In this document: piece after piece, positions 1-64,000 of the stretch | Layout: each line of letters begins with the position of its first letter | Numbering within the stretch: the stretch's first letter is position 1 | Assembly: GCF_000732605.1 (NCBI RefSeq) | Contig: NZ_JPME01000020.1 | Location: 62,001 to 126,000, forward strand | Direction: 5' to 3' | Length of the DNA stretch: 64,000 bases | Origin: Lacrimispora celerecrescens | GTDB lineage: Bacteria; Bacillota; Clostridia; Lachnospirales; Lachnospiraceae | Notes under the pieces: generated by a model | Seen by the model: only the letters and a program-made list of their open reading frames with translations | What the model was told of the DNA's origin: nothing | Databases searched by the model: none | Made by a program: the position numbers and the translations under genes

Positions 1-255
1 TCTTGCATGATCTACGAGAATGGCAGTTACGCCATCCGGAACTTTTATCCTTTGCTCCACTACAAGGATCTCCACCCCGGCATTCACCACCTCAGGGATG
101 AATTCATGGGAGTCCGTTCTCGTTCCTTTCATGCAGACAAATACAACTCCCTTTCGGGCCTTTCGGGAGTCATAAATGACATCCTCTGCCTCCACGTCCA
201 GGCTACCCTGCAATACTTCATATTTTAAGTCTTTTAGCCATTCTCTAAACTTCAT
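1..255 (-). CDS. murE: UDP-N-acetylmuramyl-tripeptide synthetase MurE, N-terminal part (cut by window edge)
   Basis: The first 85 codons are present; the frame is still open at base 1. The start is ATG at 255, preceded by GGAGG at a five-base spacing. The protein begins MKFREWLKDL and carries the MurE N-terminal pattern: VIYDSRKARKGVVFVCMKG followed by DSHEFIPEVV, which matches the family's DSR...G..F....G...DGH.FI block that contacts the UDP part of the substrate. MurE adds the third stem-peptide residue to UDP-MurNAc-dipeptide in the cytoplasm. It follows fhs by 13 bases and is probably cotranscribed. The ATP-binding and ligase domains lie outside the window, so the amino acid added cannot be judged. 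Confidence 0.85.
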   Translation of the reverse strand, partial: MKFREWLKDLKYEVLQGSLDVEAEDVIYDSRKARKGVVFVCMKGTRTDSHEFIPEVVNAGVEILVVEQRIKVPDGVTAILVDHAR

Positions 256-268
256 TAAAACCTCCAAA

Positions 269-1939
269 TCAGAATAATCCGGTGATTACTCCATCTTCAT
301 TTACGTCAATATTATCTGCGGCCGGCTTCTTTGGAAGACCTGGCATGGTCATAATGGCTCCGGTTAAAATGACCACAAATCCAGCTCCGGCAGATACATA
401 AGCATCTCTTACGTTAATGTCAAAGCCTTCCGGTCTCCCAAGCTTTGCCTGGTCATCGGATAAGGAATATTGTGTCTTTGCCATACACACAGGAAGGCTG
501 CCAAAGCCCATTTCTTCAAACTTTCTTATGGCTTTTAACGCTGCCGGAGCATAGGTCACTCCAGCTGCGCCATAGATTCCTCTTGCAATTGTGGCAATCT
601 TATTTTCCAACCCCATTTCATCTGGATAAATGGGTGCAAAATTACTTTCTTTATGTTCCAGGGTATAAAGAACTTTTTCTGCCAGCTCTATGCCGCCCTC
701 TCCGCCTTTTTCCCATACCTGGGATAAGGCAAACTCACAGCCTCTCTCCTCACAAAACTCTTTGACAAACTGGTGTTCTGCCTCTGCGTCTGTGATAAAG
801 GAATTTAAGGTGACAATGACCGGAACGCCGTATTTCATCATATTTTCAATGTGCTTTTCCAGATTAACAATCCCTTTTTCGAGGGCTGCCAGGTTTTCTT
901 CCTTTAACTGGTCCTTAGGCACTCCGCCGTTGTATTTTAAGGCTCTTACGGTTGCCACCAGAACAATGGCATCGGGCTTTAATCCAGCTTTCCTGCATTT
1001 GATGTCCAGGAACTTTTCCGCGCCTAAATCCGCGCCAAACCCTGCCTCTGTCACAACAACATCAGCCAGCTTTAAGGCTGTTTTAGTTGCACGCACACTG
1101 TTACAGCCATGAGCGATGTTTGCAAAAGGTCCGCCGTGAACGATGGCACCGGTATGCTCCAGAGTTTGTATCAGGTTGGGCTTTAACGCATCCTTTAACA
1201 AAGCAGCCATAGCCCCCACTGCATTTAACTGGGCGGCAGTCACAGGCTCCCCAGCATAATTATATGCCACAATGATTCTTCCCAGCCGTTCTTTTAAATC
1301 TTCCATATCATTTGCAAGGCAAAGAATCGCCATGATTTCCGATGCAACCGTGATTACAAAGTGATCCTCTCTCACAAATCCTTCTGCTTTGGAACCAAGA
1401 CCTACCACAATGTTTCTGAGAGCACGGTCATTCATATCCAGGCAGCGTTTCCAGAGAATCTGGCGGGTATCGATTCCAAGCGCATTCCCCTGATGAATGT
1501 GATTATCCAACAGAGCTGCAAGCAGGTTATTGGCAGAGGTTATGGCATGGAAATCACCGGTAAAATGAAGATTTAAGTCTTCCATAGGCACAACCTGGGC
1601 ATATCCGCCGCCTGCCGCACCGCCTTTTATGCCAAAGCATGGTCCGAGGGAGGGTTCTCTGAGGGCGATAATCGCCTTTTTATCCAATTTCCCCAAGGCC
1701 TGCCCGAGGCCTACCGTAGTCGTGGTCTTCCCTTCTCCTGCCGGAGTAGGATTGATGGCGGTTACCAGAACCAGTTTGCCATCGGGGCGGTCTTTTACCC
1801 GCTCCCATAATTCATCCGTAAGCTTTGCCTTATACTTTCCGTAAAGTTCCAGCTCATCCTCACCGATCCCGTAGGATACAGCTACGTCTTTAATCGGATA
1901 CATTCTTGCCTCTTGTGCGATTTCGATATCTGTTTTCAT
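269..1939 (-). CDS. fhs: Formate--tetrahydrofolate ligase
   Basis: The 556-residue product has the usual family length. It makes 10-formyl-THF from formate, THF and ATP in the cytosol. The P-loop PTPAGEGKT sits at residues 64-72, and the conserved blocks [10 protein letters not shown] and [11 protein letters not shown] follow. The C-terminus has the family's [20 protein letters not shown] segment. AGGAGG lies eight bases before the ATG. It lies between ftsK and murE on the same strand. 10-formyl-THF is the cosubstrate of the AICAR formyltransferase encoded at 59252-60430, and the folate importer at 39107-39679 serves the same cofactor pool. No other Wood-Ljungdahl gene is adjacent. Confidence 0.97.
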
Positions 1940-1979
1940 TCTCCAATCCTCCTTCTATGTAAGTAACACAGTTCTATCA

Positions 1980-4658
1980 TTAATAACCCTGGGAAAGTAT
2001 TTCATCGAATTCCTCCAGGCTCATTAGTACCTTACGGGGTTTGGTTCCTTCCTCTTCTCCTACCACACCGGCTTCTGCAAGCTGATCCATGATCCGGGCA
2101 GCCCGGTTAAAGCCAATCTTAAACATTCTCTGCAGCATTCCAATGGAAGCCTTATCCTTTTCTATGATAAATTTTCCGGCCTGGACAAAATATTCATCCC
2201 TGTCATTTCCGCCGCCCTTTATCTCTCCGCCTGTTGGAGTGGAAGCAATCATGCTTTCTACTTCCGGGTTGTAATCTGCGGTCATACCCTGCTCTGTTAA
2301 GAATTCCACCACCTTAGAGACTTCAGAATCCGATACAAAGGCGCCCTGAACACGCAGCGGTTTTGGGTATCCTGCTGGATAAAAGAGCATATCACCTTTT
2401 CCAAGAAGCTTTTCCGCACCGTTCATATCAATAATGGTCCTGGAATCCACGCCGGAAGAAACCGCAAAGGCTACCCTGGATGGAACATTGGCTTTAATCA
2501 GACCTGTTATGACATTTACCGACGGACGCTGAGTAGCAATGACAAGATGAATGCCCGCAGCTCTGGCAAGCTGGGCCAGACGGCAGATGGAATCTTCCAC
2601 TTCTCCGGGAGCTACCATCATCAGATCCGCAAGCTCGTCGATAATGATGACAATCTGAGGCATCTTTTTAGGCTTATCCTCATCCTCAATATCTTTTATA
2701 CTCTCAACCTTTTCATTATATCCCTTAATTTCCCTGACATTATACTGGGCGAACTTATTATAACGGTCCGTCATCTCCGCCACCGCCCAGTTTAGGGCTC
2801 CGGAAGCCTTTTTGGGGTCAGTGACTACAGGAAGCAGCAAATGGGGAATTCCATTATAAACACTTAATTCCACCACCTTGGGATCCACCATGATCAGCTT
2901 CACATCCTCAGGGTCTGCCTTAAAAATAATACTCATAATCAAGGTGTTAATGCAGACGGACTTACCGGAACCAGTAGCTCCGGCAATTAACAGGTGGGGC
3001 ATCTTTGCAATGTCAGTGACAACCACCTGGCCGCCGATGTCTTTGCCCACCGCAAACGCAATCTTGGAGGAATGTTTCTGAAAACTGTCTGCTTCCAGAA
3101 TATCCCGTAAGTATACCATTTGATTTTCTTTATTGGGTACCTCAATGCCCACAGCAGATTTTCCTGGTATGGGTGCTTCTATTCGGATATCAGCAGCCGC
3201 CAGGCTCAATTTGATATCATCTGCCAGACTCACGATCTTACTGACCTTTACTCCTTGCTCCGGATGAAGTTCATACCTGGTTACGGAGGGTCCGCAGCTG
3301 ATATTGGTAACAGTAACCCCAACACCGAAGTTTTGTAAAGTCCGCTGAAGCTTGATGGCAGTATCCTTGTATTCCCGGTCGGAAAAGACCGCCGATTTTC
3401 CTTTTTTAAGCAGGGAGAGAGGCGGGTACTTATATTCCTTTTTCACAATCTCCTGTTTTTGCTTGATTTCAAGACTGACACTTAACCCATCTTCCTTTGC
3501 TGCCTCTTCCCGTTTCTTTTCCAGCTTTTTCTGTAGAGCTTCTGTATCCGTTTCTATTACCTTGCCGGAAGCAGTAACCACCTGTTTTGGCTCCTCCGGA
3601 ATGGTAAAGGTATCATTTCCTTCCTCGGGATAGAACTCCTCTTCCACAAACTCCAATTCCTTTAAGGTCTTGACCTCTTTCTTCATATATATGGAAGGTT
3701 CTTCCAGCGTCTCAGCAAACGATGTTCCTTCCATATCCGGATCAAAGGGAACCGTATCCTCGTCATCTTCCGGTACAGGTGAAAAACTGCCCCGGAAAAT
3801 ATCGGCAGGATTGGTTTCGTTTTCATCCACAGCAGTAACGGCAGACAACCGGTCTGCCTGGACCATAATATCATCTGCAAGGCTGTCAGGAACTTCTTCA
3901 ATCGGTTCTTCCACATAACTTTCTTCCCGGGCTCCCTCCAGTTTCGTGGCCTCTAAATTGACTCCCCGAAGCTTTTTCTCTTCCAAAAGCTGTTTACGGG
4001 CTTCCTGCCGCATTGCATGGACTTCCATATGCATGTCCATATTTTCCCTGGCATGGCGGTATGCTTTTCCGCTTCCCTTTTTCACAATATCTACAAATGA
4101 TTTTTCCGTAATGCAAACTGCAGATATGACAAGAAGGACACCGATCACCAGATAGGCTCCCACAACGCCGATGATGGAGGCAAGTCCTCCCGCAAGAAGG
4201 CCGCCTATAATACCGCCTCCTCTTCCGCTTACGGAAGCTTCAAAATAAATGTCGGCAAGTCCTATTCCCTCGCCGGCCTTTGCTCCAAAAAGGAGCTGTA
4301 AAAATCCACACAAAGAAACCAGCGCCAGAATAAAAGACGCTAGTTTAAAAGCAGCCCTGGGATTTCCCTGGTTGGAGATGTAAAACGCTGTTCCTGCAAA
4401 CAGCAGCACAGGCGCAACATATCCCACACTTCCGAAGATACCTAACTGTACGCTTCGCAGAAAATCCCCGACCACGCCGCATAAATGAAAGTTGCTAAAA
4501 AACAGAATGGCCGCAGCCAAAAATGACATAATGATCACGACTTCTGAATGGATAAATTCCGGTTCCGGTAAAATCACATTTTTTTTGGCGGCGGTATTTC
4601 TTGTTCTCCCGTTTTTTCCTTTTTTTGCTGTTGTACGTTTCTTCGTTGTCTCAGGCAC
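1980..4658 (-). CDS. ftsK: DNA translocase FtsK/SpoIIIE
   Basis: An 892-residue membrane-anchored DNA pump that moves chromosome ends through the division or sporulation septum. A Lys/Arg-rich N-terminus is followed by four hydrophobic segments in the first 190 residues, a long acidic linker, and the motor domain with Walker A GATGSGKS and Walker [13 protein letters not shown]. The C-terminal gamma domain ([20 protein letters not shown]...) reads orienting sequences. I place the start at GTG 4658 because GGGGGAAG lies directly upstream at good spacing. A longer frame opens with TTG at 4697 but has no ribosome site and a low-complexity start. tepA lies upstream on the same strand, an arrangement common in Clostridia. 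Confidence 0.95.
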
Positions 4659-4720
4659 AATACTTCCCCCTTCTATACCGTTGGTAACAGTATACAAAAA
4701 AATCGGAAGAATTGCAACGA

Positions 4721-5500
4721 TTAACGGGAAGCAGTTTCCATCAGTTCATATAATTTTTTTAAAGCATCCTTGATTCCGCCCACTTCATTAATCAGGCCTT
4801 CTTTTACCGTTTCCTCGCCAACCAGCACGGTTCCTAAGTCTCTGGTGAGCATTTCCGTATTCAGCATAAGACGTTTTAACTGATCGTAGGCAATCTTTGC
4901 GTGGCTGGAAACAAAGCTTAGGATCCGATCCTGTATCATTTCAAAATACTCATAAGTCTGGGAGGCACCAATCACCATTCCTGTCATTCTTACGGGATGT
5001 ACCATCATGGTTCCAGTAGGTACGATAAAGGAATAATCTGTGCAAACTGCTAAGGGAACTCCAATGGAATGGCTTCCTCCAAGAACCAAAGATACGGTTG
5101 GGATGCTTAAGGAAGCGATCATTTCCGCTATTGCGAGACCTGCATCCACGTCGCCGCCGGAGGTATTTAAAAGAACCAAAAGTCCTTCCACGGAATCATC
5201 ATCTTCAATCTCGGCCAGTTTCGGGAGGATGTGATCGTATTTAGTGGCCTTGCTGTTTCCGGATAAATTTTCATGGCCCTCCACCTCTCCGATAATGGAG
5301 ATCAGATGGATTTTCCGCTTGTTGGCATTGTCATCAAGGGTCATTTGGCCATATTCTTCCAGCTTTTCATCCTCTTTTTGTTCTATATCCTTTTCTGTTT
5401 TCTTTTCATCAAGGTTTTCCTTGCGCTCATTGCCGGCAGGCCTATTCTTTTTTTCCTCTGATTCTTCGTTCTTCCCGTTCTTATCCTGATACTCTCTCAC
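4721..5500 (-). CDS. tepA: ClpP-class serine protease, TepA family
   Basis: This 259-residue protein starts at GTG with AGGAGG eight bases upstream. The first 60 residues are very charged and low in complexity (Glu/Lys rich). The ClpP/crotonase-like domain starts near residue 63. The likely nucleophile is Ser145 in GGSHSIGV and the general base His168 in [19 protein letters not shown] is the oxyanion-side loop. No signal peptide is visible, so it should be cytosolic. Family members are annotated as translocation-enhancing or SDH-family peptidases, but the substrate is unknown. The upstream neighbour on the plus strand is divergent, so a tepA promoter should lie within 5501-5670; I could not assign it. 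Confidence 0.88.
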
Positions 5501-5672
5501 CTTATAAACCTCCTGTTTTACTGTAAATTTTGTAGTTGCCCCGCTTTCCGTGACGTAATGGAATATTCATGGGGTATTTCCATATGATGTGGAGAAAACC
5601 ATAAAAATATGCTTGTAAAACTTAAAACAGGATTTTCTGCCTTCCTATCAAAGCCAGTCTTCAACCTTACTC

Positions 5673-5696
5673 AATCACAATATTTTAATTGTGATT
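5673..5696. promoter_or_regulatory. Perfect inverted repeat upstream of the citrate synthase promoter (operator candidate)
   Basis: AATCACAAT-N6-ATTGTGATT is a perfect 9-bp inverted repeat ending 11 bases before the -35 box. The position suits a dimeric regulator of the citrate synthase-aconitase pair. The rest of 5501-5836 holds only this repeat, the promoter and the leader hairpin. Confidence 0.6.
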
Positions 5697-5707
5697 ATAA
5701 CAAGTTG

Positions 5708-5736
5708 TTGACTTTGATACTTCCACATGGTAAACT
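5708..5736 (+). promoter_or_regulatory. Promoter for citrate synthase-aconitase operon
   Basis: TTGACT (5708-5713), a 17-base spacer and TAAACT (5731-5736) form a good vegetative promoter. The expected start near 5743 gives a leader of about 127 bases that contains the hairpin at 5777-5810. Confidence 0.65.
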
Positions 5737-5776
5737 ACCAAACAACATAAATGAAGTCACATTTTTGCCAATGGAG

Positions 5777-5810
5777 GCAGCGCCGGAGTGATCCTTTGCG
5801 CTGCTTTTCT
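5777..5810 (+). terminator. Terminator-like hairpin in the citrate synthase leader (possible attenuator)
   Basis: GCAGCGC (5777-5783) pairs perfectly with GCGCTGC (5798-5804), with an inner GGA/TCC pairing, and is followed by TTTTCT. It lies between the promoter and the citrate synthase start, where it could stop transcription early. No antiterminator stem or known riboswitch was recognised. Confidence 0.5.
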
Positions 5811-5869
5811 ATAAACAGATACCTGACTTTCTGGCTGTGGCTAAACTTAAAAAAAGGAGAGATCGCCTC

Positions 5870-7201
5870 ATGAACAACTTTTTTATCGCTCAGACCTTTG
5901 GTAAATCCTCTAATTACACGGATATTCCAAACAATTTATTTAAGGAACACAATGTAAAAAAAGGCCTCCGCAACGAAGACGGCACCGGAGTCCGGGTAGG
6001 CTTAACCCGCGTATCTGACGTAGTAGGCTATGAAATCGAAGACGGAAAAAAGGTCAACGTTCCTGGCAAGCTCTATTACCGGGGAATTGAAATCGGCGAT
6101 CTGGTAAATGGAAAAAATCAGGAACGCTATGGTTTTGAGGAGACTTCATTTTTACTCCTTTTCGGGTATCTTCCCTCTAAAAAGGAATTGAGAGAATTCA
6201 CATCCACCCTTAGCCGGAACTACCATCTCCCTGATGAATTTTTAGAAAAGAATATGCTTCGCACCCCTTCCCGCAATCTGATGAACAGCCTTCAGCAGAG
6301 CATTCTGGCTCTCTACGATTATGATGAGGAACCAGATAATGTGGATCCATATGAGACACTTTTAAAGGGGATCAACATCCTGGCAAAACTTCCTTCTCTT
6401 TCCGTCTACGCGTACCAGAGCAAGGTTCATTATTATGAAAGAGACAGCCTGATTATTCATTATCCAAAGCCGGAATATTCTGTGGCAGAGAACATTCTCT
6501 ACATGCTGCGACGGGATGGGAACTTTACCGAGCAGGAAGCAAACCTATTAGATGTGATGCTGATGATCCACGCAGACCATGGCGGCGGAAACAACTCCAC
6601 CTTTACCAATGTAGTCATATCTTCCACAGGAACCGATATTTATTCAGCTATCTCCGCTTCCATCGGCTCCTTAAAGGGGCCAAAGCACGGCGGTGCCAAT
6701 ATATGCTGCAGTGAAATGATCAAAGCCATCGAAAAGGAAATCGGCCTAAAGGCAACCGAAGCCCAGATGAAGGCAGTAATCCAGAAGATCCTCGCAAAGG
6801 ATTTTTATGATAATTCCGGTCTTGTATACGGACTTGGCCATGCGGTTTATACAGTATCCGATCCTAGAGCGGATTTATTAAAAGTTTGTTGTGAAAAACT
6901 TGCCAAACAGAAAAACAGGGAAGATGAATATGAATTCCTTACAAAATTTGAAAAGGTTGCCAAAGCATACCTGGCCGGCAACGGAAAAACCCTGTCAAAC
7001 AATGTAGACTTCTACAGTGGTTTCGCTTATAATATGTTACAGATACCGGAAGATATGTATACGCCTTTGTTTGTCTGCTCTCGTATGGCAGGCTGGCTGG
7101 CACACAATATCGAAAACAAGCTGTACGACGGAAGAATCATGCGTCCGGCGACAAAATACGTAGGAGAAACTATATCCTACAAAAAAAGAGAGGAACGATA
7201 G
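5870..7201 (+). CDS. gltA: Citrate synthase
   Basis: A 443-residue citrate synthase that condenses oxaloacetate with acetyl-CoA. Family landmarks are KGPKHGGANI and GLGHAVYTVSDPRA, which hold catalytic histidines, and NNVDFYSGF near the C-terminus, which holds the catalytic aspartate. The chosen ATG at 5870 has AAGGAGA nine bases upstream; a GTG in frame at 5837 would add 11 poorly conserved residues without a ribosome site. It is followed by aconitase after 3 bases, so the two are cotranscribed. In a fermentative clostridium the pair would make 2-oxoglutarate for glutamate. No isocitrate dehydrogenase lies in the window. Confidence 0.95.
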   Translation: MNNFFIAQTFGKSSNYTDIPNNLFKEHNVKKGLRNEDGTGVRVGLTRVSDVVGYEIEDGKKVNVPGKLYYRGIEIGDLVNGKNQERYGFEETSFLLLFGYLPSKKELREFTSTLSRNYHLPDEFLEKNMLRTPSRNLMNSLQQSILALYDYDEEPDNVDPYETLLKGINILAKLPSLSVYAYQSKVHYYERDSLIIHYPKPEYSVAENILYMLRRDGNFTEQEANLLDVMLMIHADHGGGNNSTFTNVVISSTGTDIYSAISASIGSLKGPKHGGANICCSEMIKAIEKEIGLKATEAQMKAVIQKILAKDFYDNSGLVYGLGHAVYTVSDPRADLLKVCCEKLAKQKNREDEYEFLTKFEKVAKAYLAGNGKTLSNNVDFYSGFAYNMLQIPEDMYTPLFVCSRMAGWLAHNIENKLYDGRIMRPATKYVGETISYKKREER

Positions 7202-7204
7202 CAT

Positions 7205-9517
7205 ATGGTGAAATTGTATGACGGCGGAGCTTATCTTGTACATGGAACGGAACTGGTTCCGGATCAGGAAGCAGAAAAAGTTGCTGCCCTTACAGGAAAG
7301 GCTCCAGATAAGGCTGAGGCAAAAAAAGGTACCATCGCCTATTCCATTTTAAAGAATCACAACACTTCGGATCATATGGATCATTTGAAGCTCCGTTTTG
7401 ACTCCATGGCCTCCCACGACATTACATTTGTAGGAATTATCCAGACTGCCCGTGCATCAGGGCTTAAAGAATTTCCTATTCCATACATTATGACCAACTG
7501 TCATAACTCTTTATGTGCAGTTGGCGGTACCATTAACGAGGATGATCACGTATTCGGACTTTCCGCTGCTAAAAAATACGGCGGGATCTTTGTTCCGCCT
7601 CATATTGCTGTCATCCATCAGTACATGCGGGAAATGATGGCCGGCTGCGGACGCATGATCCTCGGCTCTGACAGCCATACCCGATATGGAGCCCTGGGAA
7701 CCATGGCCATAGGAGAAGGCGGCGGGGAACTGGTAAAGCAGCTTCTTTGTGACACCTATGATGTGGCTTATCCCGGCGTTGTGGCCATTTATCTTACGGG
7801 AAGTCCTGCTCCATCCGTTGGCCCTCACGATGTGGCCCTGGCCATTATCGGAGCGGTCTTTAAAAGCGGCTATGTTAAGAACAAGATCATGGAATTCGTA
7901 GGACCCGGTGTGTCCTCTATGGATACGGACTATCGAAACGGCGTGGACGTTATGACAACGGAAACCACCTGCCTTTCCTCTATCTGGAGAACCGATGAGG
8001 ACACAAAAGCCTATCTGGACCTACATGGCCGGGGAGATGCTTACAAAGAATTAAATCCCGAAGAAGTGGCTTACTACGATGGAGTGGCTTATGTGGACTT
8101 AAGCACCATTAAGCCTATGATCGCACTGCCCTTCCACCCAAGCAATACCTATGAGATCGAGGAATTAAATAATAACCTTGGAGACATTCTCCGCACTGTT
8201 GAAAAGGAAGCAGAACGCATTGTGGGCAGTTCCAAAGCAAACCTTTCCTTAACAGATAAGATCGTTAATGGAAAACTGATGGTTCAGCAGGGAGTGATCG
8301 CAGGCTGTGCCGGTGGAAACTACTCCAATGTTATGGCTGCGGCCCATATTCTGACCGGTAAAAACTGCGGAAATGACATCTTTAATTTATCCGTATATCC
8401 TTCTTCCCAGCCGGTTTATATGGATCTGGTAAAAAAGGGAGCCATCTCAGAACTGATGTCTGCCGGAGCAACCGTCCGGACGGCCTTCTGCGGCCCATGC
8501 TTTGGCGCAGGGGACACCCCTTCCAACAATTCCTTAAGCATCCGCCACACCACAAGAAACTTCCCCAACCGGGAAGGTTCCAAACCAGGCAGCGGACAGA
8601 TTTCCTGTGTCGCCCTCATGGATGCCAGATCCATTGCTGCTACAGCGGCAAACGGCGGCTATCTTACATCTGCGGAAGGCTATGGAGAGGATTACAAAGT
8701 TCCTGCCTATGAATTTGATCCATCTTCCTATGAGAGACGTGTGTATCAGGGATTCGGAAAGGCTCAGCCTGAAGTTCCCCTGATTTACGGTCCAAATATC
8801 AAGGACTGGCCGGCTATGAGTGCTCTGACGGAAAATATCATGTTACGGGTATGCTCAAAGATCATGGATCCGGTCACTACCACTGATGAACTGATTCCTT
8901 CCGGAGAAACCTCTTCCTACCGCTCCAACCCTCTCGGACTTGCGGAATTTACCTTGTCCCGCCGGGATCCGGAATATGTGGAACGCTCAAAGAAAGTAAA
9001 TGCGCTGGAGCAGACAAGAAAAGCCGGCACTTCTCCCTTAGAGGCTGACCGATCACTTGAAACTGCATTTAAGGCCCTGGCTGCTTATTTAAACCAGCCG
9101 GAATTGAATGTAGGGGAAACAGAGATTGGAAGTATGATTTACGCAGTAAAGCCGGGTGATGGCTCTGCCCGTGAACAGGCAGCCAGCTGCCAGCGAGTGC
9201 TGGGCGGCCTTGCCAATATTGCAAAAGAATATGCGACCAAACGATACCGCTCCAATGTTATGAACTGGGGAATGCTTCCCTTCCTTCTTGATGCAGAGCC
9301 GGATTTTGAGGTGGGGGATTTCATCTATGTACCTGGAATCCGCATAGCTCTTGATGGAGATATGAACCACATTCCAGCTTACGTAGTGAAAAACGAAGAA
9401 GGAAATCCGATTCATGAGATAGAACTGCACATTGCTGATATGACCCCGGAAGAACGGGAAATCGTAAAAGCAGGCTGCCTGATTAATTATAATAGAAACA
9501 AAAACCAACAGCAGTAA
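7205..9517 (+). CDS. Aconitate hydratase
   Basis: A 770-residue aconitase of the monomeric type, interconverting citrate and isocitrate. It has [21 protein letters not shown] in the N-terminal half. Probable iron-sulfur ligands are the cysteines in GCAGG and [13 protein letters not shown]-terminal swivel-like domain follows a linker near residue 600. GAGGAA lies just before the citrate synthase stop, so translation is likely coupled. The length fits the clostridial 'hydratase' branch rather than the 900-residue AcnA. A strong hairpin follows the stop codon. Oxygen sensitivity of the [4Fe-4S] cluster is expected from the family, not shown here. Confidence 0.92.
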
Positions 9518-9531
9518 TTATAAAAGAATTG

Positions 9532-9590
9532 CCCCCGGACATGGAGCTGGTATATAAGCCAGATTCCAATCCGGGGGTATGTTTTATTTT
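9532..9590. terminator. Bidirectional terminator between aconitase and binding lipoprotein
   Basis: CCCCCGGA (9532-9539) pairs with TCCGGGGG (9570-9577), with an inner CTGG/CCAG stem, followed by a T-rich tract on the plus strand. It separates two convergent operons. Confidence 0.8.
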
Positions 9591-10720
9591 ATGATTTTTT
9601 CTACCTGTGTATCATCAAGAGTCACATGATAAAATAGTTCGTAGAAATCTTTTACCTCTTGTTTGATATCAATATTATACTGTTCGGGATATACAAGATT
9701 GCCCAGCCACAAAATCCCGATCATCCGGTTAACAGAAGGCGGACTGCTCATAAAGCTATATGGAACAGAAGGTATCTGATAAACCTTCCCCTCTTTCACT
9801 GCATGTAATTCCCCCCAGACTTTATCCGTTGTTATGGTTTGGTACAGGGCCTCGGAATCCGCAATGATAATATCCGGCTGCCACAGAAGAAGCTGTTCAA
9901 AGGATACTTCGCTTCCGCCGCCGCTTGATACCATTTCAACTTTAGCTGCATTTTCCGCACCGATCTGTTCGATGACCCTGGCATGGATGGAACCTTCTGC
10001 ATTGGTGTGAAGTCCGTCATCTCCAATAGCGAAATAAACCGATTTCTTTTCAGCAAGCTGCTCCCTGGCTGTTTTAGACCTTTTCAGTGTGTTATTGCAA
10101 TAATCCGCCAGTTTCTTTGCCTGATCAGTGTCTCCGGTAAGTTCTCCCAGCTTTTCATAAGCAGAACTCATGGTATCTAAATCTGCCTCTATAAAGATGA
10201 CCGGCATATTTAGTTGTTCCTGAAGGGCATCCATATCCTCTTTTACGGTTTTTTTCGCTTCTCCGATATCAATGATCACATCCGGACTTTCCGCAATGAG
10301 AGCCTCCATGTTAAGATTTGCATTCTTCCCATAAAACTGGCCGAATTTAGGAAGTGACCAATATTTTTCGTCAATATACTGCTTTGCACCTTCTGAAAAA
10401 TCAGAAGCAAGTCCGGACAGCTTATCCGGACAAAGGGTATAAAGCACGATCTGTGCCAAAGGACCGGAAGGAGCAATCTTATTAATTTCCTTTGGCAATG
10501 TAACTTCTCTCCCTGCTGAATCCGTGAACACTCTGCTATCCGACTGTGCCCCTGATTCGCCCGCGTTTTCTGTTTCTGCCTGAGTTTCCGCTATTCCATA
10601 TGCAGTTGACTCTGCCAGACTGTCTGGAATTTCCTGGCCGCTTCCTTTTTGACAGCCATTTGCCAGTACTGCCACAGCAAGGAACGCAGCAAGTACCAGA
10701 CCTCTTCTTGTTTTTTTCAT
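9584..10720 (-). CDS. ABC transporter substrate-binding lipoprotein (FepB/BtuF-like)
   Basis: A 378-residue lipoprotein: charged start MKKTRR, a hydrophobic stretch, and lipobox LANGC at about residue 23, then a Ser/Gly/Glu-rich linker. The mature part has the two-lobe helical-backbone fold of iron-siderophore, heme and cobalamin binders (VFTDSAGREVTLPKEINKI opening; PDVIIDIG and QPDIIIADS strands). It is the last gene of the six-gene operon and would feed the FecCD permease at 12293-13309. The ligand cannot be read from sequence; the XdhC-like and DUF364-like neighbours argue for a metal or metal chelate rather than plain siderophore iron. GGGGGA precedes the ATG. Confidence 0.85.
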   Translation of the reverse strand: MKKTRRGLVLAAFLAVAVLANGCQKGSGQEIPDSLAESTAYGIAETQAETENAGESGAQSDSRVFTDSAGREVTLPKEINKIAPSGPLAQIVLYTLCPDKLSGLASDFSEGAKQYIDEKYWSLPKFGQFYGKNANLNMEALIAESPDVIIDIGEAKKTVKEDMDALQEQLNMPVIFIEADLDTMSSAYEKLGELTGDTDQAKKLADYCNNTLKRSKTAREQLAEKKSVYFAIGDDGLHTNAEGSIHARVIEQIGAENAAKVEMVSSGGGSEVSFEQLLLWQPDIIIADSEALYQTITTDKVWGELHAVKEGKVYQIPSVPYSFMSSPPSVNRMIGILWLGNLVYPEQYNIDIKQEVKDFYELFYHVTLDDTQVEKIIK

Positions 10721-10760
10721 AAAATCCCCCTATTCCGCCGCTTTTGCGGCTTAAATTTAT

Positions 10761-11507
10761 TTATTTAGAAAGCCTTACCGGCAAACCAGTACGGATTACC
10801 GCCTTGTGCTCTCCTTTTTTCACTAATTCCTCTGTAAGTTTTTTATCCGTAATAAGAGTCCCTGCCAGTTCCCACACGCCAAAGTCAAAAAGTACTGGGG
10901 CAAGAGCGACACTTGGTCCCACTAATATTACTTTTGCATTCCGTGACAGCTCTAACAGTCTTGGAAGGGTTTTATTAACCAGGGTAAATCCAGTGATAAA
11001 AACATAATCTCTGTCTGAAAGTATATATTCACAGGCACTGTCCGGATAATCCCCATCCATTGGATTGCGTTCCAGAACTACGCAGGATTTTGCTTCTTTC
11101 AAATATTCCTCTGCAAAACAGAAATGTCCGATGGTCGCAACTTTTTTTCCTTTGATATCCTCACGGTAGGCCATAAAAGCATCTTCCTTCGATCGCTGCC
11201 TGATTGTACCTTCCTTTTCTAACTTACTGATCCGGTCCGGCTGATTATAATAGGCATTAACCGCTGCGGCACCTATGCTGGCCTCTGTAAAATTCCATGA
11301 TTTTATCAGCCCTGCGGCTTCTTTCCATGACATGTCCAATATGTTTTTTTCAGTCCTTCTAATGGTCTGAAGCGGGTTTGTTGCTGCCGCACCGGTATAT
11401 CCGCAGACTGTCACTGAAGTCCACTGGATTCCTACAAAATAATCTTCTATCTTTACGTCATCTGGTATTGGTTCTATCAGACGGTCATACATTTCCCACA
11501 TACTCAT
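10761..11507 (-). CDS. DUF364/DUF4213-type protein, putative metal-chelate handling
   Basis: A 248-residue soluble protein. The start ATG at 11507 shares one base with the stop of the ATPase gene and has GGAGG six bases upstream; a longer frame to 11528 lacks such a site. The N-terminal half (FVGIQWTSVTVCGYTGAAATNP) and the Rossmann-like C-terminal half (KVATIGHFCF, VILVGPSVALAPVLFDFGV) match the DUF364 family, described in general terms as a heavy-metal chelatase-like fold. Such genes often sit beside FecCD-type importers and molybdenum enzyme genes. The exact reaction is unknown. Confidence 0.75.
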   Translation of the reverse strand: MSMWEMYDRLIEPIPDDVKIEDYFVGIQWTSVTVCGYTGAAATNPLQTIRRTEKNILDMSWKEAAGLIKSWNFTEASIGAAAVNAYYNQPDRISKLEKEGTIRQRSKEDAFMAYREDIKGKKVATIGHFCFAEEYLKEAKSCVVLERNPMDGDYPDSACEYILSDRDYVFITGFTLVNKTLPRLLELSRNAKVILVGPSVALAPVLFDFGVWELAGTLITDKKLTEELVKKGEHKAVIRTGLPVRLSK

Positions 11508-12280
11508 TATCTTCCTCCAGGCATACACACTTTTTTTCCGCTTTTCCGGTCTTCATAGATCTCAATGGGCACCTGGTATACGCTTTCCAAAAGCTCTTTC
11601 GTCAAGATCTTATCCGGCTCACCAAAAGCCGTTATCTTTCCATCTGACATTACCAGTGCTTTATGGGCAAAATAAAAGACATGCTCCGGATTATGGGTGG
11701 ACTGCACAATTAAATACCCCTTTTGTGACAAGGCCCGCAGTTCCTCCATAACCCGGATCTGGTTGCCGTAATCCAAGCTGGAACAGGGTTCATCCATAAT
11801 CAGGATTTTTGCCTCCTGGGCAATGGCCCTTGCAATCAGCACAAGCTGCTGTTCTCCACCGCTGATCTGCCCAAATATACGGTCCTTTAGACTGTCAATC
11901 TTTAATAGCTTCAATGCATTCAATGCCCTGTCCTTTTCTTTCTGTCCCGGACCTACAAAGCGGGGCAGGGAGGCTGTTGTTCCCATTAGCACCATATCCA
12001 GAACCGAAAAAGAGAATGCTGTATCGTGGTTCTGAGGTATATAGGCGATCCTACCAGCCAATTCCCGTTCGGAAAAATGCCGGCGTTCCATTCCATCGAT
12101 CAGAATCTCCCCGTGGTACCCCTTTAACAGACCTAACATGCATCGAAAAAGCGTGCTCTTTCCTGCACCGTTTTTTCCAAGGACACAGACCAGTTCTCCC
12201 TTGTTAAATGAAAAATTGATCCCTTTTAATACTGGAAAACAGTGATAACCAAATTCCAGATTCTTTACTGTCAGCTCCAT
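11507..12280 (-). CDS. ABC transporter ATP-binding protein (FecE/BtuD-like)
   Basis: A 257-residue cytoplasmic ATPase. Walker A is GKNGAGKST near residue 36, the signature is SGGEQQ, Walker B is ILIMDEPCSSLD, and a switch histidine follows in STHNPEH. Sequence style and the FecCD partner place it with the iron/B12 uptake ATPases. It starts 12 bases after the permease gene with a strong GAGGAGGAG site and overlaps the DUF364-like gene by one base, so the operon is tightly coupled. Confidence 0.9.
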   Translation of the reverse strand: MELTVKNLEFGYHCFPVLKGINFSFNKGELVCVLGKNGAGKSTLFRCMLGLLKGYHGEILIDGMERRHFSERELAGRIAYIPQNHDTAFSFSVLDMVLMGTTASLPRFVGPGQKEKDRALNALKLLKIDSLKDRIFGQISGGEQQLVLIARAIAQEAKILIMDEPCSSLDYGNQIRVMEELRALSQKGYLIVQSTHNPEHVFYFAHKALVMSDGKITAFGEPDKILTKELLESVYQVPIEIYEDRKSGKKVCMPGGR

Positions 12281-12292
12281 CTCTCTCCTCCT

Positions 12293-13309
12293 CTATAACC
12301 GGTTACCTTCCCGCAAAATAAGATATAAAAAGAACGGAGCGCCAACAAATGCAGTCAAGATGCCAATTGGGATCTCACTGGTAGCCAAAAGCCTTGCAAA
12401 ATTATCCACGATCAACAGAAAGCTGCCACCCATAAGCAGAGAGGCCGGCAACAGCCTTCGGTAATCGCTGCCTACCAGCATTCTGGCAAAATGAGGGATT
12501 ACAAGTCCTACCCAGCCTATATGCCCGCTTACAGAAACTGCGGCTGAGGTGATTAAAGTTGCGCTGACCACAATAATAAAGCGGAGCTTCCTGGCATTGA
12601 TTCCCATGCTTCTCGCTTCATCTTCCCCAAGGCTTAAAACATTGATCCGCCACCGAAGAAGGTAAATCGGAAGGATTCCCACAAGGATCCATGGTGCAGC
12701 AAACATCACATCTTTCTGCCGGATGGATGCAAGGCTTCCCATAAGCCAATAGGTAATGACCGGAAGGGTATTGGTGGGATCCGCTACCAGTTTTAAGAAA
12801 GAAACCGCTGCGGAAGCAAGGGAGCTTATCATCATGCCGGACAACACAAGTCCTAACACAGGATTATACTTTACCCGGCTGCTGATGAGGCAGACAATTC
12901 CTACCGCACCAAGACCAAAAACAAAGGCACTGATTGTTACGCCGTTATATCCCAATGCAAAAAACAGTCCCAGGGCTGCGCCTAATCCCGCGCCAGAGGA
13001 TGCCCCCAGAACATCCGGTGAAACCATGGGATTCTTAAAGATTCCCTGATAAGCGGCGCCTGCACAGGATAATCCTCCGCCGATCATTGCTGCCATAAAC
13101 ACTCTCGGAAGACGGACCTGGAAAACAACCGTCTCTGCCTGGGCTGGCCAAGTGGTTTTTATGGGAAAGATCGACGAGAGAAGGATCTTTAAGAGTGTGT
13201 CCGGGTATACCGGGTACCGTCCAATCAAAAAGGAACCAAAAAAGCAAACAATAAATAAGAGCACTATGATTCCAAAACGTTTTTTATAAATCCAGTCCCT
13301 TTCCATCAT
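12293..13309 (-). CDS. FecCD-family ABC transporter permease
   Basis: A 338-residue membrane protein with about nine to ten hydrophobic segments. It has the family blocks LPRVFMAAMIGGGLS, GVLGASSGAGLGAALG-like DVLGASSGAGLG, and GWVGLVIPHFARMLVG, which is the ATPase-coupling region. It forms the translocation path for the ligand delivered by the lipoprotein at 9584-10720. Its start overlaps the NTPase gene by 26 bases. Only one permease gene is present, so it should act as a homodimer, as in BtuC systems. Confidence 0.9.
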   Translation of the reverse strand: MMERDWIYKKRFGIIVLLFIVCFFGSFLIGRYPVYPDTLLKILLSSIFPIKTTWPAQAETVVFQVRLPRVFMAAMIGGGLSCAGAAYQGIFKNPMVSPDVLGASSGAGLGAALGLFFALGYNGVTISAFVFGLGAVGIVCLISSRVKYNPVLGLVLSGMMISSLASAAVSFLKLVADPTNTLPVITYWLMGSLASIRQKDVMFAAPWILVGILPIYLLRWRINVLSLGEDEARSMGINARKLRFIIVVSATLITSAAVSVSGHIGWVGLVIPHFARMLVGSDYRRLLPASLLMGGSFLLIVDNFARLLATSEIPIGILTAFVGAPFFLYLILREGNRL

Positions 13310-13922
13310 GTGGTTCCTTTCCTTCCTTTTCCGTACATTCTCTCAAAAACTCCTTAATTTCTGCCCGAATGTGCTCCTTTTTTTCTCGGTCAAATGTAAG
13401 AATCCGTCCATTTGACCGTTTTTCAAGCTTTTCTTCCAACTCCCGAAGAAGCTTGTCCGGATCAGGTTCTGTGGGAACTCTGGTTCTCATGGATTGCAGA
13501 TTTTTATGGCTTTTCAAAACACCTATGCAGGGTATCTGGCTATCAATGCGGCAAAGTACCTCCTCCATAAATTCCGGTGCAAAAAGTTCTACCCCGCCTA
13601 TTTCATCCAGAAGGCAAAGCCTACTTTGAGCTGAGGAACGCAGAATTTCCATTCCATCGGTTTTGAAAAACTGAAGATTTTTTTGAAATCCATGTTCAGT
13701 CCGTTGGATAAATATATTCGACAGCCCTTTTTTATAGGCAGCCGCGGGTATCCATTCTTCATCTGCCGGAACCATACGAAATCCCATGGTCATTCCATCT
13801 TCATTCAGCAAACGTTGGGAATAAAACCCTCCCATTATCTTGTGCCAGGGTTTTAAGCATTCAAAAAGCAAGGTTGTCTTTCCTTCTCCTGAATCACCTT
13901 TTAAAAATAAAAACTTCCCCAT
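13284..13922 (-). CDS. THEP1-like nucleoside-triphosphatase
   Basis: A 212-residue P-loop protein. The P-loop GDSGEGKTT is at residues 9-17, and LCLLDEIGGVELF near residue 115 is the Walker B strand with a catalytic Asp-Glu pair. This layout matches the THEP1/DUF2478 group of small NTPases. Its ATG overlaps the XdhC-like stop by one base and its end overlaps the permease start by 26 bases. The nucleotide could support cofactor synthesis or insertion together with the XdhC-like protein, but that is inference from position alone. Confidence 0.75.
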   Translation of the reverse strand: MGKFLFLKGDSGEGKTTLLFECLKPWHKIMGGFYSQRLLNEDGMTMGFRMVPADEEWIPAAAYKKGLSNIFIQRTEHGFQKNLQFFKTDGMEILRSSAQSRLCLLDEIGGVELFAPEFMEEVLCRIDSQIPCIGVLKSHKNLQSMRTRVPTEPDPDKLLRELEEKLEKRSNGRILTFDREKKEHIRAEIKEFLRECTEKEGKEPHDGKGLDL

Positions 13923-14953
13923 TATTTTTTTCGCCCTTCCCGCAGGGCCCTGACAGCAATCAATTCTCCCGCCACACTGATGGCAATTTCAGCGGGTGTT
14001 TCTGCGTAGATTTCCAAACCGATGGGGCTGTGACAGTTATCGATTTGTTCTCTGGTAACGCCGTCTGCCGTAAGCTTTTCGGCCAAGGTTTCCAGTTTTT
14101 TGCGGCTGCCAATCACACCGATATAGCAGGTGTTTTTCGTAAGAACCTGTCTTTGAACAACATAATCAGACTGATGTCCTCTGGTCATAACACAGACATA
14201 ATCACATTCCCTTAATTCAAGGTAATCAAAAATCCGTTCATAATTCCCCACAATGGTTTTCTCTGCCTGGGGAAACAGTTTATCATTGGCAAATTCCGGC
14301 CGGTCATCAAAAACGGTACACCGGAATCCTACATGTGCCAAAACCGGTACCAATTCCTGTGCCACATGTCCGCCTCCGAAAATATAGACGCAGCCGGCCC
14401 GGACCAGAGGCTCGCTGTAATACTTTCGCTCACCAAAGTTTTTTTGAACCGCTTTATATTGAAGGAGAACTTTTCTATCTTCTTCACCAATCCCCTTTAT
14501 TCCTGTAAATCCCACTGATTTGCTGTATATTCCCAGCCCCCATGCGGCTTCGTCGGTAATATCCATAATAAGCCAGCTGTCTTCATCCTTATCATAGGCT
14601 TCTTCTATCTTCCTGCATAATTCCTTGAATTCCTGATTCTCATGATCCAGATACTGGAAGTAAACCACCACATCACCGCCGCAAATCATGCCAAGATCAG
14701 CTACCTGCTCTTTTCCCAGTACAAAGCTGTGCGTATAGGATGACTTTTCCTCTATCGCTTTCTGTGACCTCTGGATGGACCGGTATTCCACCGCTCCGCC
14801 TCCGATCGTTCCTTCTGTAGTCCCATCCTGTCTTACCAGCATGTGAGAACCTGCACCTCTGGGAGTGGAACCAGAACTTGCAATAATAGTTACCAAAACC
14901 CCATCTTCGCCTTTTTCCAGAGTTTCTAAAACTGTTCTAAACAGCTTCCGCAT
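13922..14953 (-). CDS. XdhC/CoxI-family molybdenum-enzyme accessory protein
   Basis: A 343-residue protein with the XdhC N-terminal block (VTIIASSGSTPRGAGSHMLV, then GTIGGGAVEY) and a C-terminal Rossmann-like domain (VYIFGGGHVAQELVPVLAHVG; VGVIGSRKK as IGVIGSRKK). Family members help sulfurate or insert the molybdenum cofactor of xanthine dehydrogenase-type hydroxylases. It is the first gene of the operon, 14953 being an ATG with AAGGGGG upstream. No hydroxylase gene lies in the window, so the client enzyme must be elsewhere. A clear promoter with a palindrome precedes it. Confidence 0.88.
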   Translation of the reverse strand: MRKLFRTVLETLEKGEDGVLVTIIASSGSTPRGAGSHMLVRQDGTTEGTIGGGAVEYRSIQRSQKAIEEKSSYTHSFVLGKEQVADLGMICGGDVVVYFQYLDHENQEFKELCRKIEEAYDKDEDSWLIMDITDEAAWGLGIYSKSVGFTGIKGIGEEDRKVLLQYKAVQKNFGERKYYSEPLVRAGCVYIFGGGHVAQELVPVLAHVGFRCTVFDDRPEFANDKLFPQAEKTIVGNYERIFDYLELRECDYVCVMTRGHQSDYVVQRQVLTKNTCYIGVIGSRKKLETLAEKLTADGVTREQIDNCHSPIGLEIYAETPAEIAISVAGELIAVRALREGRKK

Positions 14954-15010
14954 TTCAATGCCCCCTTAAAATATTTAATAAACAATTCTCCATCGGATCC
15001 CCTTTTCCGT

Positions 15011-15028
15011 TATATTTTCGAAAATATA
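15011..15028. promoter_or_regulatory. 18-bp perfect palindrome at the start of the xdhC-like operon (operator)
   Basis: TATATTTTCGAAAATATA reads the same on both strands. It begins about five bases downstream of the predicted transcription start, an ideal place for a dimeric repressor. The regulator is not encoded next to it. Confidence 0.65.
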
Positions 15029-15039
15029 TCGGTTTATCT

Positions 15040-15068
15040 ATTATAGCCCTTTTTCCAGAATTTGTAAA
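15040..15068 (-). promoter_or_regulatory. Promoter of the xdhC-like / FecCD operon
   Basis: On the minus strand: TTTACA (15063-15068), a 17-base spacer, and a perfect TATAAT (15040-15045). Start expected near 15033. Confidence 0.8.
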
Positions 15069-15081
15069 CCGGAGAAAAAAA

Positions 15082-15142
15082 GTAAAAAAAATAGGCCCCC
15101 AGATTGAAATTTAATTAAGATAACAATTAAATTTCAATCTGG
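15082..15142 (-). terminator. Terminator of the SH3/NlpC-P60 gene
   Basis: 18-bp perfect arms (15099-15116 and 15125-15142) with an 8-base loop, followed on the minus strand by GGGGCC and a run of eight T. The stem is unusually long and AT-rich. Confidence 0.85.
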
Positions 15143-15153
15143 CGACCTTAAAA

Positions 15154-16758
15154 TTAATCACCGATCATATTACGGATCTTTACCGGCGTCCTGTAATTCC
15201 ATGTGGAAATTTTAATACCGCTGCGTCTGCTGGCCGCATGTACGATCTGTCCGTTACCGATATACATGGATACATGGTTGATGGTTCCTTTGCTGTCTGC
15301 ATAGTAGATTAAATCCCCAGGTCTCATTTCACTGGATTTTACCGCCTTACCCATACCAGCCTGAGAACCGGAATAATGTGGCAGTCCAATGCCAAAATGA
15401 GCGTAAACAGACATGGTAAATCCAGAGCAGTCAGCCCCTTTTGTAAGGCTTGTTCCGCCCCACACATAAGGATTTCCTAAAAATTGCAGGGCATAGTTGA
15501 CGATCTGGGCCCTAAACGATGCCTGGGCATTGGCTTTTTCCTCTAAAGGCGAGAATTTGATTGCTTCAGGAAGAGCGTATCGGACATCAACGTAATCTGT
15601 GGATACATAAGCACTGCTGTTTTCCTCCAGCTCGATCTGTATCCAGCCGTCAATCTGCTTTAAGACAGGATACCGCTCATTGTTGGATATCTGTGTCCAT
15701 ATTTTCGAATCAGTGGAAGGCTCAGTCCTGGCATTTAACATATCCGTGTTGACAATGGCCATCAGCTCTGCAACCTGCAAAGCCTCATCCTTTGCTGCCT
15801 GTCCTGTCTGAATATAATCAGATTTCACATAGCCGGTAATGTTACCGGACTGAATCTTATACCAGCCATCCGTTGTCTCTAATATATTTCCTGCGGCTTT
15901 GCTTGGCATCTTTCCAATAATCTTGCCGTTTTCATTAGGCTCTTCTCTTACGTTCAAATAATTATCCACGTCGGAAATACCAATGTTCTTATAGAGATTG
16001 AATATCATGGCCTTTAGATCCAGTTTTCTGGCCTCATTCAGTCCATATTCCATTTTAACATAATCCGCAGATAAATATCCTGCCGGAACTTGTATCCAGC
16101 CATCAGTCTGTCCTAAAACCTCATACCTTTCATTGGAAAGCGCCTGGCCCACCACATCCGAACTGGTGGATGGCTCCTTTCTGATGTTCATACTGTCGGT
16201 CTGAACGATGGCTCTCAATTTTACCAGATCCATTGCTTTCTTTTTTGCGTCTTCCCCTGATAAAACATATTCGGAATTTATATATCCTTCAATGCCGCCG
16301 GAAGATATTTTACTCCAGCCGGACTCCGTATTCTCCAGGATATCACAGGCACTGTCTCCCTGGAGTTTTCCGATTACATCCTCATCGGTACTCGGTGCTT
16401 TTCTCACGTTTAAATATCCTGATACCTGAATGATTCCTAAATTCTTATAGGAATTTACTACCTTTTCTTTTTCTTCCTTTTCCTTTGCTGCCTGAGCCTC
16501 AGACTCTGCTTTCGCGTCTGCATTTAAGCCTGCTGATTCCTCCATCTTTATTGCAGAGGCCTCCGACCCGGTAGCAAGCATTGCCGGTTTTGCGGCAATG
16601 TGATTCTTCGCTGCCATTCCCACTGCAGAAATAACTGCCAGGCAAAGAACCGCTGTACCTCCCATTGCCAAAAGTTTCTTATAATCATTCTTACTGCGTT
16701 TTTTTCTGGCCTTATCCAAACGAATTATATAATCTTTTTTCTCGTTGTTATTTTCCAT
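15154..16758 (-). CDS. Cell-wall hydrolase: SH3b repeats and NlpC/P60 domain
   Basis: A 534-residue exported protein. A Lys/Arg-rich N-terminus precedes one membrane segment (about residues 30-50), then a low-complexity linker. Four bacterial SH3 repeats follow, recognisable by LNVRKAPSTDE, MNIRKEPSTSS, LNVREEPNENG and LNARTEPSTDS. The C-terminal NlpC/P60 peptidase has its catalytic Cys in GADCSGF and His in INHVSMYIG, with IVHAA as third site. It should cut peptide bonds in peptidoglycan stems at the outer face of the membrane. I chose ATG 16758 because GGAGAG lies ten bases upstream; an ATG 18 bases earlier has poor spacing. It is monocistronic, with its own terminator. Confidence 0.92.
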   Translation of the reverse strand: MENNNEKKDYIIRLDKARKKRSKNDYKKLLAMGGTAVLCLAVISAVGMAAKNHIAAKPAMLATGSEASAIKMEESAGLNADAKAESEAQAAKEKEEKEKVVNSYKNLGIIQVSGYLNVRKAPSTDEDVIGKLQGDSACDILENTESGWSKISSGGIEGYINSEYVLSGEDAKKKAMDLVKLRAIVQTDSMNIRKEPSTSSDVVGQALSNERYEVLGQTDGWIQVPAGYLSADYVKMEYGLNEARKLDLKAMIFNLYKNIGISDVDNYLNVREEPNENGKIIGKMPSKAAGNILETTDGWYKIQSGNITGYVKSDYIQTGQAAKDEALQVAELMAIVNTDMLNARTEPSTDSKIWTQISNNERYPVLKQIDGWIQIELEENSSAYVSTDYVDVRYALPEAIKFSPLEEKANAQASFRAQIVNYALQFLGNPYVWGGTSLTKGADCSGFTMSVYAHFGIGLPHYSGSQAGMGKAVKSSEMRPGDLIYYADSKGTINHVSMYIGNGQIVHAASRRSGIKISTWNYRTPVKIRNMIGD

Positions 16759-16825
16759 CCTGTACTTTCTCTCCATATCCTGTATTCTAGCGGAAAGCCG
16801 ATTCAGACTATAAGCCTATTTGCCT

Positions 16826-16834
16826 AGTATAGCA
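16826..16834 (-). promoter_or_regulatory. Candidate extended -10 promoter for the NlpC/P60 gene
   Basis: TGCTATACT on the minus strand is an extended -10 element 68 bases before the start; the -35 region is poor. The gap 16759-17010 otherwise holds only the terminator of the next gene. Confidence 0.35.
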
Positions 16835-16950
16835 TAAAATGTCATTATTTGCGATATCGGTCTAACAAAAAATTATTAAGATTATGTTACATAATATTAA
16901 GAAGATACATCCAAGAAAGGAAATTTATGTAATAAGCTATCTGCCTTGAA

Positions 16951-16996
16951 GCAAAAAAATACAGGACAGGAAACTTTTTTAAAAGATTTCCTGTCC
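16951..16996 (-). terminator. Terminator of the TrpXYZ-like ABC operon
   Basis: GGACAGGAAA (16964-16973) pairs with TTTCCTGTCC (16987-16996); the minus strand continues with TGTATTTTTTT. Confidence 0.85.
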
Positions 16997-17010
16997 CATC
17001 ATTTCACCGG

Positions 17011-17808
17011 CTATTTCGCCAATATCATTCTATCGTTTGAAAATTCCTCACCGCTTGCCTCTTCGAATTTCTTAAGAAGATCTTCTACTTCCAGCTTCTT
17101 TTTTTCTTCCCCTGACACATCATAAATGATGCGGCCTTCATGCATCATGACAAGCCGGTTGCCAATCTGGATTGCATCCTTCATGTTATGGGTAATCATA
17201 AGAGTCGTGAGATTTTGCTCTTCCACAATCTCTTGTGTGATCTCCAGAACCTTTTTGGCCGTTTTGGGGTCAAGTGCAGCGGTATGTTCATCAAGAAGAA
17301 GCAGTTTTGGCTTTTTCAAGGTCGCCATCAAAAGGGTAAGCGCCTGTCTCTGACCACCGGAAAGTAATCCAACCTTATTGGTCATACGGTCCTGAAGCCC
17401 AAGTCCCAGCTTTTTTAGTGCCTCATAGTAATAGGATTTTTCGCTGGTCCTGATTCCCCAGGCAAGGCCTCTTCCCTGTCCCCTACGGTAAGCCAGAGCC
17501 ATATTTTCCTGTATTTCCATTCCGGCGGCAGTTCCTAACATAGGATCCTGGAATACCCTTCCGATATATTTAGCCCTTTTATACTCCGGATCCCTGGATA
17601 TATTGATCTCATCAATCTGGATCTTACCGGAATCAATGGGGTACACTCCTGCTATCATATTTAACATCGTAGATTTTCCTGCTCCGTTACCGCCGATAAC
17701 AGTTACAAAGTCACCCTCGTTCAGATGGAGGTCGATGCCATTCAATGCTTTTTTTTCATTGATGGTGTTCTTGTTAAATGTTTTTCTGACATTCTTAATA
17801 TCCAGCAC
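17011..17808 (-). CDS. ABC transporter ATP-binding protein (TrpZ-like)
   Basis: A 265-residue ATPase. Walker A is GGNGAGKST near residue 40, the signature LLSGGQRQALTLL, Walker B LLLLDEHTAALDP, and the switch His is in MITHNMKD. I place the start at GTG 17808, with AAGGAGGAG seven bases upstream; the longer frame to 17850 reads through the end of the permease gene. The three-gene set (binding lipoprotein, permease, ATPase) matches importers of the TrpXYZ kind, some of which take up aromatic amino acids or other small compounds. The ligand is not readable here. Confidence 0.88.
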   Translation of the reverse strand: MLDIKNVRKTFNKNTINEKKALNGIDLHLNEGDFVTVIGGNGAGKSTMLNMIAGVYPIDSGKIQIDEINISRDPEYKRAKYIGRVFQDPMLGTAAGMEIQENMALAYRRGQGRGLAWGIRTSEKSYYYEALKKLGLGLQDRMTNKVGLLSGGQRQALTLLMATLKKPKLLLLDEHTAALDPKTAKKVLEITQEIVEEQNLTTLMITHNMKDAIQIGNRLVMMHEGRIIYDVSGEEKKKLEVEDLLKKFEEASGEEFSNDRMILAK

Positions 17809-17810
17809 GG

Positions 17811-18725
17811 TTATTCTCCTCCTTCTGTATAAGATTTTTTGATGCGCCATTTATTCATCATGACCGGCACGCAAAGCGCCACTGCAACGATCGCAGCCGA
17901 TAAAAGCTTCATATCGTTGGCATCCATACCCATTCTTAATACCATGGCACGGATCACAAAATATATGACGGACCCCACTACCGCAGAGATAAGCTTGCTT
18001 GCAAAGGAACGCAGTTTACCCATCAGCACATCACCAATGACAATAGCAGCAAGACCAATGACAATGGCTCCGGTACCCATGCCGATATCCGCATATTTCT
18101 GGCTTTGGCAGACCAGGCCCCCGGAAAGTCCAACAAGTCCGTTACTGATGGTTAGGGCAAGAAGCTTTGTCCAGTTTGTATTGACGCCCTGCGCACGTAT
18201 CATTGCCTGATTATTACCCGTAGCTCGCATGGCACTGCCGATTTCCGTTCCAAAGAACCAGTAAAGAAAGGAAATCATTACGATTGCAATGCCGATCCCA
18301 ATAATCATGGCGGCGGCCTGCTTGCTCAATCCGGTTGCTGCTATGAATTTAGACATAATTGTATCAGTCTTTAAAAGCGGCACATTACTCTTTCCACCCA
18401 TAATCCGGAGATTTATGGACCAAAGACCGATCTGCGTTAAGATTCCTGCCAGAATCGCCGGTATTTCAAATATTGTATGTAACAATCCGGTCACTGCCCC
18501 GGCTGCCATCCCGGCCGCTGCCGCAACCCCTAAGGAAACCCAGGGATCTACGTGAAAATTAAGAATCATAACGGCACACACGCATCCGCCCATGGCAAAG
18601 CTTCCATCTACCGTCAAATCGGCAATGTCCAATAGTTTGTAGGTAATATAAACCCCTAAAACCATAATCCCCCATAAAACCCCCTGAACAACTGCATCCT
18701 GTAGGGATACCAACAAACCACTCAT
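17811..18725 (-). CDS. ABC transporter permease (TrpY-like, LivH/BPD type 2)
   Basis: A 304-residue membrane protein with about eight to nine hydrophobic segments, including VLWGIMVLGVYITYKLLDIADL and the EIGSAMRATGNNQAMIRAQGVN loop that contacts the ATPase. The start ATG at 18725 has GGAGG eight bases upstream; a TTG codon just before it is less likely. It ends two bases before the ATPase gene. Two stable hairpins separate it from the binding-protein gene upstream. Confidence 0.88.
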   Translation of the reverse strand: MSGLLVSLQDAVVQGVLWGIMVLGVYITYKLLDIADLTVDGSFAMGGCVCAVMILNFHVDPWVSLGVAAAAGMAAGAVTGLLHTIFEIPAILAGILTQIGLWSINLRIMGGKSNVPLLKTDTIMSKFIAATGLSKQAAAMIIGIGIAIVMISFLYWFFGTEIGSAMRATGNNQAMIRAQGVNTNWTKLLALTISNGLVGLSGGLVCQSQKYADIGMGTGAIVIGLAAIVIGDVLMGKLRSFASKLISAVVGSVIYFVIRAMVLRMGMDANDMKLLSAAIVAVALCVPVMMNKWRIKKSYTEGGE

Positions 18726-18766
18726 CAATCATTCCTCCGCGTATTTTCTCAAGTTCATAGACATAA

Positions 18767-18853
18767 ATGCCTTACATAAAGAATGAAAGTCCATCCTTTA
18801 TGTAAAGCATCTATGGCCGGCAGGCGGACCAGTCAAACGGGCCCTGCCTGCCG
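18767..18853 (-). repeat. Two consecutive hairpins between binding-protein and permease genes
   Basis: Hairpin one (18818-18853): CGGCAGGC/GCCTGCCG. Hairpin two (18767-18810): 15-base arms with one mismatch around CTTTATGTAA. Neither is followed by a T-run on the minus strand, so they look more like mRNA-stabilising or attenuating structures than full terminators. They would favour high expression of the binding protein over the permease and ATPase. Confidence 0.55.
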
Positions 18854-18874
18854 CTCATTTCTTCTCAAAACTGC

Positions 18875-19912
18875 CTATTTAAGGCTTGATACATCAATTC
18901 CCAATGTCTTAGCTGTTTCCTCATTGACAGTCAGCTTACACTTATCCAAAGGAAGGTATTCAATCGGCATTTTAGAGATATCCGCACCATCTTTTAAGAT
19001 CTTTACTGCCTGCTGTCCGGTTAAGTAGCCCAGTTCATAATAATCAATGCCATATGTAGCTAGACCGCCGGCATTTACCATACCTTCTTCTCCGCAGATT
19101 ACCGGAATGCCATTTTCATTCGCTACCATGCTCACGGTTGCCATACCTGCTGCAATTGTATTATCCGTAGGAGTATAGAGAGCATCTACCTTGCCTACCA
19201 TGGAGGTAACGACCGTCTGGATCTCGTTGGAGTTGGATACGGTGTACTCTACCGCTGCCATTCCTTCCGCTTCAATTGCATCTTTTGCCATCTTAGCCTG
19301 GATCTCAGAGTTGGATTCTGCGGAGCAGAAAAGAATTCCCACGGTTTTTGCATCAGGGAGTATCTTTTTTAACAGAGCGATCTGCTCCTTCACAGGAGTT
19401 AAATCAGAGGTTCCGCTCACATTTCCTCCTGGGTTATCATTGCTTTCAACCAGATCGGAAGATGCCGGATCAGTGACTGCTGTCAAAAGAATCGGAATAT
19501 CGCTTGTGGCTCCTGCCACAGCCTGAGCCGCCGGTGTTGCAATGGCAAGGATCAAATCGTCGTTGTCATTCACCAGCTTGCTGGCGATGGTCTGACATGT
19601 AGGCTGGTCACCAGAGGCGTTTTGCTGATCAACGGTATAGTTAAGACCTGCATCATCAAGCGCCTGGATAAAACCTTTGTTGGATGCATCTAAGGCTGCA
19701 TGCTGTACAAGCTGGAGAACTCCAATTTTATACTGCTTTCCATCTGCCGTCTTTTCTCCAGTGGATTCTGCTGCTTCTTTTGTCTTCTCCGCTGCAGTCG
19801 TGGTTTCCGGAGCTGAGGTTGCCGTGTCCGGTGCTTTGCTGCCGCATGCCGTTAAAGACATCATCATGGCGCCGGCAAGAACCAGTGATAAAACGTTTGC
19901 TGTTTTCTTCAT
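18875..19912 (-). CDS. ABC transporter substrate-binding lipoprotein (TrpX-like)
   Basis: A 345-residue lipoprotein: MKKTANVLS, hydrophobic core, lipobox LTAC near residue 23, then a Thr/Ala/Glu-rich linker. The body (YKIGVLQLVQHAALDASNKGF..., DIPILLTAVTDPASSDLV, TVGILFCSAESNSEIQ) matches the ABC_sub_bind family of periplasmic-type binders. Start ATG 19912 has GGAGAG upstream; eight extra in-frame residues to 19936 are unlikely. It is the first gene of the operon and has a strong promoter. No T-box was found in its leader, so tryptophan control is not supported. Confidence 0.9.
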   Translation of the reverse strand: MKKTANVLSLVLAGAMMMSLTACGSKAPDTATSAPETTTAAEKTKEAAESTGEKTADGKQYKIGVLQLVQHAALDASNKGFIQALDDAGLNYTVDQQNASGDQPTCQTIASKLVNDNDDLILAIATPAAQAVAGATSDIPILLTAVTDPASSDLVESNDNPGGNVSGTSDLTPVKEQIALLKKILPDAKTVGILFCSAESNSEIQAKMAKDAIEAEGMAAVEYTVSNSNEIQTVVTSMVGKVDALYTPTDNTIAAGMATVSMVANENGIPVICGEEGMVNAGGLATYGIDYYELGYLTGQQAVKILKDGADISKMPIEYLPLDKCKLTVNEETAKTLGIDVSSLK

Positions 19913-19930
19913 AATTTTCTCTCCTCTTCC

Positions 19931-19955
19931 TTCCAAAATTTCGTCCTTTTTGGAA
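19931..19955. repeat. Inverted repeat in the leader of the binding-protein gene
   Basis: TTCCAAAA-N9-TTTTGGAA lies between the promoter and the ribosome site. It could be an operator or a 5' stem; no regulator is assigned. Confidence 0.4.
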
Positions 19956-19965
19956 CTTAATTCGT

Positions 19966-19994
19966 ATCATACTACAAAAAAGATAAGCCGTCAA
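19966..19994 (-). promoter_or_regulatory. Promoter of the TrpXYZ-like operon
   Basis: On the minus strand: TTGACG (19989-19994), a 17-base spacer, and TATGAT (19966-19971). A near-consensus vegetative promoter. Confidence 0.8.
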
Positions 19995-20089
19995 TTTTAT
20001 TGCTTTAAATTTATGTGTTTTTAAAGCGCTAAAGTGCATTTTTGTAAAAAATGACGATAAAATACGTAATATCCTCCATTCCGTTTATT

Positions 20090-20125
20090 AAAAAAACCGG
20101 AGAATTTAGATTCTCCGGTTTTTTT
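20090..20125. terminator. Terminator downstream of yitT
   Basis: CCGGAGAAT-TTAG-ATTCTCCGG flanked by seven A and seven T, so it can work in both directions. On the minus strand it ends the yitT transcript. Confidence 0.9.
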
Positions 20126-20127
20126 AA

Positions 20128-20990
20128 TTAATTTGCAAGAAATCCTTTTCCTATAATCTCGCTGGAATTGGATATCAGTATAAACGCCGTTGGTTCCACA
20201 CTGCGAATGTAGTTTTTTAGTTTAAGTGCCTGGGAACGCTTCATGGTCGTTAAGATCACGGTCTTTTTATGATGACTGAAAGCGCCTGTGCCTCATAAAC
20301 CGTGGCACTTCGGTTAAGTCCATGAATAATATAATCACAGATGGGCCCCGGATCATCACAGATGATGCTGAAACACTTGCATAAGTTAATATTTTCTATG
20401 ACATCGCCAATCACAAGGGATTTGGCTAATAAACCAAGGGAAGAGAATAACCCTGTCTCCGGTCCAAATACAAAATAGGCCATAATCACCCCTGTTACAT
20501 CCACCAGCAAAAGTACGGTTCCTATATTAAGGCTGGTGTACCGTTTCAATATCATGGCGATAATATCCGTTCCCCCGCTGGAAGCTCCTGTGTTAAAAAG
20601 GAGGGCAGAACCCACACTTGGCAAAAGAATCGCAAAGATCAATTCCAAAAGTGGTTCCTTGGTAAGGGGTCTTGTAATAGGATAGAGCCGTTCCAAAAAA
20701 TATAGAAATATGGACATCATAAGGGTGGCATAAACCGTTTTAATCCCAAAACTCCGTCCAAGGAAGAGAAAGCCGGCCACCAGTAATACAGTATTCACAA
20801 TGGTTGTGAACTCACTGGCCGACCAATGGGTTAATGCACTGATAACCGTCGCAAACCCTGTGACACCTCCGAATGCAAAATTATTGGGGAATTTGAAGAA
20901 ATAAATCCCCACCACCATAATCCAGATACTGAACGTGATCAGTCCATACTCCGTAAGCGTTCTCAGTGTTTTGTTTTCTATCTGCTTCAT
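20128..20990 (-). pseudogene. YitT-family membrane protein, interrupted by a frameshift
   Basis: As it stands, the frame from ATG 20990 stops at 20256 after 244 residues. It contains the five-helix YitT membrane domain (GIYFFKFPNNFAFGGVTG, NTGASSGGTDIIAMIL) and the first part of the C-terminal DUF2179 domain (HGLNRSATVYEAQ). Directly after VYEAQ the frame is lost. Adding one base near 20285 restores GAFSHHKKTVILTTMKRSQ and runs to a TAA at 20128, giving 287 residues, the usual family length. The likely cause is GGG shortened to GG at 20283-20286, either a real mutation or a base-calling error. The family's function is unknown; the C-terminal domain resembles nucleotide-binding modules. Confidence 0.8.
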
Positions 20991-21137
20991 GACTGTTTGT
21001 CTATCTCCCTCCGGCTCCTTTAAGCCGGTTCTGTACGTTTTTGAGCGAATTTAATATTTCCTTTCACTCCCACTCGACTATACCTCAAAGGGGCGGTAAT
21101 TACAAACACCAATCCATCTGATATCCTCACAGTCTTT

Positions 21138-22655
21138 CTATTGTGAACAAGGAGTAAATCCGACTCTGGCAAGGAACCGCCCAAACCCGTTCCGTCCCTG
21201 CTCATCGCATTTGTATACGCCTGAGTCCTCTAAAACCCGTTCAAATACCAGGCCAACTTCCTTCTTTAAAATTTCCTCTACATTTTCTTTTGTCACTTCT
21301 TCATATTTTCCAAGGAAAGCCTCTGCCCAATCTGCGTGCTTTTCAATGGTTTCATCATCTCTTATGTTTTTCCCTTCCACAATGCACTGGGCCAGCAGAT
21401 TCAGCTCTTCCTTTAACCTGGAAGGCAGGACCGCCAATCCCATGACCTCAATTAAGCCGATGTTCTCTTTTTTGATATGATGAAGCTCCTGATGAGGGTG
21501 ATAAACACCAAGAGGGAATTCTTCTGTGGTGATATTGTTTCTTAATACCAGATCCAGTTCGTATAAGCCATCCCGCATTCTGGCAATTGGGGTGATGGTG
21601 TTATGAGGCTCTCCGTCAGTTTCCGCAAAAATAAAGGCTTCCTCGTCTGTATAAGACCTCCAGGCATCAAGAATCTTTGTTCCCAGGTTGATTAGGTCTT
21701 CCGGGTTTTTGCTTCTGGTACGCAGCACGGACATCGGCCATTTCACAATTCCGGCTTCCACTCCTTCAAAGCCTTCCAACTGGAAACAACTCTCCATAGG
21801 AGCCTTTGCCATGGCAAAATCATAATTTCCTCCCTGGAAATGGTCATGGGATAGGATGGACCCTCCTACAATAGGCAGATCCGCATTGGAACCAAGGAAA
21901 TAGTGAGGAAACAGCTTAACAAAATCAAACAACTTTACAAAGGTCTCTCTCTCTATCTTCATGGGAATATGCTTTCCGTTAAACACAATGCAGTGCTCGT
22001 TGTAATAAACATAAGGGGAATACTGAAAGCCCCACTCACTGTTATTGATCTTAAGACGGATGATCCTGTGGTTATTTCTGGCCGGATGATTGGTCCTTCC
22101 GGCATAGCCCTCATTTTCCATACAAAGCTGGCATTTGGGATAACCGCCTTGTTTTGCAAGCTTTGCAGCTGCAATCGCCTTTGGGTCTTTCTCAGGCTTT
22201 GATAGGTTCACCGTAATATCTAAATCTCCGTACTTGGTAGGGGTCACCCATCGCATATCCTTTTTAATCCGGTACCGCCTGATATAGTCGGAATCCTGGC
22301 TCAGTTTATAATAATATCCGGTTGCAGCCTCAGGAGACTGGCCCTGATACAGCTCCCAGAATGTTTTTTCTATTTCACTTGGTCTTGGCATCAGACAATT
22401 CATCAGCTTTGTATCAAACAAGTCCCGATATGTAACACTGTCTTCTTCTATGATACCGGCCTGGCAGGCGTAATCAAGTAATTCATGTAAAACAGCTTCC
22501 AGATCAATATCTTCCGGTACTTCTTCTGACTCCTCATACTCGTCCATCATCATTACATCAAGGATTTGGTTAAGGGCATAAAACCGGTCCGCTTCCTCGA
22601 TTAAGCCTGTGTTTCGTCCGTATTGTACCAGTTTCTTAATTGCCTCGTAAATCAT
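21138..22655 (-). CDS. galT: UDP-glucose--hexose-1-phosphate uridylyltransferase, class II GalT
   Basis: A 505-residue protein of the Firmicutes class II GalT type, which exchanges UMP between UDP-glucose and galactose-1-phosphate in the Leloir pathway. The active-site block is SHDHFQGG near residue 266, with PARNNHRIIRLKINNSEWGFQYSPY upstream in shortened form typical of the class. AGGAGGGA precedes the ATG. galK and galE are not adjacent here; the gene appears to be a single unit with its own promoter. The family assignment is firm from the length and the histidine motif. Confidence 0.94.
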   Translation of the reverse strand: MIYEAIKKLVQYGRNTGLIEEADRFYALNQILDVMMMDEYEESEEVPEDIDLEAVLHELLDYACQAGIIEEDSVTYRDLFDTKLMNCLMPRPSEIEKTFWELYQGQSPEAATGYYYKLSQDSDYIRRYRIKKDMRWVTPTKYGDLDITVNLSKPEKDPKAIAAAKLAKQGGYPKCQLCMENEGYAGRTNHPARNNHRIIRLKINNSEWGFQYSPYVYYNEHCIVFNGKHIPMKIERETFVKLFDFVKLFPHYFLGSNADLPIVGGSILSHDHFQGGNYDFAMAKAPMESCFQLEGFEGVEAGIVKWPMSVLRTRSKNPEDLINLGTKILDAWRSYTDEEAFIFAETDGEPHNTITPIARMRDGLYELDLVLRNNITTEEFPLGVYHPHQELHHIKKENIGLIEVMGLAVLPSRLKEELNLLAQCIVEGKNIRDDETIEKHADWAEAFLGKYEEVTKENVEEILKKEVGLVFERVLEDSGVYKCDEQGRNGFGRFLARVGFTPCSQ

Positions 22656-22700
22656 TGTGGTGTCCCTCCTGGTTTCTTTTTATCCTAATATACCTATCCC

Positions 22701-22729
22701 ATTATACATTTCCAATAGCGTCAAAACAA
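22701..22729 (-). promoter_or_regulatory. Promoter of galT
   Basis: On the minus strand: TTGTTT (22724-22729), a 17-base spacer, and TATAAT (22701-22706). Confidence 0.55.
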
Positions 22730-22746
22730 TATCCTATCTTTTGTTT

Positions 22747-23262
22747 TTATTGTATTTTTTTAATAAAATTACTGATTCGGCTTATAATCATGCCGCCCAA
22801 GATCCCTATGATAAGTCCGGCAGCTGTACCGGCGATCAGAAGTAAGGGAAGATAAAAGAATACTCCGGCCTGTTTGACTACAAGGGCAGCCACACAAACC
22901 TGTCCGATGTTATGTCCCACGCCTCCAAGAATACTGATTCCCGTTGTGCCCATCCAGTTTCTTCTCCTGCAAAGAACCATTAGAAGCAGGCTTAAGCTCC
23001 AACCTCCCAGGCTGTAGAGCATGGCAAACAAATTTCCAAAGGTAAATCCGGTAAGAACGATCCGCAAAAGTGATATGACAACCGTTCCGCCTGTCCCAAT
23101 TGTATAGAGCCCCACAACCGTGACCAGATTGGCAAGCCCCAGCTTTACTCCCGGTATTCCAAGAGAAATGGGAATCAGTGTCTCAACAAAGCTGAGAACA
23201 AATGCCAGTGCAATCAGCATTCCGTACAACGCCGCCACATGAGCTGAATTTTTTACTTTCAT
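22747..23262 (-). CDS. Gx transporter family membrane protein
   Basis: A 171-residue protein with five to six membrane segments (LIALAFVLSFVETLIP, GIPGVKLGLANLVTVVGLY, LGGVGHNIGQVCVAALVV). It matches small proteins annotated as Gx transporter family or heptaprenyl diphosphate synthase component I. The S-component-like fold suggests a role in uptake of a small molecule, possibly with a shared energising module; no partner is adjacent. ATG 23262 has AAAAGGAGA upstream; ten extra in-frame residues upstream are unlikely. Confidence 0.75.
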   Translation of the reverse strand: MKVKNSAHVAALYGMLIALAFVLSFVETLIPISLGIPGVKLGLANLVTVVGLYTIGTGGTVVISLLRIVLTGFTFGNLFAMLYSLGGWSLSLLLMVLCRRRNWMGTTGISILGGVGHNIGQVCVAALVVKQAGVFFYLPLLLIAGTAAGLIIGILGGMIISRISNFIKKIQ

Positions 23263-23320
23263 AAAAGCTCTCCTTTTTCCTGCATTCAGCATTTATCTTA
23301 TCACACTTTGGCATTTATGT

Positions 23321-23369
23321 AAAAGAAAATCCCGGAGAGCATCTTCATATGATGAAAGTGCTCTCCGGG
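23321..23369 (-). terminator. Terminator downstream of the DegV gene
   Basis: CCCGGAGAGCA (23331-23341) pairs perfectly with TGCTCTCCGGG (23359-23369), with an inner TTCAT/ATGAA pairing; ATTTTCTTTT follows on the minus strand. Confidence 0.85.
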
Positions 23370-23376
23370 TTGAAAA

Positions 23377-24264
23377 TTAATCGGTTCTTTTATCACCCCA
23401 GAAAAATAATGCCACAGTACCAGGTCCGGTATGGGAACCAATGACTGCACCAATGCTGTTTAACATCACCTTTCCGGAAAGATTGGGGAAGCGTTCCTCC
23501 ACCAGGGCCGCCACTTCCCTGGCATCATCTTCACAGGCGGAATAGGAAAGAAAGCATTTGCCGCTATAATCCCTTCCACCCTTTGCATGAGCTTCCATGG
23601 TGTTTATAATCTCCTGAATGGCTTTTTTCTTGGTACGGATCTTCTGCCTGGGAATCAAATGCCCAGTTTCGTCTATGTTCATGAGCGGACAGATGTTAAG
23701 CACGGTACCAAGCATTGCGGATGTGGCTGAAATCCTGCCTCCCCGCTTAAAACTAGTCAAATCCGTGGAGAAAAACCAGTGATGCACGAATAATTTGTTA
23801 TCCTCTGTCCACTCCCTCGCTTCTTCCAGGGAAACTCCTTTATCCCTTAAGTCTGCCACTGCATCGATCAGAAGTCCATAGCCGGCAGAAGCCCCCAGGG
23901 AATCCACAATGACGATCGTTCTTTCCGGATATCTGGAACTCATCTCTTCCCTGGCTACGCATGCAGAATTATAGGTTCCTGAAATACCGGAGGAAAGAGT
24001 GAGGTGCAAAATATCCTTGCCTTCCTTTAAAAATGGTTCAAAAAAATCACAATATTCTTCCACATTTACCTGGGAAGTCACAGGTGTCGCGCCTTTGGCG
24101 ATCCGGCTATAAAACTCAGGAAAAGGAATGCTCTGTCCTAAGTCATCCGGATAGGTTGCGCCATCCATTGTATAGTGAAAACACACATAGGGAATCTGGC
24201 GCTGCTCAAAAAATTCCTTCTTCATATCTACCGTAGAACAGCATGTTAAAACAAAACTTCCCAT
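23377..24264 (-). CDS. DegV family fatty-acid-binding protein
   Basis: A 295-residue cytosolic DegV protein. Landmarks are TCCSTVDMKKEFFE at the start (family D-x-x-x-D loop variant), ATPVTSQVNVEEY, LHLTLSSGISGTYNSA, and GSHTGPGTVALFFWG at the end. DegV proteins bind fatty acids; some act as FakB in phosphorylating exogenous fatty acids with the kinase FakA, which is not in this window. It begins 34 bases after the histidine kinase gene on the same strand, so it could be the distal gene of the Pho-like operon. Confidence 0.88.
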   Translation of the reverse strand: MGSFVLTCCSTVDMKKEFFEQRQIPYVCFHYTMDGATYPDDLGQSIPFPEFYSRIAKGATPVTSQVNVEEYCDFFEPFLKEGKDILHLTLSSGISGTYNSACVAREEMSSRYPERTIVIVDSLGASAGYGLLIDAVADLRDKGVSLEEAREWTEDNKLFVHHWFFSTDLTSFKRGGRISATSAMLGTVLNICPLMNIDETGHLIPRQKIRTKKKAIQEIINTMEAHAKGGRDYSGKCFLSYSACEDDAREVAALVEERFPNLSGKVMLNSIGAVIGSHTGPGTVALFFWGDKRTD

Positions 24265-24298
24265 ATCTGCACACCTCCTATCATTTACTGAATCAATA

Positions 24299-25702
24299 TT
24301 AGCACATTTTTCCTTGAATTGGAATCTTTACAATAAATTCCGTACCCAAATCAAGTTCTGATCGAACGGTAATGGTCCCATGATAGAAATTAACAATATG
24401 CTTTACAATGGATAATCCAAGGCCCGTCCCGCCCTGTTTCTTGCTCCGTCCTTTGTCCACCCGGTAAAAACGTTCAAATATACGGCTTAAGGATTCTTTT
24501 GGGATACCCATTCCGTTATCTTTCACACGAATTATTACATTGCGATCCTCTTCTGTCACTGTGACCCATACTTCGCCCCCGGGCTTATTATATTTTACCG
24601 CATTGCTTATGAGATTTCCGAAAAGTTCCTTCATTTGCTGTCCATTGGCGTAAATACAAAGTGGTTTGCAATCCACATGCATCGTGACTTCATGGGATGC
24701 AGCAAGTGGCTTTAAGGATTCGACGATATCGCCTACAAGAATGGACAGGCGCACATCACTTTTTAATACCTCTGCTTCCTTTGCCTCAAGCCGGGAAATC
24801 ATAAGAATGTCATTGATGAGATGATTCATATTGACCGCTTCTTTTTTAATACGCCTTACGAAATCCATCTTTTGTTCTTCATCCTGAATGATCCCGCTTT
24901 CCAGAAGCTCAGCATATCCCTGAACCGATGTGATCGGGGTCTTTAACTCATGGGAAGCATTACTGAAAAATTCCTGACGAATTTGCTTTTCAAGTTCAAT
25001 CTGGTTTAAATATTCTTTTACGTTCTTAGACATTTCCGTTGTCGTTTCCGCTATAATATTAATTTCCGGATACTGGTAGGTTTCAAAGGAGAGGTCCGTA
25101 TAATCCCCGTTTACTTTTAACATCTCCTGGGAGATTTCCTTTAATGGCTTTGTAATGGATTTTGAAAAGCTGTCCGCTGAAAATGCGGAATACATAATAG
25201 CCATCAGAAAGCTGAGCCAGATGGAAGGCAGCAACAGCATTAAATATTCTTTCATGCCGGAATAGGGAATTGCCATACGAAGAATATAATCCGCCCGTGA
25301 GGAGCGGATTGCTACATAAAGCATATTTTCCTTGAGAGTATCGGAATAGCGTATGGCCGTGCCGGCCCCCTCTGCAAGGGCCTCCTTCACTTCTTCCCTG
25401 TCTAAATGATTATCCAGGGAAGCGGCCGGTACATTTCCAGTATCGGCCACAATGTTTCCATCCATGCGTATAATTGTAAAACGGCTCTGATTTTCACTGA
25501 GTGTCTGCTTTAAGTCCCCGATTTCACCGACAAGATTACCGGAATAATCCAGAATCTCATCCATAGCTCTCAAAGTATAAGTCATGTCTTTTCTGGAATT
25601 TTTAAGCAGTGCGCTGCTGGAAGCAATATAAAAAACAGAACTGCTGAGTATCAGCACTACCAGAATAACCTGGATAAATTTTTTAAAAATTACGCTTCTC
25701 AT
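24299..25702 (-). CDS. Sensor histidine kinase, PhoR-like
   Basis: A 467-residue kinase. A membrane segment at about residues 5-28, an extracytoplasmic sensor of some 135 residues, a second segment (MLLLPSIWLSFLMAIMYSAFS), then a linker and the phospho-acceptor helix with FFSNASHELKTPITS near residue 245. The ATPase domain has NLISNAVKYN, DNGMGIP and GGTGLGLSIVKH. ATG 25702 is preferred to 25714 because GAGGGA lies upstream of it. It directly follows the response regulator and the Na/Pi cotransporter, which points to phosphate sensing as inference. Confidence 0.9.
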   Translation of the reverse strand: MRSVIFKKFIQVILVVLILSSSVFYIASSSALLKNSRKDMTYTLRAMDEILDYSGNLVGEIGDLKQTLSENQSRFTIIRMDGNIVADTGNVPAASLDNHLDREEVKEALAEGAGTAIRYSDTLKENMLYVAIRSSRADYILRMAIPYSGMKEYLMLLLPSIWLSFLMAIMYSAFSADSFSKSITKPLKEISQEMLKVNGDYTDLSFETYQYPEINIIAETTTEMSKNVKEYLNQIELEKQIRQEFFSNASHELKTPITSVQGYAELLESGIIQDEEQKMDFVRRIKKEAVNMNHLINDILMISRLEAKEAEVLKSDVRLSILVGDIVESLKPLAASHEVTMHVDCKPLCIYANGQQMKELFGNLISNAVKYNKPGGEVWVTVTEEDRNVIIRVKDNGMGIPKESLSRIFERFYRVDKGRSKKQGGTGLGLSIVKHIVNFYHGTITVRSELDLGTEFIVKIPIQGKMC

Positions 25703-25745
25703 AGATTCCCTCATTCTTTGGCGTATAGCCAGACTATTGATTTTC

Positions 25746-26435
25746 CTACTCTTCCGTCTTAATAAAACGATAGCCTACGCCGCGGATTGTCTTGATACAG
25801 GAACCGCCGTTTTCTCCCAGCTTTTGCCGGAGCGTACGGATATGCATGTCCAGGGTTCTGGTCTCTCCATCGTAATCATACCCCCAGATGTGGTTTAAAA
25901 GCTCATCTCTGGTGACGACCTTATTATGGTTCTCCATTAAATACTGTAAAAGCTCGAACTCTTTTAGGGTCAGTTCAACCTTAACGCCGTCACAATAGAC
26001 TTCTCTTGTTTTTTTATTTAAACTTAAGCAATATTGATTCAGTTCGTTTGTGTTTGCCTCTCCCCTGGAGCTGCGCCGTAAAAGACTTCGAATTCTGGCA
26101 GCCAGCTCCATGACTCCAAATGGCTTGGTCATATAGTCGTCGGCTCCGCCATCAAGTCCTACCACCTTATCAAACTCCCTGTCTTTTGCGGTCAGAATAA
26201 GAACGGGAATATCTTTTAAAGACTCATTTTTCCGAATCCTGCGAATGGCTGTCAGTCCGTCCATACCTGGAAGCATCAGATCAAACACAGCCAGTGCCGG
26301 TTTATCTGATTCAATATGCCTCAAAGCTTCCTCCGCCATCTCAAAAGCAGATACTTCATAGCCAAAACCTTCCAGGGCAATTTTAATTAAATCCCTGATG
26401 TTGTCATCGTCTTCAATTACATAGATACGTTCCAT
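25746..26435 (-). CDS. OmpR/PhoB-family response regulator
   Basis: A 229-residue regulator. The receiver domain has the acidic pocket EDDD near residue 8, the phospho-acceptor Asp in AVFDLMLPGMDG and Lys in MTKPFGVMEL. The winged-helix DNA-binding domain ends with TLDMHIRTLRQKLGE and IKTIRGVGYRF. GGAAAGGAG precedes the ATG. It is encoded between the cotransporter gene and its kinase. Its probable target is the direct-repeat array at 28233-28272 upstream of the cotransporter gene. Confidence 0.92.
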   Translation of the reverse strand: MERIYVIEDDDNIRDLIKIALEGFGYEVSAFEMAEEALRHIESDKPALAVFDLMLPGMDGLTAIRRIRKNESLKDIPVLILTAKDREFDKVVGLDGGADDYMTKPFGVMELAARIRSLLRRSSRGEANTNELNQYCLSLNKKTREVYCDGVKVELTLKEFELLQYLMENHNKVVTRDELLNHIWGYDYDGETRTLDMHIRTLRQKLGENGGSCIKTIRGVGYRFIKTEE

Positions 26436-26522
26436 ATATTCTCCTTTCCTTTTTCCTGCCCAAGCTTTTTAGGCATAGAGGTATGCCCGCAGGGCGTTCT
26501 TATTTCCTGCCCACGTTTTCTG

Positions 26523-28178
26523 TTACATTTCATCCCTCACATAACCTGCAATATTGTGAGCGTGGTCTGAAATACGTTCCAGATTGCTCAGTGCATCCAA
26601 AAAGATGACTCCGTTTTCCGGCTTACATGTCTGAGCGGATAAACGTTCGATATGACGTTCTCTTAATTCTTCTTCCAGGCTGTCCACACGTTCTTCGCTT
26701 TGAATCACTGCACGGACCTCTGTCATGTCTCCAGTTTCCCTGGCTTTTATGGCATGCTCCAGAGAGGAACGAACCTCTTTTATCATTTCCTTGATTTCAT
26801 TTTCTGCATCTTTTGAAAAAATAATGTTCCGGTTGGATTTTTCTATTGCCAGCTCGGATAAGTTCTCACAGTGATCGCTGACCCGCTCAAAGTCACTGAT
26901 TGTATAAAATAAGTTTTTAACTAGAAGGTGCTGTTCCTCATTTAAAGACTGGTTATTAAGTTTTATCAGATAATCAGTGAGAATCTTTTCATAATCATTG
27001 ATTTTCTGTTCCATTTTTTCCACAAGCTTTGCTTCTGCTCTGTTGTTGCCAAGAAGAGCCGCAGCTGCAAGATCCAAGTTTTCCATGGCAGCATTTCCCA
27101 TGCTCACAACTTCATGGTTCACATTTTCAATGGCAAAGGAAGGGGTCTCTAAAATTCTTTCATCCAGATGACGTTTCATCGGGGAATCAGAATCTGCAGT
27201 TGACTCTTTCTGATCTTCCCGTACAAGCAGCCCGGAAGCCTTAACTAAAAGCCCGGCAAAGGGGAATAAAATAATAGTGTTGCTCACATTAAATATGGTA
27301 TGGAAAATGGATATTCCCACACTGCTGATTCGAGAAGCTGCAAAAACCGGATTCAGCTTAAACACTACAAACATGATGCATCCGAAAATAACAGCACCGA
27401 CCACATTAAAAAGGAGATGAATGACAGCCGCGCGCTTTGCGGTTTTATTCGCGCTCAAACTGGAAAGCAGAGCAGTCACACAGGTACCGATATTCTGTCC
27501 TAACGTGATAAATATGGCAGACTGCCAGTTTACGATGCCGTTAAGAGCCAGTGTCTGCAAAATTCCTACAGAGGCTGAGGAACTCTGAATGATGCCGGTA
27601 ACAACAAGGCCTGCTAAAATTCCAAGAAGAGGATTTTTACCTAAAACGGCAAAGGCCTGGCTGAAAATAGGCGCGTTCCGGTAAGGCGTAATGGAGTCTG
27701 ACATAAAGGAAAGCCCTATGAACAGCACACCAAAACCAACCAGAATTTCCCCAACCTGTTTTTTCTTCCCGCTTCCGGTAAAAAGGCTTAAAACAGCGCC
27801 TACGCCTACCAGTGCAGGAGCAAAAAACTCGGGTTTCATCATCTCTCCCCATTCACTCATGGATACGATCCAGCTGGTAACGGTTGTTCCGATATTAGCA
27901 CCCATAATAATACCAACGGCTTGTTGCAGATTGATGATCCCAGCATTTACAAATCCTACCACCATGACTGTGGTTGCCGAGCTGCTCTGGATGATGGCGG
28001 TAATACCAGTTCCCAAAAGCACACCCATGAGCCTGTTGCTAGTCAAGACCCCTAAAAGCTGCTGCATTTTATGCCCTGCTGATTTTTGCAGCCCATCAGC
28101 CATAGCGTCCATTCCATAAAGGAACATACCCAGTCCCCCGATGAATTTAAATAGCATTTGTATTTCTGTGATTGACAT
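26523..28178 (-). CDS. Na/Pi cotransporter family protein with PhoU-like domain
   Basis: A 551-residue protein with two inverted halves of the NptA/PNaS transporter (GGLGMFLYGMDAMADGL, IIQSSSATTVMVVGFVNAG, and GIIQSSSASVGILQTLALNG with the QSSS motif twice), about eight to nine membrane segments. A C-terminal cytoplasmic PhoU-like helical domain follows (residues ~340-551). It should import phosphate with sodium. ATG 28178 has GGAGG five bases upstream; the longer frame to 28250 crosses the promoter region. It lies upstream of the response regulator and kinase genes. Confidence 0.92.
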   Translation of the reverse strand: MSITEIQMLFKFIGGLGMFLYGMDAMADGLQKSAGHKMQQLLGVLTSNRLMGVLLGTGITAIIQSSSATTVMVVGFVNAGIINLQQAVGIIMGANIGTTVTSWIVSMSEWGEMMKPEFFAPALVGVGAVLSLFTGSGKKKQVGEILVGFGVLFIGLSFMSDSITPYRNAPIFSQAFAVLGKNPLLGILAGLVVTGIIQSSSASVGILQTLALNGIVNWQSAIFITLGQNIGTCVTALLSSLSANKTAKRAAVIHLLFNVVGAVIFGCIMFVVFKLNPVFAASRISSVGISIFHTIFNVSNTIILFPFAGLLVKASGLLVREDQKESTADSDSPMKRHLDERILETPSFAIENVNHEVVSMGNAAMENLDLAAAALLGNNRAEAKLVEKMEQKINDYEKILTDYLIKLNNQSLNEEQHLLVKNLFYTISDFERVSDHCENLSELAIEKSNRNIIFSKDAENEIKEMIKEVRSSLEHAIKARETGDMTEVRAVIQSEERVDSLEEELRERHIERLSAQTCKPENGVIFLDALSNLERISDHAHNIAGYVRDEM

Positions 28179-28232
28179 AGCATCCTCCGTTTTTTCATGA
28201 TAATACATTTTTGTAAATACCATATCAAATCT

Positions 28233-28272
28233 ATGTAAAGTAAAATGCACATAAATGTAAAATTTATGTAAA
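28233..28272 (-). promoter_or_regulatory. Pho-box-like direct repeats upstream of the Na/Pi cotransporter
   Basis: On the minus strand TTTACA occurs at 28272-28267, 28261-28256 and 28239-28234, that is at 0, 11 and 33 bases, with the 22-base slot degenerate. Firmicute PhoP boxes are TT(A/T/C)ACA repeats at 11-bp steps. A fourth TTTACAT copy lies at 28284-28290. The array ends where a -35 box would be. Confidence 0.6.
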
Positions 28273-28280
28273 ATTTTGTC

Positions 28281-29273
28281 TTAATGTAAAATTTCCTTAT
28301 AAACCCGAAGGACATTTCCATAAAAGACTGCCTCAATTTCACTTTCTGAAAACCCCTCTTTTTTCATATACGCTTCTAAAAGGGGCAGGTCTTCCGGAGA
28401 TTTCATCTCTAAATTCCCCCCAATGCCGTCAAAATCGGATCCAAGCCCAATGCATTGGATGCCTCCCACCTTTTTCATATGCTTCATATGTAAAACCATA
28501 TCTTCCACCCGGCTTAAGGCTCCTTCCCCCTTCTTCCAGTCATGAAGAAAATCGGCACAATAATTGATTCCGGTGACACCGCCCCGTTGCGAAAGCTTTT
28601 TTATCATTTCATCCGTTAAGTTTCTTGGATTAGAAGCAATGGTCCTGGCATTGGAATGGCTTGCCACAAATGGTTTTTCTGTATACCGGAACACATCTTC
28701 TATCCCGGCATCTGACAAATGAGACACATCGATTACCATTCCCAGCCGTTCCATCTCCTGAACAAACTCAATTCCCTTTTCCGTAAGTCCATACTCCATC
28801 TCCGGTTCAAAAAAGGCTTCTCCGTTTTCCTCCCAGATTCGGTTGGGATGCCCCAGCTCATTTTTATAGTTCCACGTAAGCGTCGCCATGCGGACTCCCA
28901 GACGGTAAAAATTTCTTAAGAATGCCAGTTCTCCCTGACAGACGCCGCCTTCCTCTATGGTAAGCATGGCAGACATTTTCCCATTCTTCCGGTTTTCTTC
29001 AATATCCTTATAGCCTTTTACAATGCCAATAATATCCTCATATTTTTCCAGTTCCGTATAAAAGAGGTCAACAAGCTTCATGCAATATTCAAACGGACGC
29101 TCATGCACAGCGAGATTTATATATAAGGCAAAGTTCTGTAAGCAATAATCTCCTTTTTTCATGCGCTCCAAGTCAATATGACAGTCATTTTTTAGGATGG
29201 AAAATACCTTTCCCTCTTCCTTCCGGTAATAAAGTTCTGAAATGGTATCACAATGCATATCAACAACCTTCAT
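28281..29273 (-). CDS. Membrane dipeptidase, peptidase family M19
   Basis: A 330-residue zinc dipeptidase of the renal-dipeptidase family. Zinc ligands are visible as DMHCDT at residues 5-10, the Glu in LTIEEGG near residue 123, and histidines in VIDVSHLSD and VASHSNAR; GLGSDFDGIGG near the C-terminus completes the active site. No signal peptide, so it is cytosolic here despite the family name. GGAAAG precedes the ATG. It is followed by the cotransporter gene, but the Pho-like array in between suggests separate transcription. Confidence 0.92.
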   Translation of the reverse strand: MKVVDMHCDTISELYYRKEEGKVFSILKNDCHIDLERMKKGDYCLQNFALYINLAVHERPFEYCMKLVDLFYTELEKYEDIIGIVKGYKDIEENRKNGKMSAMLTIEEGGVCQGELAFLRNFYRLGVRMATLTWNYKNELGHPNRIWEENGEAFFEPEMEYGLTEKGIEFVQEMERLGMVIDVSHLSDAGIEDVFRYTEKPFVASHSNARTIASNPRNLTDEMIKKLSQRGGVTGINYCADFLHDWKKGEGALSRVEDMVLHMKHMKKVGGIQCIGLGSDFDGIGGNLEMKSPEDLPLLEAYMKKEGFSESEIEAVFYGNVLRVYKEILH

Positions 29274-29316
29274 AATTTCTTTCCTTTCTCATGATCCACT
29301 GAATTTTCACTACGCA

Positions 29317-29348
29317 AAAGGAGCAGCCCAAATATGAGCTACTCCTTT
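29317..29348 (-). terminator. Terminator of the SLH/adaptor/ABC operon
   Basis: AAAGGAG/CTCCTTT arms extended by AGC/GCT with one G-T pair; TTTTGC follows on the minus strand. It ends the operon of the permease at 29406-30590. Confidence 0.7.
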
Positions 29349-29405
29349 GGTAACTATGCAAATAGTATCACCTATATGACATATTTGCAAGAAAATGTTC
29401 GATTT

Positions 29406-30590
29406 TTACTCGCTGCGCAAAGCGTCGATTGGGTTTAAATCAGCAGCCCTTCTGGCAGGCATATAGCCAAATAAAAGGCCGATCCCTACGGATACACTGA
29501 AGGATACCATAACGGCGCCAGGCGTTGGAGTGGCATTCATTCCCATGGCAGATCCGATGATGGTAGTTGCCACGGAGCCCACCAGAATACCCACAACCCC
29601 GCCAAGAGAGCTGGTAACTGCGGCCTCTATGACAAACTGCTGCATGATGTTGCGTTTTTTTGCCCCCAGCGCCTTCCTGATTCCGATTTCTCTGGTACGT
29701 TCCGTTACGGACACCAGCATGATATTCATAACTCCAACTCCGGCAACTAAAAGGGAGATCCCGGCGATTCCGCCAAGCATCATGGACATCATGGACATCA
29801 TGGAATTTAGGGAGTTTAAAAGCTCACTCATTGCATTAATCCGGTATAAGTCCTCATCTTTGAAAATCCCATAAAGAAAGCTGTTGATGGCCTCTTTGGC
29901 CTCTACGGAATGGTCCATGTCGGCGGTGGCAAAGACATAGCTGTTTATGTCTGCAGTGTTGTTTAACTTGGCGGCACTGCTGTAGGGGAGGTACAAAACG
30001 TCGTCTGAACCGCCGGCCTTAAGCTCATCTTCATCTTGTCTGGATACCACACCAATAATCTGGTAGGCATAACCGTTTATTTTTATGGTCTGGCCAATGG
30101 CTTTTTCTGCTCCTCCATATAATTCCCAGGCCACATAATAACCTGCAACACAAACCTTTTGTCTGGACAGGACATCGGAGTATTGGAGGAACCGCCCTGA
30201 ATCCAGGGTCTGATCCTTCATATCCAGATATTCCTCACTGACACCGGATACCGTAGTATTGGTCAGGGATTCCGTACCGTTTTTTAAGGTAGCGGACAAG
30301 GAAACCTTTGGCGTCATCTGAGAAAAAAGATTTTTGTTGTCTTCATAAAACTGATACATCTGATCCACGGTTACGGACCTGGATGAAAGATTGGTTACGT
30401 TCACATTGATCTGGTTGGTTCCCATGCTGGTAAATTGTTCCGTCATATAAGACATTTGTCCGTTTACAAGACTCACCAGAATGATGACCGATGCCACGCC
30501 GATAATGATTCCAAGCATGGTGAGAAAGGATCGCATCTTATTGCCCCAGATGCTTTTTAAAGCCATTTTAAAGGATTGCAGAATATTCAT
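29406..30590 (-). CDS. MacB-like ABC transporter permease
   Basis: A 394-residue FtsX-type permease: one membrane segment near residues 20-40 (MRSFLTMLGIIIGVASVIILVSL), a large extracytoplasmic MacB-type domain, and three C-terminal segments with the GIRKALGAKKRNI coupling loop. A short tandem repeat encodes MMSMMSMM near residue 268. Its start overlaps the ATPase gene by 23 bases. With the ATPase and adaptor it forms a mechanotransmission-type exporter of peptides, lipids or drugs. Confidence 0.9.
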   Translation of the reverse strand: MNILQSFKMALKSIWGNKMRSFLTMLGIIIGVASVIILVSLVNGQMSYMTEQFTSMGTNQINVNVTNLSSRSVTVDQMYQFYEDNKNLFSQMTPKVSLSATLKNGTESLTNTTVSGVSEEYLDMKDQTLDSGRFLQYSDVLSRQKVCVAGYYVAWELYGGAEKAIGQTIKINGYAYQIIGVVSRQDEDELKAGGSDDVLYLPYSSAAKLNNTADINSYVFATADMDHSVEAKEAINSFLYGIFKDEDLYRINAMSELLNSLNSMMSMMSMMLGGIAGISLLVAGVGVMNIMLVSVTERTREIGIRKALGAKKRNIMQQFVIEAAVTSSLGGVVGILVGSVATTIIGSAMGMNATPTPGAVMVSFSVSVGIGLLFGYMPARRAADLNPIDALRSE

Positions 30591-31275
30591 TTACGTCTCC
30601 ATCGAAATTAATCTTACCATCGTGTACCCGGATCACCCGCCTGGCTTCCTTTGCAATGGCGCTGTCATGGGTGATCATCACGATTGTATTCCCTTCATCG
30701 TTCAGCTTTTTCAAGAAATTTAGAACTTCCCGGCTGGTTTTTGAATCCAGAGCCCCCGTAGGCTCATCGGCCAGAATCAGGGAGGGATCTCCTGCCAGCG
30801 CCCTTGCAATGGAAACCCTCTGCTGCTGGCCTCCGGAAAGCTGGTTGGGAAAATTTTTCCACTTTTCCGCCAGGCCAACCCGTTCCAGAGAAGCCATGGC
30901 CCGTTTGTTCCGTTCATTGGTTCCTACCCCTGCATATAACAGGGGCAGTTCCACATTCTCAAGAAGATTCAGTCTGGGAAGCAGATTGTACTGCTGGAAG
31001 ATAAAGCCAATCATCTTATTCCGGATCCCGGCCAGCTGGTTATCCGACATCCTGCCCACGTCCTCACCGCCCAGAAGATATTCTCCTGACGTGGGGACAT
31101 CCAGTGCGCCGATAATATTCATAAGCGTGGATTTTCCGCTTCCCGACTTTCCTACAATAGCCACGAATTCCCCGTGGTAAATGGTCAAAGACACGCCGTT
31201 GTTTGCACGGACCTCCTCCTCTCCCATCTGGTATACTTTATAGATATCCTTTAATTCAATCAAGGTATTTTTCAA
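30568..31275 (-). CDS. MacB/LolD-like ABC transporter ATP-binding protein
   Basis: A 235-residue ATPase with Walker A GKSGSGKST, the MacB/LolD-typical FIFQQYNLLPRLN Q-loop region, signature LSGGQQQRV, Walker B LILADEPTGALD and switch His in MITHDS. The start is a TTG at 31275 with GGAGG nine bases upstream; there is no ATG nearby with a site. It lies between adaptor and permease genes. Confidence 0.92.
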   Translation of the reverse strand: MKNTLIELKDIYKVYQMGEEEVRANNGVSLTIYHGEFVAIVGKSGSGKSTLMNIIGALDVPTSGEYLLGGEDVGRMSDNQLAGIRNKMIGFIFQQYNLLPRLNLLENVELPLLYAGVGTNERNKRAMASLERVGLAEKWKNFPNQLSGGQQQRVSIARALAGDPSLILADEPTGALDSKTSREVLNFLKKLNDEGNTIVMITHDSAIAKEARRVIRVHDGKINFDGDVNEYSAIL

Positions 31276-31298
31276 GCTTTTTAACCTCCTTGCGGCCC

Positions 31299-33092
31299 TT
31301 ATGGCTGACGGACGCCGCTGCCGGAACCTCCGCCGCTGCCTGCACTGCGGTTTCCACTGCCGGAGCCACCGCCTTCACTGCGGTACCTGACTCCAGAACC
31401 GGAGCCTGAGCCGCCTGGGCCTACATTTATGCCACCCATGCCTCCCGGCAACATAACATTCATTGAAGTGCCTACAGTAGTTTGTGCAACGTAAACCTCC
31501 TGATTCTCTTCCAATCCGCTGGTAATTTCCACATAATCATCATTGATCAGGCCTGTGGTAACTTCTACCGCCCGAAAGCCTGCCGGAATGTTCCCCTGGG
31601 GCTCCTTCATCGAATCATCCTTTACATAGACCTGATTACCCCGCATCAGTGCATCGGCCGGTACGGCAAGGACATCGGCCGCTTTATCCAGAATGATCAC
31701 TCCATCTACGTTCATGCCGGGGAGAAGCTCATCCATGCCATCGTTTAAGGTGATAGTAACCGGATAATTGGTAACCCCGTTGGAAGTAGAGCTTTCCAGG
31801 CTTACATTGGTAACTGTACCGGAAAAGGTTTTACCAGGTACGGCATCGGCAGTAATATTCACCTCCTGGCCTACTTTCACAGACTTGACATCTAATTCAT
31901 CCACAGACATTTTAAACGTATAACCGGACATATCGTATATGACTGCCAGGGTTGTGCTTCCGCTGGAGCTTTTGGTGATCTTATCTCCTGCCTTTACGGT
32001 TTTTGTAATGACCTTTCCGGATATAGGTGCGGTAATGGTATAGTTATCATAAGTATTCTCGGTACTCTCCAGTTTGCTTTTTGCTCCTTCCAGAGTTTCC
32101 TGGGCCTTTTCCATCGTATCTTTATAAGTGCGAAGCAGTTTATCCGCAGACTTACTTTCCATGGTAAATAGAGGAGTTCCCTTCGCTACATAATCACCTT
32201 CATGCACCAGCAGGGTTCCTACCTCCACGTTGGAGGATAAATCCGCTTTCATGGTTGATTCAAGCTTAGGCTCAAATGTTGCTTCCGCACTGCACACGTA
32301 ATCGCCTATTGCTGCCGTAGCCGGGGTATCCGTAGTTAGACCGCCTGGATTTGTAACTTCAATGGTGACATAACGAACGATACGCCCTCCTGTTAAGGTT
32401 ACATCCATATTGCTGACAGAAGTGACTGAGCCCTGGATCTGCTCTCCCGTATCGGTAAGGGTCAGAACCGCCGCCTGTCCGGCCGCGATCTGGGCTGCCT
32501 CCCCGGAAAGGAACGGAAGCTTGATCTTCATGGTTTTATCATCATAAATAGAGGCAATTTCCGTATTGTTTCCTACTTTGTCTCCTTCTTTAATGGAAAG
32601 CGATTTTATGTACCCGCTCTCTGTAGATTTATAGGTATTTCCGCTGTAATCACCTAAAGCAGAATTATAATCATCCAGCGCAGTCTGATAATTTTCCTGG
32701 GCTCTCGACAGGGAATTATTCACCGATGTCATCTCCGATTCCATGGATGACGTATCGATCTGGTAAAGGATCTGCCCCTTTTCTACCTCGTCTCCCTCTT
32801 CAAAATCTGCTGCAATGACTTCCCCTTCCACCAAAGAGGTTATATCATAGGTATTCTGAGGAGAAATGGTTCCAGAGGAGGATAGTTCAGAAACAATGTC
32901 CTGCTTTGTAACTATAGCAGTTCTTACGCTTTTTGCTTCGGCGGATGCTTCCTTTGACTTTTTAAAGCTTGACGCCGCCACCACTCCTGCCAGCACCGCA
33001 AGGATTATGATAAGAAGGATCAAAACCTTTTTTCCTTTTATCCCACCTTTTCTTTTTTCTTTTGAAAATAATTTCTGAATGATTTTTTTCAT
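31299..33092 (-). CDS. HlyD/MacA-type adaptor with Gly/Ser-rich tail
   Basis: A 597-residue membrane-fusion-type adaptor. One N-terminal membrane segment (VLILLIIILAVLAGVVAA), a biotinyl-lipoyl-like hairpin (VIAADFEEGDEVEKGQILY), a coiled-coil region, a second lipoyl-like block (GDYVAKGTPLFTMESKS) with another coiled coil, and a beta-barrel part (VGQEVNITADAVPGKTFSG). The duplicated lipoyl/coiled-coil unit makes it longer than usual. The last 50 residues are almost only Gly, Ser and Arg, an unusual low-complexity tail that may sit in the cell wall. CAGGAG precedes the ATG. Confidence 0.88.
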   Translation of the reverse strand: MKKIIQKLFSKEKRKGGIKGKKVLILLIIILAVLAGVVAASSFKKSKEASAEAKSVRTAIVTKQDIVSELSSSGTISPQNTYDITSLVEGEVIAADFEEGDEVEKGQILYQIDTSSMESEMTSVNNSLSRAQENYQTALDDYNSALGDYSGNTYKSTESGYIKSLSIKEGDKVGNNTEIASIYDDKTMKIKLPFLSGEAAQIAAGQAAVLTLTDTGEQIQGSVTSVSNMDVTLTGGRIVRYVTIEVTNPGGLTTDTPATAAIGDYVCSAEATFEPKLESTMKADLSSNVEVGTLLVHEGDYVAKGTPLFTMESKSADKLLRTYKDTMEKAQETLEGAKSKLESTENTYDNYTITAPISGKVITKTVKAGDKITKSSSGSTTLAVIYDMSGYTFKMSVDELDVKSVKVGQEVNITADAVPGKTFSGTVTNVSLESSTSNGVTNYPVTITLNDGMDELLPGMNVDGVIILDKAADVLAVPADALMRGNQVYVKDDSMKEPQGNIPAGFRAVEVTTGLINDDYVEITSGLEENQEVYVAQTTVGTSMNVMLPGGMGGINVGPGGSGSGSGVRYRSEGGGSGSGNRSAGSGGGSGSGVRQP

Positions 33093-33114
33093 TCCGGCTT
33101 CTCCTGTTAATCTT

Positions 33115-34203
33115 CTATTCTATATAATCAATGACAGTCCGGGTTTCATTTCCTTCCTGATCTACAGACAGAGTATAGACCAGATTCACGGTATCACCTA
33201 CTCGAAGGTCCCCATAGGAAGAAAATGCAAACTTCATCTCAGTGCTGGTAAGCTCGTAGGTGTTGCCGTCATCCAGTATGATTGCTCCAGGTGTCATTAA
33301 ATCCGCAGAATCATAGACAACGTTAGTGATTTCTCCAAATACAGCGGAACGTCCGTTTTCATTTTCGTTTCCAATGGTATAAAGCCACACGGTTTTAGAA
33401 ATGGTATGGTAATATACCAGAACTCCGTCTTCGCTTTCCAGGGAAACATCAATTGCATTACTGGAATTATTAACAGGTTCACCATCAAGATAAATATTGG
33501 CATCGCTAAGCTTAAAGGGCAGAATGGATTTGAGCCTGCTGCTGCTTTTTGCAATCTTCGGTCCCTTGATGCTGTTATCGACCATGGAAAACGGATCGAT
33601 CTCCCCGTCACTGGTCAATTCGCAGTTTAAGCTTTTTCCAAACATGGTTCCGGACTTCGTATCTGTTTTTAACAGATTATAAAACAGGTTGATGCAATCT
33701 TCTTTATTTAAGACTTCCAAAGCCTCTTTATTCAGATTTTCATCCAATTCCAGAAAATGATATTTAGAAAGCCTGGAACCGGTCTGGTCACCGGTAAAAT
33801 CAGAATTTGCATAACCCAAAAGTCCTAAAACTCCTTTTACCCCTTCCTGAAGTGTTATGGAATCGTCCGGTTTAAAATTTCCTCCTAAATATCCGTTCAT
33901 CCACCCCTGTTCCGCTGCAATCCTGATTTGGGCTGCATATTCATGATTTCTTGGAACATCGGCAAATACGGAAGTGTTACTGGTCTTGCCGGCCGTGCTT
34001 CGATAGGAGGATGCATTTACCAGCATGCTGGCAAATTCTCCACGCGTCACCGACAGATTTAAGTTCCCGGTGTTCATAATTCCTGAAATTCCGACTACCT
34101 TTTTTCTTAAATCAAAACTGCTTGATGCCTCAGTTATCATAGGGCTGACTGCCGTCGCGGCCATTACAAAAGCCAGGGAAGCCGCTATTTTACGTCCGTT
34201 CAT
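33115..34203 (-). CDS. SLH-domain exported protein
   Basis: A 362-residue protein with a signal peptide (MNGRKIAASLAFVMAATAVSPMITEASS) and S-layer homology-like repeats at roughly residues 35-190 (TRGEFASMLVNASSYRS; IRIAAEQGWMNGYLGGNFKPDDSITLQEG, shown in part), followed by a beta-rich C-terminal region without a recognised family. SLH repeats bind secondary wall polymer. It is the first gene of an operon with the adaptor, ATPase and permease, so it may anchor or sense the exporter at the wall. GGAGAAA precedes the ATG. Confidence 0.8.
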   Translation of the reverse strand: MNGRKIAASLAFVMAATAVSPMITEASSSFDLRKKVVGISGIMNTGNLNLSVTRGEFASMLVNASSYRSTAGKTSNTSVFADVPRNHEYAAQIRIAAEQGWMNGYLGGNFKPDDSITLQEGVKGVLGLLGYANSDFTGDQTGSRLSKYHFLELDENLNKEALEVLNKEDCINLFYNLLKTDTKSGTMFGKSLNCELTSDGEIDPFSMVDNSIKGPKIAKSSSRLKSILPFKLSDANIYLDGEPVNNSSNAIDVSLESEDGVLVYYHTISKTVWLYTIGNENENGRSAVFGEITNVVYDSADLMTPGAIILDDGNTYELTSTEMKFAFSSYGDLRVGDTVNLVYTLSVDQEGNETRTVIDYIE

Positions 34204-34238
34204 CCGGTTTCTCCTCTCATCATTTAAATCTGAAGCTT

Positions 34239-34293
34239 ATTTTAACAGGCGCTTATGTCTGTTTTGTGACAGTAAGCTGAAATTAAACTGAAA
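34239..34293 (-). promoter_or_regulatory. Candidate activator site and -10 for the SLH/ABC operon
   Basis: On the minus strand TTTCAGTTTAA is followed at exactly 11 bases by TTTCAGCTTAC (34272-34293). TAAAAT (34239-34244), preceded by TG, can serve as -10, with no good -35. The repeats would then sit at about -40 to -61, typical of an OmpR-family activator. Confidence 0.5.
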
Positions 34294-34356
34294 CTTGGTT
34301 TTTTTGATGAAAAGTTCCTTGTATTCTTTATATCCTGGCAGAATCAGGCTATGTTA

Positions 34357-34378
34357 TTTCAGCTTATTTTAAGCTTAA
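34357..34378 (+). promoter_or_regulatory. Second 11-bp-phased direct repeat in the divergent region
   Basis: TTTCAGCTTAT followed directly by TTTAAGCTTAA, the same motif as at 34272-34293 but on the plus strand. The gap 34204-34560 holds these sites and the two promoters; no gene was seen in it. Confidence 0.45.
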
Positions 34379-34487
34379 TTTATTATGATTAGCATAACTA
34401 AGGAAAAATTTTCTAAATTGCCGCGGTATTTGCCAAATGAAAATGCGAGCATATTCGTAAGTCTCTTTGCCCGCGTAAAATGTAAGA

Positions 34488-34516
34488 TTGCCTAACCGGC
34501 AGTCTCAGCTTATAAT
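34488..34516 (+). promoter_or_regulatory. Promoter of the two-component operon
   Basis: TTGCCT (34488-34493), 17-base spacer, TATAAT (34511-34516); the -10 is embedded in another CAGCTTAT motif copy, which suggests autoregulation. Confidence 0.7.
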
Positions 34517-34560
34517 AGATGTCAACAGGTTCATAATAATAAATATAGGAGAATCGAATC

Positions 34561-35235
34561 ATGAAGGTATTGATTGTAGAAGACGAAGTAAGACTGGCCG
34601 ATGCTTTGGGACAGATTATGAAGGAACAACATTACCAGGCTGATATTGTGTATAATGGAACTGACGGTTTGACCTGCGGTCTTTCTGGGGAATATGACGT
34701 CATTGTTTTAGATGTCATGCTGCCGGGGGAAAATGGATTTCAAGTGGTTAAAAAGCTTAGAGAGGCTCGCATCCAGACTCCTGTTCTCATGCTGACCGCA
34801 CGGGATGACATTCAGGATAAGGTAACCGGACTTGACCGGGGAGCTGATGACTATATGACAAAGCCCTTTATTCCGGAAGAGCTGTTAGCCCGCATCCGGG
34901 CTCTTTCCCGCCGCCAGGGAGAAGTGATCATAGAAGAAATGAAATTCGGGGACTTGACACTTACTCTCTCTGCCAATGATTTATGCTGCGGCACCAAATC
35001 CATTCATCTTGGGTATAAGGAATTTGAAGTGTTAAAGATCCTTATGAGCAATTCCGGCAGGATCGTTTCAAAGGAAACTCTCATCTCAAGGGTATGGGGA
35101 AGTGATTCTGACGCAGAGGACAACAATGTTGAGGCTTATATTTCCTTTTTACGTAAAAAGCTGAATTTTGTGGGTTCAAGTGTGGAAATCAGCACTCTCC
35201 GTAAGGTCGGATACCGCTTGGAGGAAACAACATGA
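34561..35235 (+). CDS. OmpR-family response regulator
   Basis: A 224-residue regulator with acidic pocket EDE near residue 7, phospho-acceptor Asp in IVLDVMLPGENG, Lys in MTKPFIPEEL, and a winged-helix domain (VEAYISFLRKKL, STLRKVGYRLEE). ATAGGAG precedes the ATG. It overlaps the kinase gene by four bases. It is divergent from the SLH/ABC export operon, and the 11-bp-phased repeats between them are its probable binding sites (inference). Confidence 0.93.
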   Translation: MKVLIVEDEVRLADALGQIMKEQHYQADIVYNGTDGLTCGLSGEYDVIVLDVMLPGENGFQVVKKLREARIQTPVLMLTARDDIQDKVTGLDRGADDYMTKPFIPEELLARIRALSRRQGEVIIEEMKFGDLTLTLSANDLCCGTKSIHLGYKEFEVLKILMSNSGRIVSKETLISRVWGSDSDAEDNNVEAYISFLRKKLNFVGSSVEISTLRKVGYRLEETT

Positions 35236-36500
35236 TAAAAAAATTAAGAAGACGGTTTGTTTTGGTTAACATGATTTTTGTGATAACCATTCTTTCCGCA
35301 GTCCTTGGCATCTTTTATTACGCCAATTATAAACGCATCGAACGGCAGACCGTCATGGCTCTTTACCAGGCTGCCGACCGGAACCTGCCGGACCGTTTGC
35401 CGGATAAGGTGGAAATCACCCGCAGGCCTCAAAGGAATCTGCCGCCTCTTGTCCCCGTTTTCGTGGTTAAATTAAACAACCTCAACTCCATAGAAAACAT
35501 TAGGGAAAACAATCTCACGGTTACCAGGGAGCTGGCTTCCACCCTGGTGGAGCTTGCAAAAGCCAATGACTCTTCCCAGGGGGAACTTAAGGATTATTCC
35601 CTTCGTTATCTTAAAATCACCTCTATAGAGGGTACGAAAATAGCATTTGCAGACCAAAGATATGAACGGAATAATTTAAAAACCCTTCTGATCAATTGTC
35701 TGCTGGTCTTTCTTGCGGCGGTTTTTCTTTTTTTGATCCTGAGTATTTTCCTTTCCCGTCTGGCATTAAGGCCTGTGGAAACCGCATGGCGGATGCAAAA
35801 CCAGTTCATTGCCGATGCTTCCCATGAACTAAAGACACCTCTTACCGTAATCCTGGCCAATTTACAGATCCTTTCCCTCCACAAGGAATGCACCATCATG
35901 GATCAGCAGAAATGGCTGAACAACACAAAAGAAGAAGCTGAACGCATGAAAAAGCTTGTGGAAGAACTGCTCTTTTTGGCCCGCTCCGATACTGGGGCCG
36001 TCCAGGCCTCCCAGATGGCAATGGCTCCTCTTGATTTCAGTGACATCGTATTAAACGGAGTCCTGCTTTTTGAATCCGTTGCCTTTGAAAATAAGGTGAA
36101 CCTGGAAAATAAAATTGATCCCGGCATTATCCTGGAAGGCTTTGAAGTCCAGCTAAAGCAGGTAATCACCATCCTGCTGGACAATGCCTGCAAATACGCA
36201 GGAAAGCATGGTTCCGTCTCTGTCAGCTTAAAGAAATCTTCCCATTATGCCGTCTTGACTGTTCAAAATACGGGAGATCCTATTCCTGAAAAGGAGCAAA
36301 ACCATGTATTCGAACGATTTTACCGGACGGATGAATCGAGGGCCCGCAAGGAAGGTGGCTATGGACTTGGTCTTTCCATCGCAAAGACCATTGTTGACCA
36401 CCATAAGGGAAAGATCAGCCTGACAAGCAGTCTTGAAACAGGAACCATTTTCACTGTCAGCCTTCCCCTTCCTCCCCGTCAGTATTTAAACAAAATTTAA
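35232..36500 (+). CDS. Sensor histidine kinase
   Basis: A 422-residue kinase with two membrane segments (MIFVITILSAVLGIFYYA near residue 14; LINCLLVFLAAVFLFLILSIFL near residue 152) around a sensor of about 115 residues. The phospho-acceptor is in FIADASHELKTPLTV; the ATPase domain has NACKYAG, FERFYRTD and GGYGLGLSIAKTI. The start overlaps the regulator gene by four bases (ATGA-type coupling). A strong terminator follows. The signal is unknown; the neighbouring exporter suggests an envelope or peptide stress. Confidence 0.92.
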   Translation: MIKKLRRRFVLVNMIFVITILSAVLGIFYYANYKRIERQTVMALYQAADRNLPDRLPDKVEITRRPQRNLPPLVPVFVVKLNNLNSIENIRENNLTVTRELASTLVELAKANDSSQGELKDYSLRYLKITSIEGTKIAFADQRYERNNLKTLLINCLLVFLAAVFLFLILSIFLSRLALRPVETAWRMQNQFIADASHELKTPLTVILANLQILSLHKECTIMDQQKWLNNTKEEAERMKKLVEELLFLARSDTGAVQASQMAMAPLDFSDIVLNGVLLFESVAFENKVNLENKIDPGIILEGFEVQLKQVITILLDNACKYAGKHGSVSVSLKKSSHYAVLTVQNTGDPIPEKEQNHVFERFYRTDESRARKEGGYGLGLSIAKTIVDHHKGKISLTSSLETGTIFTVSLPLPPRQYLNKI

Positions 36501-36501
36501 A

Positions 36502-36540
36502 AAGGGAGCAATTGCAGGTTTTTACCCCAATTGCTCCCTT
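36502..36540. terminator. Bidirectional terminator
   Basis: AAGGGAGCAATTG (36502-36514) pairs with CAATTGCTCCCTT (36528-36540), with T-rich flanks on both strands. It serves the kinase (plus) and the alarmone synthetase (minus). Confidence 0.9.
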
Positions 36541-36547
36541 CTCTTAT

Positions 36548-37258
36548 TTATTTTGAAACTGCTATCCCATGATCCTCAATCCGCTTTCTGATATCAAGCA
36601 TTCTCTCGTCGGTCTGAGCGATCACGTCTGCACACTCCCGCAGTTCTTCACTGATTTCCTGGGAGTACTCTTCCACTTCTTTTTTATATTTTAATTGGTG
36701 ATCCAGGCTGGCCCAGAAATCCATGGCAATGGTACGGATCTGGACTTCTGCCCTCATCCATTTCTTCTGATCGGAAAAGAACACAGGGATCTCTACGATC
36801 ATATGATAGCTGCGGTACCCATTCTTTTTAGGGTGGCGGATGTAATCCTTAATTGCAATGATATGCACATCATCCTGGCGGGCCAGCATATCTGCCACCG
36901 CATAAATATCATCAAGGAACGAGCAGATCACACGGATTCCTGCAACATCATCCAGATTTTCCATCATGGATTCTAAGGAAACCGGCAGCCCTCTGCGCTG
37001 CAGCTTTTCCACAATGCTGATAGGCTTTTTTACTCTTGATTTGACCATTTCAATTGGGTTTCTGGAATTCCTTACTGACAGTTCGTCGTTTAAAACCTCC
37101 AGCTTTGTCTTGATCTCCCGAATGGCACAGGTATACATCATCATAGCTTCCTGAAACTGATATGCCTGCTTCATAAGCGGGTCCGGAACTTGAACCAGAT
37201 TGGGAACATTCACAATGGACTGGTTCAATTCACTATTGGGGTTCATGCTAATATTCAT
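36548..37258 (-). CDS. Small alarmone synthetase (GTP pyrophosphokinase, YjbM/RelQ type)
   Basis: A 236-residue protein with only the RelA/SpoT synthetase domain, no HD hydrolase and no TGS/ACT regions. Landmarks: the ATP-side region VKSRVKKPISIVEKL, DVAGIRVICSFLDD, IRHPKKNGYRSYHMIVEIP (the GTP-binding G-loop) and EVQIRTIAMDFWASLDHQL. It makes (p)ppGpp from GTP/GDP and ATP in the cytosol. It is the third gene after the HAD phosphatase and Mrp genes, with a GAGGGA site before the ATG. Confidence 0.92.
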   Translation of the reverse strand: MNISMNPNSELNQSIVNVPNLVQVPDPLMKQAYQFQEAMMMYTCAIREIKTKLEVLNDELSVRNSRNPIEMVKSRVKKPISIVEKLQRRGLPVSLESMMENLDDVAGIRVICSFLDDIYAVADMLARQDDVHIIAIKDYIRHPKKNGYRSYHMIVEIPVFFSDQKKWMRAEVQIRTIAMDFWASLDHQLKYKKEVEEYSQEISEELRECADVIAQTDERMLDIRKRIEDHGIAVSK

Positions 37259-37279
37259 TCTTATCCCTCGAAACGTACA

Positions 37280-38116
37280 TTAAGCTTTCTCTGCTGCCGA
37301 AACTGCCTCATTAAGCCAGTTCACCTCTAAATACTCAACCGTACCGCCATCCACTGCGGCTGCGATCTTTGGATCAATGGGAATTTTAGCCAGAACGGTA
37401 AGGCCGTTCGCTTTGGCAGCTTCATCAACGCGGCTCTCCCCAAATACAGAAATCTGCTTACCACAATCCGGGCAAATCAAGTAACTCATATTTTCCACCA
37501 GACCCAAAATCGGTATATTCATCTTTTTCGCCATATTTACCGCTTTTTCAACAATCATGGTAACCAGCTCCTGAGGAGAAGTAACAATGATGATTCCGTC
37601 CACAGGGAGGGACTGGAATACGGTTAAGGGCACATCTCCGGTTCCCGGAGGCATATCTACGAACATGTAGTCAACATTATCCCATAGGGCATCCTGCCAA
37701 AACTGTTTCACTGCTCCTGCAATGACCGGACCTCTCCAGATGACGGGATCCGTCTCATGATCCAGGATTAAATTCGCTGACATCACTTCAATTCCTGTAG
37801 CCGTGGTAGCCGGGATCATAAGGCCATTAGGCGTCATGCCCACGCCGTAATCGGAAAGGCCAAAGGCTTTTGGAATGGATGGGCCGGTGATATCCGCATC
37901 CAGGATTGCCGTTTTATAACCTTTCCCGTTCATGCCTACAGCCATCAGGGACGTTACCAGGGATTTACCCACACCGCCCTTTCCGCTTACAACGCCGATT
38001 ACCTTTTTTACTGTGCTGGCAGGGTTAAGGGGTTCTAAAAAGCTTACCTGTTCCTCCCGGCTGCCGCAGTTTTCCTTGCAGGTATTGCAATTATGAGTAC
38101 AGTTTACTTCACTCAT
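37280..38116 (-). CDS. Mrp/NBP35-family iron-sulfur carrier ATPase
   Basis: A 278-residue P-loop ATPase that carries [4Fe-4S] clusters to client enzymes. The deviant P-loop GVVSGKGGVGKS lies at about residues 41-52, and the CPDC pair near residue 218 holds the bridging cluster at the dimer face. The N-terminus has an extra cysteine group (CTHNCNTCKENC), as in the eukaryotic NBP35 type and many anaerobes. ATAGGAGG precedes the ATG. Clients in this window could include aconitase and the hydrogenase small subunit, as inference only. Confidence 0.92.
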   Translation of the reverse strand: MSEVNCTHNCNTCKENCGSREEQVSFLEPLNPASTVKKVIGVVSGKGGVGKSLVTSLMAVGMNGKGYKTAILDADITGPSIPKAFGLSDYGVGMTPNGLMIPATTATGIEVMSANLILDHETDPVIWRGPVIAGAVKQFWQDALWDNVDYMFVDMPPGTGDVPLTVFQSLPVDGIIIVTSPQELVTMIVEKAVNMAKKMNIPILGLVENMSYLICPDCGKQISVFGESRVDEAAKANGLTVLAKIPIDPKIAAAVDGGTVEYLEVNWLNEAVSAAEKA

Positions 38117-38128
38117 TGGTTATTCCTC

Positions 38129-38926
38129 CTATGAATAGTAGTCTAATATATGAAAGACGGCTTTTTTTAAGCCATCTGTTTCTATCGAATCCGTAATATA
38201 GCCGGCAGCGCTCTTTACCTCGTCAGAGGCATTTCCCATGGCAATTCCAAGGCCTGCGCCGGTTATCATGGAAATATCATTATTGCCGTCGCCTATGGCG
38301 GCCATCTCACCGGCAGTAAAGCCGTAATGCTCTGCCATCTTCATAATCCCGTTCCACTTGCTTCCGCCTGCGGGAATTACATCACAGCCCATCTCGTCAT
38401 GCCAGCGTATGAATTCGCAGCCGCAGAGATACTTCTTTAACTTCTGCTCCATGTCGTATGAAATGTAAGGTATTATTTGGTATATACGCTGATTTCTGGC
38501 TCGTTTTACATTTAAAACCGGAGGAATACTGGTTCCGATATCCGCCTGGACCTTTTCCACAATATGATTCACCATATTGATATACATGCGGTCCCCTTCC
38601 ATGAACATGCATGGAAATGGCTCCTCCTCCAGAAACATTAAAGTCCGCTCTACTTCCCCAGGATCTATGGGCAGATCATAAATGATCCTGTCTCCGCAAT
38701 AGCAATACTGGCCGTTAAGCGTCACATATCCGTCAAATGGAATTCCCTCCAAAAGGTTTTCTTCTTCCATTTCAAGCTTATGGCGCCCCGTTGCAATAAA
38801 CAGCAGGATTCCTGCTCTTCTGGCTTCCAAAAGTGCCTCTTTTGCGCTGTCCGGAATCCGTTTTGTTTGAAAATCCCGAAGTGTACCATCAATATCAAAA
38901 AAAATGGCCTTTATCTTCTTCTCCAC
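38129..38926 (-). CDS. Cof-type HAD phosphatase
   Basis: A 265-residue HAD hydrolase of the Cof (IIB cap) class: nucleophile block FFDIDGTLRDF at residues 9-19, ATGRH as motif II, and GDGNNDISMI as motif IV. It probably acts on sugar phosphates or flavin/pyridoxal phosphates. The start is a GTG at 38926 with a weak site. It is the first gene of the HAD-Mrp-alarmone synthetase operon and has a good promoter at 38994-39022. Confidence 0.88.
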   Translation of the reverse strand: MEKKIKAIFFDIDGTLRDFQTKRIPDSAKEALLEARRAGILLFIATGRHKLEMEEENLLEGIPFDGYVTLNGQYCYCGDRIIYDLPIDPGEVERTLMFLEEEPFPCMFMEGDRMYINMVNHIVEKVQADIGTSIPPVLNVKRARNQRIYQIIPYISYDMEQKLKKYLCGCEFIRWHDEMGCDVIPAGGSKWNGIMKMAEHYGFTAGEMAAIGDGNNDISMITGAGLGIAMGNASDEVKSAAGYITDSIETDGLKKAVFHILDYYS

Positions 38927-38993
38927 TTATCCATCATTCCTTCTCAATCTGATTATTCTTATCTGTGCCCGCTGCAGCATACAAACACTTTAG

Positions 38994-39022
38994 ATTATAA
39001 TATATCTTATCTGAACTTGCAA
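38994..39022 (-). promoter_or_regulatory. Promoter of the HAD-Mrp-alarmone synthetase operon
   Basis: On the minus strand: TTGCAA (39017-39022), 17-base spacer, TATAAT (38994-38999). Confidence 0.75.
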
Positions 39023-39063
39023 CGTAAGAGAAGAAAAAGGGTTCTGTCTATCAATTAATTGGT

Positions 39064-39101
39064 AAAGGCCTGTGCCGTCATCAATGACGCTACAGGCCTT
39101 T
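39064..39101. terminator. Hairpin after the folate ECF gene
   Basis: AAAGGCCTGT (39064-39073) pairs with ACAGGCCTTT (39092-39101), with an inner GTCAT/ATGAC stem. The T-run is weak on the minus strand (TTTACC) but present on the plus strand. Confidence 0.65.
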
Positions 39102-39106
39102 GTGTT

Positions 39107-39679
39107 TTATTTTGTTCCCGCAGTCTGAGCCTTACGGATCGTTTTAAAGACCCCCATGGTATCCAGCGCTCTTACCATGGAATAAAAAATCATGGAATCA
39201 ATCGGCCACATGACCAGGTTTTTAAGTGCCCTTGCCGGTAAAAGTACCATAAAGCCCTTTCCGTACAGAATAGAAAGACATATGGTATTAAGAATTACGT
39301 TACATACCAGCATAACCAAAAACTTGGTTACCAGAACCCTGCTTAGGGTAATAGGCTTCTTGTAAAACATACAGCCATACATGATACCTGCCAGAATCGT
39401 TACCATGGTCAGTCCTGGGAAAAATGCGCCCATAGGCTTTAAGAGGTATTTAAGCACATCCATACTTCCGGAAAACAGGCCTCCTACTACCGGGCCAAAC
39501 AGGTATGCAACCAATTCATTGGGAAGGGAAGCAAAACTGATCCGAATGTAACTTCCCATGTTAATGGAAAACATGCTCAAAACAATTGCTACTGCGCCAA
39601 ACATGGCGGCTGTGGTAATGGTCCTTACAGACTTCAGCTCTCTGTAAGATTCGGTGAACAAAGTGACGAATTTTTTCAT
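39107..39679 (-). CDS. ECF transporter S component, folate type (FolT-like)
   Basis: A 190-residue protein with about six membrane segments, the substrate-capturing subunit of an energy-coupling-factor importer. It has the ITTAAMFGAVAIVLSMF helix 1 typical of S components and a central SFASLPNELVAYLFGPVVGGLFSG loop seen in folate members. The shared EcfA/EcfA'/EcfT module is not in the window. The folate assignment rests mainly on the THF riboswitch in its leader. AAAGGAGG precedes the ATG. Confidence 0.88.
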   Translation of the reverse strand: MKKFVTLFTESYRELKSVRTITTAAMFGAVAIVLSMFSINMGSYIRISFASLPNELVAYLFGPVVGGLFSGSMDVLKYLLKPMGAFFPGLTMVTILAGIMYGCMFYKKPITLSRVLVTKFLVMLVCNVILNTICLSILYGKGFMVLLPARALKNLVMWPIDSMIFYSMVRALDTMGVFKTIRKAQTAGTK

Positions 39680-39740
39680 AAAAAATACCTCCTTTGCAGA
39701 CCTCTAACTACAACCGGAGATAATATTCCTATCTTCTGAT

Positions 39741-39837
39741 GCAGCGGGATGCGACCGGTGTACCGCAAGAAAATCTTTTCGTCCTGCTGACAACTCCCTG
39801 TTCAGCTGGCACTTAACGCACACGGGTCTACTCTGCG
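39741..39837 (-). ncRNA. THF (tetrahydrofolate) riboswitch
   Basis: The 5' leader of the folate S-component gene, read on the minus strand, contains GCAGAGTAGA, GCGTTAAGTG, GAACAGGGAGTTGTC, GGACGAAAAG and GTCGCATCCCGCTGC in order. These are the conserved blocks of the THF aptamer, closed by GCAG/CTGC. The predicted transcription start (-10 TATAAT at 39841-39846) falls at its first base. The roughly 55 bases between aptamer and ribosome site would act as expression platform, probably at translation. Confidence 0.9.
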
Positions 39838-39872
39838 ACTATTATATTGTATTTTGTAACGCCATCAGTATA

Positions 39873-40424
39873 TCACAGATTCCTTAGAAAGCAAGTATTT
39901 TTTTTAAAACTTCTTCCTTTTTCCACGATGAAGTGGACAAAAAAAGCGATCAAAACTCCCAGAATAAGTCCTCCCAGTACATCGGTGGGAAAATGAACAA
40001 ACAGATACATTCTGGAAAAACCGATAAGCCCTGCCAGAATCAGGGCCGCCATTCCCCATTTCCGGTTGTAAAGCCAGATGCTTACTGCTCCTTCAAAGGA
40101 AGCCAGGGTGTGCCCGGAGGGGAAGGAATAGTCTTTAGGATTATGAATTAAAAGGGGAACGCTGCTGTCAATCCAGCAAGGCCTTTCTCTGGCAACCATG
40201 TTCTTAAGGAACACATTTCCGACCAATAGGCCGGCTGCCAGGGATAAAATAACGCAAAGTCCCATAAGTCTTGTCTTTTTAAAGCACAGCAAAATAACCC
40301 CGGTAAGGATCCAGAAAATCCCGTGATCTCCCAGACCGGTTATCTCCTTCATAACCACATCCAGCCAGGGCGTATGTAACGATTGTAAAAAATACAGAAT
40401 ACCAAATTCCGTACCAGCCATCAT
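39873..40424 (-). CDS. PAP2-family membrane phosphatase
   Basis: A 183-residue protein with five to six membrane segments and the three PAP2 motifs: KNMVARERP, FPSGH and SRMYLFVHFPTD. It would remove phosphate from a lipid such as phosphatidic acid or undecaprenyl pyrophosphate at the outer membrane face. GGAGTAAAG precedes tandem ATG codons; the first is used here. Confidence 0.9.
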   Translation of the reverse strand: MMAGTEFGILYFLQSLHTPWLDVVMKEITGLGDHGIFWILTGVILLCFKKTRLMGLCVILSLAAGLLVGNVFLKNMVARERPCWIDSSVPLLIHNPKDYSFPSGHTLASFEGAVSIWLYNRKWGMAALILAGLIGFSRMYLFVHFPTDVLGGLILGVLIAFFVHFIVEKGRSFKKNTCFLRNL

Positions 40425-40455
40425 AATTCTTTACTCCTTTTCCATTCTTGCGTCT

Positions 40456-40485
40456 ATTATACCTTGCACCCCCCAAATTTACCAA
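40456..40485 (-). promoter_or_regulatory. Promoter of the PAP2 gene
   Basis: On the minus strand: TTGGTA (40480-40485), 18-base spacer, TATAAT (40456-40461). Confidence 0.6.
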
Positions 40486-40515
40486 CAAAAAAATTCATCA
40501 TATCAATAAAACCAT

Positions 40516-40544
40516 TTGACAAGTTTAAAATTTAAGTTTAGGAT
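40516..40544 (+). promoter_or_regulatory. Promoter of lrgA-lrgB
   Basis: TTGACA (40516-40521), 17-base AT-rich spacer with a TTTAAAATTTAA core, TAGGAT (40539-40544). Confidence 0.7.
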
Positions 40545-40588
40545 AAACCATAGTTGTAAGTCAGGAAGGTAACCAAGGAGGCTAAGTA

Positions 40589-40960
40589 ATGAAATACATC
40601 AGACAATTCACCATTATTCTCTTTATATCTCTGGTCGGAGAGATCATACATCTGCTCGTTCCCCTTCCAGTTCCCGCAAGCATCTATGGCCTGTTGCTCA
40701 TGCTGATCGGGTTAAGGAAGAAATGGATTCCGTTGGAGGCAGTTGAAGAAGTTAGTATATTTCTCATCGACATCATGCCACTCATGTTTATTCCGGCAGC
40801 CGTCGGACTTCTGGATTCCTGGGGAGTTCTTCGGCCTATTTTGATTCCTTTTCTGGTCATCACCCTGTTTTCCACAATCATCGTGATGGTAATTACCGGA
40901 AAAGTGACCCAGCTATTTATTAAAAACGACAGAAATGGAAAGGCAGAAAAAAATGAGTAA
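40589..40960 (+). CDS. CidA/LrgA family holin-like protein
   Basis: A 123-residue protein with four hydrophobic segments and the family pattern LVGEIIHLLVPLPVPASIYGLLLMLIGL, quoted in part, followed by PLMFIPAAVGLL. These proteins act with LrgB in murein hydrolase control or in export of small organic acids such as pyruvate, depending on species. AAGGAGG precedes the ATG. It overlaps lrgB by eight bases. Confidence 0.88.
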   Translation: MKYIRQFTIILFISLVGEIIHLLVPLPVPASIYGLLLMLIGLRKKWIPLEAVEEVSIFLIDIMPLMFIPAAVGLLDSWGVLRPILIPFLVITLFSTIIVMVITGKVTQLFIKNDRNGKAEKNE

Positions 40961-41645
40961 TACAGTAAGTGATTTTTTGTTTTTTGGTGCGGTTCTTAGT
41001 CTCATAAGCTATGAGCTGGGACTCCGTTTAAAGAAAAAATTCAAATGGGCTATCTTCAACCCTCTTTTAATATCCATTTGTGTTGTCATGGTATTCCTGT
41101 CTGTATTTCACATCGATTATAAGGTGTACGATAAAAGCGCCAAATACATCAGTTATCTTCTGACACCTGCCACCATTTGCCTTGCAATTCCTTTATACCG
41201 CCAAATGGAACTGCTTAAGAAGCATTCTAAGGCCATTGTAGCCGGGACCCTGACCGGGGTTTTCACCACAATGACTACCGTACTGCTTCTGGCCTTGGTT
41301 TTTGGCCTTAATCATCAGGAGTATGTGACATTTCTGCCTAAATCCATTACCACAGCCATTGCGATGGGAATTACAGAGGAAATGAAGGGATATGTGACCA
41401 TAACGGTAGCCAGCATCATCATCACCGGAATCCAGGGAAGCATAATTGCGGAAGCTGTGTGCAAGATATTTAAAATAACGGACCCTATTGCAAAGGGGAT
41501 TGCCATCGGTTCTGCTTCCCATGCCGTAGGAACTACAAAAGCCATGGAAATGGGCGAAATCGAAGGGGCTATGAGCAGCCTTGCCATAGCCACCTCCGGA
41601 CTTTGCACCGTGATATTTGCTTCTGTATTCTCTAACTTCTTATAG
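40953..41645 (+). CDS. LrgB/CidB family membrane protein
   Basis: A 230-residue protein with about seven membrane segments; LPKSITTAIAMGI and GIAIGSASHAVGTTKAMEMG are the LrgB signature stretches. ATG 40953 is within the end of the lrgA frame (ATGAGTAA overlap) and has GGAAAGG upstream; the in-frame ATG at 40935 is less well placed. It is the partner of LrgA. Confidence 0.9.
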   Translation: MSNTVSDFLFFGAVLSLISYELGLRLKKKFKWAIFNPLLISICVVMVFLSVFHIDYKVYDKSAKYISYLLTPATICLAIPLYRQMELLKKHSKAIVAGTLTGVFTTMTTVLLLALVFGLNHQEYVTFLPKSITTAIAMGITEEMKGYVTITVASIIITGIQGSIIAEAVCKIFKITDPIAKGIAIGSASHAVGTTKAMEMGEIEGAMSSLAIATSGLCTVIFASVFSNFL

Positions 41646-41683
41646 AAGATAAACCTAGTATTCCGGACTATTATATTGCCTTA

Positions 41684-41724
41684 AGAAGCGGTATTCGTTC
41701 ATAGCCTGAATGAATACCGCTTCT
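41684..41724. terminator. Bidirectional terminator, lrgB / FliB-like
   Basis: AGAAGCGGTATTC pairs with GAATACCGCTTCT and continues inward (GTTCA/TGAAT, one G-T) to a five-base loop, an 18-bp stem between convergent genes. Confidence 0.85.
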
Positions 41725-41735
41725 ATTACAAGTTC

Positions 41736-42893
41736 TTAGAGCATCTGAAGAATCTCCTCCAGGCTAAAACTTTTATCCGTCCGGAATATTCTCTCCATGG
41801 CATTGAGGTTCTCATCCGAATGCTCTACTTCCCGGGAAAACCGGTGGGAAAGATGAACAAATTCTTTAAAATCCAGATTGCCTTCATTTCTTTTAAAAAC
41901 AGCCTGGGCCATTTCTTGAATAAGAATTGTGCTGACTGTAGCAAGCTTTGTTTTCACATATGGATGTCCGTCATAAACAGCCCCGCAGAAATAGGTGAAA
42001 ACAAAGTATACCATAAGCTGTTCTCCCCATTGATCCCATAGGCGCTTACGGCCTTCCTCTTCCATTAAATAACGGTGAAAGGCTTTCCTGTTTTCCTCAT
42101 AGCTTTCTGCACCGGCGTCAAACAATATTCTTTTAAGAGTTTCCAGATATTGGGGCCAGCTCTCATTAAGCACTTCAAGCCTTCCAAACAAAGAAAACCA
42201 CTTCTTCATCTTTTCGTAGCGGACCTTATCTTCTATCCTGCGATCAGCCATTTTCTTAACGATCTCAGTTCCGGCCATTCCTTGATACCGTTTCATCAAT
42301 TCATCTAACTCATATAGCTTTTCCTCATTGATTCTTCTTTGCATATCATGGGAAAAACCCAGTGCCATGGCAACGCGCAGACGGCAATCTAGGTCACGGT
42401 TTTGCAGGAAGGATAAAATCAGATCCCTTGCATCCGTAAGCTTTGTATATAATAGAAAATCAAATTCAGGATAGGACTCTTCCCTTTCATCCTCTTTCGT
42501 AAGAAAACGGACAGGTTCTTCACAGCCTAGAATCAGTCCGGCGGCCTCCTCGCAGGATAAGGACAAAGAAATTTCCCTGACTCCTTCGTATTCTTCTATA
42601 TGTCTTGGATAATCCCGGCAGGTTTTACAAAGCATTCCCGGGCCGGCTTCCTTATAGATATCGCATAGATTGTCCTCATTTAGAAACGCACATCGGCCGC
42701 CGCACTGCTTAAAGGAGCCATCTTTCCAGTCAATCCATTGATTAAGCTGTCTGCCAAACGCATCCTTTCGCATTTGGTATCGTTTTTTTGTATGATCATC
42801 AATCATGATGGCCCAGCCTGCACAGCAGGTGTCCGGACACTCTCCGGCCACACAGTGGAATTTATTATAATAATGAGGGATTGTAAACTGCAT
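41736..42893 (-). CDS. FliB-like flagellin lysine N-methylase family protein
   Basis: A 385-residue protein with a cysteine-rich N-terminal half: HCVAGECPDTCCAGW, CGGRCAFLNEDNLCDIY and MLCKTCRDYPR, which matches the FliB family. FliB methylates flagellin lysines in Salmonella; the cysteines probably bind an iron-sulfur cluster. No flagellar gene lies in the window, so the substrate may be another surface protein. ATG 42893 has AGGAGC upstream; 19 in-frame residues before it are unlikely. Confidence 0.82.
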   Translation of the reverse strand: MQFTIPHYYNKFHCVAGECPDTCCAGWAIMIDDHTKKRYQMRKDAFGRQLNQWIDWKDGSFKQCGGRCAFLNEDNLCDIYKEAGPGMLCKTCRDYPRHIEEYEGVREISLSLSCEEAAGLILGCEEPVRFLTKEDEREESYPEFDFLLYTKLTDARDLILSFLQNRDLDCRLRVAMALGFSHDMQRRINEEKLYELDELMKRYQGMAGTEIVKKMADRRIEDKVRYEKMKKWFSLFGRLEVLNESWPQYLETLKRILFDAGAESYEENRKAFHRYLMEEEGRKRLWDQWGEQLMVYFVFTYFCGAVYDGHPYVKTKLATVSTILIQEMAQAVFKRNEGNLDFKEFVHLSHRFSREVEHSDENLNAMERIFRTDKSFSLEEILQML

Positions 42894-42936
42894 AAATGAT
42901 TGCTCCTGTTTTTTTGTAACGATTATACCGCATTTA

Positions 42937-42977
42937 AAAATGGGGTGCAACCCATTTCAATGAGCGTACCCCATTTT
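42937..42977 (-). terminator. Terminator of ytaF
   Basis: AAAATGGGGT/ACCCCATTTT arms (42937-42946, 42968-42977); TTTAAATG follows on the minus strand. Confidence 0.75.
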
Positions 42978-42988
42978 AAATCCCATGA

Positions 42989-43609
42989 TTATAATTTACC
43001 AAACGCCAGGAACAAAAACAGTATGCCGCTGACCCAGGTCAAATCCCAGCCTTTTAATGCCGCAAGCTTATGTCCCAGAAACAGGCCGATATACATGACG
43101 GTAGTTCCCACAATCAGGGCAGAAAGGGCCGTAAGCCCTGGAGGAATCATCAAAAATCCGGATAGAGCCCCGGCTACCAGACTGTCCAAGGACATAGCCA
43201 GAGAAAACATGATGGTTTCCTTCCATGACAGAGACTTGGAGTGGTCCCAGTCTGCCGCCAAAGGATTCCCGTATATATTTATGATGATACTCAGGCCGGA
43301 AATAGAGAATGTAAGATTCTTTTGGACATTTACATGGCTGTTAATATATTTTTTTATGGTATAATCCATAAGCTTTATGATGCCTAAGAGAAACAGGCAG
43401 GAAAATGCCGCCCCTTTTGCAAAATTTTCCGGCACTAATCCGCTGATTACGCTTCCAAATATAAGAGCAGCTCCCAGACATCCGCTGCAGATCAAATTTA
43501 CTGCAATAACTTTTCCGAAGGAAATCTTCAGACGGTTAGCTCCATAAGCAATACTGGCAACAAACGTGTCGGTGCAAAGTGCCAGCACTAGAATTAATAT
43601 ATCACGCAT
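42989..43609 (-). CDS. ytaF: YtaF-type sporulation membrane protein (MntP-like fold)
   Basis: A 206-residue protein with six membrane segments. The halves begin with LALCTDTFVASIAYG and SLAMSLDSLVAGAL, where an Asp in each is typical of the MntP/YtaF exporter fold. In Bacillus ytaF is a sporulation gene; a cation-export role is inferred from MntP. The ribosome site is weak. It is monocistronic. Confidence 0.85.
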   Translation of the reverse strand: MRDILILVLALCTDTFVASIAYGANRLKISFGKVIAVNLICSGCLGAALIFGSVISGLVPENFAKGAAFSCLFLLGIIKLMDYTIKKYINSHVNVQKNLTFSISGLSIIINIYGNPLAADWDHSKSLSWKETIMFSLAMSLDSLVAGALSGFLMIPPGLTALSALIVGTTVMYIGLFLGHKLAALKGWDLTWVSGILFLFLAFGKL

Positions 43610-43668
43610 ATTCTGGCAAACTTACCTTTTTATTTTAATATATTCATTCCAGTCATGATTGGGACCCC

Positions 43669-43705
43669 AAAAAGAAAAAAGCAGGGGCGGCAATATGCCC
43701 CTGCT
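43669..43705 (-). terminator. Terminator of the PTS operon
   Basis: AGCAGGGGC (43680-43688) pairs with GCCCCTGCT (43697-43705); the minus strand continues TTTTTTCTTTTT. Confidence 0.9.
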
Positions 43706-43718
43706 TTATGTCTATTCA

Positions 43719-45155
43719 TTACTGGCACAATTTCTTAAATTCATCTGCAACAAACTGTACCTGTGTTCCTACGATTACCTGTACGCTGGTTTTTCCTGGT
43801 CTGATGACACCGGCAACACCTGCGGATTTAATCTTCTTTTCATCTACCAGAGTATAATCCTTGATCTCCAGTCTTAATCTTGTAATACAGTTATCGATGC
43901 TGGTGATATTACCCTTACCGCCAAGTCCTTCCAGAATAATGGAAGCAACTGCAGTATAGTCGTTATTTGCCAGGGTAACTGTGCTTTCATCTACATCATC
44001 ATCTTCCCGTCCCGGAGTCTTAAAGTTAAATGCTAAGATTGCAAGGCGGAATACAAAGTAGTAAACAGCTGCATAAACAAGACCCAACGGAATGATAAGC
44101 AGCGGATTTACAGCCATAGGAGCCTTAAAGCTTAAGAACCAGTCAACGAAACCTGCACTGAAGTTAAAGCCTGCACGTACTGGAAGCAGAGCGCAGATTG
44201 TTAAGGAAATACCGGTTAAAATCGCATGGATTAAGTAAAGGCCTGGTGCAAGGAACATGAAAGCAAATTCCAGAGGTTCCGTTACGCCTGTAAAGAAGGA
44301 ACATACTGCTGCTGCAAGCAATAAACCATATGCATTTTTCTTTTTACCAGGTTTTGCGGTATGATACATAGCCAAAGCTGCGGCCGGAAGACCGAACATC
44401 ATAACCGGGAAAAATCCTGTCATGTACTGACCTGTCTGGCCCAAAACACCATTTCCTGACCAGAAATTACCAAGGTCGTTTACTCCTGCAACGTCAAACC
44501 AGAATACGGAATTCAGTGCGTGATGGAGACCTACCGGGATTAAGAGACGGTTGAAGAAACCATAAATACCAGCTCCTATTGCGCCCATACCAAGGATGCC
44601 TTTACCAAATGCAACTAATCCGGAATATACAACCGGCCATATGAAGAATAAAACAAGGCAGGCTACCAAAGAAACAAGTGCGGTAACAATGGCAACAGAC
44701 CGTTTACCACTGAAGAATGCCAACGCATCCGGTAGCTTTGTGTTTTTAAACCTGTTATAGCAGCTGGAACCGATGATACCGGATACGATACCAATAAACT
44801 GGTTTCCAATCTTACCAAAAGCTGGATTTACTTCACTGACATCGATTCCTTTCAGCATGGCAACCACTCCAGGTGAAAGAATCGTCTGAATCATCAGCCA
44901 GGAAACAATCGCGGCCAATGCTGCTGTTCCCTCATGGTCATCTGCCATACCAATGCCGACACCAATTGCAAACAGAATTGCCATGTTATCAATGATGGCG
45001 CCTCCTGCCTTAATTAAAAAGGCAGCAATGGCACTGTTTGCTCCCCAGCCAGTGGGGTCAATCCAGTAACCAATCCCCATCAGGATACCTGCCGCTGGCA
45101 AACATGCCACCGGAAGCATCAATGACTTACCTAATTTCTGCAAATACTTCATCAT
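43719..45155 (-). CDS. PTS EIICB, glucose/N-acetylglucosamine type (NagE-like)
   Basis: A 478-residue sugar permease: membrane EIIC domain (about ten segments; GLHHALNSVFWFD and VTEPLEFAFMFLAP are family landmarks) followed by an EIIB domain with the phospho-cysteine in SIDNCITRLRLEI. It lacks a fused EIIA, which is encoded two genes upstream. The layout and the HHALN motif fit NagE better than PtsG. ATG 45155 has AAAGGGG upstream; 16 in-frame residues before it are unlikely. Last gene of the operon. Confidence 0.9.
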   Translation of the reverse strand: MMKYLQKLGKSLMLPVACLPAAGILMGIGYWIDPTGWGANSAIAAFLIKAGGAIIDNMAILFAIGVGIGMADDHEGTAALAAIVSWLMIQTILSPGVVAMLKGIDVSEVNPAFGKIGNQFIGIVSGIIGSSCYNRFKNTKLPDALAFFSGKRSVAIVTALVSLVACLVLFFIWPVVYSGLVAFGKGILGMGAIGAGIYGFFNRLLIPVGLHHALNSVFWFDVAGVNDLGNFWSGNGVLGQTGQYMTGFFPVMMFGLPAAALAMYHTAKPGKKKNAYGLLLAAAVCSFFTGVTEPLEFAFMFLAPGLYLIHAILTGISLTICALLPVRAGFNFSAGFVDWFLSFKAPMAVNPLLIIPLGLVYAAVYYFVFRLAILAFNFKTPGREDDDVDESTVTLANNDYTAVASIILEGLGGKGNITSIDNCITRLRLEIKDYTLVDEKKIKSAGVAGVIRPGKTSVQVIVGTQVQFVADEFKKLCQ

Positions 45156-45225
45156 AATAAAGAAACCCCTTTCTTTTTGTCCTATCGGACATTTTTTATC
45201 CATTCCTGCTGCAAGCAGGTTTAGA

Positions 45226-45480
45226 TCACATTTCTTCCAAAACGGTGCAAAATGCAGTCATAGCTGCCTCCTCATCCTCTCCGTCGAACCGGAACCGGAT
45301 GATGCTGCCTCTTTTGGCTTCAAGCCCCATTAATGCCAAAAGACTTTTACAATCCGCTTTGTCTGATTCCCACTGGACTTCAATGCTGCACGAATATTTC
45401 CTCGCTTCCATAAAGATAATGGAAGCCGGCCTGGCATGAAGTCCCAGGGGATCTTTTATTTCATACAAATACTCCCTCAT
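45226..45480 (-). CDS. HPr-family phosphocarrier protein
   Basis: An 84-residue HPr. The active-site His is in PLGLHARPA near residue 15, and a Ser in CKSLLALMG aligns with the regulatory Ser46 of Gram-positive HPr. The sequence is fairly divergent, so this may be an operon-specific second HPr rather than the general PtsH. It lies between the EIIA and EIICB genes. Confidence 0.9.
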   Translation of the reverse strand: MREYLYEIKDPLGLHARPASIIFMEARKYSCSIEVQWESDKADCKSLLALMGLEAKRGSIIRFRFDGEDEEAAMTAFCTVLEEM

Positions 45481-45489
45481 TTTTAATAC

Positions 45490-45984
45490 CTATAATTCGA
45501 TGATTGGTTCCAGTTCCTTTACCTGCATTCCTGTATGGCATACCATATCCGGATAATTCGGTGTATTGCAGACGATGACCGGTGTGATCACCTCATATCC
45601 TGCTTCCTTTATGGCTGCCATATCAAATTCCAGAAGAAGCTCCCCAGCTTTTACTTTATCTCCCTGTTTTTTATAGGCAGTATAATGCTCCCCTTTTAAA
45701 TTAACCGTATCAAGCCCTACATGGACGATGATCTCAGCGCCTTCCGGGGTCGTAATGCTGACCGCATGCTTTGTCTCAAACACCACCGTCAGGATTCCGT
45801 CGGCCGGTGCCACAATTCTTCCTTTTGATGGAATAATAGCAACTCCCTTACCCAGGATCTCCTGGCTGAATGTGGGATCATTTACCTCACTTAATGGTAC
45901 TACCGTTCCTTCAACAGGAGCCAGGACTTTTTCTCTTTCTTTTTCACCGCCTCCTCCGAAAATTTTCTTTAATGAATCAAACAT
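45490..45984 (-). CDS. PTS EIIA, glucose family (Crr-like)
   Basis: A 164-residue soluble phosphocarrier: LAPVEGTVVPLSEVNDPTFS opening, TKHAVSI with the assisting His, and IIVHVGLDTVNLKG with the phospho-His. GGAGAA precedes the ATG. It takes phosphate from HPr and passes it to the EIICB encoded downstream. Confidence 0.94.
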   Translation of the reverse strand: MFDSLKKIFGGGGEKEREKVLAPVEGTVVPLSEVNDPTFSQEILGKGVAIIPSKGRIVAPADGILTVVFETKHAVSITTPEGAEIIVHVGLDTVNLKGEHYTAYKKQGDKVKAGELLLEFDMAAIKEAGYEVITPVIVCNTPNYPDMVCHTGMQVKELEPIIEL

Positions 45985-46003
45985 AAAGTGATTCTCCTTT
46001 CTT

Positions 46004-46831
46004 TTACAGCCTCATTCTTTTGATATGAACCGCCAGATATGCGGTCTCTTCTTCCGTTACATCGTGATGGTATGTTTCCATTATATAATCCTTGATCTTT
46101 AAACTGCACCGGTATTCCTCCGGGTACATCTCGGATATCAAATGGTTAAATTCAACATTCCCGCTGTTTAACAGCTCCTTTGTAACGATTCTTTGTGCCA
46201 GAAACCTTAAATGGGTAACAAACCGCTGATAATTCAAAGACATTTCATCAGGCTCCATTGAAAAATATTCTTTCACAATCCCTACGGTATTTTGGATCAG
46301 GTTCGTGATATCAATGGTATCGCGCATAGCGGTATTAAATTCTGCGTTAACGATGTGAAACGCAATGAATCCCGCCTCATCAACAGGAAGGGATACCCCG
46401 ATCCTCCGCTCAATTAATGCGATAGCGTATTCACCGATTAAGTATTCCTCTTTGTAGAAGGTTTTTATCTCATTCAGCAGAGGGTTTGAAAATTTCATCT
46501 TCTGCTTAAATCGATGAATGGCAAAATTGATGTGATCCGTCAGCGTTATGTATATGTTTTGATTAAGACTCCGGTTTAATACGCTTTTTGCATAATTTAT
46601 GATTTCCGTAGAAACCTGGATATGCTCAAGGGGAAGGTTTACCAGCAATTCTTTAAATTTGTCAACATTGTTCTGGCTGTCCAGACGAAATACCTTTTCA
46701 ACTGCGCTCTCCGGAATCTCTTTCCCCGGCTTCATGCCGAATCCGATTCCTCTGCCCATGACGATGATTTCTTTTCCGTCCGGCTCCAGCGCACTGACAA
46801 TATTGTTATTGATTATTTTGTCAATTTTCAT
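46004..46831 (-). CDS. BglG/LicT-family transcription antiterminator
   Basis: A 275-residue antiterminator: an N-terminal RNA-binding CAT domain (MKIDKIINNNIVSALEPDGK, GRGIGFGMKPG) and two PRD domains with histidines for PTS phosphorylation (DHINFAIHRFKQ; FIAFHIVNAEF; HLRFLAQRI; YLAVHIKRM). ATG 46831 is the family-typical start; the frame extends to 46903 through the terminator and is not translated there. It binds the RAT in its own leader and allows the whole PTS operon to be read. Confidence 0.93.
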   Translation of the reverse strand: MKIDKIINNNIVSALEPDGKEIIVMGRGIGFGMKPGKEIPESAVEKVFRLDSQNNVDKFKELLVNLPLEHIQVSTEIINYAKSVLNRSLNQNIYITLTDHINFAIHRFKQKMKFSNPLLNEIKTFYKEEYLIGEYAIALIERRIGVSLPVDEAGFIAFHIVNAEFNTAMRDTIDITNLIQNTVGIVKEYFSMEPDEMSLNYQRFVTHLRFLAQRIVTKELLNSGNVEFNHLISEMYPEEYRCSLKIKDYIMETYHHDVTEEETAYLAVHIKRMRL

Positions 46832-46848
46832 ACAATGTCCCATCCTAT

Positions 46849-46914
46849 AAAATAAAAAACCAACTTTGACCACGAAAATTAAAGTACATTTTCCCATAAT
46901 CAAAATTGGTTTTG
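46849..46914 (-). terminator. Leader terminator controlled by antitermination
   Basis: On the minus strand AAAACCAATTTTGA pairs with TCAAAGTTGGTTTT over 14 pairs with one G-T, followed by TTTTTTATTTT. It overlaps the 3' end of the RAT, the classic arrangement. Confidence 0.9.
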
Positions 46915-46935
46915 CCTGCTTTCCAGTAACAATCC
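46909..46935 (-). promoter_or_regulatory. Ribonucleic antiterminator (RAT) of the PTS operon
   Basis: GGATTGTTACTGG followed by AAAGCAGGCAAAACC on the minus strand, nearly identical to the LicT/SacY RAT consensus. It overlaps the terminator at 46849-46914. Confidence 0.92.
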
Positions 46936-46956
46936 ACTCAATATATCCTTGCTTTA

Positions 46957-46984
46957 ACTATACCAGTTATTTTTAAAATGTCAA
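46957..46984 (-). promoter_or_regulatory. Promoter of the PTS operon
   Basis: On the minus strand: TTGACA (46979-46984), 16-base spacer ending in TGG (extended -10), TATAGT (46957-46962). Start near 46950, just before the RAT. Confidence 0.8.
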
Positions 46985-47023
46985 CAAAATTTTATACATT
47001 TTTTATAATTCCTCGATTTTCAA

Positions 47024-47896
47024 TTAATTCCCCGAAGGATCAAAAGCATCCCGTAAAGCATCTCCGATGAAATTAATACTTACGACCAGCAATATGATCA
47101 TCAGACCCGGCGGTACCCACAACCATGGCTTAGAAGTAAGGATCGAAATGGATTGGGCTCCGTTTAACATATTGCCAAGGCTGGACTGAGGCGGTTGAAT
47201 CCCCATGCCAAGAAAGCTTAGGGCTGCTTCATCCAACATGGATATGGCGATAACGGAGGTTGCATATACCAAAATGGGTGCGACCGTATTGGGAAGTATC
47301 TCGGAAAACAAGATATAGCGTTTTGGCATTCCCGCGACCCGGTCTCCCTGGATAAATGTCATCTCCCGGATGGACAGAACATTTCCTCTGACCAGCCGGG
47401 CAATTCCAGGCCAATCAACAAAACCGAGAATCAATATGATATTTAAAAGGCCCGGGCGAAATATAGCCGCGGAAACCAGTACAAGCAAGATATAAGGAAA
47501 GGACATAACCATGTCCGTAAACCGCATGATGACCATATCCAGGATTCCTCCGAAGAACCCGGATACCAGTCCTAAAACCACACCGACGACCGTAGACACT
47601 GCAGTAGAGGCAAACCCTACTAACAGGGAGATCCTGACGGCGTACAGCATTCTGCTTAATACATCCCTTCCCACCTGGTCAGTTCCAAGCAGGTGCTTTA
47701 CGGAAGGCGGATCGCTAAATCCGCCCACCACTTTATCCGGGCTATAAGGCGAAAGGACCGGCGCAAGCAGCGCGCATAGGAGTATGATAGCAAGGAATAT
47801 GGTGCTGGCCACAGCCAGTTTGTGCTTTAAAAACCGCCTCATTACTGTATTGCGGTATACGTTATCTTCACTGATTATTGTTTTATCTCTATTCAT
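47024..47896 (-). CDS. Peptide/nickel-type ABC permease (OppC/DppC)
   Basis: A 290-residue permease with five to six membrane segments and the DppC pattern: SPYSPDKVV, HLLGTDQVGRDVLSRMLYAVRISLLVG (in part), and ARLVRGNVLSIREMTFIQ as coupling loop. Last gene of the operon; no clear terminator follows before the PTS promoter. CAGGAG precedes the ATG. Confidence 0.92.
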   Translation of the reverse strand: MNRDKTIISEDNVYRNTVMRRFLKHKLAVASTIFLAIILLCALLAPVLSPYSPDKVVGGFSDPPSVKHLLGTDQVGRDVLSRMLYAVRISLLVGFASTAVSTVVGVVLGLVSGFFGGILDMVIMRFTDMVMSFPYILLVLVSAAIFRPGLLNIILILGFVDWPGIARLVRGNVLSIREMTFIQGDRVAGMPKRYILFSEILPNTVAPILVYATSVIAISMLDEAALSFLGMGIQPPQSSLGNMLNGAQSISILTSKPWLWVPPGLMIILLVVSINFIGDALRDAFDPSGN

Positions 47897-47911
47897 TCAT
47901 TTTCTCCTGCT

Positions 47912-48856
47912 TTAATACGTAATCGTCGGATCTACCAGCGCATAGATGACATCCGTCAGCAGGTTTGCCACTAAGACAACAATGGCGGACATCAGACAGA
48001 CGCCCATAATGACCGGATAATCTCTGCTGATAATCGCACTCATGGTCATCATGCCAAGCCCAGGCCAGGAAAATACCTGTTCAATGATGATGGCACCGCC
48101 AAACAAGATCGGGATATGCATTCCGAGTACAGTAATGACCGGGATTAACGCATTCCGAAGGGCATGCTTATTAATCACCAGGAAGCGTCCGATTCCCTTT
48201 GCCCTTGCCGTCCGGAGATAATCCTTTCTTAGTATCTCAAGCATGGCGCTTCGGATATAACGAATATTGGTTCCTGCCATGGATGTCGCCAATACGATTA
48301 CAGGCATGATCATATGCCTGACGACGTCTAAAGCACCTTTCTGCGCTCCCAGAGTATACATTCCGCTGGAAGGCAGCCAACCAAGCCTGACGGTAAAAAT
48401 ATAGATCAGTACCAATGCAAGGAAAAAACCGGGAACACTGCTTCCAAGGAAGGAAAGCGTAACGACGGTATAGTCCTGGGGTGTATATTTGTGAACTGCG
48501 CTGTAGATTCCTGCAGGTACCGCAATCAACATACTGACAAATAACGAGACGGACATTAACAGCAAAGTTGGCCCGATATAGGTTTTAATCATTTGGCTAA
48601 CCGGCTGAAAGCTTTTCATGGAATATCCCATGTTACCCTGTAAAAGATTCGTAAGCCAGATCCAGTATTGTACATAGACGGGCTTATTTAGACCCAAGGC
48701 AATTCTTTTGGTTTCGATGGCCGCCTGGGACACTCTGGGCCCCTGGAGCAGTTCCAATGGACTTCCTACCATAGTCATGATCAGGAAATCAATGATGGTT
48801 ATGCCAATCAGGACCGGGATTGCGACAAGAATACGTTTGATAATATATTTAAGCAT
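47912..48856 (-). CDS. Peptide/nickel-type ABC permease (OppB/DppB)
   Basis: A 314-residue permease with six membrane segments (IIKRILVAIPVLIGITIIDF at the start) and the coupling loop YIRSAMLEILRKDYLRTARAKG. ATG 48856 has GGAGG six bases upstream and overlaps the OppF-like stop by eight bases; the ATG at 48862 touches the ribosome site and is unlikely. Confidence 0.92.
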   Translation of the reverse strand: MLKYIIKRILVAIPVLIGITIIDFLIMTMVGSPLELLQGPRVSQAAIETKRIALGLNKPVYVQYWIWLTNLLQGNMGYSMKSFQPVSQMIKTYIGPTLLLMSVSLFVSMLIAVPAGIYSAVHKYTPQDYTVVTLSFLGSSVPGFFLALVLIYIFTVRLGWLPSSGMYTLGAQKGALDVVRHMIMPVIVLATSMAGTNIRYIRSAMLEILRKDYLRTARAKGIGRFLVINKHALRNALIPVITVLGMHIPILFGGAIIIEQVFSWPGLGMMTMSAIISRDYPVIMGVCLMSAIVVLVANLLTDVIYALVDPTITY

Positions 48857-49868
48857 TCGCATCCTCCTTTGGCCATCTGCCCTGAGCCAGCACCGGACAG
48901 GCGGCCAGATGACCGCTACCTGGCCGGACCGGGATCAGGGCAGGCTCCGATCGTTTGCACTCTTCTACGGCGTATGGACACCGGCTATGAAAATGACAGC
49001 CGGAAGGCATATCCTTATTAGAAGGCAGTTCTCCCTGCAATATCACTCTTTTTCTGTCTCTGGCTTCGGGATCAGGAATCGGTGCGGCACTGCATAATGC
49101 CTGCGTATAAGGATGCACCGGATTCTCAAACAGTTCCCTTGCATCCGCAAGCTCCACAATTTTCCCAAGATACATGACGGCAATTCGGTCACTGATGTAT
49201 TTGACCGCATCAAGACCGTGGCCGATAAACAGATAGGTAAGCTTTAGTTCCCTTTGTAAATCACGAAGCAGATTAAGGATCTGAGCCTGTATTGATACAT
49301 CCAGGGCGCTCACCGGCTCATCGCAGACGATCAGTCTGGGGTTAAGAGACAGTGCTCTTGCGATCCCAATCCTTTGCCTTTGTCCGCCGGAAAACTCATG
49401 TGGATAACGCCCTTTCGAATTCTTCGGAAGTCCCACCATATCAAGGAGGCGGTCAACCTCCTTGTTAATATTTTGTCTTGTACTGACGCCGTGATACAGC
49501 ATTGGATAGGATAAGGTATCAAAAATGCGTTTTTTCGGATTAAGGGAAGTATACGGATCCTGAAACACCATCTGTATCTGAGTACGGATTTGTCTCATTC
49601 CAGCAGCCGAACGTTCCGTGAACGGCTGCCCTTCATAGACAATGCTCCCCTCTGTGGGAGTTTCTAAAGCTGCAAGCTGCCGTCCTATGGTGGATTTGCC
49701 GCAGCCGGATTCACCTACCAGTCCAAGAGTTTCTCCCGGATACAGTTCAAAATCCACACCGTTCACAGCATGGATAAACCCAACTGTATGGGGAATAATT
49801 CCGTCGCGAACCGGATAATATTTTTTCAACCCCTTAATCTCTGCCAGAGGCTGTCGTTCCTTTTGCAT
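48849..49868 (-). CDS. Oligopeptide ABC ATPase (OppF/DppF-like)
   Basis: A 339-residue ATPase: Walker [10 protein letters not shown] near residue 55, signature FSGGQRQRI, Walker [14 protein letters not shown], and the C-terminal oligo_HPY region with a CPYAVEEC cysteine pair typical of this group. GGAGGGA lies ten bases before the ATG. Works as a heterodimer with the neighbouring OppD-like ATPase. Confidence 0.94.
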
Positions 49869-49871
49869 GTG

Positions 49872-50873
49872 CTAATTCCCTCCTGACACTTGCGTCATCC
49901 TCTCCCGAATATCCGACCTCCGCCAGCATCTTGTCCCGTGATTTCCTTCTATTTCAACCAACCTTTGCTCCTGCTCACAGCCATCGATTGCATGCGGACA
50001 GCGGTTTGCAAAGCGGCAGCCTGTGATCTCGCCGTAATGCTCCGGAACAGTACCATCAATCGTCAATAATTCTCTCTCTTCTTTATCTCTGATACTGGGA
50101 ATGGATTTCAGCAGCGCCTGTGTATAAGGGTGTCCTGGCTTTTTAAACAAATCAAGGACACCTGCCTCTTCCACAATCTGTCCGGCGTACATGACCATAA
50201 CCCGGTCCGCCATTTCTGCTACCAGACCCATGTCATGTGTTATTAAAATGATTGACATATGAAGCTCATCTCGTAAGTTCCGTAAGAGTTCCATAATCTG
50301 CGCCTGAATCGTAACATCCAGCGCAGTGGTCGGTTCATCCGCAATTAAGAGCTTCGGATTGCAGGCAAGCGCCATGGCGATCATTGCCCTTTGCCGCATT
50401 CCGCCTGACAGAGTATGGGGATACTTGTTCATAATAGAAGAAGGATCCGGAAGCCCCACCTTATCCAGGAGGAGCAGTGCCCGTTCCCTCGCCGCTTTCC
50501 TGTCCAGATCCAAATGGATGCGCATGGCTTCCATGATCTGGTTCCCAATGGTAAATAGCGGATTCAAACTGGCCATGGCATCCTGAAAGATCATGGTCAT
50601 CTTACTCCCGCGAATCCGGTCGAACTCCTTTTCCGGTAGCCCTAATAATTCCTGCCCGTCAAAAACGACCTTTCCTCCGGTGATTTTACCATTTTCTCCC
50701 AGCAAGCCCATGACTGACAGAAGCGTAACACTCTTGCCTGAACCCGATTCTCCAACGATGCACAGGATCTCGCCCTGATTTACATGAAGGCTGACCCTGT
50801 CTAAGCATTTGATATCTCCTGCATCGGTGGAGAATGCCATTTCCAGGGAGTCTACTTCCAGTAATGAAGTCAT
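49872..50873 (-). CDS. Oligopeptide ABC ATPase (OppD/DppD-like)
   Basis: A 333-residue ATPase: Walker A GESGSGKSV, signature LSGGMRQRAM, Walker B LLIADEPTTALDV, switch His in LITHDMGLVAEMADRV, and a C-terminal CRFANRCPHAIDGC oligo_HPY motif. Its ATG overlaps the binding-protein stop (ATGA, 50870-50873), so translation is coupled; an ATG 15 bases earlier is in frame but less likely. Confidence 0.94.
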   Translation of the reverse strand: MTSLLEVDSLEMAFSTDAGDIKCLDRVSLHVNQGEILCIVGESGSGKSVTLLSVMGLLGENGKITGGKVVFDGQELLGLPEKEFDRIRGSKMTMIFQDAMASLNPLFTIGNQIMEAMRIHLDLDRKAARERALLLLDKVGLPDPSSIMNKYPHTLSGGMRQRAMIAMALACNPKLLIADEPTTALDVTIQAQIMELLRNLRDELHMSIILITHDMGLVAEMADRVMVMYAGQIVEEAGVLDLFKKPGHPYTQALLKSIPSIRDKEERELLTIDGTVPEHYGEITGCRFANRCPHAIDGCEQEQRLVEIEGNHGTRCWRRSDIRERMTQVSGGN

Positions 50874-52552
50874 TGTGTCACATCCCATTCGTGAATATTA
50901 TTAAAAGAGCCATATACATCCGGCGTCGCATTCATCACCCTTTTATTCACCGCTCCGATTGCACTTATAATATAGGAAGAAATCATCGGAACCTCCTGCT
51001 GCATGACAGTATCGATCTTTAAATATTGTTTCTTGATTTCATTAATATCACTGGTAGCCTGGGTTGCCTCCAATGCCTGGGTTATGGTATCATTTACATA
51101 GCCGGTCCAACCGTCCGCAGATAATAACCAGTTAATGTCCGGATATGGATCTACCGGAGCATAGGTATACTGCACTGCCAGCAAATCAAAATCCTTGCTA
51201 CCCGCTTTGGTCATTAAGCTGGATAAGTCTACAGTTGTCACCTGAACCTTGATTCCGATTTCCAGCAGCTTTGCGGCAATATAATCCGCAGCCTGGCAAA
51301 AGGTGGTATCTCCACTGTTTACATAGAAGTTCAATGTCTTTGAAGCATCCCAACCATCCGCGACTGCCTGAGCGACTAATTCTTTCGCTTTTTCCGGATC
51401 GTAAGCAGTTGGAGTCAGGCTTTCGTCATAGAACGGTCCTGCACTGGATAGAAAACCGTCAACCACTTCTCCTTTTCCATTTAAAAGTCCGGTTATTATG
51501 GACGGGCGGTCAATTCCATAAAGAATCGCCTGGCGTATACGGGGATCCGTTACTGTGGCAGTATTAAAGAAGATCGACTGATTGATGACAGGAGCACCAT
51601 AGTTGACCGTCACATTCCCAAGAGCTTCCACGCTGGCATAATCCTCCTGCAGGATGTTGCCGGTGGTCTGCTGCACAAAATCAATTTCTCCTGATTGCAG
51701 CCCGGTCAGCAATTGTGCCGCAGGTACGATCTTAATATTTAACCGATTTATTTTCGGAGTTCCCTTCCAGTACGTATCATTTGCCTCATAGGACACATAA
51801 TGCTGCAAATCAACAGAAGTGATGCGGTAGGGCCCGTTAACTACTGTCGGAGCGTTGAACCAGTCATAGCCTGCCAGATCCTCATCTGCTACGCTCTCAA
51901 GAATATGCTTAGGCAGTGTCAGTATATAGCGTCCATATGTATTCTGGAAAGTGGTAAGAGCCATCTGATATTTGGTCGTAAATTCAACGGTTTTACTGTC
52001 AATTGCCTTAACGCCGGATAGTTCCGTCGCTCCCTCCTCTGAAAAACCATCGTCTCCCACGCCTTCAATGGCATAAAGCGCCATGCTTGCATTGGCACGA
52101 ACAGGGCTTGACAACTTAAGAACGGTATATACGACGTCGTCCGCAGTTACAGGCTGACCGTCGGACCAGCTTGCGTTCGGATCAATATTTACGGTAAAAT
52201 GAATATTATCCTCCGTAGTAATTGAAGAAGCCAGCATTCCCTCAAACTCCAGATTTCTGTTTAATTCAACAAGGGGCAGGAATTCCAATGCCGTGGAGGT
52301 TTTCATGATTTCAGTTGCATCCATTAACAAAGGGTTAACGCTGCTGATAGAATCGGTCATTCCGATATTTACGATTTTATCCTCCGTACTCCCACCCTGT
52401 GCGGACTGATCCTCTGTCGTGTTTCCCTTAGCCGGATTCTCAGTTCCGGGACTGGGATTTGACTTTGCACACGCCGCAAGAGATACCACCATGGCAAAAA
52501 CCAGCATAACCCCGATTGCTTTATGCAGTTTTTGAAAGACTGCTTTTTTCAT
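50870..52552 (-). CDS. Peptide/nickel-type ABC substrate-binding lipoprotein (family 5)
   Basis: A 560-residue lipoprotein: MKKAVFQKLHKAIG, hydrophobic core, lipobox SLAAC near residue 28, then a Ser/Asn/Gly-rich linker. The body has DSISSVNPLLMDATE, NIDPNASWSDGQPVTADDVVYT and LYGIDRPSIITGLLNGKGEVVDGF (in part) of the SBP family 5. It delivers oligopeptides, or in some relatives nickel chelates, to the OppBCDF complex encoded downstream. A nickel role would fit the hydrogenase nearby but is not shown. A good promoter precedes it. Confidence 0.92.
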   Translation of the reverse strand: MKKAVFQKLHKAIGVMLVFAMVVSLAACAKSNPSPGTENPAKGNTTEDQSAQGGSTEDKIVNIGMTDSISSVNPLLMDATEIMKTSTALEFLPLVELNRNLEFEGMLASSITTEDNIHFTVNIDPNASWSDGQPVTADDVVYTVLKLSSPVRANASMALYAIEGVGDDGFSEEGATELSGVKAIDSKTVEFTTKYQMALTTFQNTYGRYILTLPKHILESVADEDLAGYDWFNAPTVVNGPYRITSVDLQHYVSYEANDTYWKGTPKINRLNIKIVPAAQLLTGLQSGEIDFVQQTTGNILQEDYASVEALGNVTVNYGAPVINQSIFFNTATVTDPRIRQAILYGIDRPSIITGLLNGKGEVVDGFLSSAGPFYDESLTPTAYDPEKAKELVAQAVADGWDASKTLNFYVNSGDTTFCQAADYIAAKLLEIGIKVQVTTVDLSSLMTKAGSKDFDLLAVQYTYAPVDPYPDINWLLSADGWTGYVNDTITQALEATQATSDINEIKKQYLKIDTVMQQEVPMISSYIISAIGAVNKRVMNATPDVYGSFNNIHEWDVTQ

Positions 52553-52659
52553 AATTATCGTCCTCCTTAACTATTTTCTCAGATATTTATCCTGCGCACG
52601 GTACGCATTCCTCATATAAGAGAATACATATATGTTTAGTATGAAATATCCTTTTTTAC

Positions 52660-52688
52660 ATCTTAGTATGATTTTGTTTTTTTGTCAA
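52660..52688 (-). promoter_or_regulatory. Promoter of the peptide/nickel-type ABC operon
   Basis: On the minus strand: TTGACA (52683-52688), 17-base spacer, TAAGAT (52660-52665). Start near 52653; leader about 100 bases. Confidence 0.8.
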
Positions 52689-52710
52689 CTATATTTGATG
52701 CCCGTGACAG

Positions 52711-52742
52711 CAAAGAAGTCCGGAACGCCCTGTATCCCGGAC
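52711..52742 (-). terminator. Terminator after sigK
   Basis: GTCCGG (52718-52723) pairs with CCGGAC (52737-52742), then TTCTTTG on the minus strand. Short but well placed. Confidence 0.5.
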
Positions 52743-52793
52743 CTCCCAGACTTTTCACTCTTCTCAACCATCAAAGATGGGATCATACCAATT

Positions 52794-53162
52794 CTAAATA
52801 CAATTCTTTTTAAGTTCGTCTCTCAACCGTTCCAAAGCCTTCTTTTCCAACCGGGATACGTAGGACCGGGATATTCCCATTACATCCGCAATCTCACGCT
52901 GTGTATATTCCTTCCCTCCGTGCAGCCCGTACCTCATTCCAATTATGGTTTTCTCGTTTTCTTTCAGGCAGCTGTCAAAGGCCTCATACAGTTCCTTAAT
53001 ATCCTGCTTTAGAATAATAGATTCCAGTGTTTCCTTATTTTCCATTTCGATGACATCTACTAAGCTTACAGTCTCTCCATCCTTGTCTACGCCGATGGGT
53101 TCAAACAAAGAGACCTCTTTGGAATATTTCTTGTTCGCACGAAGCAGCATTAGGATTTCATT
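52794..53162 (-). CDS. sigK: RNA polymerase sigma-K, 3' segment (interrupted gene)
   Basis: This is the C-terminal part of the mother-cell sigma factor sigma-K: NEILMLLRANKKYSKEVSL, PIGVDKDGETVSLVDVIE, and region 4 with the helix-turn-helix YTQREIADVMGISRSYVS. It encodes about 121 residues from the junction. The frame runs upstream into the recombinase gene, but that part is not sigma factor and has no proper start. The matching N-terminal part is at 58885-59152 on the same strand. Joining them at AATG gives a continuous 210-residue protein with the conserved VENEILM across the junction. It cannot be expressed as sigma-K without excision of the insert. Confidence 0.93.
   Translation of the reverse strand, partial: NEILMLLRANKKYSKEVSLFEPIGVDKDGETVSLVDVIEMENKETLESIILKQDIKELYEAFDSCLKENEKTIIGMRYGLHGGKEYTQREIADVMGISRSYVSRLEKKALERLRDELKKNCI
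53151..53162 (-). repeat. Attachment site at the sigK 3' side
   Basis: Minus-strand AATGAAATCCTA, matching the partner site AATGGTATCCTA in 10 of 12 bases. The shared AATG (53159-53162) is the probable crossover, by likeness to the AATGA core I recall for the Bacillus skin element. The recombinase stop codon TGA lies across it. Confidence 0.75.
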
Positions 53163-54843
53163 TGCTATAGTCACCTTGCGGCTCTGGTAAATTAAACTCC
53201 TTTGAGCCAAACAGATACAGGTGGACATTCTCTCCATCCCATATGACCTTATCCACAAACGTGCGCACAGCTGCCCGCCTTTGCCGGACATCCATAAGGC
53301 CGATCACATTTTGGAAGGAAGATAAGGTATGCTTAATTAACTGGAATTCCAGATCGGAAAGCTCCCTATTTCCTGCGTCCAGGGAAAGTCCCCATAACCG
53401 CTGCTCCATTTCCCCTTTTCTTTTATGAAGTCCGTCAACCTGTTGTATGATATATTCTTCCGCACCGGTTCCTCCGGCTTTTCCAAGAGAGGCCACCAGT
53501 CCGGTTATCTCCCCTTCAACGTTTTTCAGTTCCTCCTTTAAACGGGATATATCCCATTCCACTTCCTGTCTGCTTTCTTCCACTGCCTTTTTACTCCGGT
53601 ACAGCTGCCTTTGAAATTCACTGCAATCCACAGATATCTTTTTAATTTCCTCTAAGACCATTTGATCCAGTATATTTCCATTTACATTTTTCATCCCACA
53701 GCATTTCATACGGCTTTTTTCCTTCATGGTACATAAATAAGAATAGATCTGTTCCCCATCAGCATTGTACCGGCCGGACAGCTTTGGCCGCATATAGCCG
53801 CCGCAGCCGCCGCAAAAGAGGATTCCGGACAGCAATGCTACATTACTGCGGGGTTTCCGGTAACTTTTTGACTTATTTTGATCTAACAGAACCTGAACAT
53901 TGACCCACATGGAACCGGGAACCACACCCTCATGCTTTCCAACCGCCACGATCCATTCTTCCATATCTTTCATCTCGTGTGTTTTTCCGGCTTTTTGAAG
54001 GGTACGGTTATATGATATCACTCCATGGTTCCCGTCAAATGCCTCTCTCTCTGCAAAGAGATCCACTTTCTTTTCCCGTAAATATTCATAAGCATCCTGA
54101 TCTGCAATCATATAGACCGGATTGGTCAATATTCCTTTTATGGCAAAACGGCTGAATAAGCGGCCGTATTTTGTCCTATGGCCGTTTTGAAGCAAATAGG
54201 TTTCCGTCTGAGTCAGAGATCCTGTCTCTAAAAATTTCTCATAAATCACCTTAACCAGATTTGCCTCTTCCGGAATCTTCTTAAGCTTAAATGCTTTTTT
54301 CACCTTCCCGTCTATAGTCACAGAGGACACGCTCTCCGACGAATAACCCGTAGGGGTATTCCCCCCAAGCCATCTTCCGCTTTTGGAGAGTTCCAGCATG
54401 TTATCCCGGATACGTTCCGCAATTGTCTCTCTCTCCAGCTGGGAGAAAACAGAAGCAATGTACATCATGGCCCGCCCCATGGGAGAGGATGTGTCAAATT
54501 GCTCTTTTATGGAGATAAAGGAAATATGAAGTTCATTAAGCTCTTCAATCAGATTTGCAAAATCACCGATATTACGGCTTATCCGGTCAAGACGGTAGCA
54601 AACGACCGCCGTAAATTTCTTCTTTTTAGCCTCCTGCATCATGACTTTAAACTGAGGCCGCTCTAAGTTTCCTCCGGAAAACCCCTCATCCTCATATACA
54701 CAGGCGCTGTCAGCGAAACACGCTCCATAATGTGCGGAAATGTATTGTCTGCACAGCTCAATCTGATTTCCGATGCTCTCTCCTTTTCCGGTAAATTTTG
54801 ATTTCCTTGAATAAATTGCAAACCGCTCTTTCCCGGCTTCCAC
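53158..54843 (-). CDS. Large serine recombinase of the skin element (SpoIVCA-like)
   Basis: A 561-residue site-specific recombinase. Resolvase domain in the first 150 residues with the nucleophilic Ser in FAIYSRKSK near residue 11 and YRLDRISRN downstream; a recombinase DNA-binding domain at about 165-290; a zinc ribbon with CGGCGG, and further cysteines in YLCTMKEKSRMKCCG; then a coiled coil and a C-terminal domain. GTG 54843 is chosen for AAGGAGG nine bases upstream; a frame to 54924 is in the divergent promoter region. Its stop codon overlaps the attachment core, so the gene abuts the element end, as spoIVCA does. Confidence 0.93.
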   Translation of the reverse strand: MEAGKERFAIYSRKSKFTGKGESIGNQIELCRQYISAHYGACFADSACVYEDEGFSGGNLERPQFKVMMQEAKKKKFTAVVCYRLDRISRNIGDFANLIEELNELHISFISIKEQFDTSSPMGRAMMYIASVFSQLERETIAERIRDNMLELSKSGRWLGGNTPTGYSSESVSSVTIDGKVKKAFKLKKIPEEANLVKVIYEKFLETGSLTQTETYLLQNGHRTKYGRLFSRFAIKGILTNPVYMIADQDAYEYLREKKVDLFAEREAFDGNHGVISYNRTLQKAGKTHEMKDMEEWIVAVGKHEGVVPGSMWVNVQVLLDQNKSKSYRKPRSNVALLSGILFCGGCGGYMRPKLSGRYNADGEQIYSYLCTMKEKSRMKCCGMKNVNGNILDQMVLEEIKKISVDCSEFQRQLYRSKKAVEESRQEVEWDISRLKEELKNVEGEITGLVASLGKAGGTGAEEYIIQQVDGLHKRKGEMEQRLWGLSLDAGNRELSDLEFQLIKHTLSSFQNVIGLMDVRQRRAAVRTFVDKVIWDGENVHLYLFGSKEFNLPEPQGDYSK

Positions 54844-54901
54844 CCCACACTTCCTCCTTACAAAACATAACGCTTCGTTCCACCCCTTAATCCAAACATA
54901 C

Positions 54902-54930
54902 CGGACATGGGAGGCATCATACATTATAAT
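54902..54930 (+). promoter_or_regulatory. Candidate promoter of the small skin ORF
   Basis: CGGACA (54902-54907), 17-base spacer, TATAAT (54925-54930). The ATTATAAT core is symmetrical and could also serve the recombinase on the minus strand. Confidence 0.45.
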
Positions 54931-54954
54931 AACAGTCTATATCAGGTCTTTGTT

Positions 54955-55116
54955 ATGAATATGATCGTATATCAACCGAAAACAGAAGAAGACAGAAACG
55001 AATTGAGAAAAAAAGCTGCGCTCCTCCAGAGCCAGGCAGTCCTACAATATATCCAGCAGCTTTCCTGCCCGAATGACCAAAAACAGGCTCTTGTGGAAGA
55101 GCTTTACACCACCTGA
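54955..55116 (+). CDS. Small protein of unknown function, divergent from the recombinase
   Basis: A 53-residue frame from ATG 54955 (a second ATG at 54961). The protein MNMIVYQPKTEEDRNELRKK... is charged, predicted helical, with a YIQQLSCPNDQKQALVEEL end. I recall similar short proteins in Clostridia but cannot name a function. Its last 13 bases overlap the end of the large-subunit gene on the other strand. The ribosome site is weak. Position beside the recombinase makes it a candidate excision factor; this is inference. Confidence 0.5.
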   Translation: MNMIVYQPKTEEDRNELRKKAALLQSQAVLQYIQQLSCPNDQKQALVEELYTT

Positions 55117-56480
55117 ATTGTATTCACATGCTTCCCGCTTAAGAAAACATGGGTGGCGCAGGACACGCAGGGATCAAAGGACCGTATGATCCTTCCGATT
55201 TCCACAGGCGCTGTTACATCCCTGACAGGCGACCCGATCAGTGCCTGTTCTCCGGTTCCCTTCATTCCATTTGTTTGTGTTGACAGATTCCATGCCGACG
55301 GGGTTATGATCTGGTAAAAGGCTATTTCGCTGTTATCAATATACAGCCAATGACCCAGGGCTCCGCGTGTCGTATCCACCAGCCCTTTTCCCGATGATTG
55401 CACCGGAATCTCATATTCCTTCTGCATGGATACTCCCGGAACCAGATTATCTATTAAGGTCTGCATGATTTCCACAATTTTCTTAGCTTCCAGAACTCTT
55501 GCAATGGTCCGGTCCATGGCAGAAATCCCGTTTCTGTACTCGCCGGAGAGCCACTGCCTTGCCAATGGTCCTACTTCATAAGGGATATTGTTGTATCTCG
55601 GCGCTTTTATCCAGGAATATGCCTTGGCCTTATTTCTGTCCGGTTCATCGTTTTCGTTGAACCAGGCGTATTCGTCTTCCTGGGTTATAAGAGCAGGATC
55701 AAAGGGAGAGGTCTGGCCATTGGAATAAACAAGAGGATCTACATAGAGCGTTCCCAAGTTTTTATAATTGTTAAAGCTCCCATAGGACAATAAGTTGCCG
55801 TAGCCTCCGCCGAACTGATAATACTCCGGATAAAAGGTTCCGATTGTGTATACGTCAGGAAGCATTTTTTCAACGATAAATTGTCCTATATTATATAGGA
55901 TGGATTTTATGCTGATGATCTTATCTGCTGAGACCGGCGATGTAATCCCTCCAATGAATATCCCGTGATTATGCGGTACTTTTCCTCCAAGTGTAGCCAG
56001 CATCTGATGCGCCTCCCTGCTGAACCGAAGGGATTCAAAATAATCGTTAACCATCTTATCGTTGATGTCCTTTGGAAGTCTGTAATCGTTGTGATCCGTC
56101 TTAAACAGCGGATAATCCTCAGGAAGCTTCACAAAATCCGGTAGAGTAAACTGATAAAAATGCCTTAAATGATTTTGCAGGAACTCACATGCATGAAGCA
56201 GGTCCCTTAAATACCTTCCCTGTTCAGAGGGAACAATGTTAAGTGCTTCTTCCAGGGCAAGAGCAGAAGCCATGGAATGTGCAGTTGAACAGATACCGCA
56301 GATGCGCTGGGTAAAATAAACGGCATCAAAAGGGCTTCTGCCCTGAAGCATTTTTTCAAATCCACGGAACATTAAGCCTTTCGTTTTTGCCGCCACCACT
56401 GACTGATCTTCGATATCGGCATCAATTTCCATGAAGCCGCTGATACGGGTAACAGGATTAATGGTTATTTTCTCCGCCAT
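55104..56480 (-). CDS. [NiFe]-hydrogenase large subunit
   Basis: A 458-residue catalytic subunit. The L1 motif RICGICSTAH near residue 59 and the L2 motif DPCVSCATHV near residue 439 give the four cysteine ligands of the NiFe centre. After L2 there is a C-terminal extension of 14 residues (VFLSGKHVNTIQVV) that a maturation protease removes, which fits the protease gene in the same operon. NPVTRISGFMEID at the N-terminus is also typical. GAGGGGAG precedes the ATG, two bases after the small-subunit stop. The features fit group 1, respiratory-type enzymes. Confidence 0.96.
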   Translation of the reverse strand: MAEKITINPVTRISGFMEIDADIEDQSVVAAKTKGLMFRGFEKMLQGRSPFDAVYFTQRICGICSTAHSMASALALEEALNIVPSEQGRYLRDLLHACEFLQNHLRHFYQFTLPDFVKLPEDYPLFKTDHNDYRLPKDINDKMVNDYFESLRFSREAHQMLATLGGKVPHNHGIFIGGITSPVSADKIISIKSILYNIGQFIVEKMLPDVYTIGTFYPEYYQFGGGYGNLLSYGSFNNYKNLGTLYVDPLVYSNGQTSPFDPALITQEDEYAWFNENDEPDRNKAKAYSWIKAPRYNNIPYEVGPLARQWLSGEYRNGISAMDRTIARVLEAKKIVEIMQTLIDNLVPGVSMQKEYEIPVQSSGKGLVDTTRGALGHWLYIDNSEIAFYQIITPSAWNLSTQTNGMKGTGEQALIGSPVRDVTAPVEIGRIIRSFDPCVSCATHVFLSGKHVNTIQVV

Positions 56481-56482
56481 AT

Positions 56483-57391
56483 CTACTCCCCTCTCATGGT
56501 GTCATAGGTGATAAAAGGCTCCATTGCATCAGGGAATCCGAACTGGGCACATCCGATGCAAGGCGAATCATTACCTACGGGCCAGTTGACATGACCGTTC
56601 CATTGGCGAATGGGACAGTCAATCTGGGTAACCGGACCTTTACATCCCATCATATACATACAGGTTTCCTGCCCCAGCTTCGTTGCAAAAATTCCGCTGT
56701 CAAAGTAAGATCTCCTCGGACATCTGTCGTGTATGGTAATGCTGTAGAACATCAGGGGACGATCCCTGTTGTCAAGCGGGGGTTCCCCATATAATAGCAG
56801 ATAGGCCAGAGTACCCATAAACCAGTCCGGATGACATGGACAGCCTGTTAATTTTATCACTTTTCTCTGTAAAACATCCTGTATTCCCACACACTGAGTT
56901 GGATTGGGTCTTGCCGCCGACACACCTCCGTGTGAAGCGCAGGCACCGACAGCAATCACATGAGCCGCTTGTTCTCCCAGTCTTTTAACTGCCTCATATC
57001 CGGTAATCTCCCTGCCGTTGTGCCGGCCAATGACATTATAAGAACCGTTGTCCTTTAAAGATACAGCTCCTTCCACAGCAAGGATATAATCACTGCCTAT
57101 CACGTCAAACAGCTGATTCATGGCCGTGTTTCCACCAGAATTCATCAGGCTGTTGCTGTATATCATATTGGTCATTTGTGTTAACAGATACATGAAATCC
57201 GGATTTTGTCCATCAAGAAGGGAGATGGTATTACCAGAGCAGCCATTTAATTCAAGCCAGACAAGATTCCGCTTTTGCCGCACATCCTTGGCGATTTCAT
57301 CCTTCACCCTGTTTATAAGACTTTCTGTTGTTTTTAGCCGGCTTTCCTGATAAGGACATTGAAAGCTCACACAATCCAAACTTTTCACCAA
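56483..57391 (-). CDS. [NiFe]-hydrogenase small subunit, without Tat signal
   Basis: A 302-residue iron-sulfur subunit. Cluster ligands are visible in LNGCSGN, GACASHGG, GCPCHPDW, HDRCPRR, CMYMMGCKGPVTQIDCPI and DSPCIGCAQFGFPD; these account for the proximal, medial and distal clusters of group 1 enzymes. It lacks the twin-arginine signal and the C-terminal anchor of periplasmic uptake hydrogenases, so it should stay in the cytoplasm. The N-terminus CVSFQCPYQ has two extra cysteines. The start is TTG 57391 or the next codon GTG 57388; neither has a strong ribosome site, and coupling to the upstream gene (stop at 57394) is likely. Confidence 0.94.
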   Translation of the reverse strand: MVKSLDCVSFQCPYQESRLKTTESLINRVKDEIAKDVRQKRNLVWLELNGCSGNTISLLDGQNPDFMYLLTQMTNMIYSNSLMNSGGNTAMNQLFDVIGSDYILAVEGAVSLKDNGSYNVIGRHNGREITGYEAVKRLGEQAAHVIAVGACASHGGVSAARPNPTQCVGIQDVLQRKVIKLTGCPCHPDWFMGTLAYLLLYGEPPLDNRDRPLMFYSITIHDRCPRRSYFDSGIFATKLGQETCMYMMGCKGPVTQIDCPIRQWNGHVNWPVGNDSPCIGCAQFGFPDAMEPFITYDTMRGE

Positions 57392-57393
57392 CT

Positions 57394-57870
57394 TTACTCT
57401 GTTTCTGTAGCCAAATAGCCGATTATGGGTAATCGGGTCAGGACCATTGCTCCCGGATGACAGGTTGCGAAATTAACTGATAAATCATTTCCAGGATTAA
57501 GGCCAAAATGGGTGTCTCCTTTCCAGACGGAATTATTTGTCACATCATACACCACTCCATTTACTGCAACATAAGCCGGAGCTCCGTTCTTTCCATTATA
57601 TAGGGATAACTCTTCCAGAGTAAAGTATCTTGGAACTTCCTCATCGGCTTGATTTGCATGAATAGACTGATATGGATATTCCATTTCTTCCATAGCCACT
57701 TGATTGGACTGGCTAAAATATTTGATATGACTTTGCAGCATGATCACTTCACTACTCAAATGATCTAACACAACGTCATTGTTGTACTGGTTGGTATGAA
57801 GCCTTTCTATATCCTCGTTTATATGCTTGACGCAGTTCCCGATGTAATCCAAAAACATATTTAATTCCAT
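57394..57870 (-). CDS. Cytochrome b5-like heme-binding domain protein
   Basis: A 158-residue protein. The first 85 residues are helical (LDYIGNCVKHINEDIERLH...), without signal peptide or clear membrane segment. The C-terminal 75 residues form a cytochrome b5-like domain: YFTLEELSLYNGKNGAPAYV, VNGVVYDVTNNSVWKGDTHFG, and DLSVNFATCHPGAM, with two histidines as likely heme ligands. It precedes the small-subunit gene by two bases and may accept or donate electrons for the hydrogenase. ATG 57870 has GGGAGG seven bases upstream; the frame to 57951 reads into the upstream gene. Confidence 0.85.
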   Translation of the reverse strand: MELNMFLDYIGNCVKHINEDIERLHTNQYNNDVVLDHLSSEVIMLQSHIKYFSQSNQVAMEEMEYPYQSIHANQADEEVPRYFTLEELSLYNGKNGAPAYVAVNGVVYDVTNNSVWKGDTHFGLNPGNDLSVNFATCHPGAMVLTRLPIIGYLATETE

Positions 57871-57934
57871 GAATATACCTCCCATAATAAAATTCAGAAT
57901 GATTGTTAATTTTCGGACAGAGATCATGCCTTTC

Positions 57935-58192
57935 TCATTGGAATATCTCACCTTCGATTTCGTCTATCACCGCAGTAAGCGGCTCTATTTCCCGTCTAAG
58001 AACCTGCATGTTTGTCCAGTCTCCAACAAGCATATTTTCTCTTTCTAAAAAATATTCGCGGATGCTGTCTTCACTTATATGGCTGTCTGTATGTACCGTA
58101 ATTGTCAAATCAAAAATCTTTGCGATGGAATTCTCCCCGCATAGTTCAACAATCGCCTCATATAAATTTTGATTTAGGAACGTATCATGCAT
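57935..58192 (-). CDS. HypA/HybF-like small protein lacking the zinc domain
   Basis: An 85-residue protein starting MHDTFLNQNLYEAIVEL. The Met-His start, the first helix, the strand IFDLTITVH, the DSHISEDSIREYFLE segment and the later VLRREIEPLTAVID strand follow the pattern of HypA, which binds nickel through its N-terminal Met-His. The HypA zinc module with CxxC pairs is absent. ATG 58192 overlaps the protease stop (ATGCATGA) and has GGAGG nine bases upstream. It may be a dedicated nickel chaperone for this enzyme; the family call is by pattern only. Confidence 0.5.
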   Translation of the reverse strand: MHDTFLNQNLYEAIVELCGENSIAKIFDLTITVHTDSHISEDSIREYFLERENMLVGDWTNMQVLRREIEPLTAVIDEIEGEIFQ

Positions 58193-58646
58193 AAGTGATT
58201 TCCTCCGATATAATTTTTTTAATTGCGCATTCAATTCCCCTGCAGATCTGTGGCAGTTTATCCTTTAAAACAGCGCTGAGTTCCTGGCCAAAACCGATTT
58301 CACAGATTTCAATGCCAATCAAATACCCCTTAAATTGACTGCCATATAGCTTCATGAGTTCCACCATGCTTAAATCATGCTGCATGGAGAATAAGGAAGG
58401 CTGTGACAACACATCTTCAAGGCGGGTCAGATGAACGCTCCCCGGTTCTGCTCCAGAGTAACGTGCATCAAGTATGATAACAAAGTCATCCTTATTTAAT
58501 AAATAAAAGCAGTTTTGAAAATCGGTTTCTCCAATGATCACATGAATATCCTGGCGGATCAGCCGGTCTTCCAAGACTTCGGCAGCTTTAATTGCTATGG
58601 CGTCATCCTTCATAAAACGATTGCCGATAGCAACTAACTTCACCAT
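58185..58646 (-). CDS. [NiFe]-hydrogenase maturation protease (HyaD/HycI family)
   Basis: A 153-residue endopeptidase that cuts the C-terminal extension of the large subunit after nickel insertion. Metal-binding points are visible: AIGNRFMKDDA near residues 6-16, ILDARYSG near residue 59, and MQHDLS near residue 89. First gene of the operon, ATG with AAGGGGGCAAGG upstream. The general factors HypB-HypF are not in the window and must come from elsewhere. The leader 58647-58803 contains an imperfect inverted repeat but no convincing promoter. Confidence 0.9.
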   Translation of the reverse strand: MVKLVAIGNRFMKDDAIAIKAAEVLEDRLIRQDIHVIIGETDFQNCFYLLNKDDFVIILDARYSGAEPGSVHLTRLEDVLSQPSLFSMQHDLSMVELMKLYGSQFKGYLIGIEICEIGFGQELSAVLKDKLPQICRGIECAIKKIISEEITYA

Positions 58647-58717
58647 ATCCTTGCCCCCTTCTCAAATTAGTTATTTATCAATATATATGTTGGACATAAT
58701 GAAATATTCTTTGCCGG

Positions 58718-58742
58718 GGGAATATTGGCGGAGGATGTTCCC
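58718..58742. repeat. Inverted repeat in the hydrogenase operon leader
   Basis: GGGAATAT (58718-58725) faces ATGTTCCC (58735-58742) with one G-T pair. It could be an operator or RNA stem. Confidence 0.35.
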
Positions 58743-58803
58743 AGAACTTTTATGCACTACCTACATAAACTTTTTGATCTTGGAATTCAAAATATAACCG
58801 AAA

Positions 58804-58846
58804 GGAACCGGTGTATGCCCTGCTGTTACAGGCATACACCGGTTCC
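58804..58846. repeat. 16-bp perfect palindrome beside the attachment site
   Basis: Two perfect 16-base arms (58804-58819 and 58831-58846, beginning GGAACCGG) around an 11-base loop, 38 bases from the AATG core. On the minus strand TTTCGGTTATATTTT follows, so it can act as terminator for the truncated sigK message and insulate the hydrogenase operon. Confidence 0.8.
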
Positions 58847-58870
58847 ATGCTCTCGCCCGGTTTGGAGCCG

Positions 58871-59152
58871 TTACGATAGGATACCATTCTCCACACATTT
58901 GGCCGCATAAGTGGCTAGTCTGGAGCCTCTGTCCGGATGAAAAGTATTAACGGCTTTAATAAGTCCTATGGTTCCCACGGAAAGAAGATCTTCCATATCA
59001 TAATCTGTATTCTGATATTTTTTTGCCACATGTGCTACCAGACGCATATTTCTCTCGATGAGTGTGGCTCTTGCCTCCCGATCCCCTTCCTGGTATCGTT
59101 CCAGACACTCTCGTTCTTCTCGCGCAGTTAAAGGTTTGGGAAAAGTTTTCAA
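58871..59152 (-). CDS. sigK: RNA polymerase sigma-K, 5' segment (interrupted gene)
   Basis: The N-terminal part of sigma-K: FPKPLTAREERECLERYQEGD, LIERNMRLVAHVAKKYQ (region 2.1), DMEDLLSVGTIGLIKAVNTF (region 2.2-2.3) and LATYAAKCVEN (region 2.4). After VEN the frame reads GILS and stops at 58871, inside the element. The start is TTG 59152 with AAGGTGG six bases upstream; the next in-frame codons upstream contain no start before a stop. The protein therefore begins at the mature region and lacks the roughly 20-residue pro-sequence of Bacillus, as in C. difficile. Only residues up to 58885 belong to active sigma-K. Confidence 0.93.
   Translation of the reverse strand: MKTFPKPLTAREERECLERYQEGDREARATLIERNMRLVAHVAKKYQNTDYDMEDLLSVGTIGLIKAVNTFHPDRGSRLATYAAKCVENGILS
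58877..58888 (-). repeat. Attachment site at the sigK 5' side
   Basis: Minus-strand AATGGTATCCTA; the shared core AATG is at 58885-58888. Crossover in AATG restores the conserved VENEILM, whereas crossover in the second shared block ATCCTA would leave VENGILM. Confidence 0.75.
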
Positions 59153-59181
59153 AGAAAGCCACCTTAAACTTACTTACTCTC

Positions 59182-59189
59182 ATTTTATG
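59182..59189 (-). promoter_or_regulatory. Candidate sigma-E-type -10 box of sigK
   Basis: CATAAAAT on the minus strand is one base from the sigma-E -10 consensus CATACAAT and lies 30 bases before the TTG start. No convincing -35 was found. Confidence 0.35.
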
Positions 59190-59251
59190 CCGGCCTTCTC
59201 TTTAAAGTGCTTTTACAAAAAATATTGGCTGGTACTTATTTTCCTCACCAT

Positions 59252-60430
59252 TTAATGGTGGAACAATCGAAGTCCTGTAAAGGCCATGGCCATCCCATAT
59301 TGGTCACACGTTTCAATTACCTGGTCGTCACGGACCGATCCCCCTGGCTGGGCCACATACTTCACACCGCTTCTGTATGCCCGGTCCATGTTATCGCCAA
59401 ATGGGAAGAATGCATCAGATCCCAGGGATACCTCTGTCAGCCGGCTAAGCCAGGCTTTCTTTTCTTCTCCTGTAAATACGGCTGGTTTTACCCTGAAAAT
59501 ATGTTCCCATCTGCCGTCAGCAATGACATCCATATAATCTTCTCCAATGTAGACATCAATGGCATTGTCCAGATCCGCACGGCTGATTCCATCCACGAAC
59601 GGAAGTTCCAGAACTTTAGGTGCCTGGCGAAGAAACCAGTTATCCGCCTTGTTTCCTGCCAGCCTTGTGCAGTGGATGCGGGACTGCTGACCAGCCCCAA
59701 TCCCAATCGCTTGCCCGCCTTTCGCAAAACAGACAGAATTGGACTGGGTGTATTTTAAAGTAATAAGGGAAATAATTAAGTCAATTTTTGCAGATTGGGG
59801 GATTTCCTTGTTCTTTGTTACCACATTCTTTAAAAGCCCCTCATGAATCTTCTCTTCATTTCTTCCTTGTTCAAACATGATCCCAAAAACCTGTTTTCTC
59901 TCAAGTGGCTCTGGCTGGTAGTCCGGGTCAATTTGGATGATGTTATAATTCCCGTTTTTCTTAGACCTTAAGATTTCAAGGGCTTCCGCCTCATACCCTG
60001 GGGCGATGACGCCGTCCGATACTTCCCGCTTGATAATCCTTGCAGTATCCACATCACAGATGTCAGACAGGGCAATGAAGTCCCCGAAGGAAGACATGCG
60101 GTCAGCTCCTCTTGCCCTTGCATAGGCACTGGCCAGGGGAGAAAGCCCTTCCATATCCTCTACCCTGTAGATTTTTGCAAGTATCGGGTCAAGAGGCAGT
60201 CCCACCGCGGCACCGGCCGGAGATACATGTTTAAAAGAAGTCGCTGCAGGTAGGCCGGTCGCTTCCTTTAACTCTTTTACCAGCTGCCAGCCATGAAAGG
60301 CATCCAGGAAATTGATATATCCCGGTCTGCCGCTTAAGACCTGGATTGGAAGCTCCTTCTCACCTGGCATAAAAATCCTTGAGGGTTTCTGATTCGGGTT
60401 ACAGCCATATTTTAATTCCAGCTCATTCAT
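59252..60430 (-). CDS. AICAR formyltransferase, stand-alone
   Basis: A 392-residue phosphoribosylaminoimidazolecarboxamide formyltransferase without the cyclohydrolase domain of bifunctional PurH. Landmarks: [29 protein letters not shown] with the catalytic Lys-His, [32 protein letters not shown] (in part) and [10 protein letters not shown]. It transfers the formyl group of 10-formyl-THF, made by Fhs, to AICAR. ATG 60430 has GGAG eight bases upstream. It follows the PurO-like gene by 14 bases. Confidence 0.94.
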
Positions 60431-60444
60431 CTTTTGTACTCCTG

Positions 60445-61158
60445 TCATTGATTTTTATTTACAATCCGGGTTTCATAGGCTCCGGATTCTATGTCAATAT
60501 ATCTTACAAAGAGAGAAATCTTATTTTCCTCATGGAGGCTTTCCCATATCATGGCAGTAAATTCATCCAGGTCATCAAGGGTTGCCGCCAGCTTTGGTTC
60601 CCCTTCAAAGCTTGGCAAAGGATTTCCATCGTGCATATAGGTATGAATAAAATGGGCTTCACCTGCCTCCGGATTGTCATAAGCAAAGGTATAGCGGTTG
60701 CAGGAATCCGGATTCCCGTGATTGCTCTTAATGATGGACATGGCGTAATTGAAGCGCCCGCCTTCTATATGCATGATCCCGGAAATACGGGGCGTATAAT
60801 TAGGACTATCCGGTTCAAATTCTCTGCATCGCAAAGACTGCTCAAACGTCAGCTGTATATCCATTCCCTCGTAAATGGTATCGGTCTGATCTCCGTTTGT
60901 CACGATGGTCTTATTCCCCATAACACGCACCGGAGCGTAAATAATAAGGCTGGGGTCCGTGACACTTGAAGGATCAAAGGCCTGGGTACGGATTCCTTCC
61001 CCTTCCTCTACGAATACGCGGTTACGGCTGTTATCGCTTCTTCCCATAATAAAATAAGCGGCAACCGCCTTGGTTCCATCCGGTGTTTTTCCCATAATAA
61101 TACCTCTGCCCGGATAGGAATTACTCTTTAAATCGTCTTGTAAAGAAATCAAACTCAT
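60445..61158 (-). CDS. IMP cyclohydrolase, PurO type
   Basis: A 237-residue protein like the archaeal-type IMP cyclohydrolase Pur[36 protein letters not shown] (in part) and [18 protein letters not shown]. It closes the purine ring of FAICAR to IMP, so together with the formyltransferase downstream it replaces PurH. ATG 61158 has AAAGGAGACC upstream; 12 residues before it in frame are unlikely. First gene after the ZTP riboswitch. Confidence 0.92.
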
Positions 61159-61212
61159 TCGATCTGGTCTCCTTTCTGAATGAAAACATATCATTTAGAC
61201 AGTTGCGCACAT

Positions 61213-61250
61213 AAAAAACCGCCTGGACATCCCATAGGGTGCCCAGGCGG
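61213..61250 (-). terminator. Expression-platform terminator of the ZTP riboswitch
   Basis: CCGCCTGGGCA and TGTCCAGGCGG (61240-61250, 61219-61229 on the minus strand) form the stem, followed by TTTTTT (61213-61218). The 5' arm is part of the aptamer, so ligand binding prevents termination. Confidence 0.92.
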
Positions 61251-61316
61251 TCGGCTTTTTACGTATCGTGCTCCCCGTGGTAAAAATCCACTTATCCGCC
61301 AGTCGCACGTACCTTG
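61240..61316 (-). ncRNA. ZTP/ZMP (pfl) riboswitch
   Basis: On the minus strand: GGTACGTGCGACTGGCGG, TTACCACGGGGAGCACGATACG and CGACCGCCTGGGCA (shown in parts) match the conserved pfl aptamer. It senses ZMP/ZTP, which build up when formyl-THF is short, and turns on the AICAR-to-IMP genes. Confidence 0.95.
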
Positions 61317-61322
61317 TACATC

Positions 61323-61351
61323 ATCATATAATATTCTTCCCAAAAATGCAA
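61323..61351 (-). promoter_or_regulatory. Promoter of the ZTP-riboswitch purine operon
   Basis: On the minus strand: TTGCAT (61346-61351), 17-base spacer, TATGAT (61323-61328). Start near 61316, the first base of the aptamer. Confidence 0.75.
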
Positions 61352-61386
61352 GTCTCTTTTTAACCGAATCAAGGCAGTCCTTTCGA

Positions 61387-62748
61387 CTATTCATTCCTTA
61401 TTGCTGCAAGAGGACTTAGCTTCATGGCTCTTAATGCAGGGAAAAATCCTGCGGCCATTCCTACAAAAATAGCAAAACCAACGGCTGTTAAGGAAAGCCA
61501 TGGAGGAATCCTGGAAAGATCGCCAGGCATATTTGACATAAAACGCCCTGAAAGGAATCTGTTAATAAGGAATGAGACCCCGTAGCTGAATAAAATCCCC
61601 GTTATACCTCCTAAAAAGCCTATAAAACCTGACTCCAGAAGGAACATGTTCCTGATATTATTCATATCGCAGCCAAGAACCTTTAAGATTCCGATCTCCT
61701 TTGTTCTTTCGTAAATGGACATCATCATGGTATTGGCGATACCAATTGCCGCCACAAACAGAGATACGGCTCCGATTCCTCCCAAAAGTGCCTGAACCAT
61801 CTTGGCCTGCTTCTGGGACTGCTCCAGCCACTCCATATTGCTGTTGGCCTGAAAGCCCATATCTGTAATGGCTTTTTGTACCGCTGTTACATTGTTCATA
61901 TCATCCACTTCCACAATCGCCTGCTGATAAATAAAATAGTTGTAGGGTTTTCCCTTTTTATTGGTTGGCTGGTTGGGAATGGGCTTCTTTTTAAAAATCT
62001 GTTTCAGCTGGGCCTTTAGCGCATCTAAATCCACATAAACGCTATAACTGTAATTATTCCAGTCCTCCGCCCCTCCTTCCACCAGTCCGGCTGTTGGTAT
62101 GAGATACTTTTTGGGAGGTTTGACGGTTGTACCGCCTTCCCCGGTCCCTCCGTTTTGGGACTGATAATAGGCATCCATATCAAAGATCACGAACATGGGT
62201 CTATTTATAAAATCAATATCAGGAATACTGGAGGAATCATCATAAAAGCCATAACGATTGCTTTTGGGGTTACTGAAATTCCTGGCAACCATATTCCCTA
62301 CAATCATCTGAAGGTCTCTATTACCCGGTTCCGGGATGCGCCCTTCCTTTAAGGGAATATTTTTCATATAACTCTGGGAAACGCCAACCAGGTTGATATA
62401 CGCCTGGTAAGCACCCTGAGTCATCAAAACACTGGTTTCCAAAAGCGGAGAAGCAGCATCAACATGATCAATCCGTTCAAATTGCGCGATCACATCATCC
62501 GTCATGTAATTAGGATCCTTGCTGCTTTCATTTCCGCCCCACATCGCATTAGAATATACGGAAACTTCCGTAAGGCTTCCATAGGAAGCGATCTGTTCCA
62601 TGGTAAGTTCATTAAAGCCGATACCCAAAGACACCATGACAACAATGGAAGCTGTACCGATCAAAACTCCCAGAACCGTTAGAAATGTCCTTAGCTTCCT
62701 GCGTCTTAAGTTATTTACACTCATAGAAAGCAAATCGCTAAATTTCAT
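61387..62748 (-). CDS. FtsX/MacB-type ABC transporter permease
   Basis: A 453-residue permease: N-terminal membrane segment (LRTFLTVLGVLIGTASIVVMVSL, in part), a long extracytoplasmic domain of about 280 residues with a PPKK/NQPTNKKGK low-complexity stretch, and three C-terminal segments with the ERTKEIGILKVLGCD coupling loop. ATG 62748 overlaps the upstream gene by 11 bases and has GAGGAA upstream. The ATPase is probably encoded upstream outside the window. Confidence 0.87.
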   Translation of the reverse strand: MKFSDLLSMSVNNLRRRKLRTFLTVLGVLIGTASIVVMVSLGIGFNELTMEQIASYGSLTEVSVYSNAMWGGNESSKDPNYMTDDVIAQFERIDHVDAASPLLETSVLMTQGAYQAYINLVGVSQSYMKNIPLKEGRIPEPGNRDLQMIVGNMVARNFSNPKSNRYGFYDDSSSIPDIDFINRPMFVIFDMDAYYQSQNGGTGEGGTTVKPPKKYLIPTAGLVEGGAEDWNNYSYSVYVDLDALKAQLKQIFKKKPIPNQPTNKKGKPYNYFIYQQAIVEVDDMNNVTAVQKAITDMGFQANSNMEWLEQSQKQAKMVQALLGGIGAVSLFVAAIGIANTMMMSIYERTKEIGILKVLGCDMNNIRNMFLLESGFIGFLGGITGILFSYGVSFLINRFLSGRFMSNMPGDLSRIPPWLSLTAVGFAIFVGMAAGFFPALRAMKLSPLAAIRNE

Positions 62749-64000
62749 TGTTATTTTCCTCTTCCAGTTCTTCAAGTGTTTCTTTTTTCTTTTTACGTTT
62801 TTTTAGCACATATACAGTCCCAATGGTTCCTATCACCAGGACGACAATCACCGCCGGAATGATGATCTTTCCATATTTGGAAGTGCCTTCCGGCTCTGTA
62901 ACTACAGGAAAATCTCCCGAACCATCCATTCCGGGATCTAAATCCTCCTGCTCCGTTACCGTTAAACTTAACTCTTTTTCAATGGGTTCGCTGACCACTC
63001 CGTTTTCATCCTCATAAGTGATCATAACCTTAATTTTCCCATCATCCATGGTAGGCGCTGTTCCGCTGATCATGGCATCCACATTTCCAGATTCTCCTGG
63101 CTTTATATTTCCTACATAACTGTTGGTCTGCTGAATGGAATCTCCTACAAAGGCTACCATGACGTTATAGAGGAGAACCTTTCCTGTATTATTAATGGGA
63201 AACATCACATTTGTCTCGGAACCCACGGAAATCGTATCGGGCATTATCTCAATCGTACCCGTGTTTAAACGGGAAACCTGCTTGACAGGAATGTTCACTG
63301 TCACCTTTTCTTCCGCATTTTTAAATTCAGGGCTATCATACTTTTCATTGATGGTGATGGAATAGGTTCTTTGATCCACCCAGGCCCCTGCCCGAAGCTT
63401 CAGCTTTATGTCTGTGGTCTGGCCTGCGGGAAGAGAATTCACAACAATGGAGGAGGAACCGGAATCCATGGTAAATACCGCACTCTCCGTAACCTTTTCT
63501 GATTCCAGGTTAAAGAGGATATTGCTTGCAGCAACATTTTCGGAGGCGTTCTTCATATGAAGGATCATCTCAAATTCCTCTCCGGCATAAACGGTTTCCG
63601 GATTCGTCTCGAAGCCATCTACAATGATTCTGGCCTTTGTTCGGTCATTGGCATTGAAATCACCGGTCTCTTCTTCCTTGTCTTTATTCTGAACCTTAAC
63701 ATAGAAGGTCTCTTCTACTTTCTGAATATCTCCATCTGTGCTGTCACGGTATTCGATCGTATATGTGATAGGATAATATCCGCTGTAAACATCCTTGCGG
63801 ATATTCATACTGTAGGGAATCTCCACCGTCTCGCCGCCGCCGATCCGGTCATAATGCCTGGTGTAGTTGCCGTCGTTAATATCAAAGGGGAATTTAGTGC
63901 TGTCCTGGTCTAACTTCATCCGGACATTCACATCAAAAGCCGTAATTTGGGAGGAATTACGGACGTTCATATTAAAATTCATGACTTGCGGATAGATGCC
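62738..64000 (-). CDS. Exported CARDB/COG1361-like repeat protein with C-terminal membrane anchor (cut by window edge)
   Basis: At least 420 residues; the frame is open at base 64000, and the ATG at 63982 is most likely internal. It contains several beta-sandwich repeats (FDVNVRMKLDQDSTKFPFD; IIVDGFETNPETVYAGEEFEM, in part; TISVGSETNVMFPINNTGKVLLYN, in part), then one membrane segment (IIIPAVIVVLVIGTIGTVYVL) and a Lys/Glu-rich tail. Such proteins act as wall-side partners of FtsX-type permeases in Clostridia. The substrate is unknown. Confidence 0.75.
   Translation of the reverse strand, partial: GIYPQVMNFNMNVRNSSQITAFDVNVRMKLDQDSTKFPFDINDGNYTRHYDRIGGGETVEIPYSMNIRKDVYSGYYPITYTIEYRDSTDGDIQKVEETFYVKVQNKDKEEETGDFNANDRTKARIIVDGFETNPETVYAGEEFEMILHMKNASENVAASNILFNLESEKVTESAVFTMDSGSSSIVVNSLPAGQTTDIKLKLRAGAWVDQRTYSITINEKYDSPEFKNAEEKVTVNIPVKQVSRLNTGTIEIMPDTISVGSETNVMFPINNTGKVLLYNVMVAFVGDSIQQTNSYVGNIKPGESGNVDAMISGTAPTMDDGKIKVMITYEDENGVVSEPIEKELSLTVTEQEDLDPGMDGSGDFPVVTEPEGTSKYGKIIIPAVIVVLVIGTIGTVYVLKKRKKKKETLEELEEENNNEI

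Follow-up and report, generated by a model that had tools for sequence, protein, structure and literature searches.

The closest described systems are the skin elements of C. difficile and B. subtilis and the gin element of B. cereus. According to the available text of PMC5025042, the C. difficile skin interrupts sigK, contains 19 genes and has a large serine recombinase (CD1231) next to the 3' part of a sigK without a pro-sequence. Its recombination directionality factor (RDF), CD1234, is a 72-aa skin protein under sigma-E/SpoIIID control, and is the only one of the skin genes described there as down-regulated in sigE and spoIIID mutants. The B. subtilis skin (recombinase SpoIVCA) also interrupts sigK and is excised in the mother cell. 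In the accessible parts of PMC12607644 and PMC6957869 it is described as a 42-kb prophage remnant with many phage-like genes and one operon useful to the host, the ars resistance operon. The gin element, as presented in the available sections of PMC5595907, intervenes in a sporulation gene (gerE rather than sigK), is 28.6 kb long, and uses a serine recombinase with an accessory factor. It carries three recombinases and mostly unknown cargo, including restriction/modification genes. Since gin has no phage genes, these are not required for such elements. In the literature reviewed, as far as its text was available, the described skins are mostly prophage-like and their cargo is regarded as baggage.

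We describe here an element of a different kind in a 64-kb stretch of Lacrimispora DNA (the window). It is small, has no phage genes other than its recombinase, and its main cargo is an enzyme operon with a promoter of a predicted mother-cell class. It resembles the C. difficile skin in the interrupted sigK, the large serine recombinase beside the sigK 3' part, a small-protein directionality factor (here a candidate) and the apparent absence of a pro-sequence. It differs in having only about 7 genes, among them a hydrogenase operon with its own sigma-E-like promoter. The preliminary description knew of no skin with a metabolic operon as its main cargo. This must be qualified, as the B. subtilis ars operon is a partial precedent, though in a 42-kb prophage remnant (PMC12607644, from the text available). 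Among the papers listed in the literature searches, mostly open-access ones, none described a hydrogenase within a skin element.

Layout of the element and reconstruction of sigK

The only sigK found in the Lacrimispora genome is interrupted by a 5,726-bp element with a gene for a large serine recombinase, five [NiFe]-hydrogenase genes and, between them, a 53-aa ORF. The features outside the hydrogenase operon are as follows:

53159..58884, minus strand: whole skin element, one core copy counted in (5,726 bp; scripted length)
58885..58888, minus strand: attL crossover core AATG (wider common part AATGnnATCCTA)
53159..53162, minus strand: attR crossover core AATG, overlapped by the recombinase stop codon
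58871..59152, minus strand: sigK N-terminal half (TIGR02846 positions 24-114, E 1e-41); the ORF extends 14 bases into the element
52794..53162 (matched part 52794-53291), minus strand: sigK C-terminal half (TIGR02846 108-226, E 3e-41; NF004471 E 2e-42)
53158..54843, minus strand: large serine recombinase (Resolvase 4e-34, Recombinase, Zn_ribbon_recom; PHROG 95 integrase 6e-106)
54955..55116, plus strand: 53-aa ORF, candidate recombination directionality factor, inside a 69-aa ORF (54907-55116)

Both sigK parts have SigK models as their best matches and flank the element, as expected from the 5.7-kb insert in sigK first proposed. The coordinates given for it in the preliminary description (53159-58888) prove exact to the recombination core, and the core-to-core distance between attL and attR is again 5,726 bp. 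The attL core is followed inside the element by CGGCT, which is inverted relative to the AGCCG of attR. Joining the halves at the AATG core gives an in-frame product of 210 aa (junction ...VENEILM...), and the same operation restores an in-frame sigK in all 19 complete elements available from the genus. In these, the codon following AAT is always Glu at attR but varies at attL (Gly, Asp, Ala, Glu), a drift that is expected if the attR codon alone enters sigK. Residue 2 of the N-terminal half aligns at position 24 of the SigK profile, and the gene apparently lacks a pro-sequence. This confirms a compact skin-type element in sigK, whose halves rejoin in frame and whose large serine recombinase lies beside attR.

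A search of the same genome with the sigK N-terminal half returns the half itself (99%) and then a paralogue at 49%. An intact sigK elsewhere, which together with halves that never recombine would have spoken against the original proposal, was found neither in this genome nor in any of 25 genomes of the genus. Both halves are present in 22 of the 25; two have the N-terminal half alone (their contigs end within the element) and one, 67% complete, has no match. In L. defluvii (G006), the contig carrying the N-terminal half ends with AATGA and that carrying the C-terminal half begins with AATGA, while a separate 7,842-bp element contig both starts and finishes with AATGA. Such breaks at the core are expected if attL, attR, attB and attP are all represented among the reads, that is, if integrated and excised forms coexist. 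Together with the in-frame sigK obtained in 19 of 19 elements, they make excision plausible.

The element does not have the prophage-like gene content that is a trait of skins. Pfam identified no phage structural or replication families in any of its seven proteins and, in a PHROGs scan of four of the seven, only the recombinase matches at E < 0.1. The recombinase ORF is listed as 588 aa (53158-54924), but translation probably starts at a GTG at 54843 behind AAGGAGG (judged by eye). Its phage relatives are distant: identity is at most 39.5% among the eight best-ranked matches (Terrisporobacter phage TPELB_ph1) and below 60% in all 141 phage records.

The 53-aa ORF had been noted simply as 'one small ORF'. 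It is indeed present, but is probably not filler. It occurs in every one of the 22 skins of the genus, 19 complete and 3 fragmented, whose recombinase region was retrieved and, at a different position, in one skin of another genus. Its dN/dS is 0.10-0.29, a CATACA box lies upstream of it in 18 of 19 skins, and a search of 50,697 phage records gave no homologue. On conservation alone, the protein is likely to be the directionality factor.

The hydrogenase operon and its promoter

Profile matches to both subunits, the cytochrome b5 domain and the protease bear out the view that a five-gene [NiFe]-hydrogenase operon is the main cargo. The corresponding features are:

55087..55102, minus strand: hairpin resembling an intrinsic terminator, with a T tail, between the recombinase and hydL
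55104..56480, minus strand: hydL, [NiFe]-hydrogenase large subunit (NiFeSe_Hases 5e-97)
56483..57391, minus strand: hydS, [NiFe]-hydrogenase small subunit (TIGR00391 3e-66)
57394..57951, minus strand: cytochrome-b5-domain protein (PF00173 2.3e-6)
57935..58189, minus strand: HypA-like protein without zinc domain (84 aa, N-terminal MHD kept)
58185..58646, minus strand: hydrogenase maturation protease, HycI/HyaD type (TIGR00072 1.5e-22, PF01750)
58684..58709, minus strand: predicted promoter of sigma-E type, GAATATT-N13-CATATA, 63 bp in front of the protease gene

HydL retains all four Ni-binding Cys and has a C-terminal extension past DPCxxCxxH; the motifs RICGIC and DPCVSCATH are kept in 12 of 12 aligned sequences. 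With its two CxxC Ni motifs and predicted cleavable extension, it agrees in sequence with the group 1 type. HydS, as judged by alignment to 1frv, departs from the full Fe-S cysteine set of this type: of the 77 loci where hydS was matched, 74 have Asn (CSGN) in place of the second Cys of the proximal-cluster CxxC, and the other three are unaligned at this point. The first 60 residues of HydS contain no twin-arginine motif (RRxF/L), so the hydrogenase is probably cytoplasmic. The b5 protein probably starts at 57873 (MELNMFLDYIG...), judged against its relatives. Neither Pfam nor NCBIfam gives a match for the HypA-like ORF. Its predicted structure (mean pLDDT 93) retrieves HypA or HypA-complex entries among the top 12 PDB matches, where the best E is 6.8e-3 and none is below 0.001. 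The idea that the hydrogenase is crippled for want of maturation genes is unsupported for this genome: hypD, the maturation gene searched for, is on C10.

We compared the operon with 71 group-1-like [NiFe] operon loci of Firmicutes outside Lacrimispora, which we take to be probably of the mbhSL type. Most of these have b5, both subunits and the protease, and many also have a HypA-like gene. The operon in the window is down to five genes relative to them. In contrast to the Lacrimispora operons, they were not found beside sigK halves or a skin recombinase. The mbhSL genes of C. acetobutylicum are reported, in the part of PMC2530871 available, to be expressed throughout stationary phase.

The promoter pattern was built from 24 spoIVA and 24 spoIIIAA upstream regions of the genus. 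Both spoIVA and spoIIIA are presumed, by carry-over from Bacillus, to be under sigma-E. The operon site had been spotted before the pattern was derived. In its strict form, the pattern has a single match in the whole window, where 0.13 would be expected, and this match is at the operon. In 16 of the 19 complete skins the site precedes the first operon gene by 58-93 bp, with differing spacer sequences, although genomes of one clade do not count as independent and these amount to about five distinct promoter contexts. All nine named Lacrimispora loci have the strict site (six from genomes among the 19, three from fragmented elements), compared with none of the 71 loci outside the genus. A loose pattern finds 4 of the 71, including L104 (a contig-end artefact), and a background of 0.083 per kb would by itself yield about as many or more. 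With the strict site in none of these operons, a role for the hydrogenase as a Firmicutes-wide sporulation enzyme is unsupported. The three complete skins without the strict pattern (G002, G022 and G023) all lack the hydrogenase and keep only the -10-like part. Two others (G019 and G020) have a second strict match, on the opposite strand within the cargo.

Scoring with a weight matrix built on these 48 sites is less clear: the operon site scores 11.9 against 19-24 for the training sites, 2.4 random matches per 64 kb are expected at 11.9, and four other positions in the window score higher. Genome-wide, a related pattern with 13-14 spacing gives 17 matches as against 9 for a reversed control; for 9 of the 17 the downstream ORFs were inspected by eye, and no clear sporulation gene was seen among them. 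This version is poor, as it would miss G000's own spoIVA and spoIIIAA sites. A simple scan of the minus strand between 58650 and 58880 found no sigma-70-type match. By the strict pattern, though less clearly by the weight matrix, the operon carries a promoter of predicted sigma-E class. Given this promoter and the absence of a sigma-70-type match upstream, the hydrogenase is best read as expressed in the mother cell.

Cargo variation within the genus

The search of related genomes that the preliminary description had called for found hydL (at least 74% identity) in 17 of the 25 genomes of the genus, in each case beside the recombinase in the fetched locus. The hydrogenase is absent from 5 of the 19 complete skins; in addition, G020 has an hydL interrupted by a stop and G004 an hydS split across frames. 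For both hydL and hydS, dN/dS is 0.06-0.12 in five comparisons. By these measures, purifying selection acts on the hydrogenase even though it is dispensable. The b5 gene, in contrast to the hydrogenase, is kept in all 19. Other skin cargo includes an alpha-galactosidase and an AraC-type regulator and, in another genus, a two-component system.

The hydL sequences from skins group in a single clade (support 0.92), next to sequences of Anaerotignum type. A single capture of the whole operon, followed by inheritance with the element, is probable. The skin of G018 keeps hypF-C-D-E, which provides the sole hypD match of that genome; hypFCDE was probably trimmed where another hyp set exists, and the operon lost in some lineages. 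The genus represents a natural experiment, in which closely related elements have or lack the hydrogenase and hyp genes lie within the element or elsewhere.

Possible role of the operon in the mother cell

We think it likely that this is a domesticated skin element of Lacrimispora, with the recombinase as its sole recognised phage gene and the operon under mother-cell sigma-E. To judge from conservation, sigma-E would, after asymmetric division, activate the N-terminal half of sigK, the hydrogenase operon (from its promoter at 58709) and probably the 53-aa ORF as well. The recombinase and directionality factor would then recombine attL and attR at AATG, generating an in-frame sigK, apparently without a pro-sequence. 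The released circle would carry the complete operon with its promoter. As the mother cell divides no more, the circle should not be diluted out, and the hydrogenase could be made before, and possibly after, excision. The forespore would inherit the integrated element, presumably silent. In the mother cell the operon probably serves in the turnover of H2 or in redox processes.

Other explanations must be weighed against this one. The preliminary description viewed the operon as encoding a catabolic enzyme of growing cells that excision deletes from the mother cell, which would tie the fate of the cell to hydrogen metabolism. In its favour, the operon is part of the segment that would be excised and is kept there in the 17 genomes, but this explanation is quite unlikely. 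An enzyme of vegetative cells lost at commitment does not agree with the sigma-E-type promoter and the lack of a sigma-70-type match just upstream. Nor would the mother cell be stripped of hydrogen metabolism, as the circle would keep operon and promoter and elsewhere in the genome there are five matches to the [FeFe]-hydrogenase domain PF02906 and, on C10, another cluster of [NiFe] type (read by eye). The operon might instead be a neutral passenger, captured by chance and now being lost, its position in sigK meaningless and the promoter-like site a relic of the element (for example, for b5). The variable cargo and the missing or damaged hydrogenases are in keeping with this, but the low dN/dS of both subunits, the promoter boxes kept despite changed spacers and surroundings, and the universal b5 gene make it unlikely.

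Alternatively, the recombinase might be what the promoter is for, with sigma-E transcripts reading through the cargo and the hydrogenase expressed only as a by-product. The operon genes and recombinase share one strand and, in the 2.65-2.67-kb skins of G010 and G011, the site precedes b5 and the recombinase. Against this, the terminator-like hairpin and T tail past hydL and the opposing 53-aa ORF between hydL and the recombinase render it improbable. It is very unlikely that we are dealing with an assembly artefact or a decayed, non-excising insertion with sigK out of use. The window genome cannot by itself show excision, but the same structure in many independently assembled relatives rules out an assembly join, the other ground on which the original proposal could have fallen. 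The dN/dS of 0-0.04 for the sigK halves, their in-frame rebuilding throughout and the L. defluvii contig breaks argue against decay.

With the operon read as a mother-cell operon of a domesticated skin, the hydrogenase appears to belong to the spore programme rather than being passive baggage. We suggest more tentatively that the skin acts as a developmental cargo carrier. The operon may have been recruited to mother-cell-only expression, being transcribed around excision and then from a circle that is not inherited; the doomed cell alone would perform H2 chemistry for the spore, which inherits the genes silent. Whether gene-intervening elements serve the terminal cell, beyond switching sigK, becomes testable. 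The locus also suggests that sporulation in clostridia includes a redox or hydrogen step. For comparison, in C. difficile, according to the available text of PMC3789822, sigma-E controls the iron hydrogenase CD3258.

Structure of the element in the window genome

The window is part of a 5.04 Mb genome (G000; C20:62001-126000), whose relatives mostly carry the name Lacrimispora. The two halves of sigK, the recombinase and the hydrogenase genes all lie on the minus strand. The reading of sigK is interrupted as follows:

59152, minus strand: start of sigK, which runs downward for 88 codons
58888-58885, minus strand: AATG core, after which the SigK frame is lost and a stop soon follows
53162-53159, minus strand: AATG core at which the second part of sigK restarts

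The cores are 5,726 bp apart, and the preliminary description of a sigK-intervening (skin) element was correct in its structure. Because residue 2 of the product aligns with position 24 of the SigK profile, the protein appears to have no pro-sequence, as in Clostridioides difficile. Two genes directly upstream of sigK (59252-61194) match the AICARFT/IMPCHase and IMP cyclohydrolase-like families. At least one of them adjoins the sigK N half in the genus wherever this flank was fetched.

Matches in Pfam and NCBIfam reveal a large serine recombinase, the large (hydL) and small (hydS) subunits of a [NiFe]-hydrogenase, a cytochrome-b5 domain protein (b5) and a hydrogenase protease. A terminator-like hairpin sits between hydL and the recombinase. 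The remaining operon gene, a HypA-like ORF, has no family match in either database. An HD directly after the start residue is common to 20 aligned homologues, and HypA or HypA-complex entries are among the top 12 PDB rows for its AlphaFold model (mean pLDDT 93; best E value 6.8e-3, no row below 0.001). The protein is without the zinc domain. No phage structural genes were found using Pfam (all seven element proteins) or PHROGs (four of the seven).

The small subunit carries a proximal Fe-S motif C-x-x-N (CSGN, residues 51-54; window 57230-57241) in place of the CxxC known from group-1 hydrogenases, 1frv among them. Of 77 loci with a hydS match, 74 have the Asn and the remaining three are not aligned at the motif. 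The predicted cluster ligand set is unusual.

Distribution, origin and selection

The comparison set for the genus included 25 genomes. Both sigK halves are present as separate ORFs in 22 of these, the N half alone in two (G001 and G015, on contigs ending inside the element) and no sigK match in one (G009, a genome 67% complete). Since the same split occurs in 22/25 genomes and an intact sigK in none, the alternatives that the insert is an assembly join or a chance arrangement are ruled out. In 19 genomes both halves are on one contig and delimit a complete element of 2.65 to 11.5 kb.

The search of relatives proposed earlier found hydL, at full length and at least 74% identity, in 17/25 genomes (including the window's own), with the recombinase in every fetched neighbourhood; a broader tally of 22/25 takes in a distant paralogue. 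Among the complete elements, 14/19 include hydL. The other five (G002, G010, G011, G022 and G023) are without it yet retain b5, the recombinase and a small ORF. In the wider family, hydL at E<=1e-90 occurs in four of 397 genomes drawn, one being that of the window; in the 10-16 kb read at each of the three other loci, neither sigK nor a skin recombinase adjoins it. A sigK-type match was obtained in 82 of 120 family genomes and, among the matches listed, only G000 and G057 (another genus of the family) have the two-half pattern. We also kept 80 of 105 confirmed named loci as the best hydL relatives. Nine are Lacrimispora skins, and their genomes correspond to nine of the genus set of 25. The other 71 yielded no sigK half or skin recombinase, apart from two weak matches: a recombinase at 20% (L109) and an unsplit-looking sigma factor at 40%/31% (L144). 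The literature searched yielded no account of a skin element that carries a hydrogenase.

Two public records, SVDS01000039.1 (L110, labelled Paenibacillaceae) and WASS01000020.1 (L113, labelled Hungatella), hold Lacrimispora-type skins. Both labels look wrong.

The hydL, recombinase and b5 trees are small and some supports are low. The hydL sequences from skins group together in a single clade (local support 0.92), next to Anaerotignum-type sequences, at whose loci no sigK half was seen. In the midpoint-rooted recombinase tree, hydrogenase-less elements are interspersed among hydrogenase-bearing ones, and their b5 groups with skin b5. The last two placements fit an ancestral operon with later losses. 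In one element (G018) the operon still includes hypF, hypC, hypD and hypE, and no further hypD was found in that genome. In the window genome, hypD and a second [NiFe]-type cluster lie about 5 kb apart on another contig (C10).

Compared with G000, dN/dS values for G019, G017, G007, G008 and G018 are 0.06-0.12 for both hydL and hydS, 0.07-0.15 for the recombinase, 0-0.03 for the sigK halves and 0.10-0.29 for the small ORF (as a 69-aa version partly overlapping a long recombinase ORF). With G003, most genes show saturation at synonymous sites, and the sigK N half has a value of 0.04. In G020 (L044) an in-frame TGA occurs at hydL codon 310 of an otherwise intact-looking operon and in G004 hydS is split over frames, which argues that the hydrogenase is useful but dispensable.

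The predicted operon promoter and its implications

Upstream of the operon is GAATATT-N13-CATATATAT, or near variants, kept across clades whose surrounding sequence differs. In Bacillus, spoIVA and spoIIIAA are sigma-E genes. Their upstream regions (24 genomes each), read after the operon site, are laid out in the same way (for example, GAATAAT-N13-CATATAGTA and TCATAAT-N13-CATATATTG). A strict pattern derived from both sets, [GT][ACT]ATA[AT]T-N13-CATAT[AT], has a single match on the two strands of the window, which lies at 58709 and precedes the first operon gene by 63 bp; 0.13 matches are expected (100 first-order Markov sequences). Over the 48 spoIVA and spoIIIAA loci (199 kb in total) it has 48 matches, these being its own training sites. 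A weight matrix built from these training sites is less clear: the operon site scores 11.9, a score expected 2.4 times per 64 kb at random, and four places in the window score higher.

In 16/19 elements (not in G002, G022 or G023) the strict pattern precedes the first operon gene, or b5 in elements lacking the hydrogenase, by 58-93 bp, some start codons being placed by hand. G019 and G020 each have one extra match on the opposite strand inside the cargo. At homologous operons it occurs in 9/9 Lacrimispora loci versus 0/71 elsewhere, some of the latter being cut by contig ends. GTCC (reverse GGAC) is found in the spacers of the operon promoter (window about 58690-58700) and of the spoIIIAA promoter; we take this to resemble a SpoIIID site, suggesting SpoIIID control.

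In C. difficile, sigma-E and sigma-K promoters are reported to have very similar -10 regions and different -35 regions, ATA versus AC (PMC3789822). Given this difference, the ATA of the operon promoter favours sigma-E rather than sigma-K. It had been proposed that excision would strip the mother cell of hydrogen metabolism. This does not follow, because the circle would carry the operon with its promoter, and there are also five PF02906 matches in the genome. The sequence evidence favours the opposite, a hydrogenase that is part of the mother cell's programme. A precedent is reported from C. difficile, whose iron hydrogenase CD3258 is under sigma-E control (PMC3789822). Expression of C. acetobutylicum mbhSL is reported throughout stationary phase (PMC2530871). 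We infer that the enzyme would serve in H2 disposal or uptake via the b5 protein.

Predicted excision and other cargo

When the two halves are fused at AATG, the sigK frame is restored in 19/19 elements, with products of 198 to 217 aa as counted from the start used. The codon following AAT is Gly, Asp, Ala or Glu at attL but always Glu (GAA or GAG) at attR, as expected if recombination brings the attR codon into sigK. Inverted arms are CGGCT-like at attL and AGCCG-like at attR. In Lacrimispora defluvii (G006), four contig ends fall on a common AATGA: the end of the N-half contig, both ends of a 7,842-bp element contig (JAAOXG010000072.1) and the start of the C-half contig. A repeat of only 5 bp would not be expected to fragment an assembly by itself. 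Contig ends at these points are what reads containing attL, attR, attB (rebuilt sigK) and attP (excised circle) together would be expected to produce, an indirect sign of excision. Of the other fragmented genomes, G016 has one contig end on the same core and G014 none.

The small ORF (53 aa) lies on the plus strand, flanked by hydL and the recombinase, and occurs in 19/19 complete skins and the three fragmented ones. Upstream, CATACA occurs in 18/19 elements (CATATA in G010) and GGAC is invariant. Its position and conservation make it the best candidate for a directionality factor, the role reported for CD1234 in the C. difficile skin (PMC5025042).

In 10/19 complete elements, judged by ORF, the cargo begins with an alpha-galactosidase-type gene on the sigK strand (for example, L096:3683-4993 and L049:4364-5662); PF16499 was tested on two and the others were assigned by a similar ORF start. 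In contrast to the operon promoter, the sequence upstream of this gene is apparently sigma-A-like where read by eye (TTGCAA-N16-TATAAT in G022 and G023). In the G013 element the opposite strand additionally encodes an AraC-type regulator. Skins of 2.65-2.67 kb in G010 and G011 (L091 and L092) hold the recombinase, small ORF and b5 gene; since b5 is retained there without the hydrogenase, it may have its own role. The G057 skin (L274, G057:C14:293500-304500) is about 5.1 kb, sits at the same att site, and carries a two-component system (response regulator and histidine kinase) in place of the hydrogenase. Its small ORF is 36% identical, lies at the opposite end of the element and has, by eye, a ribosome-binding-like GAGGGG.
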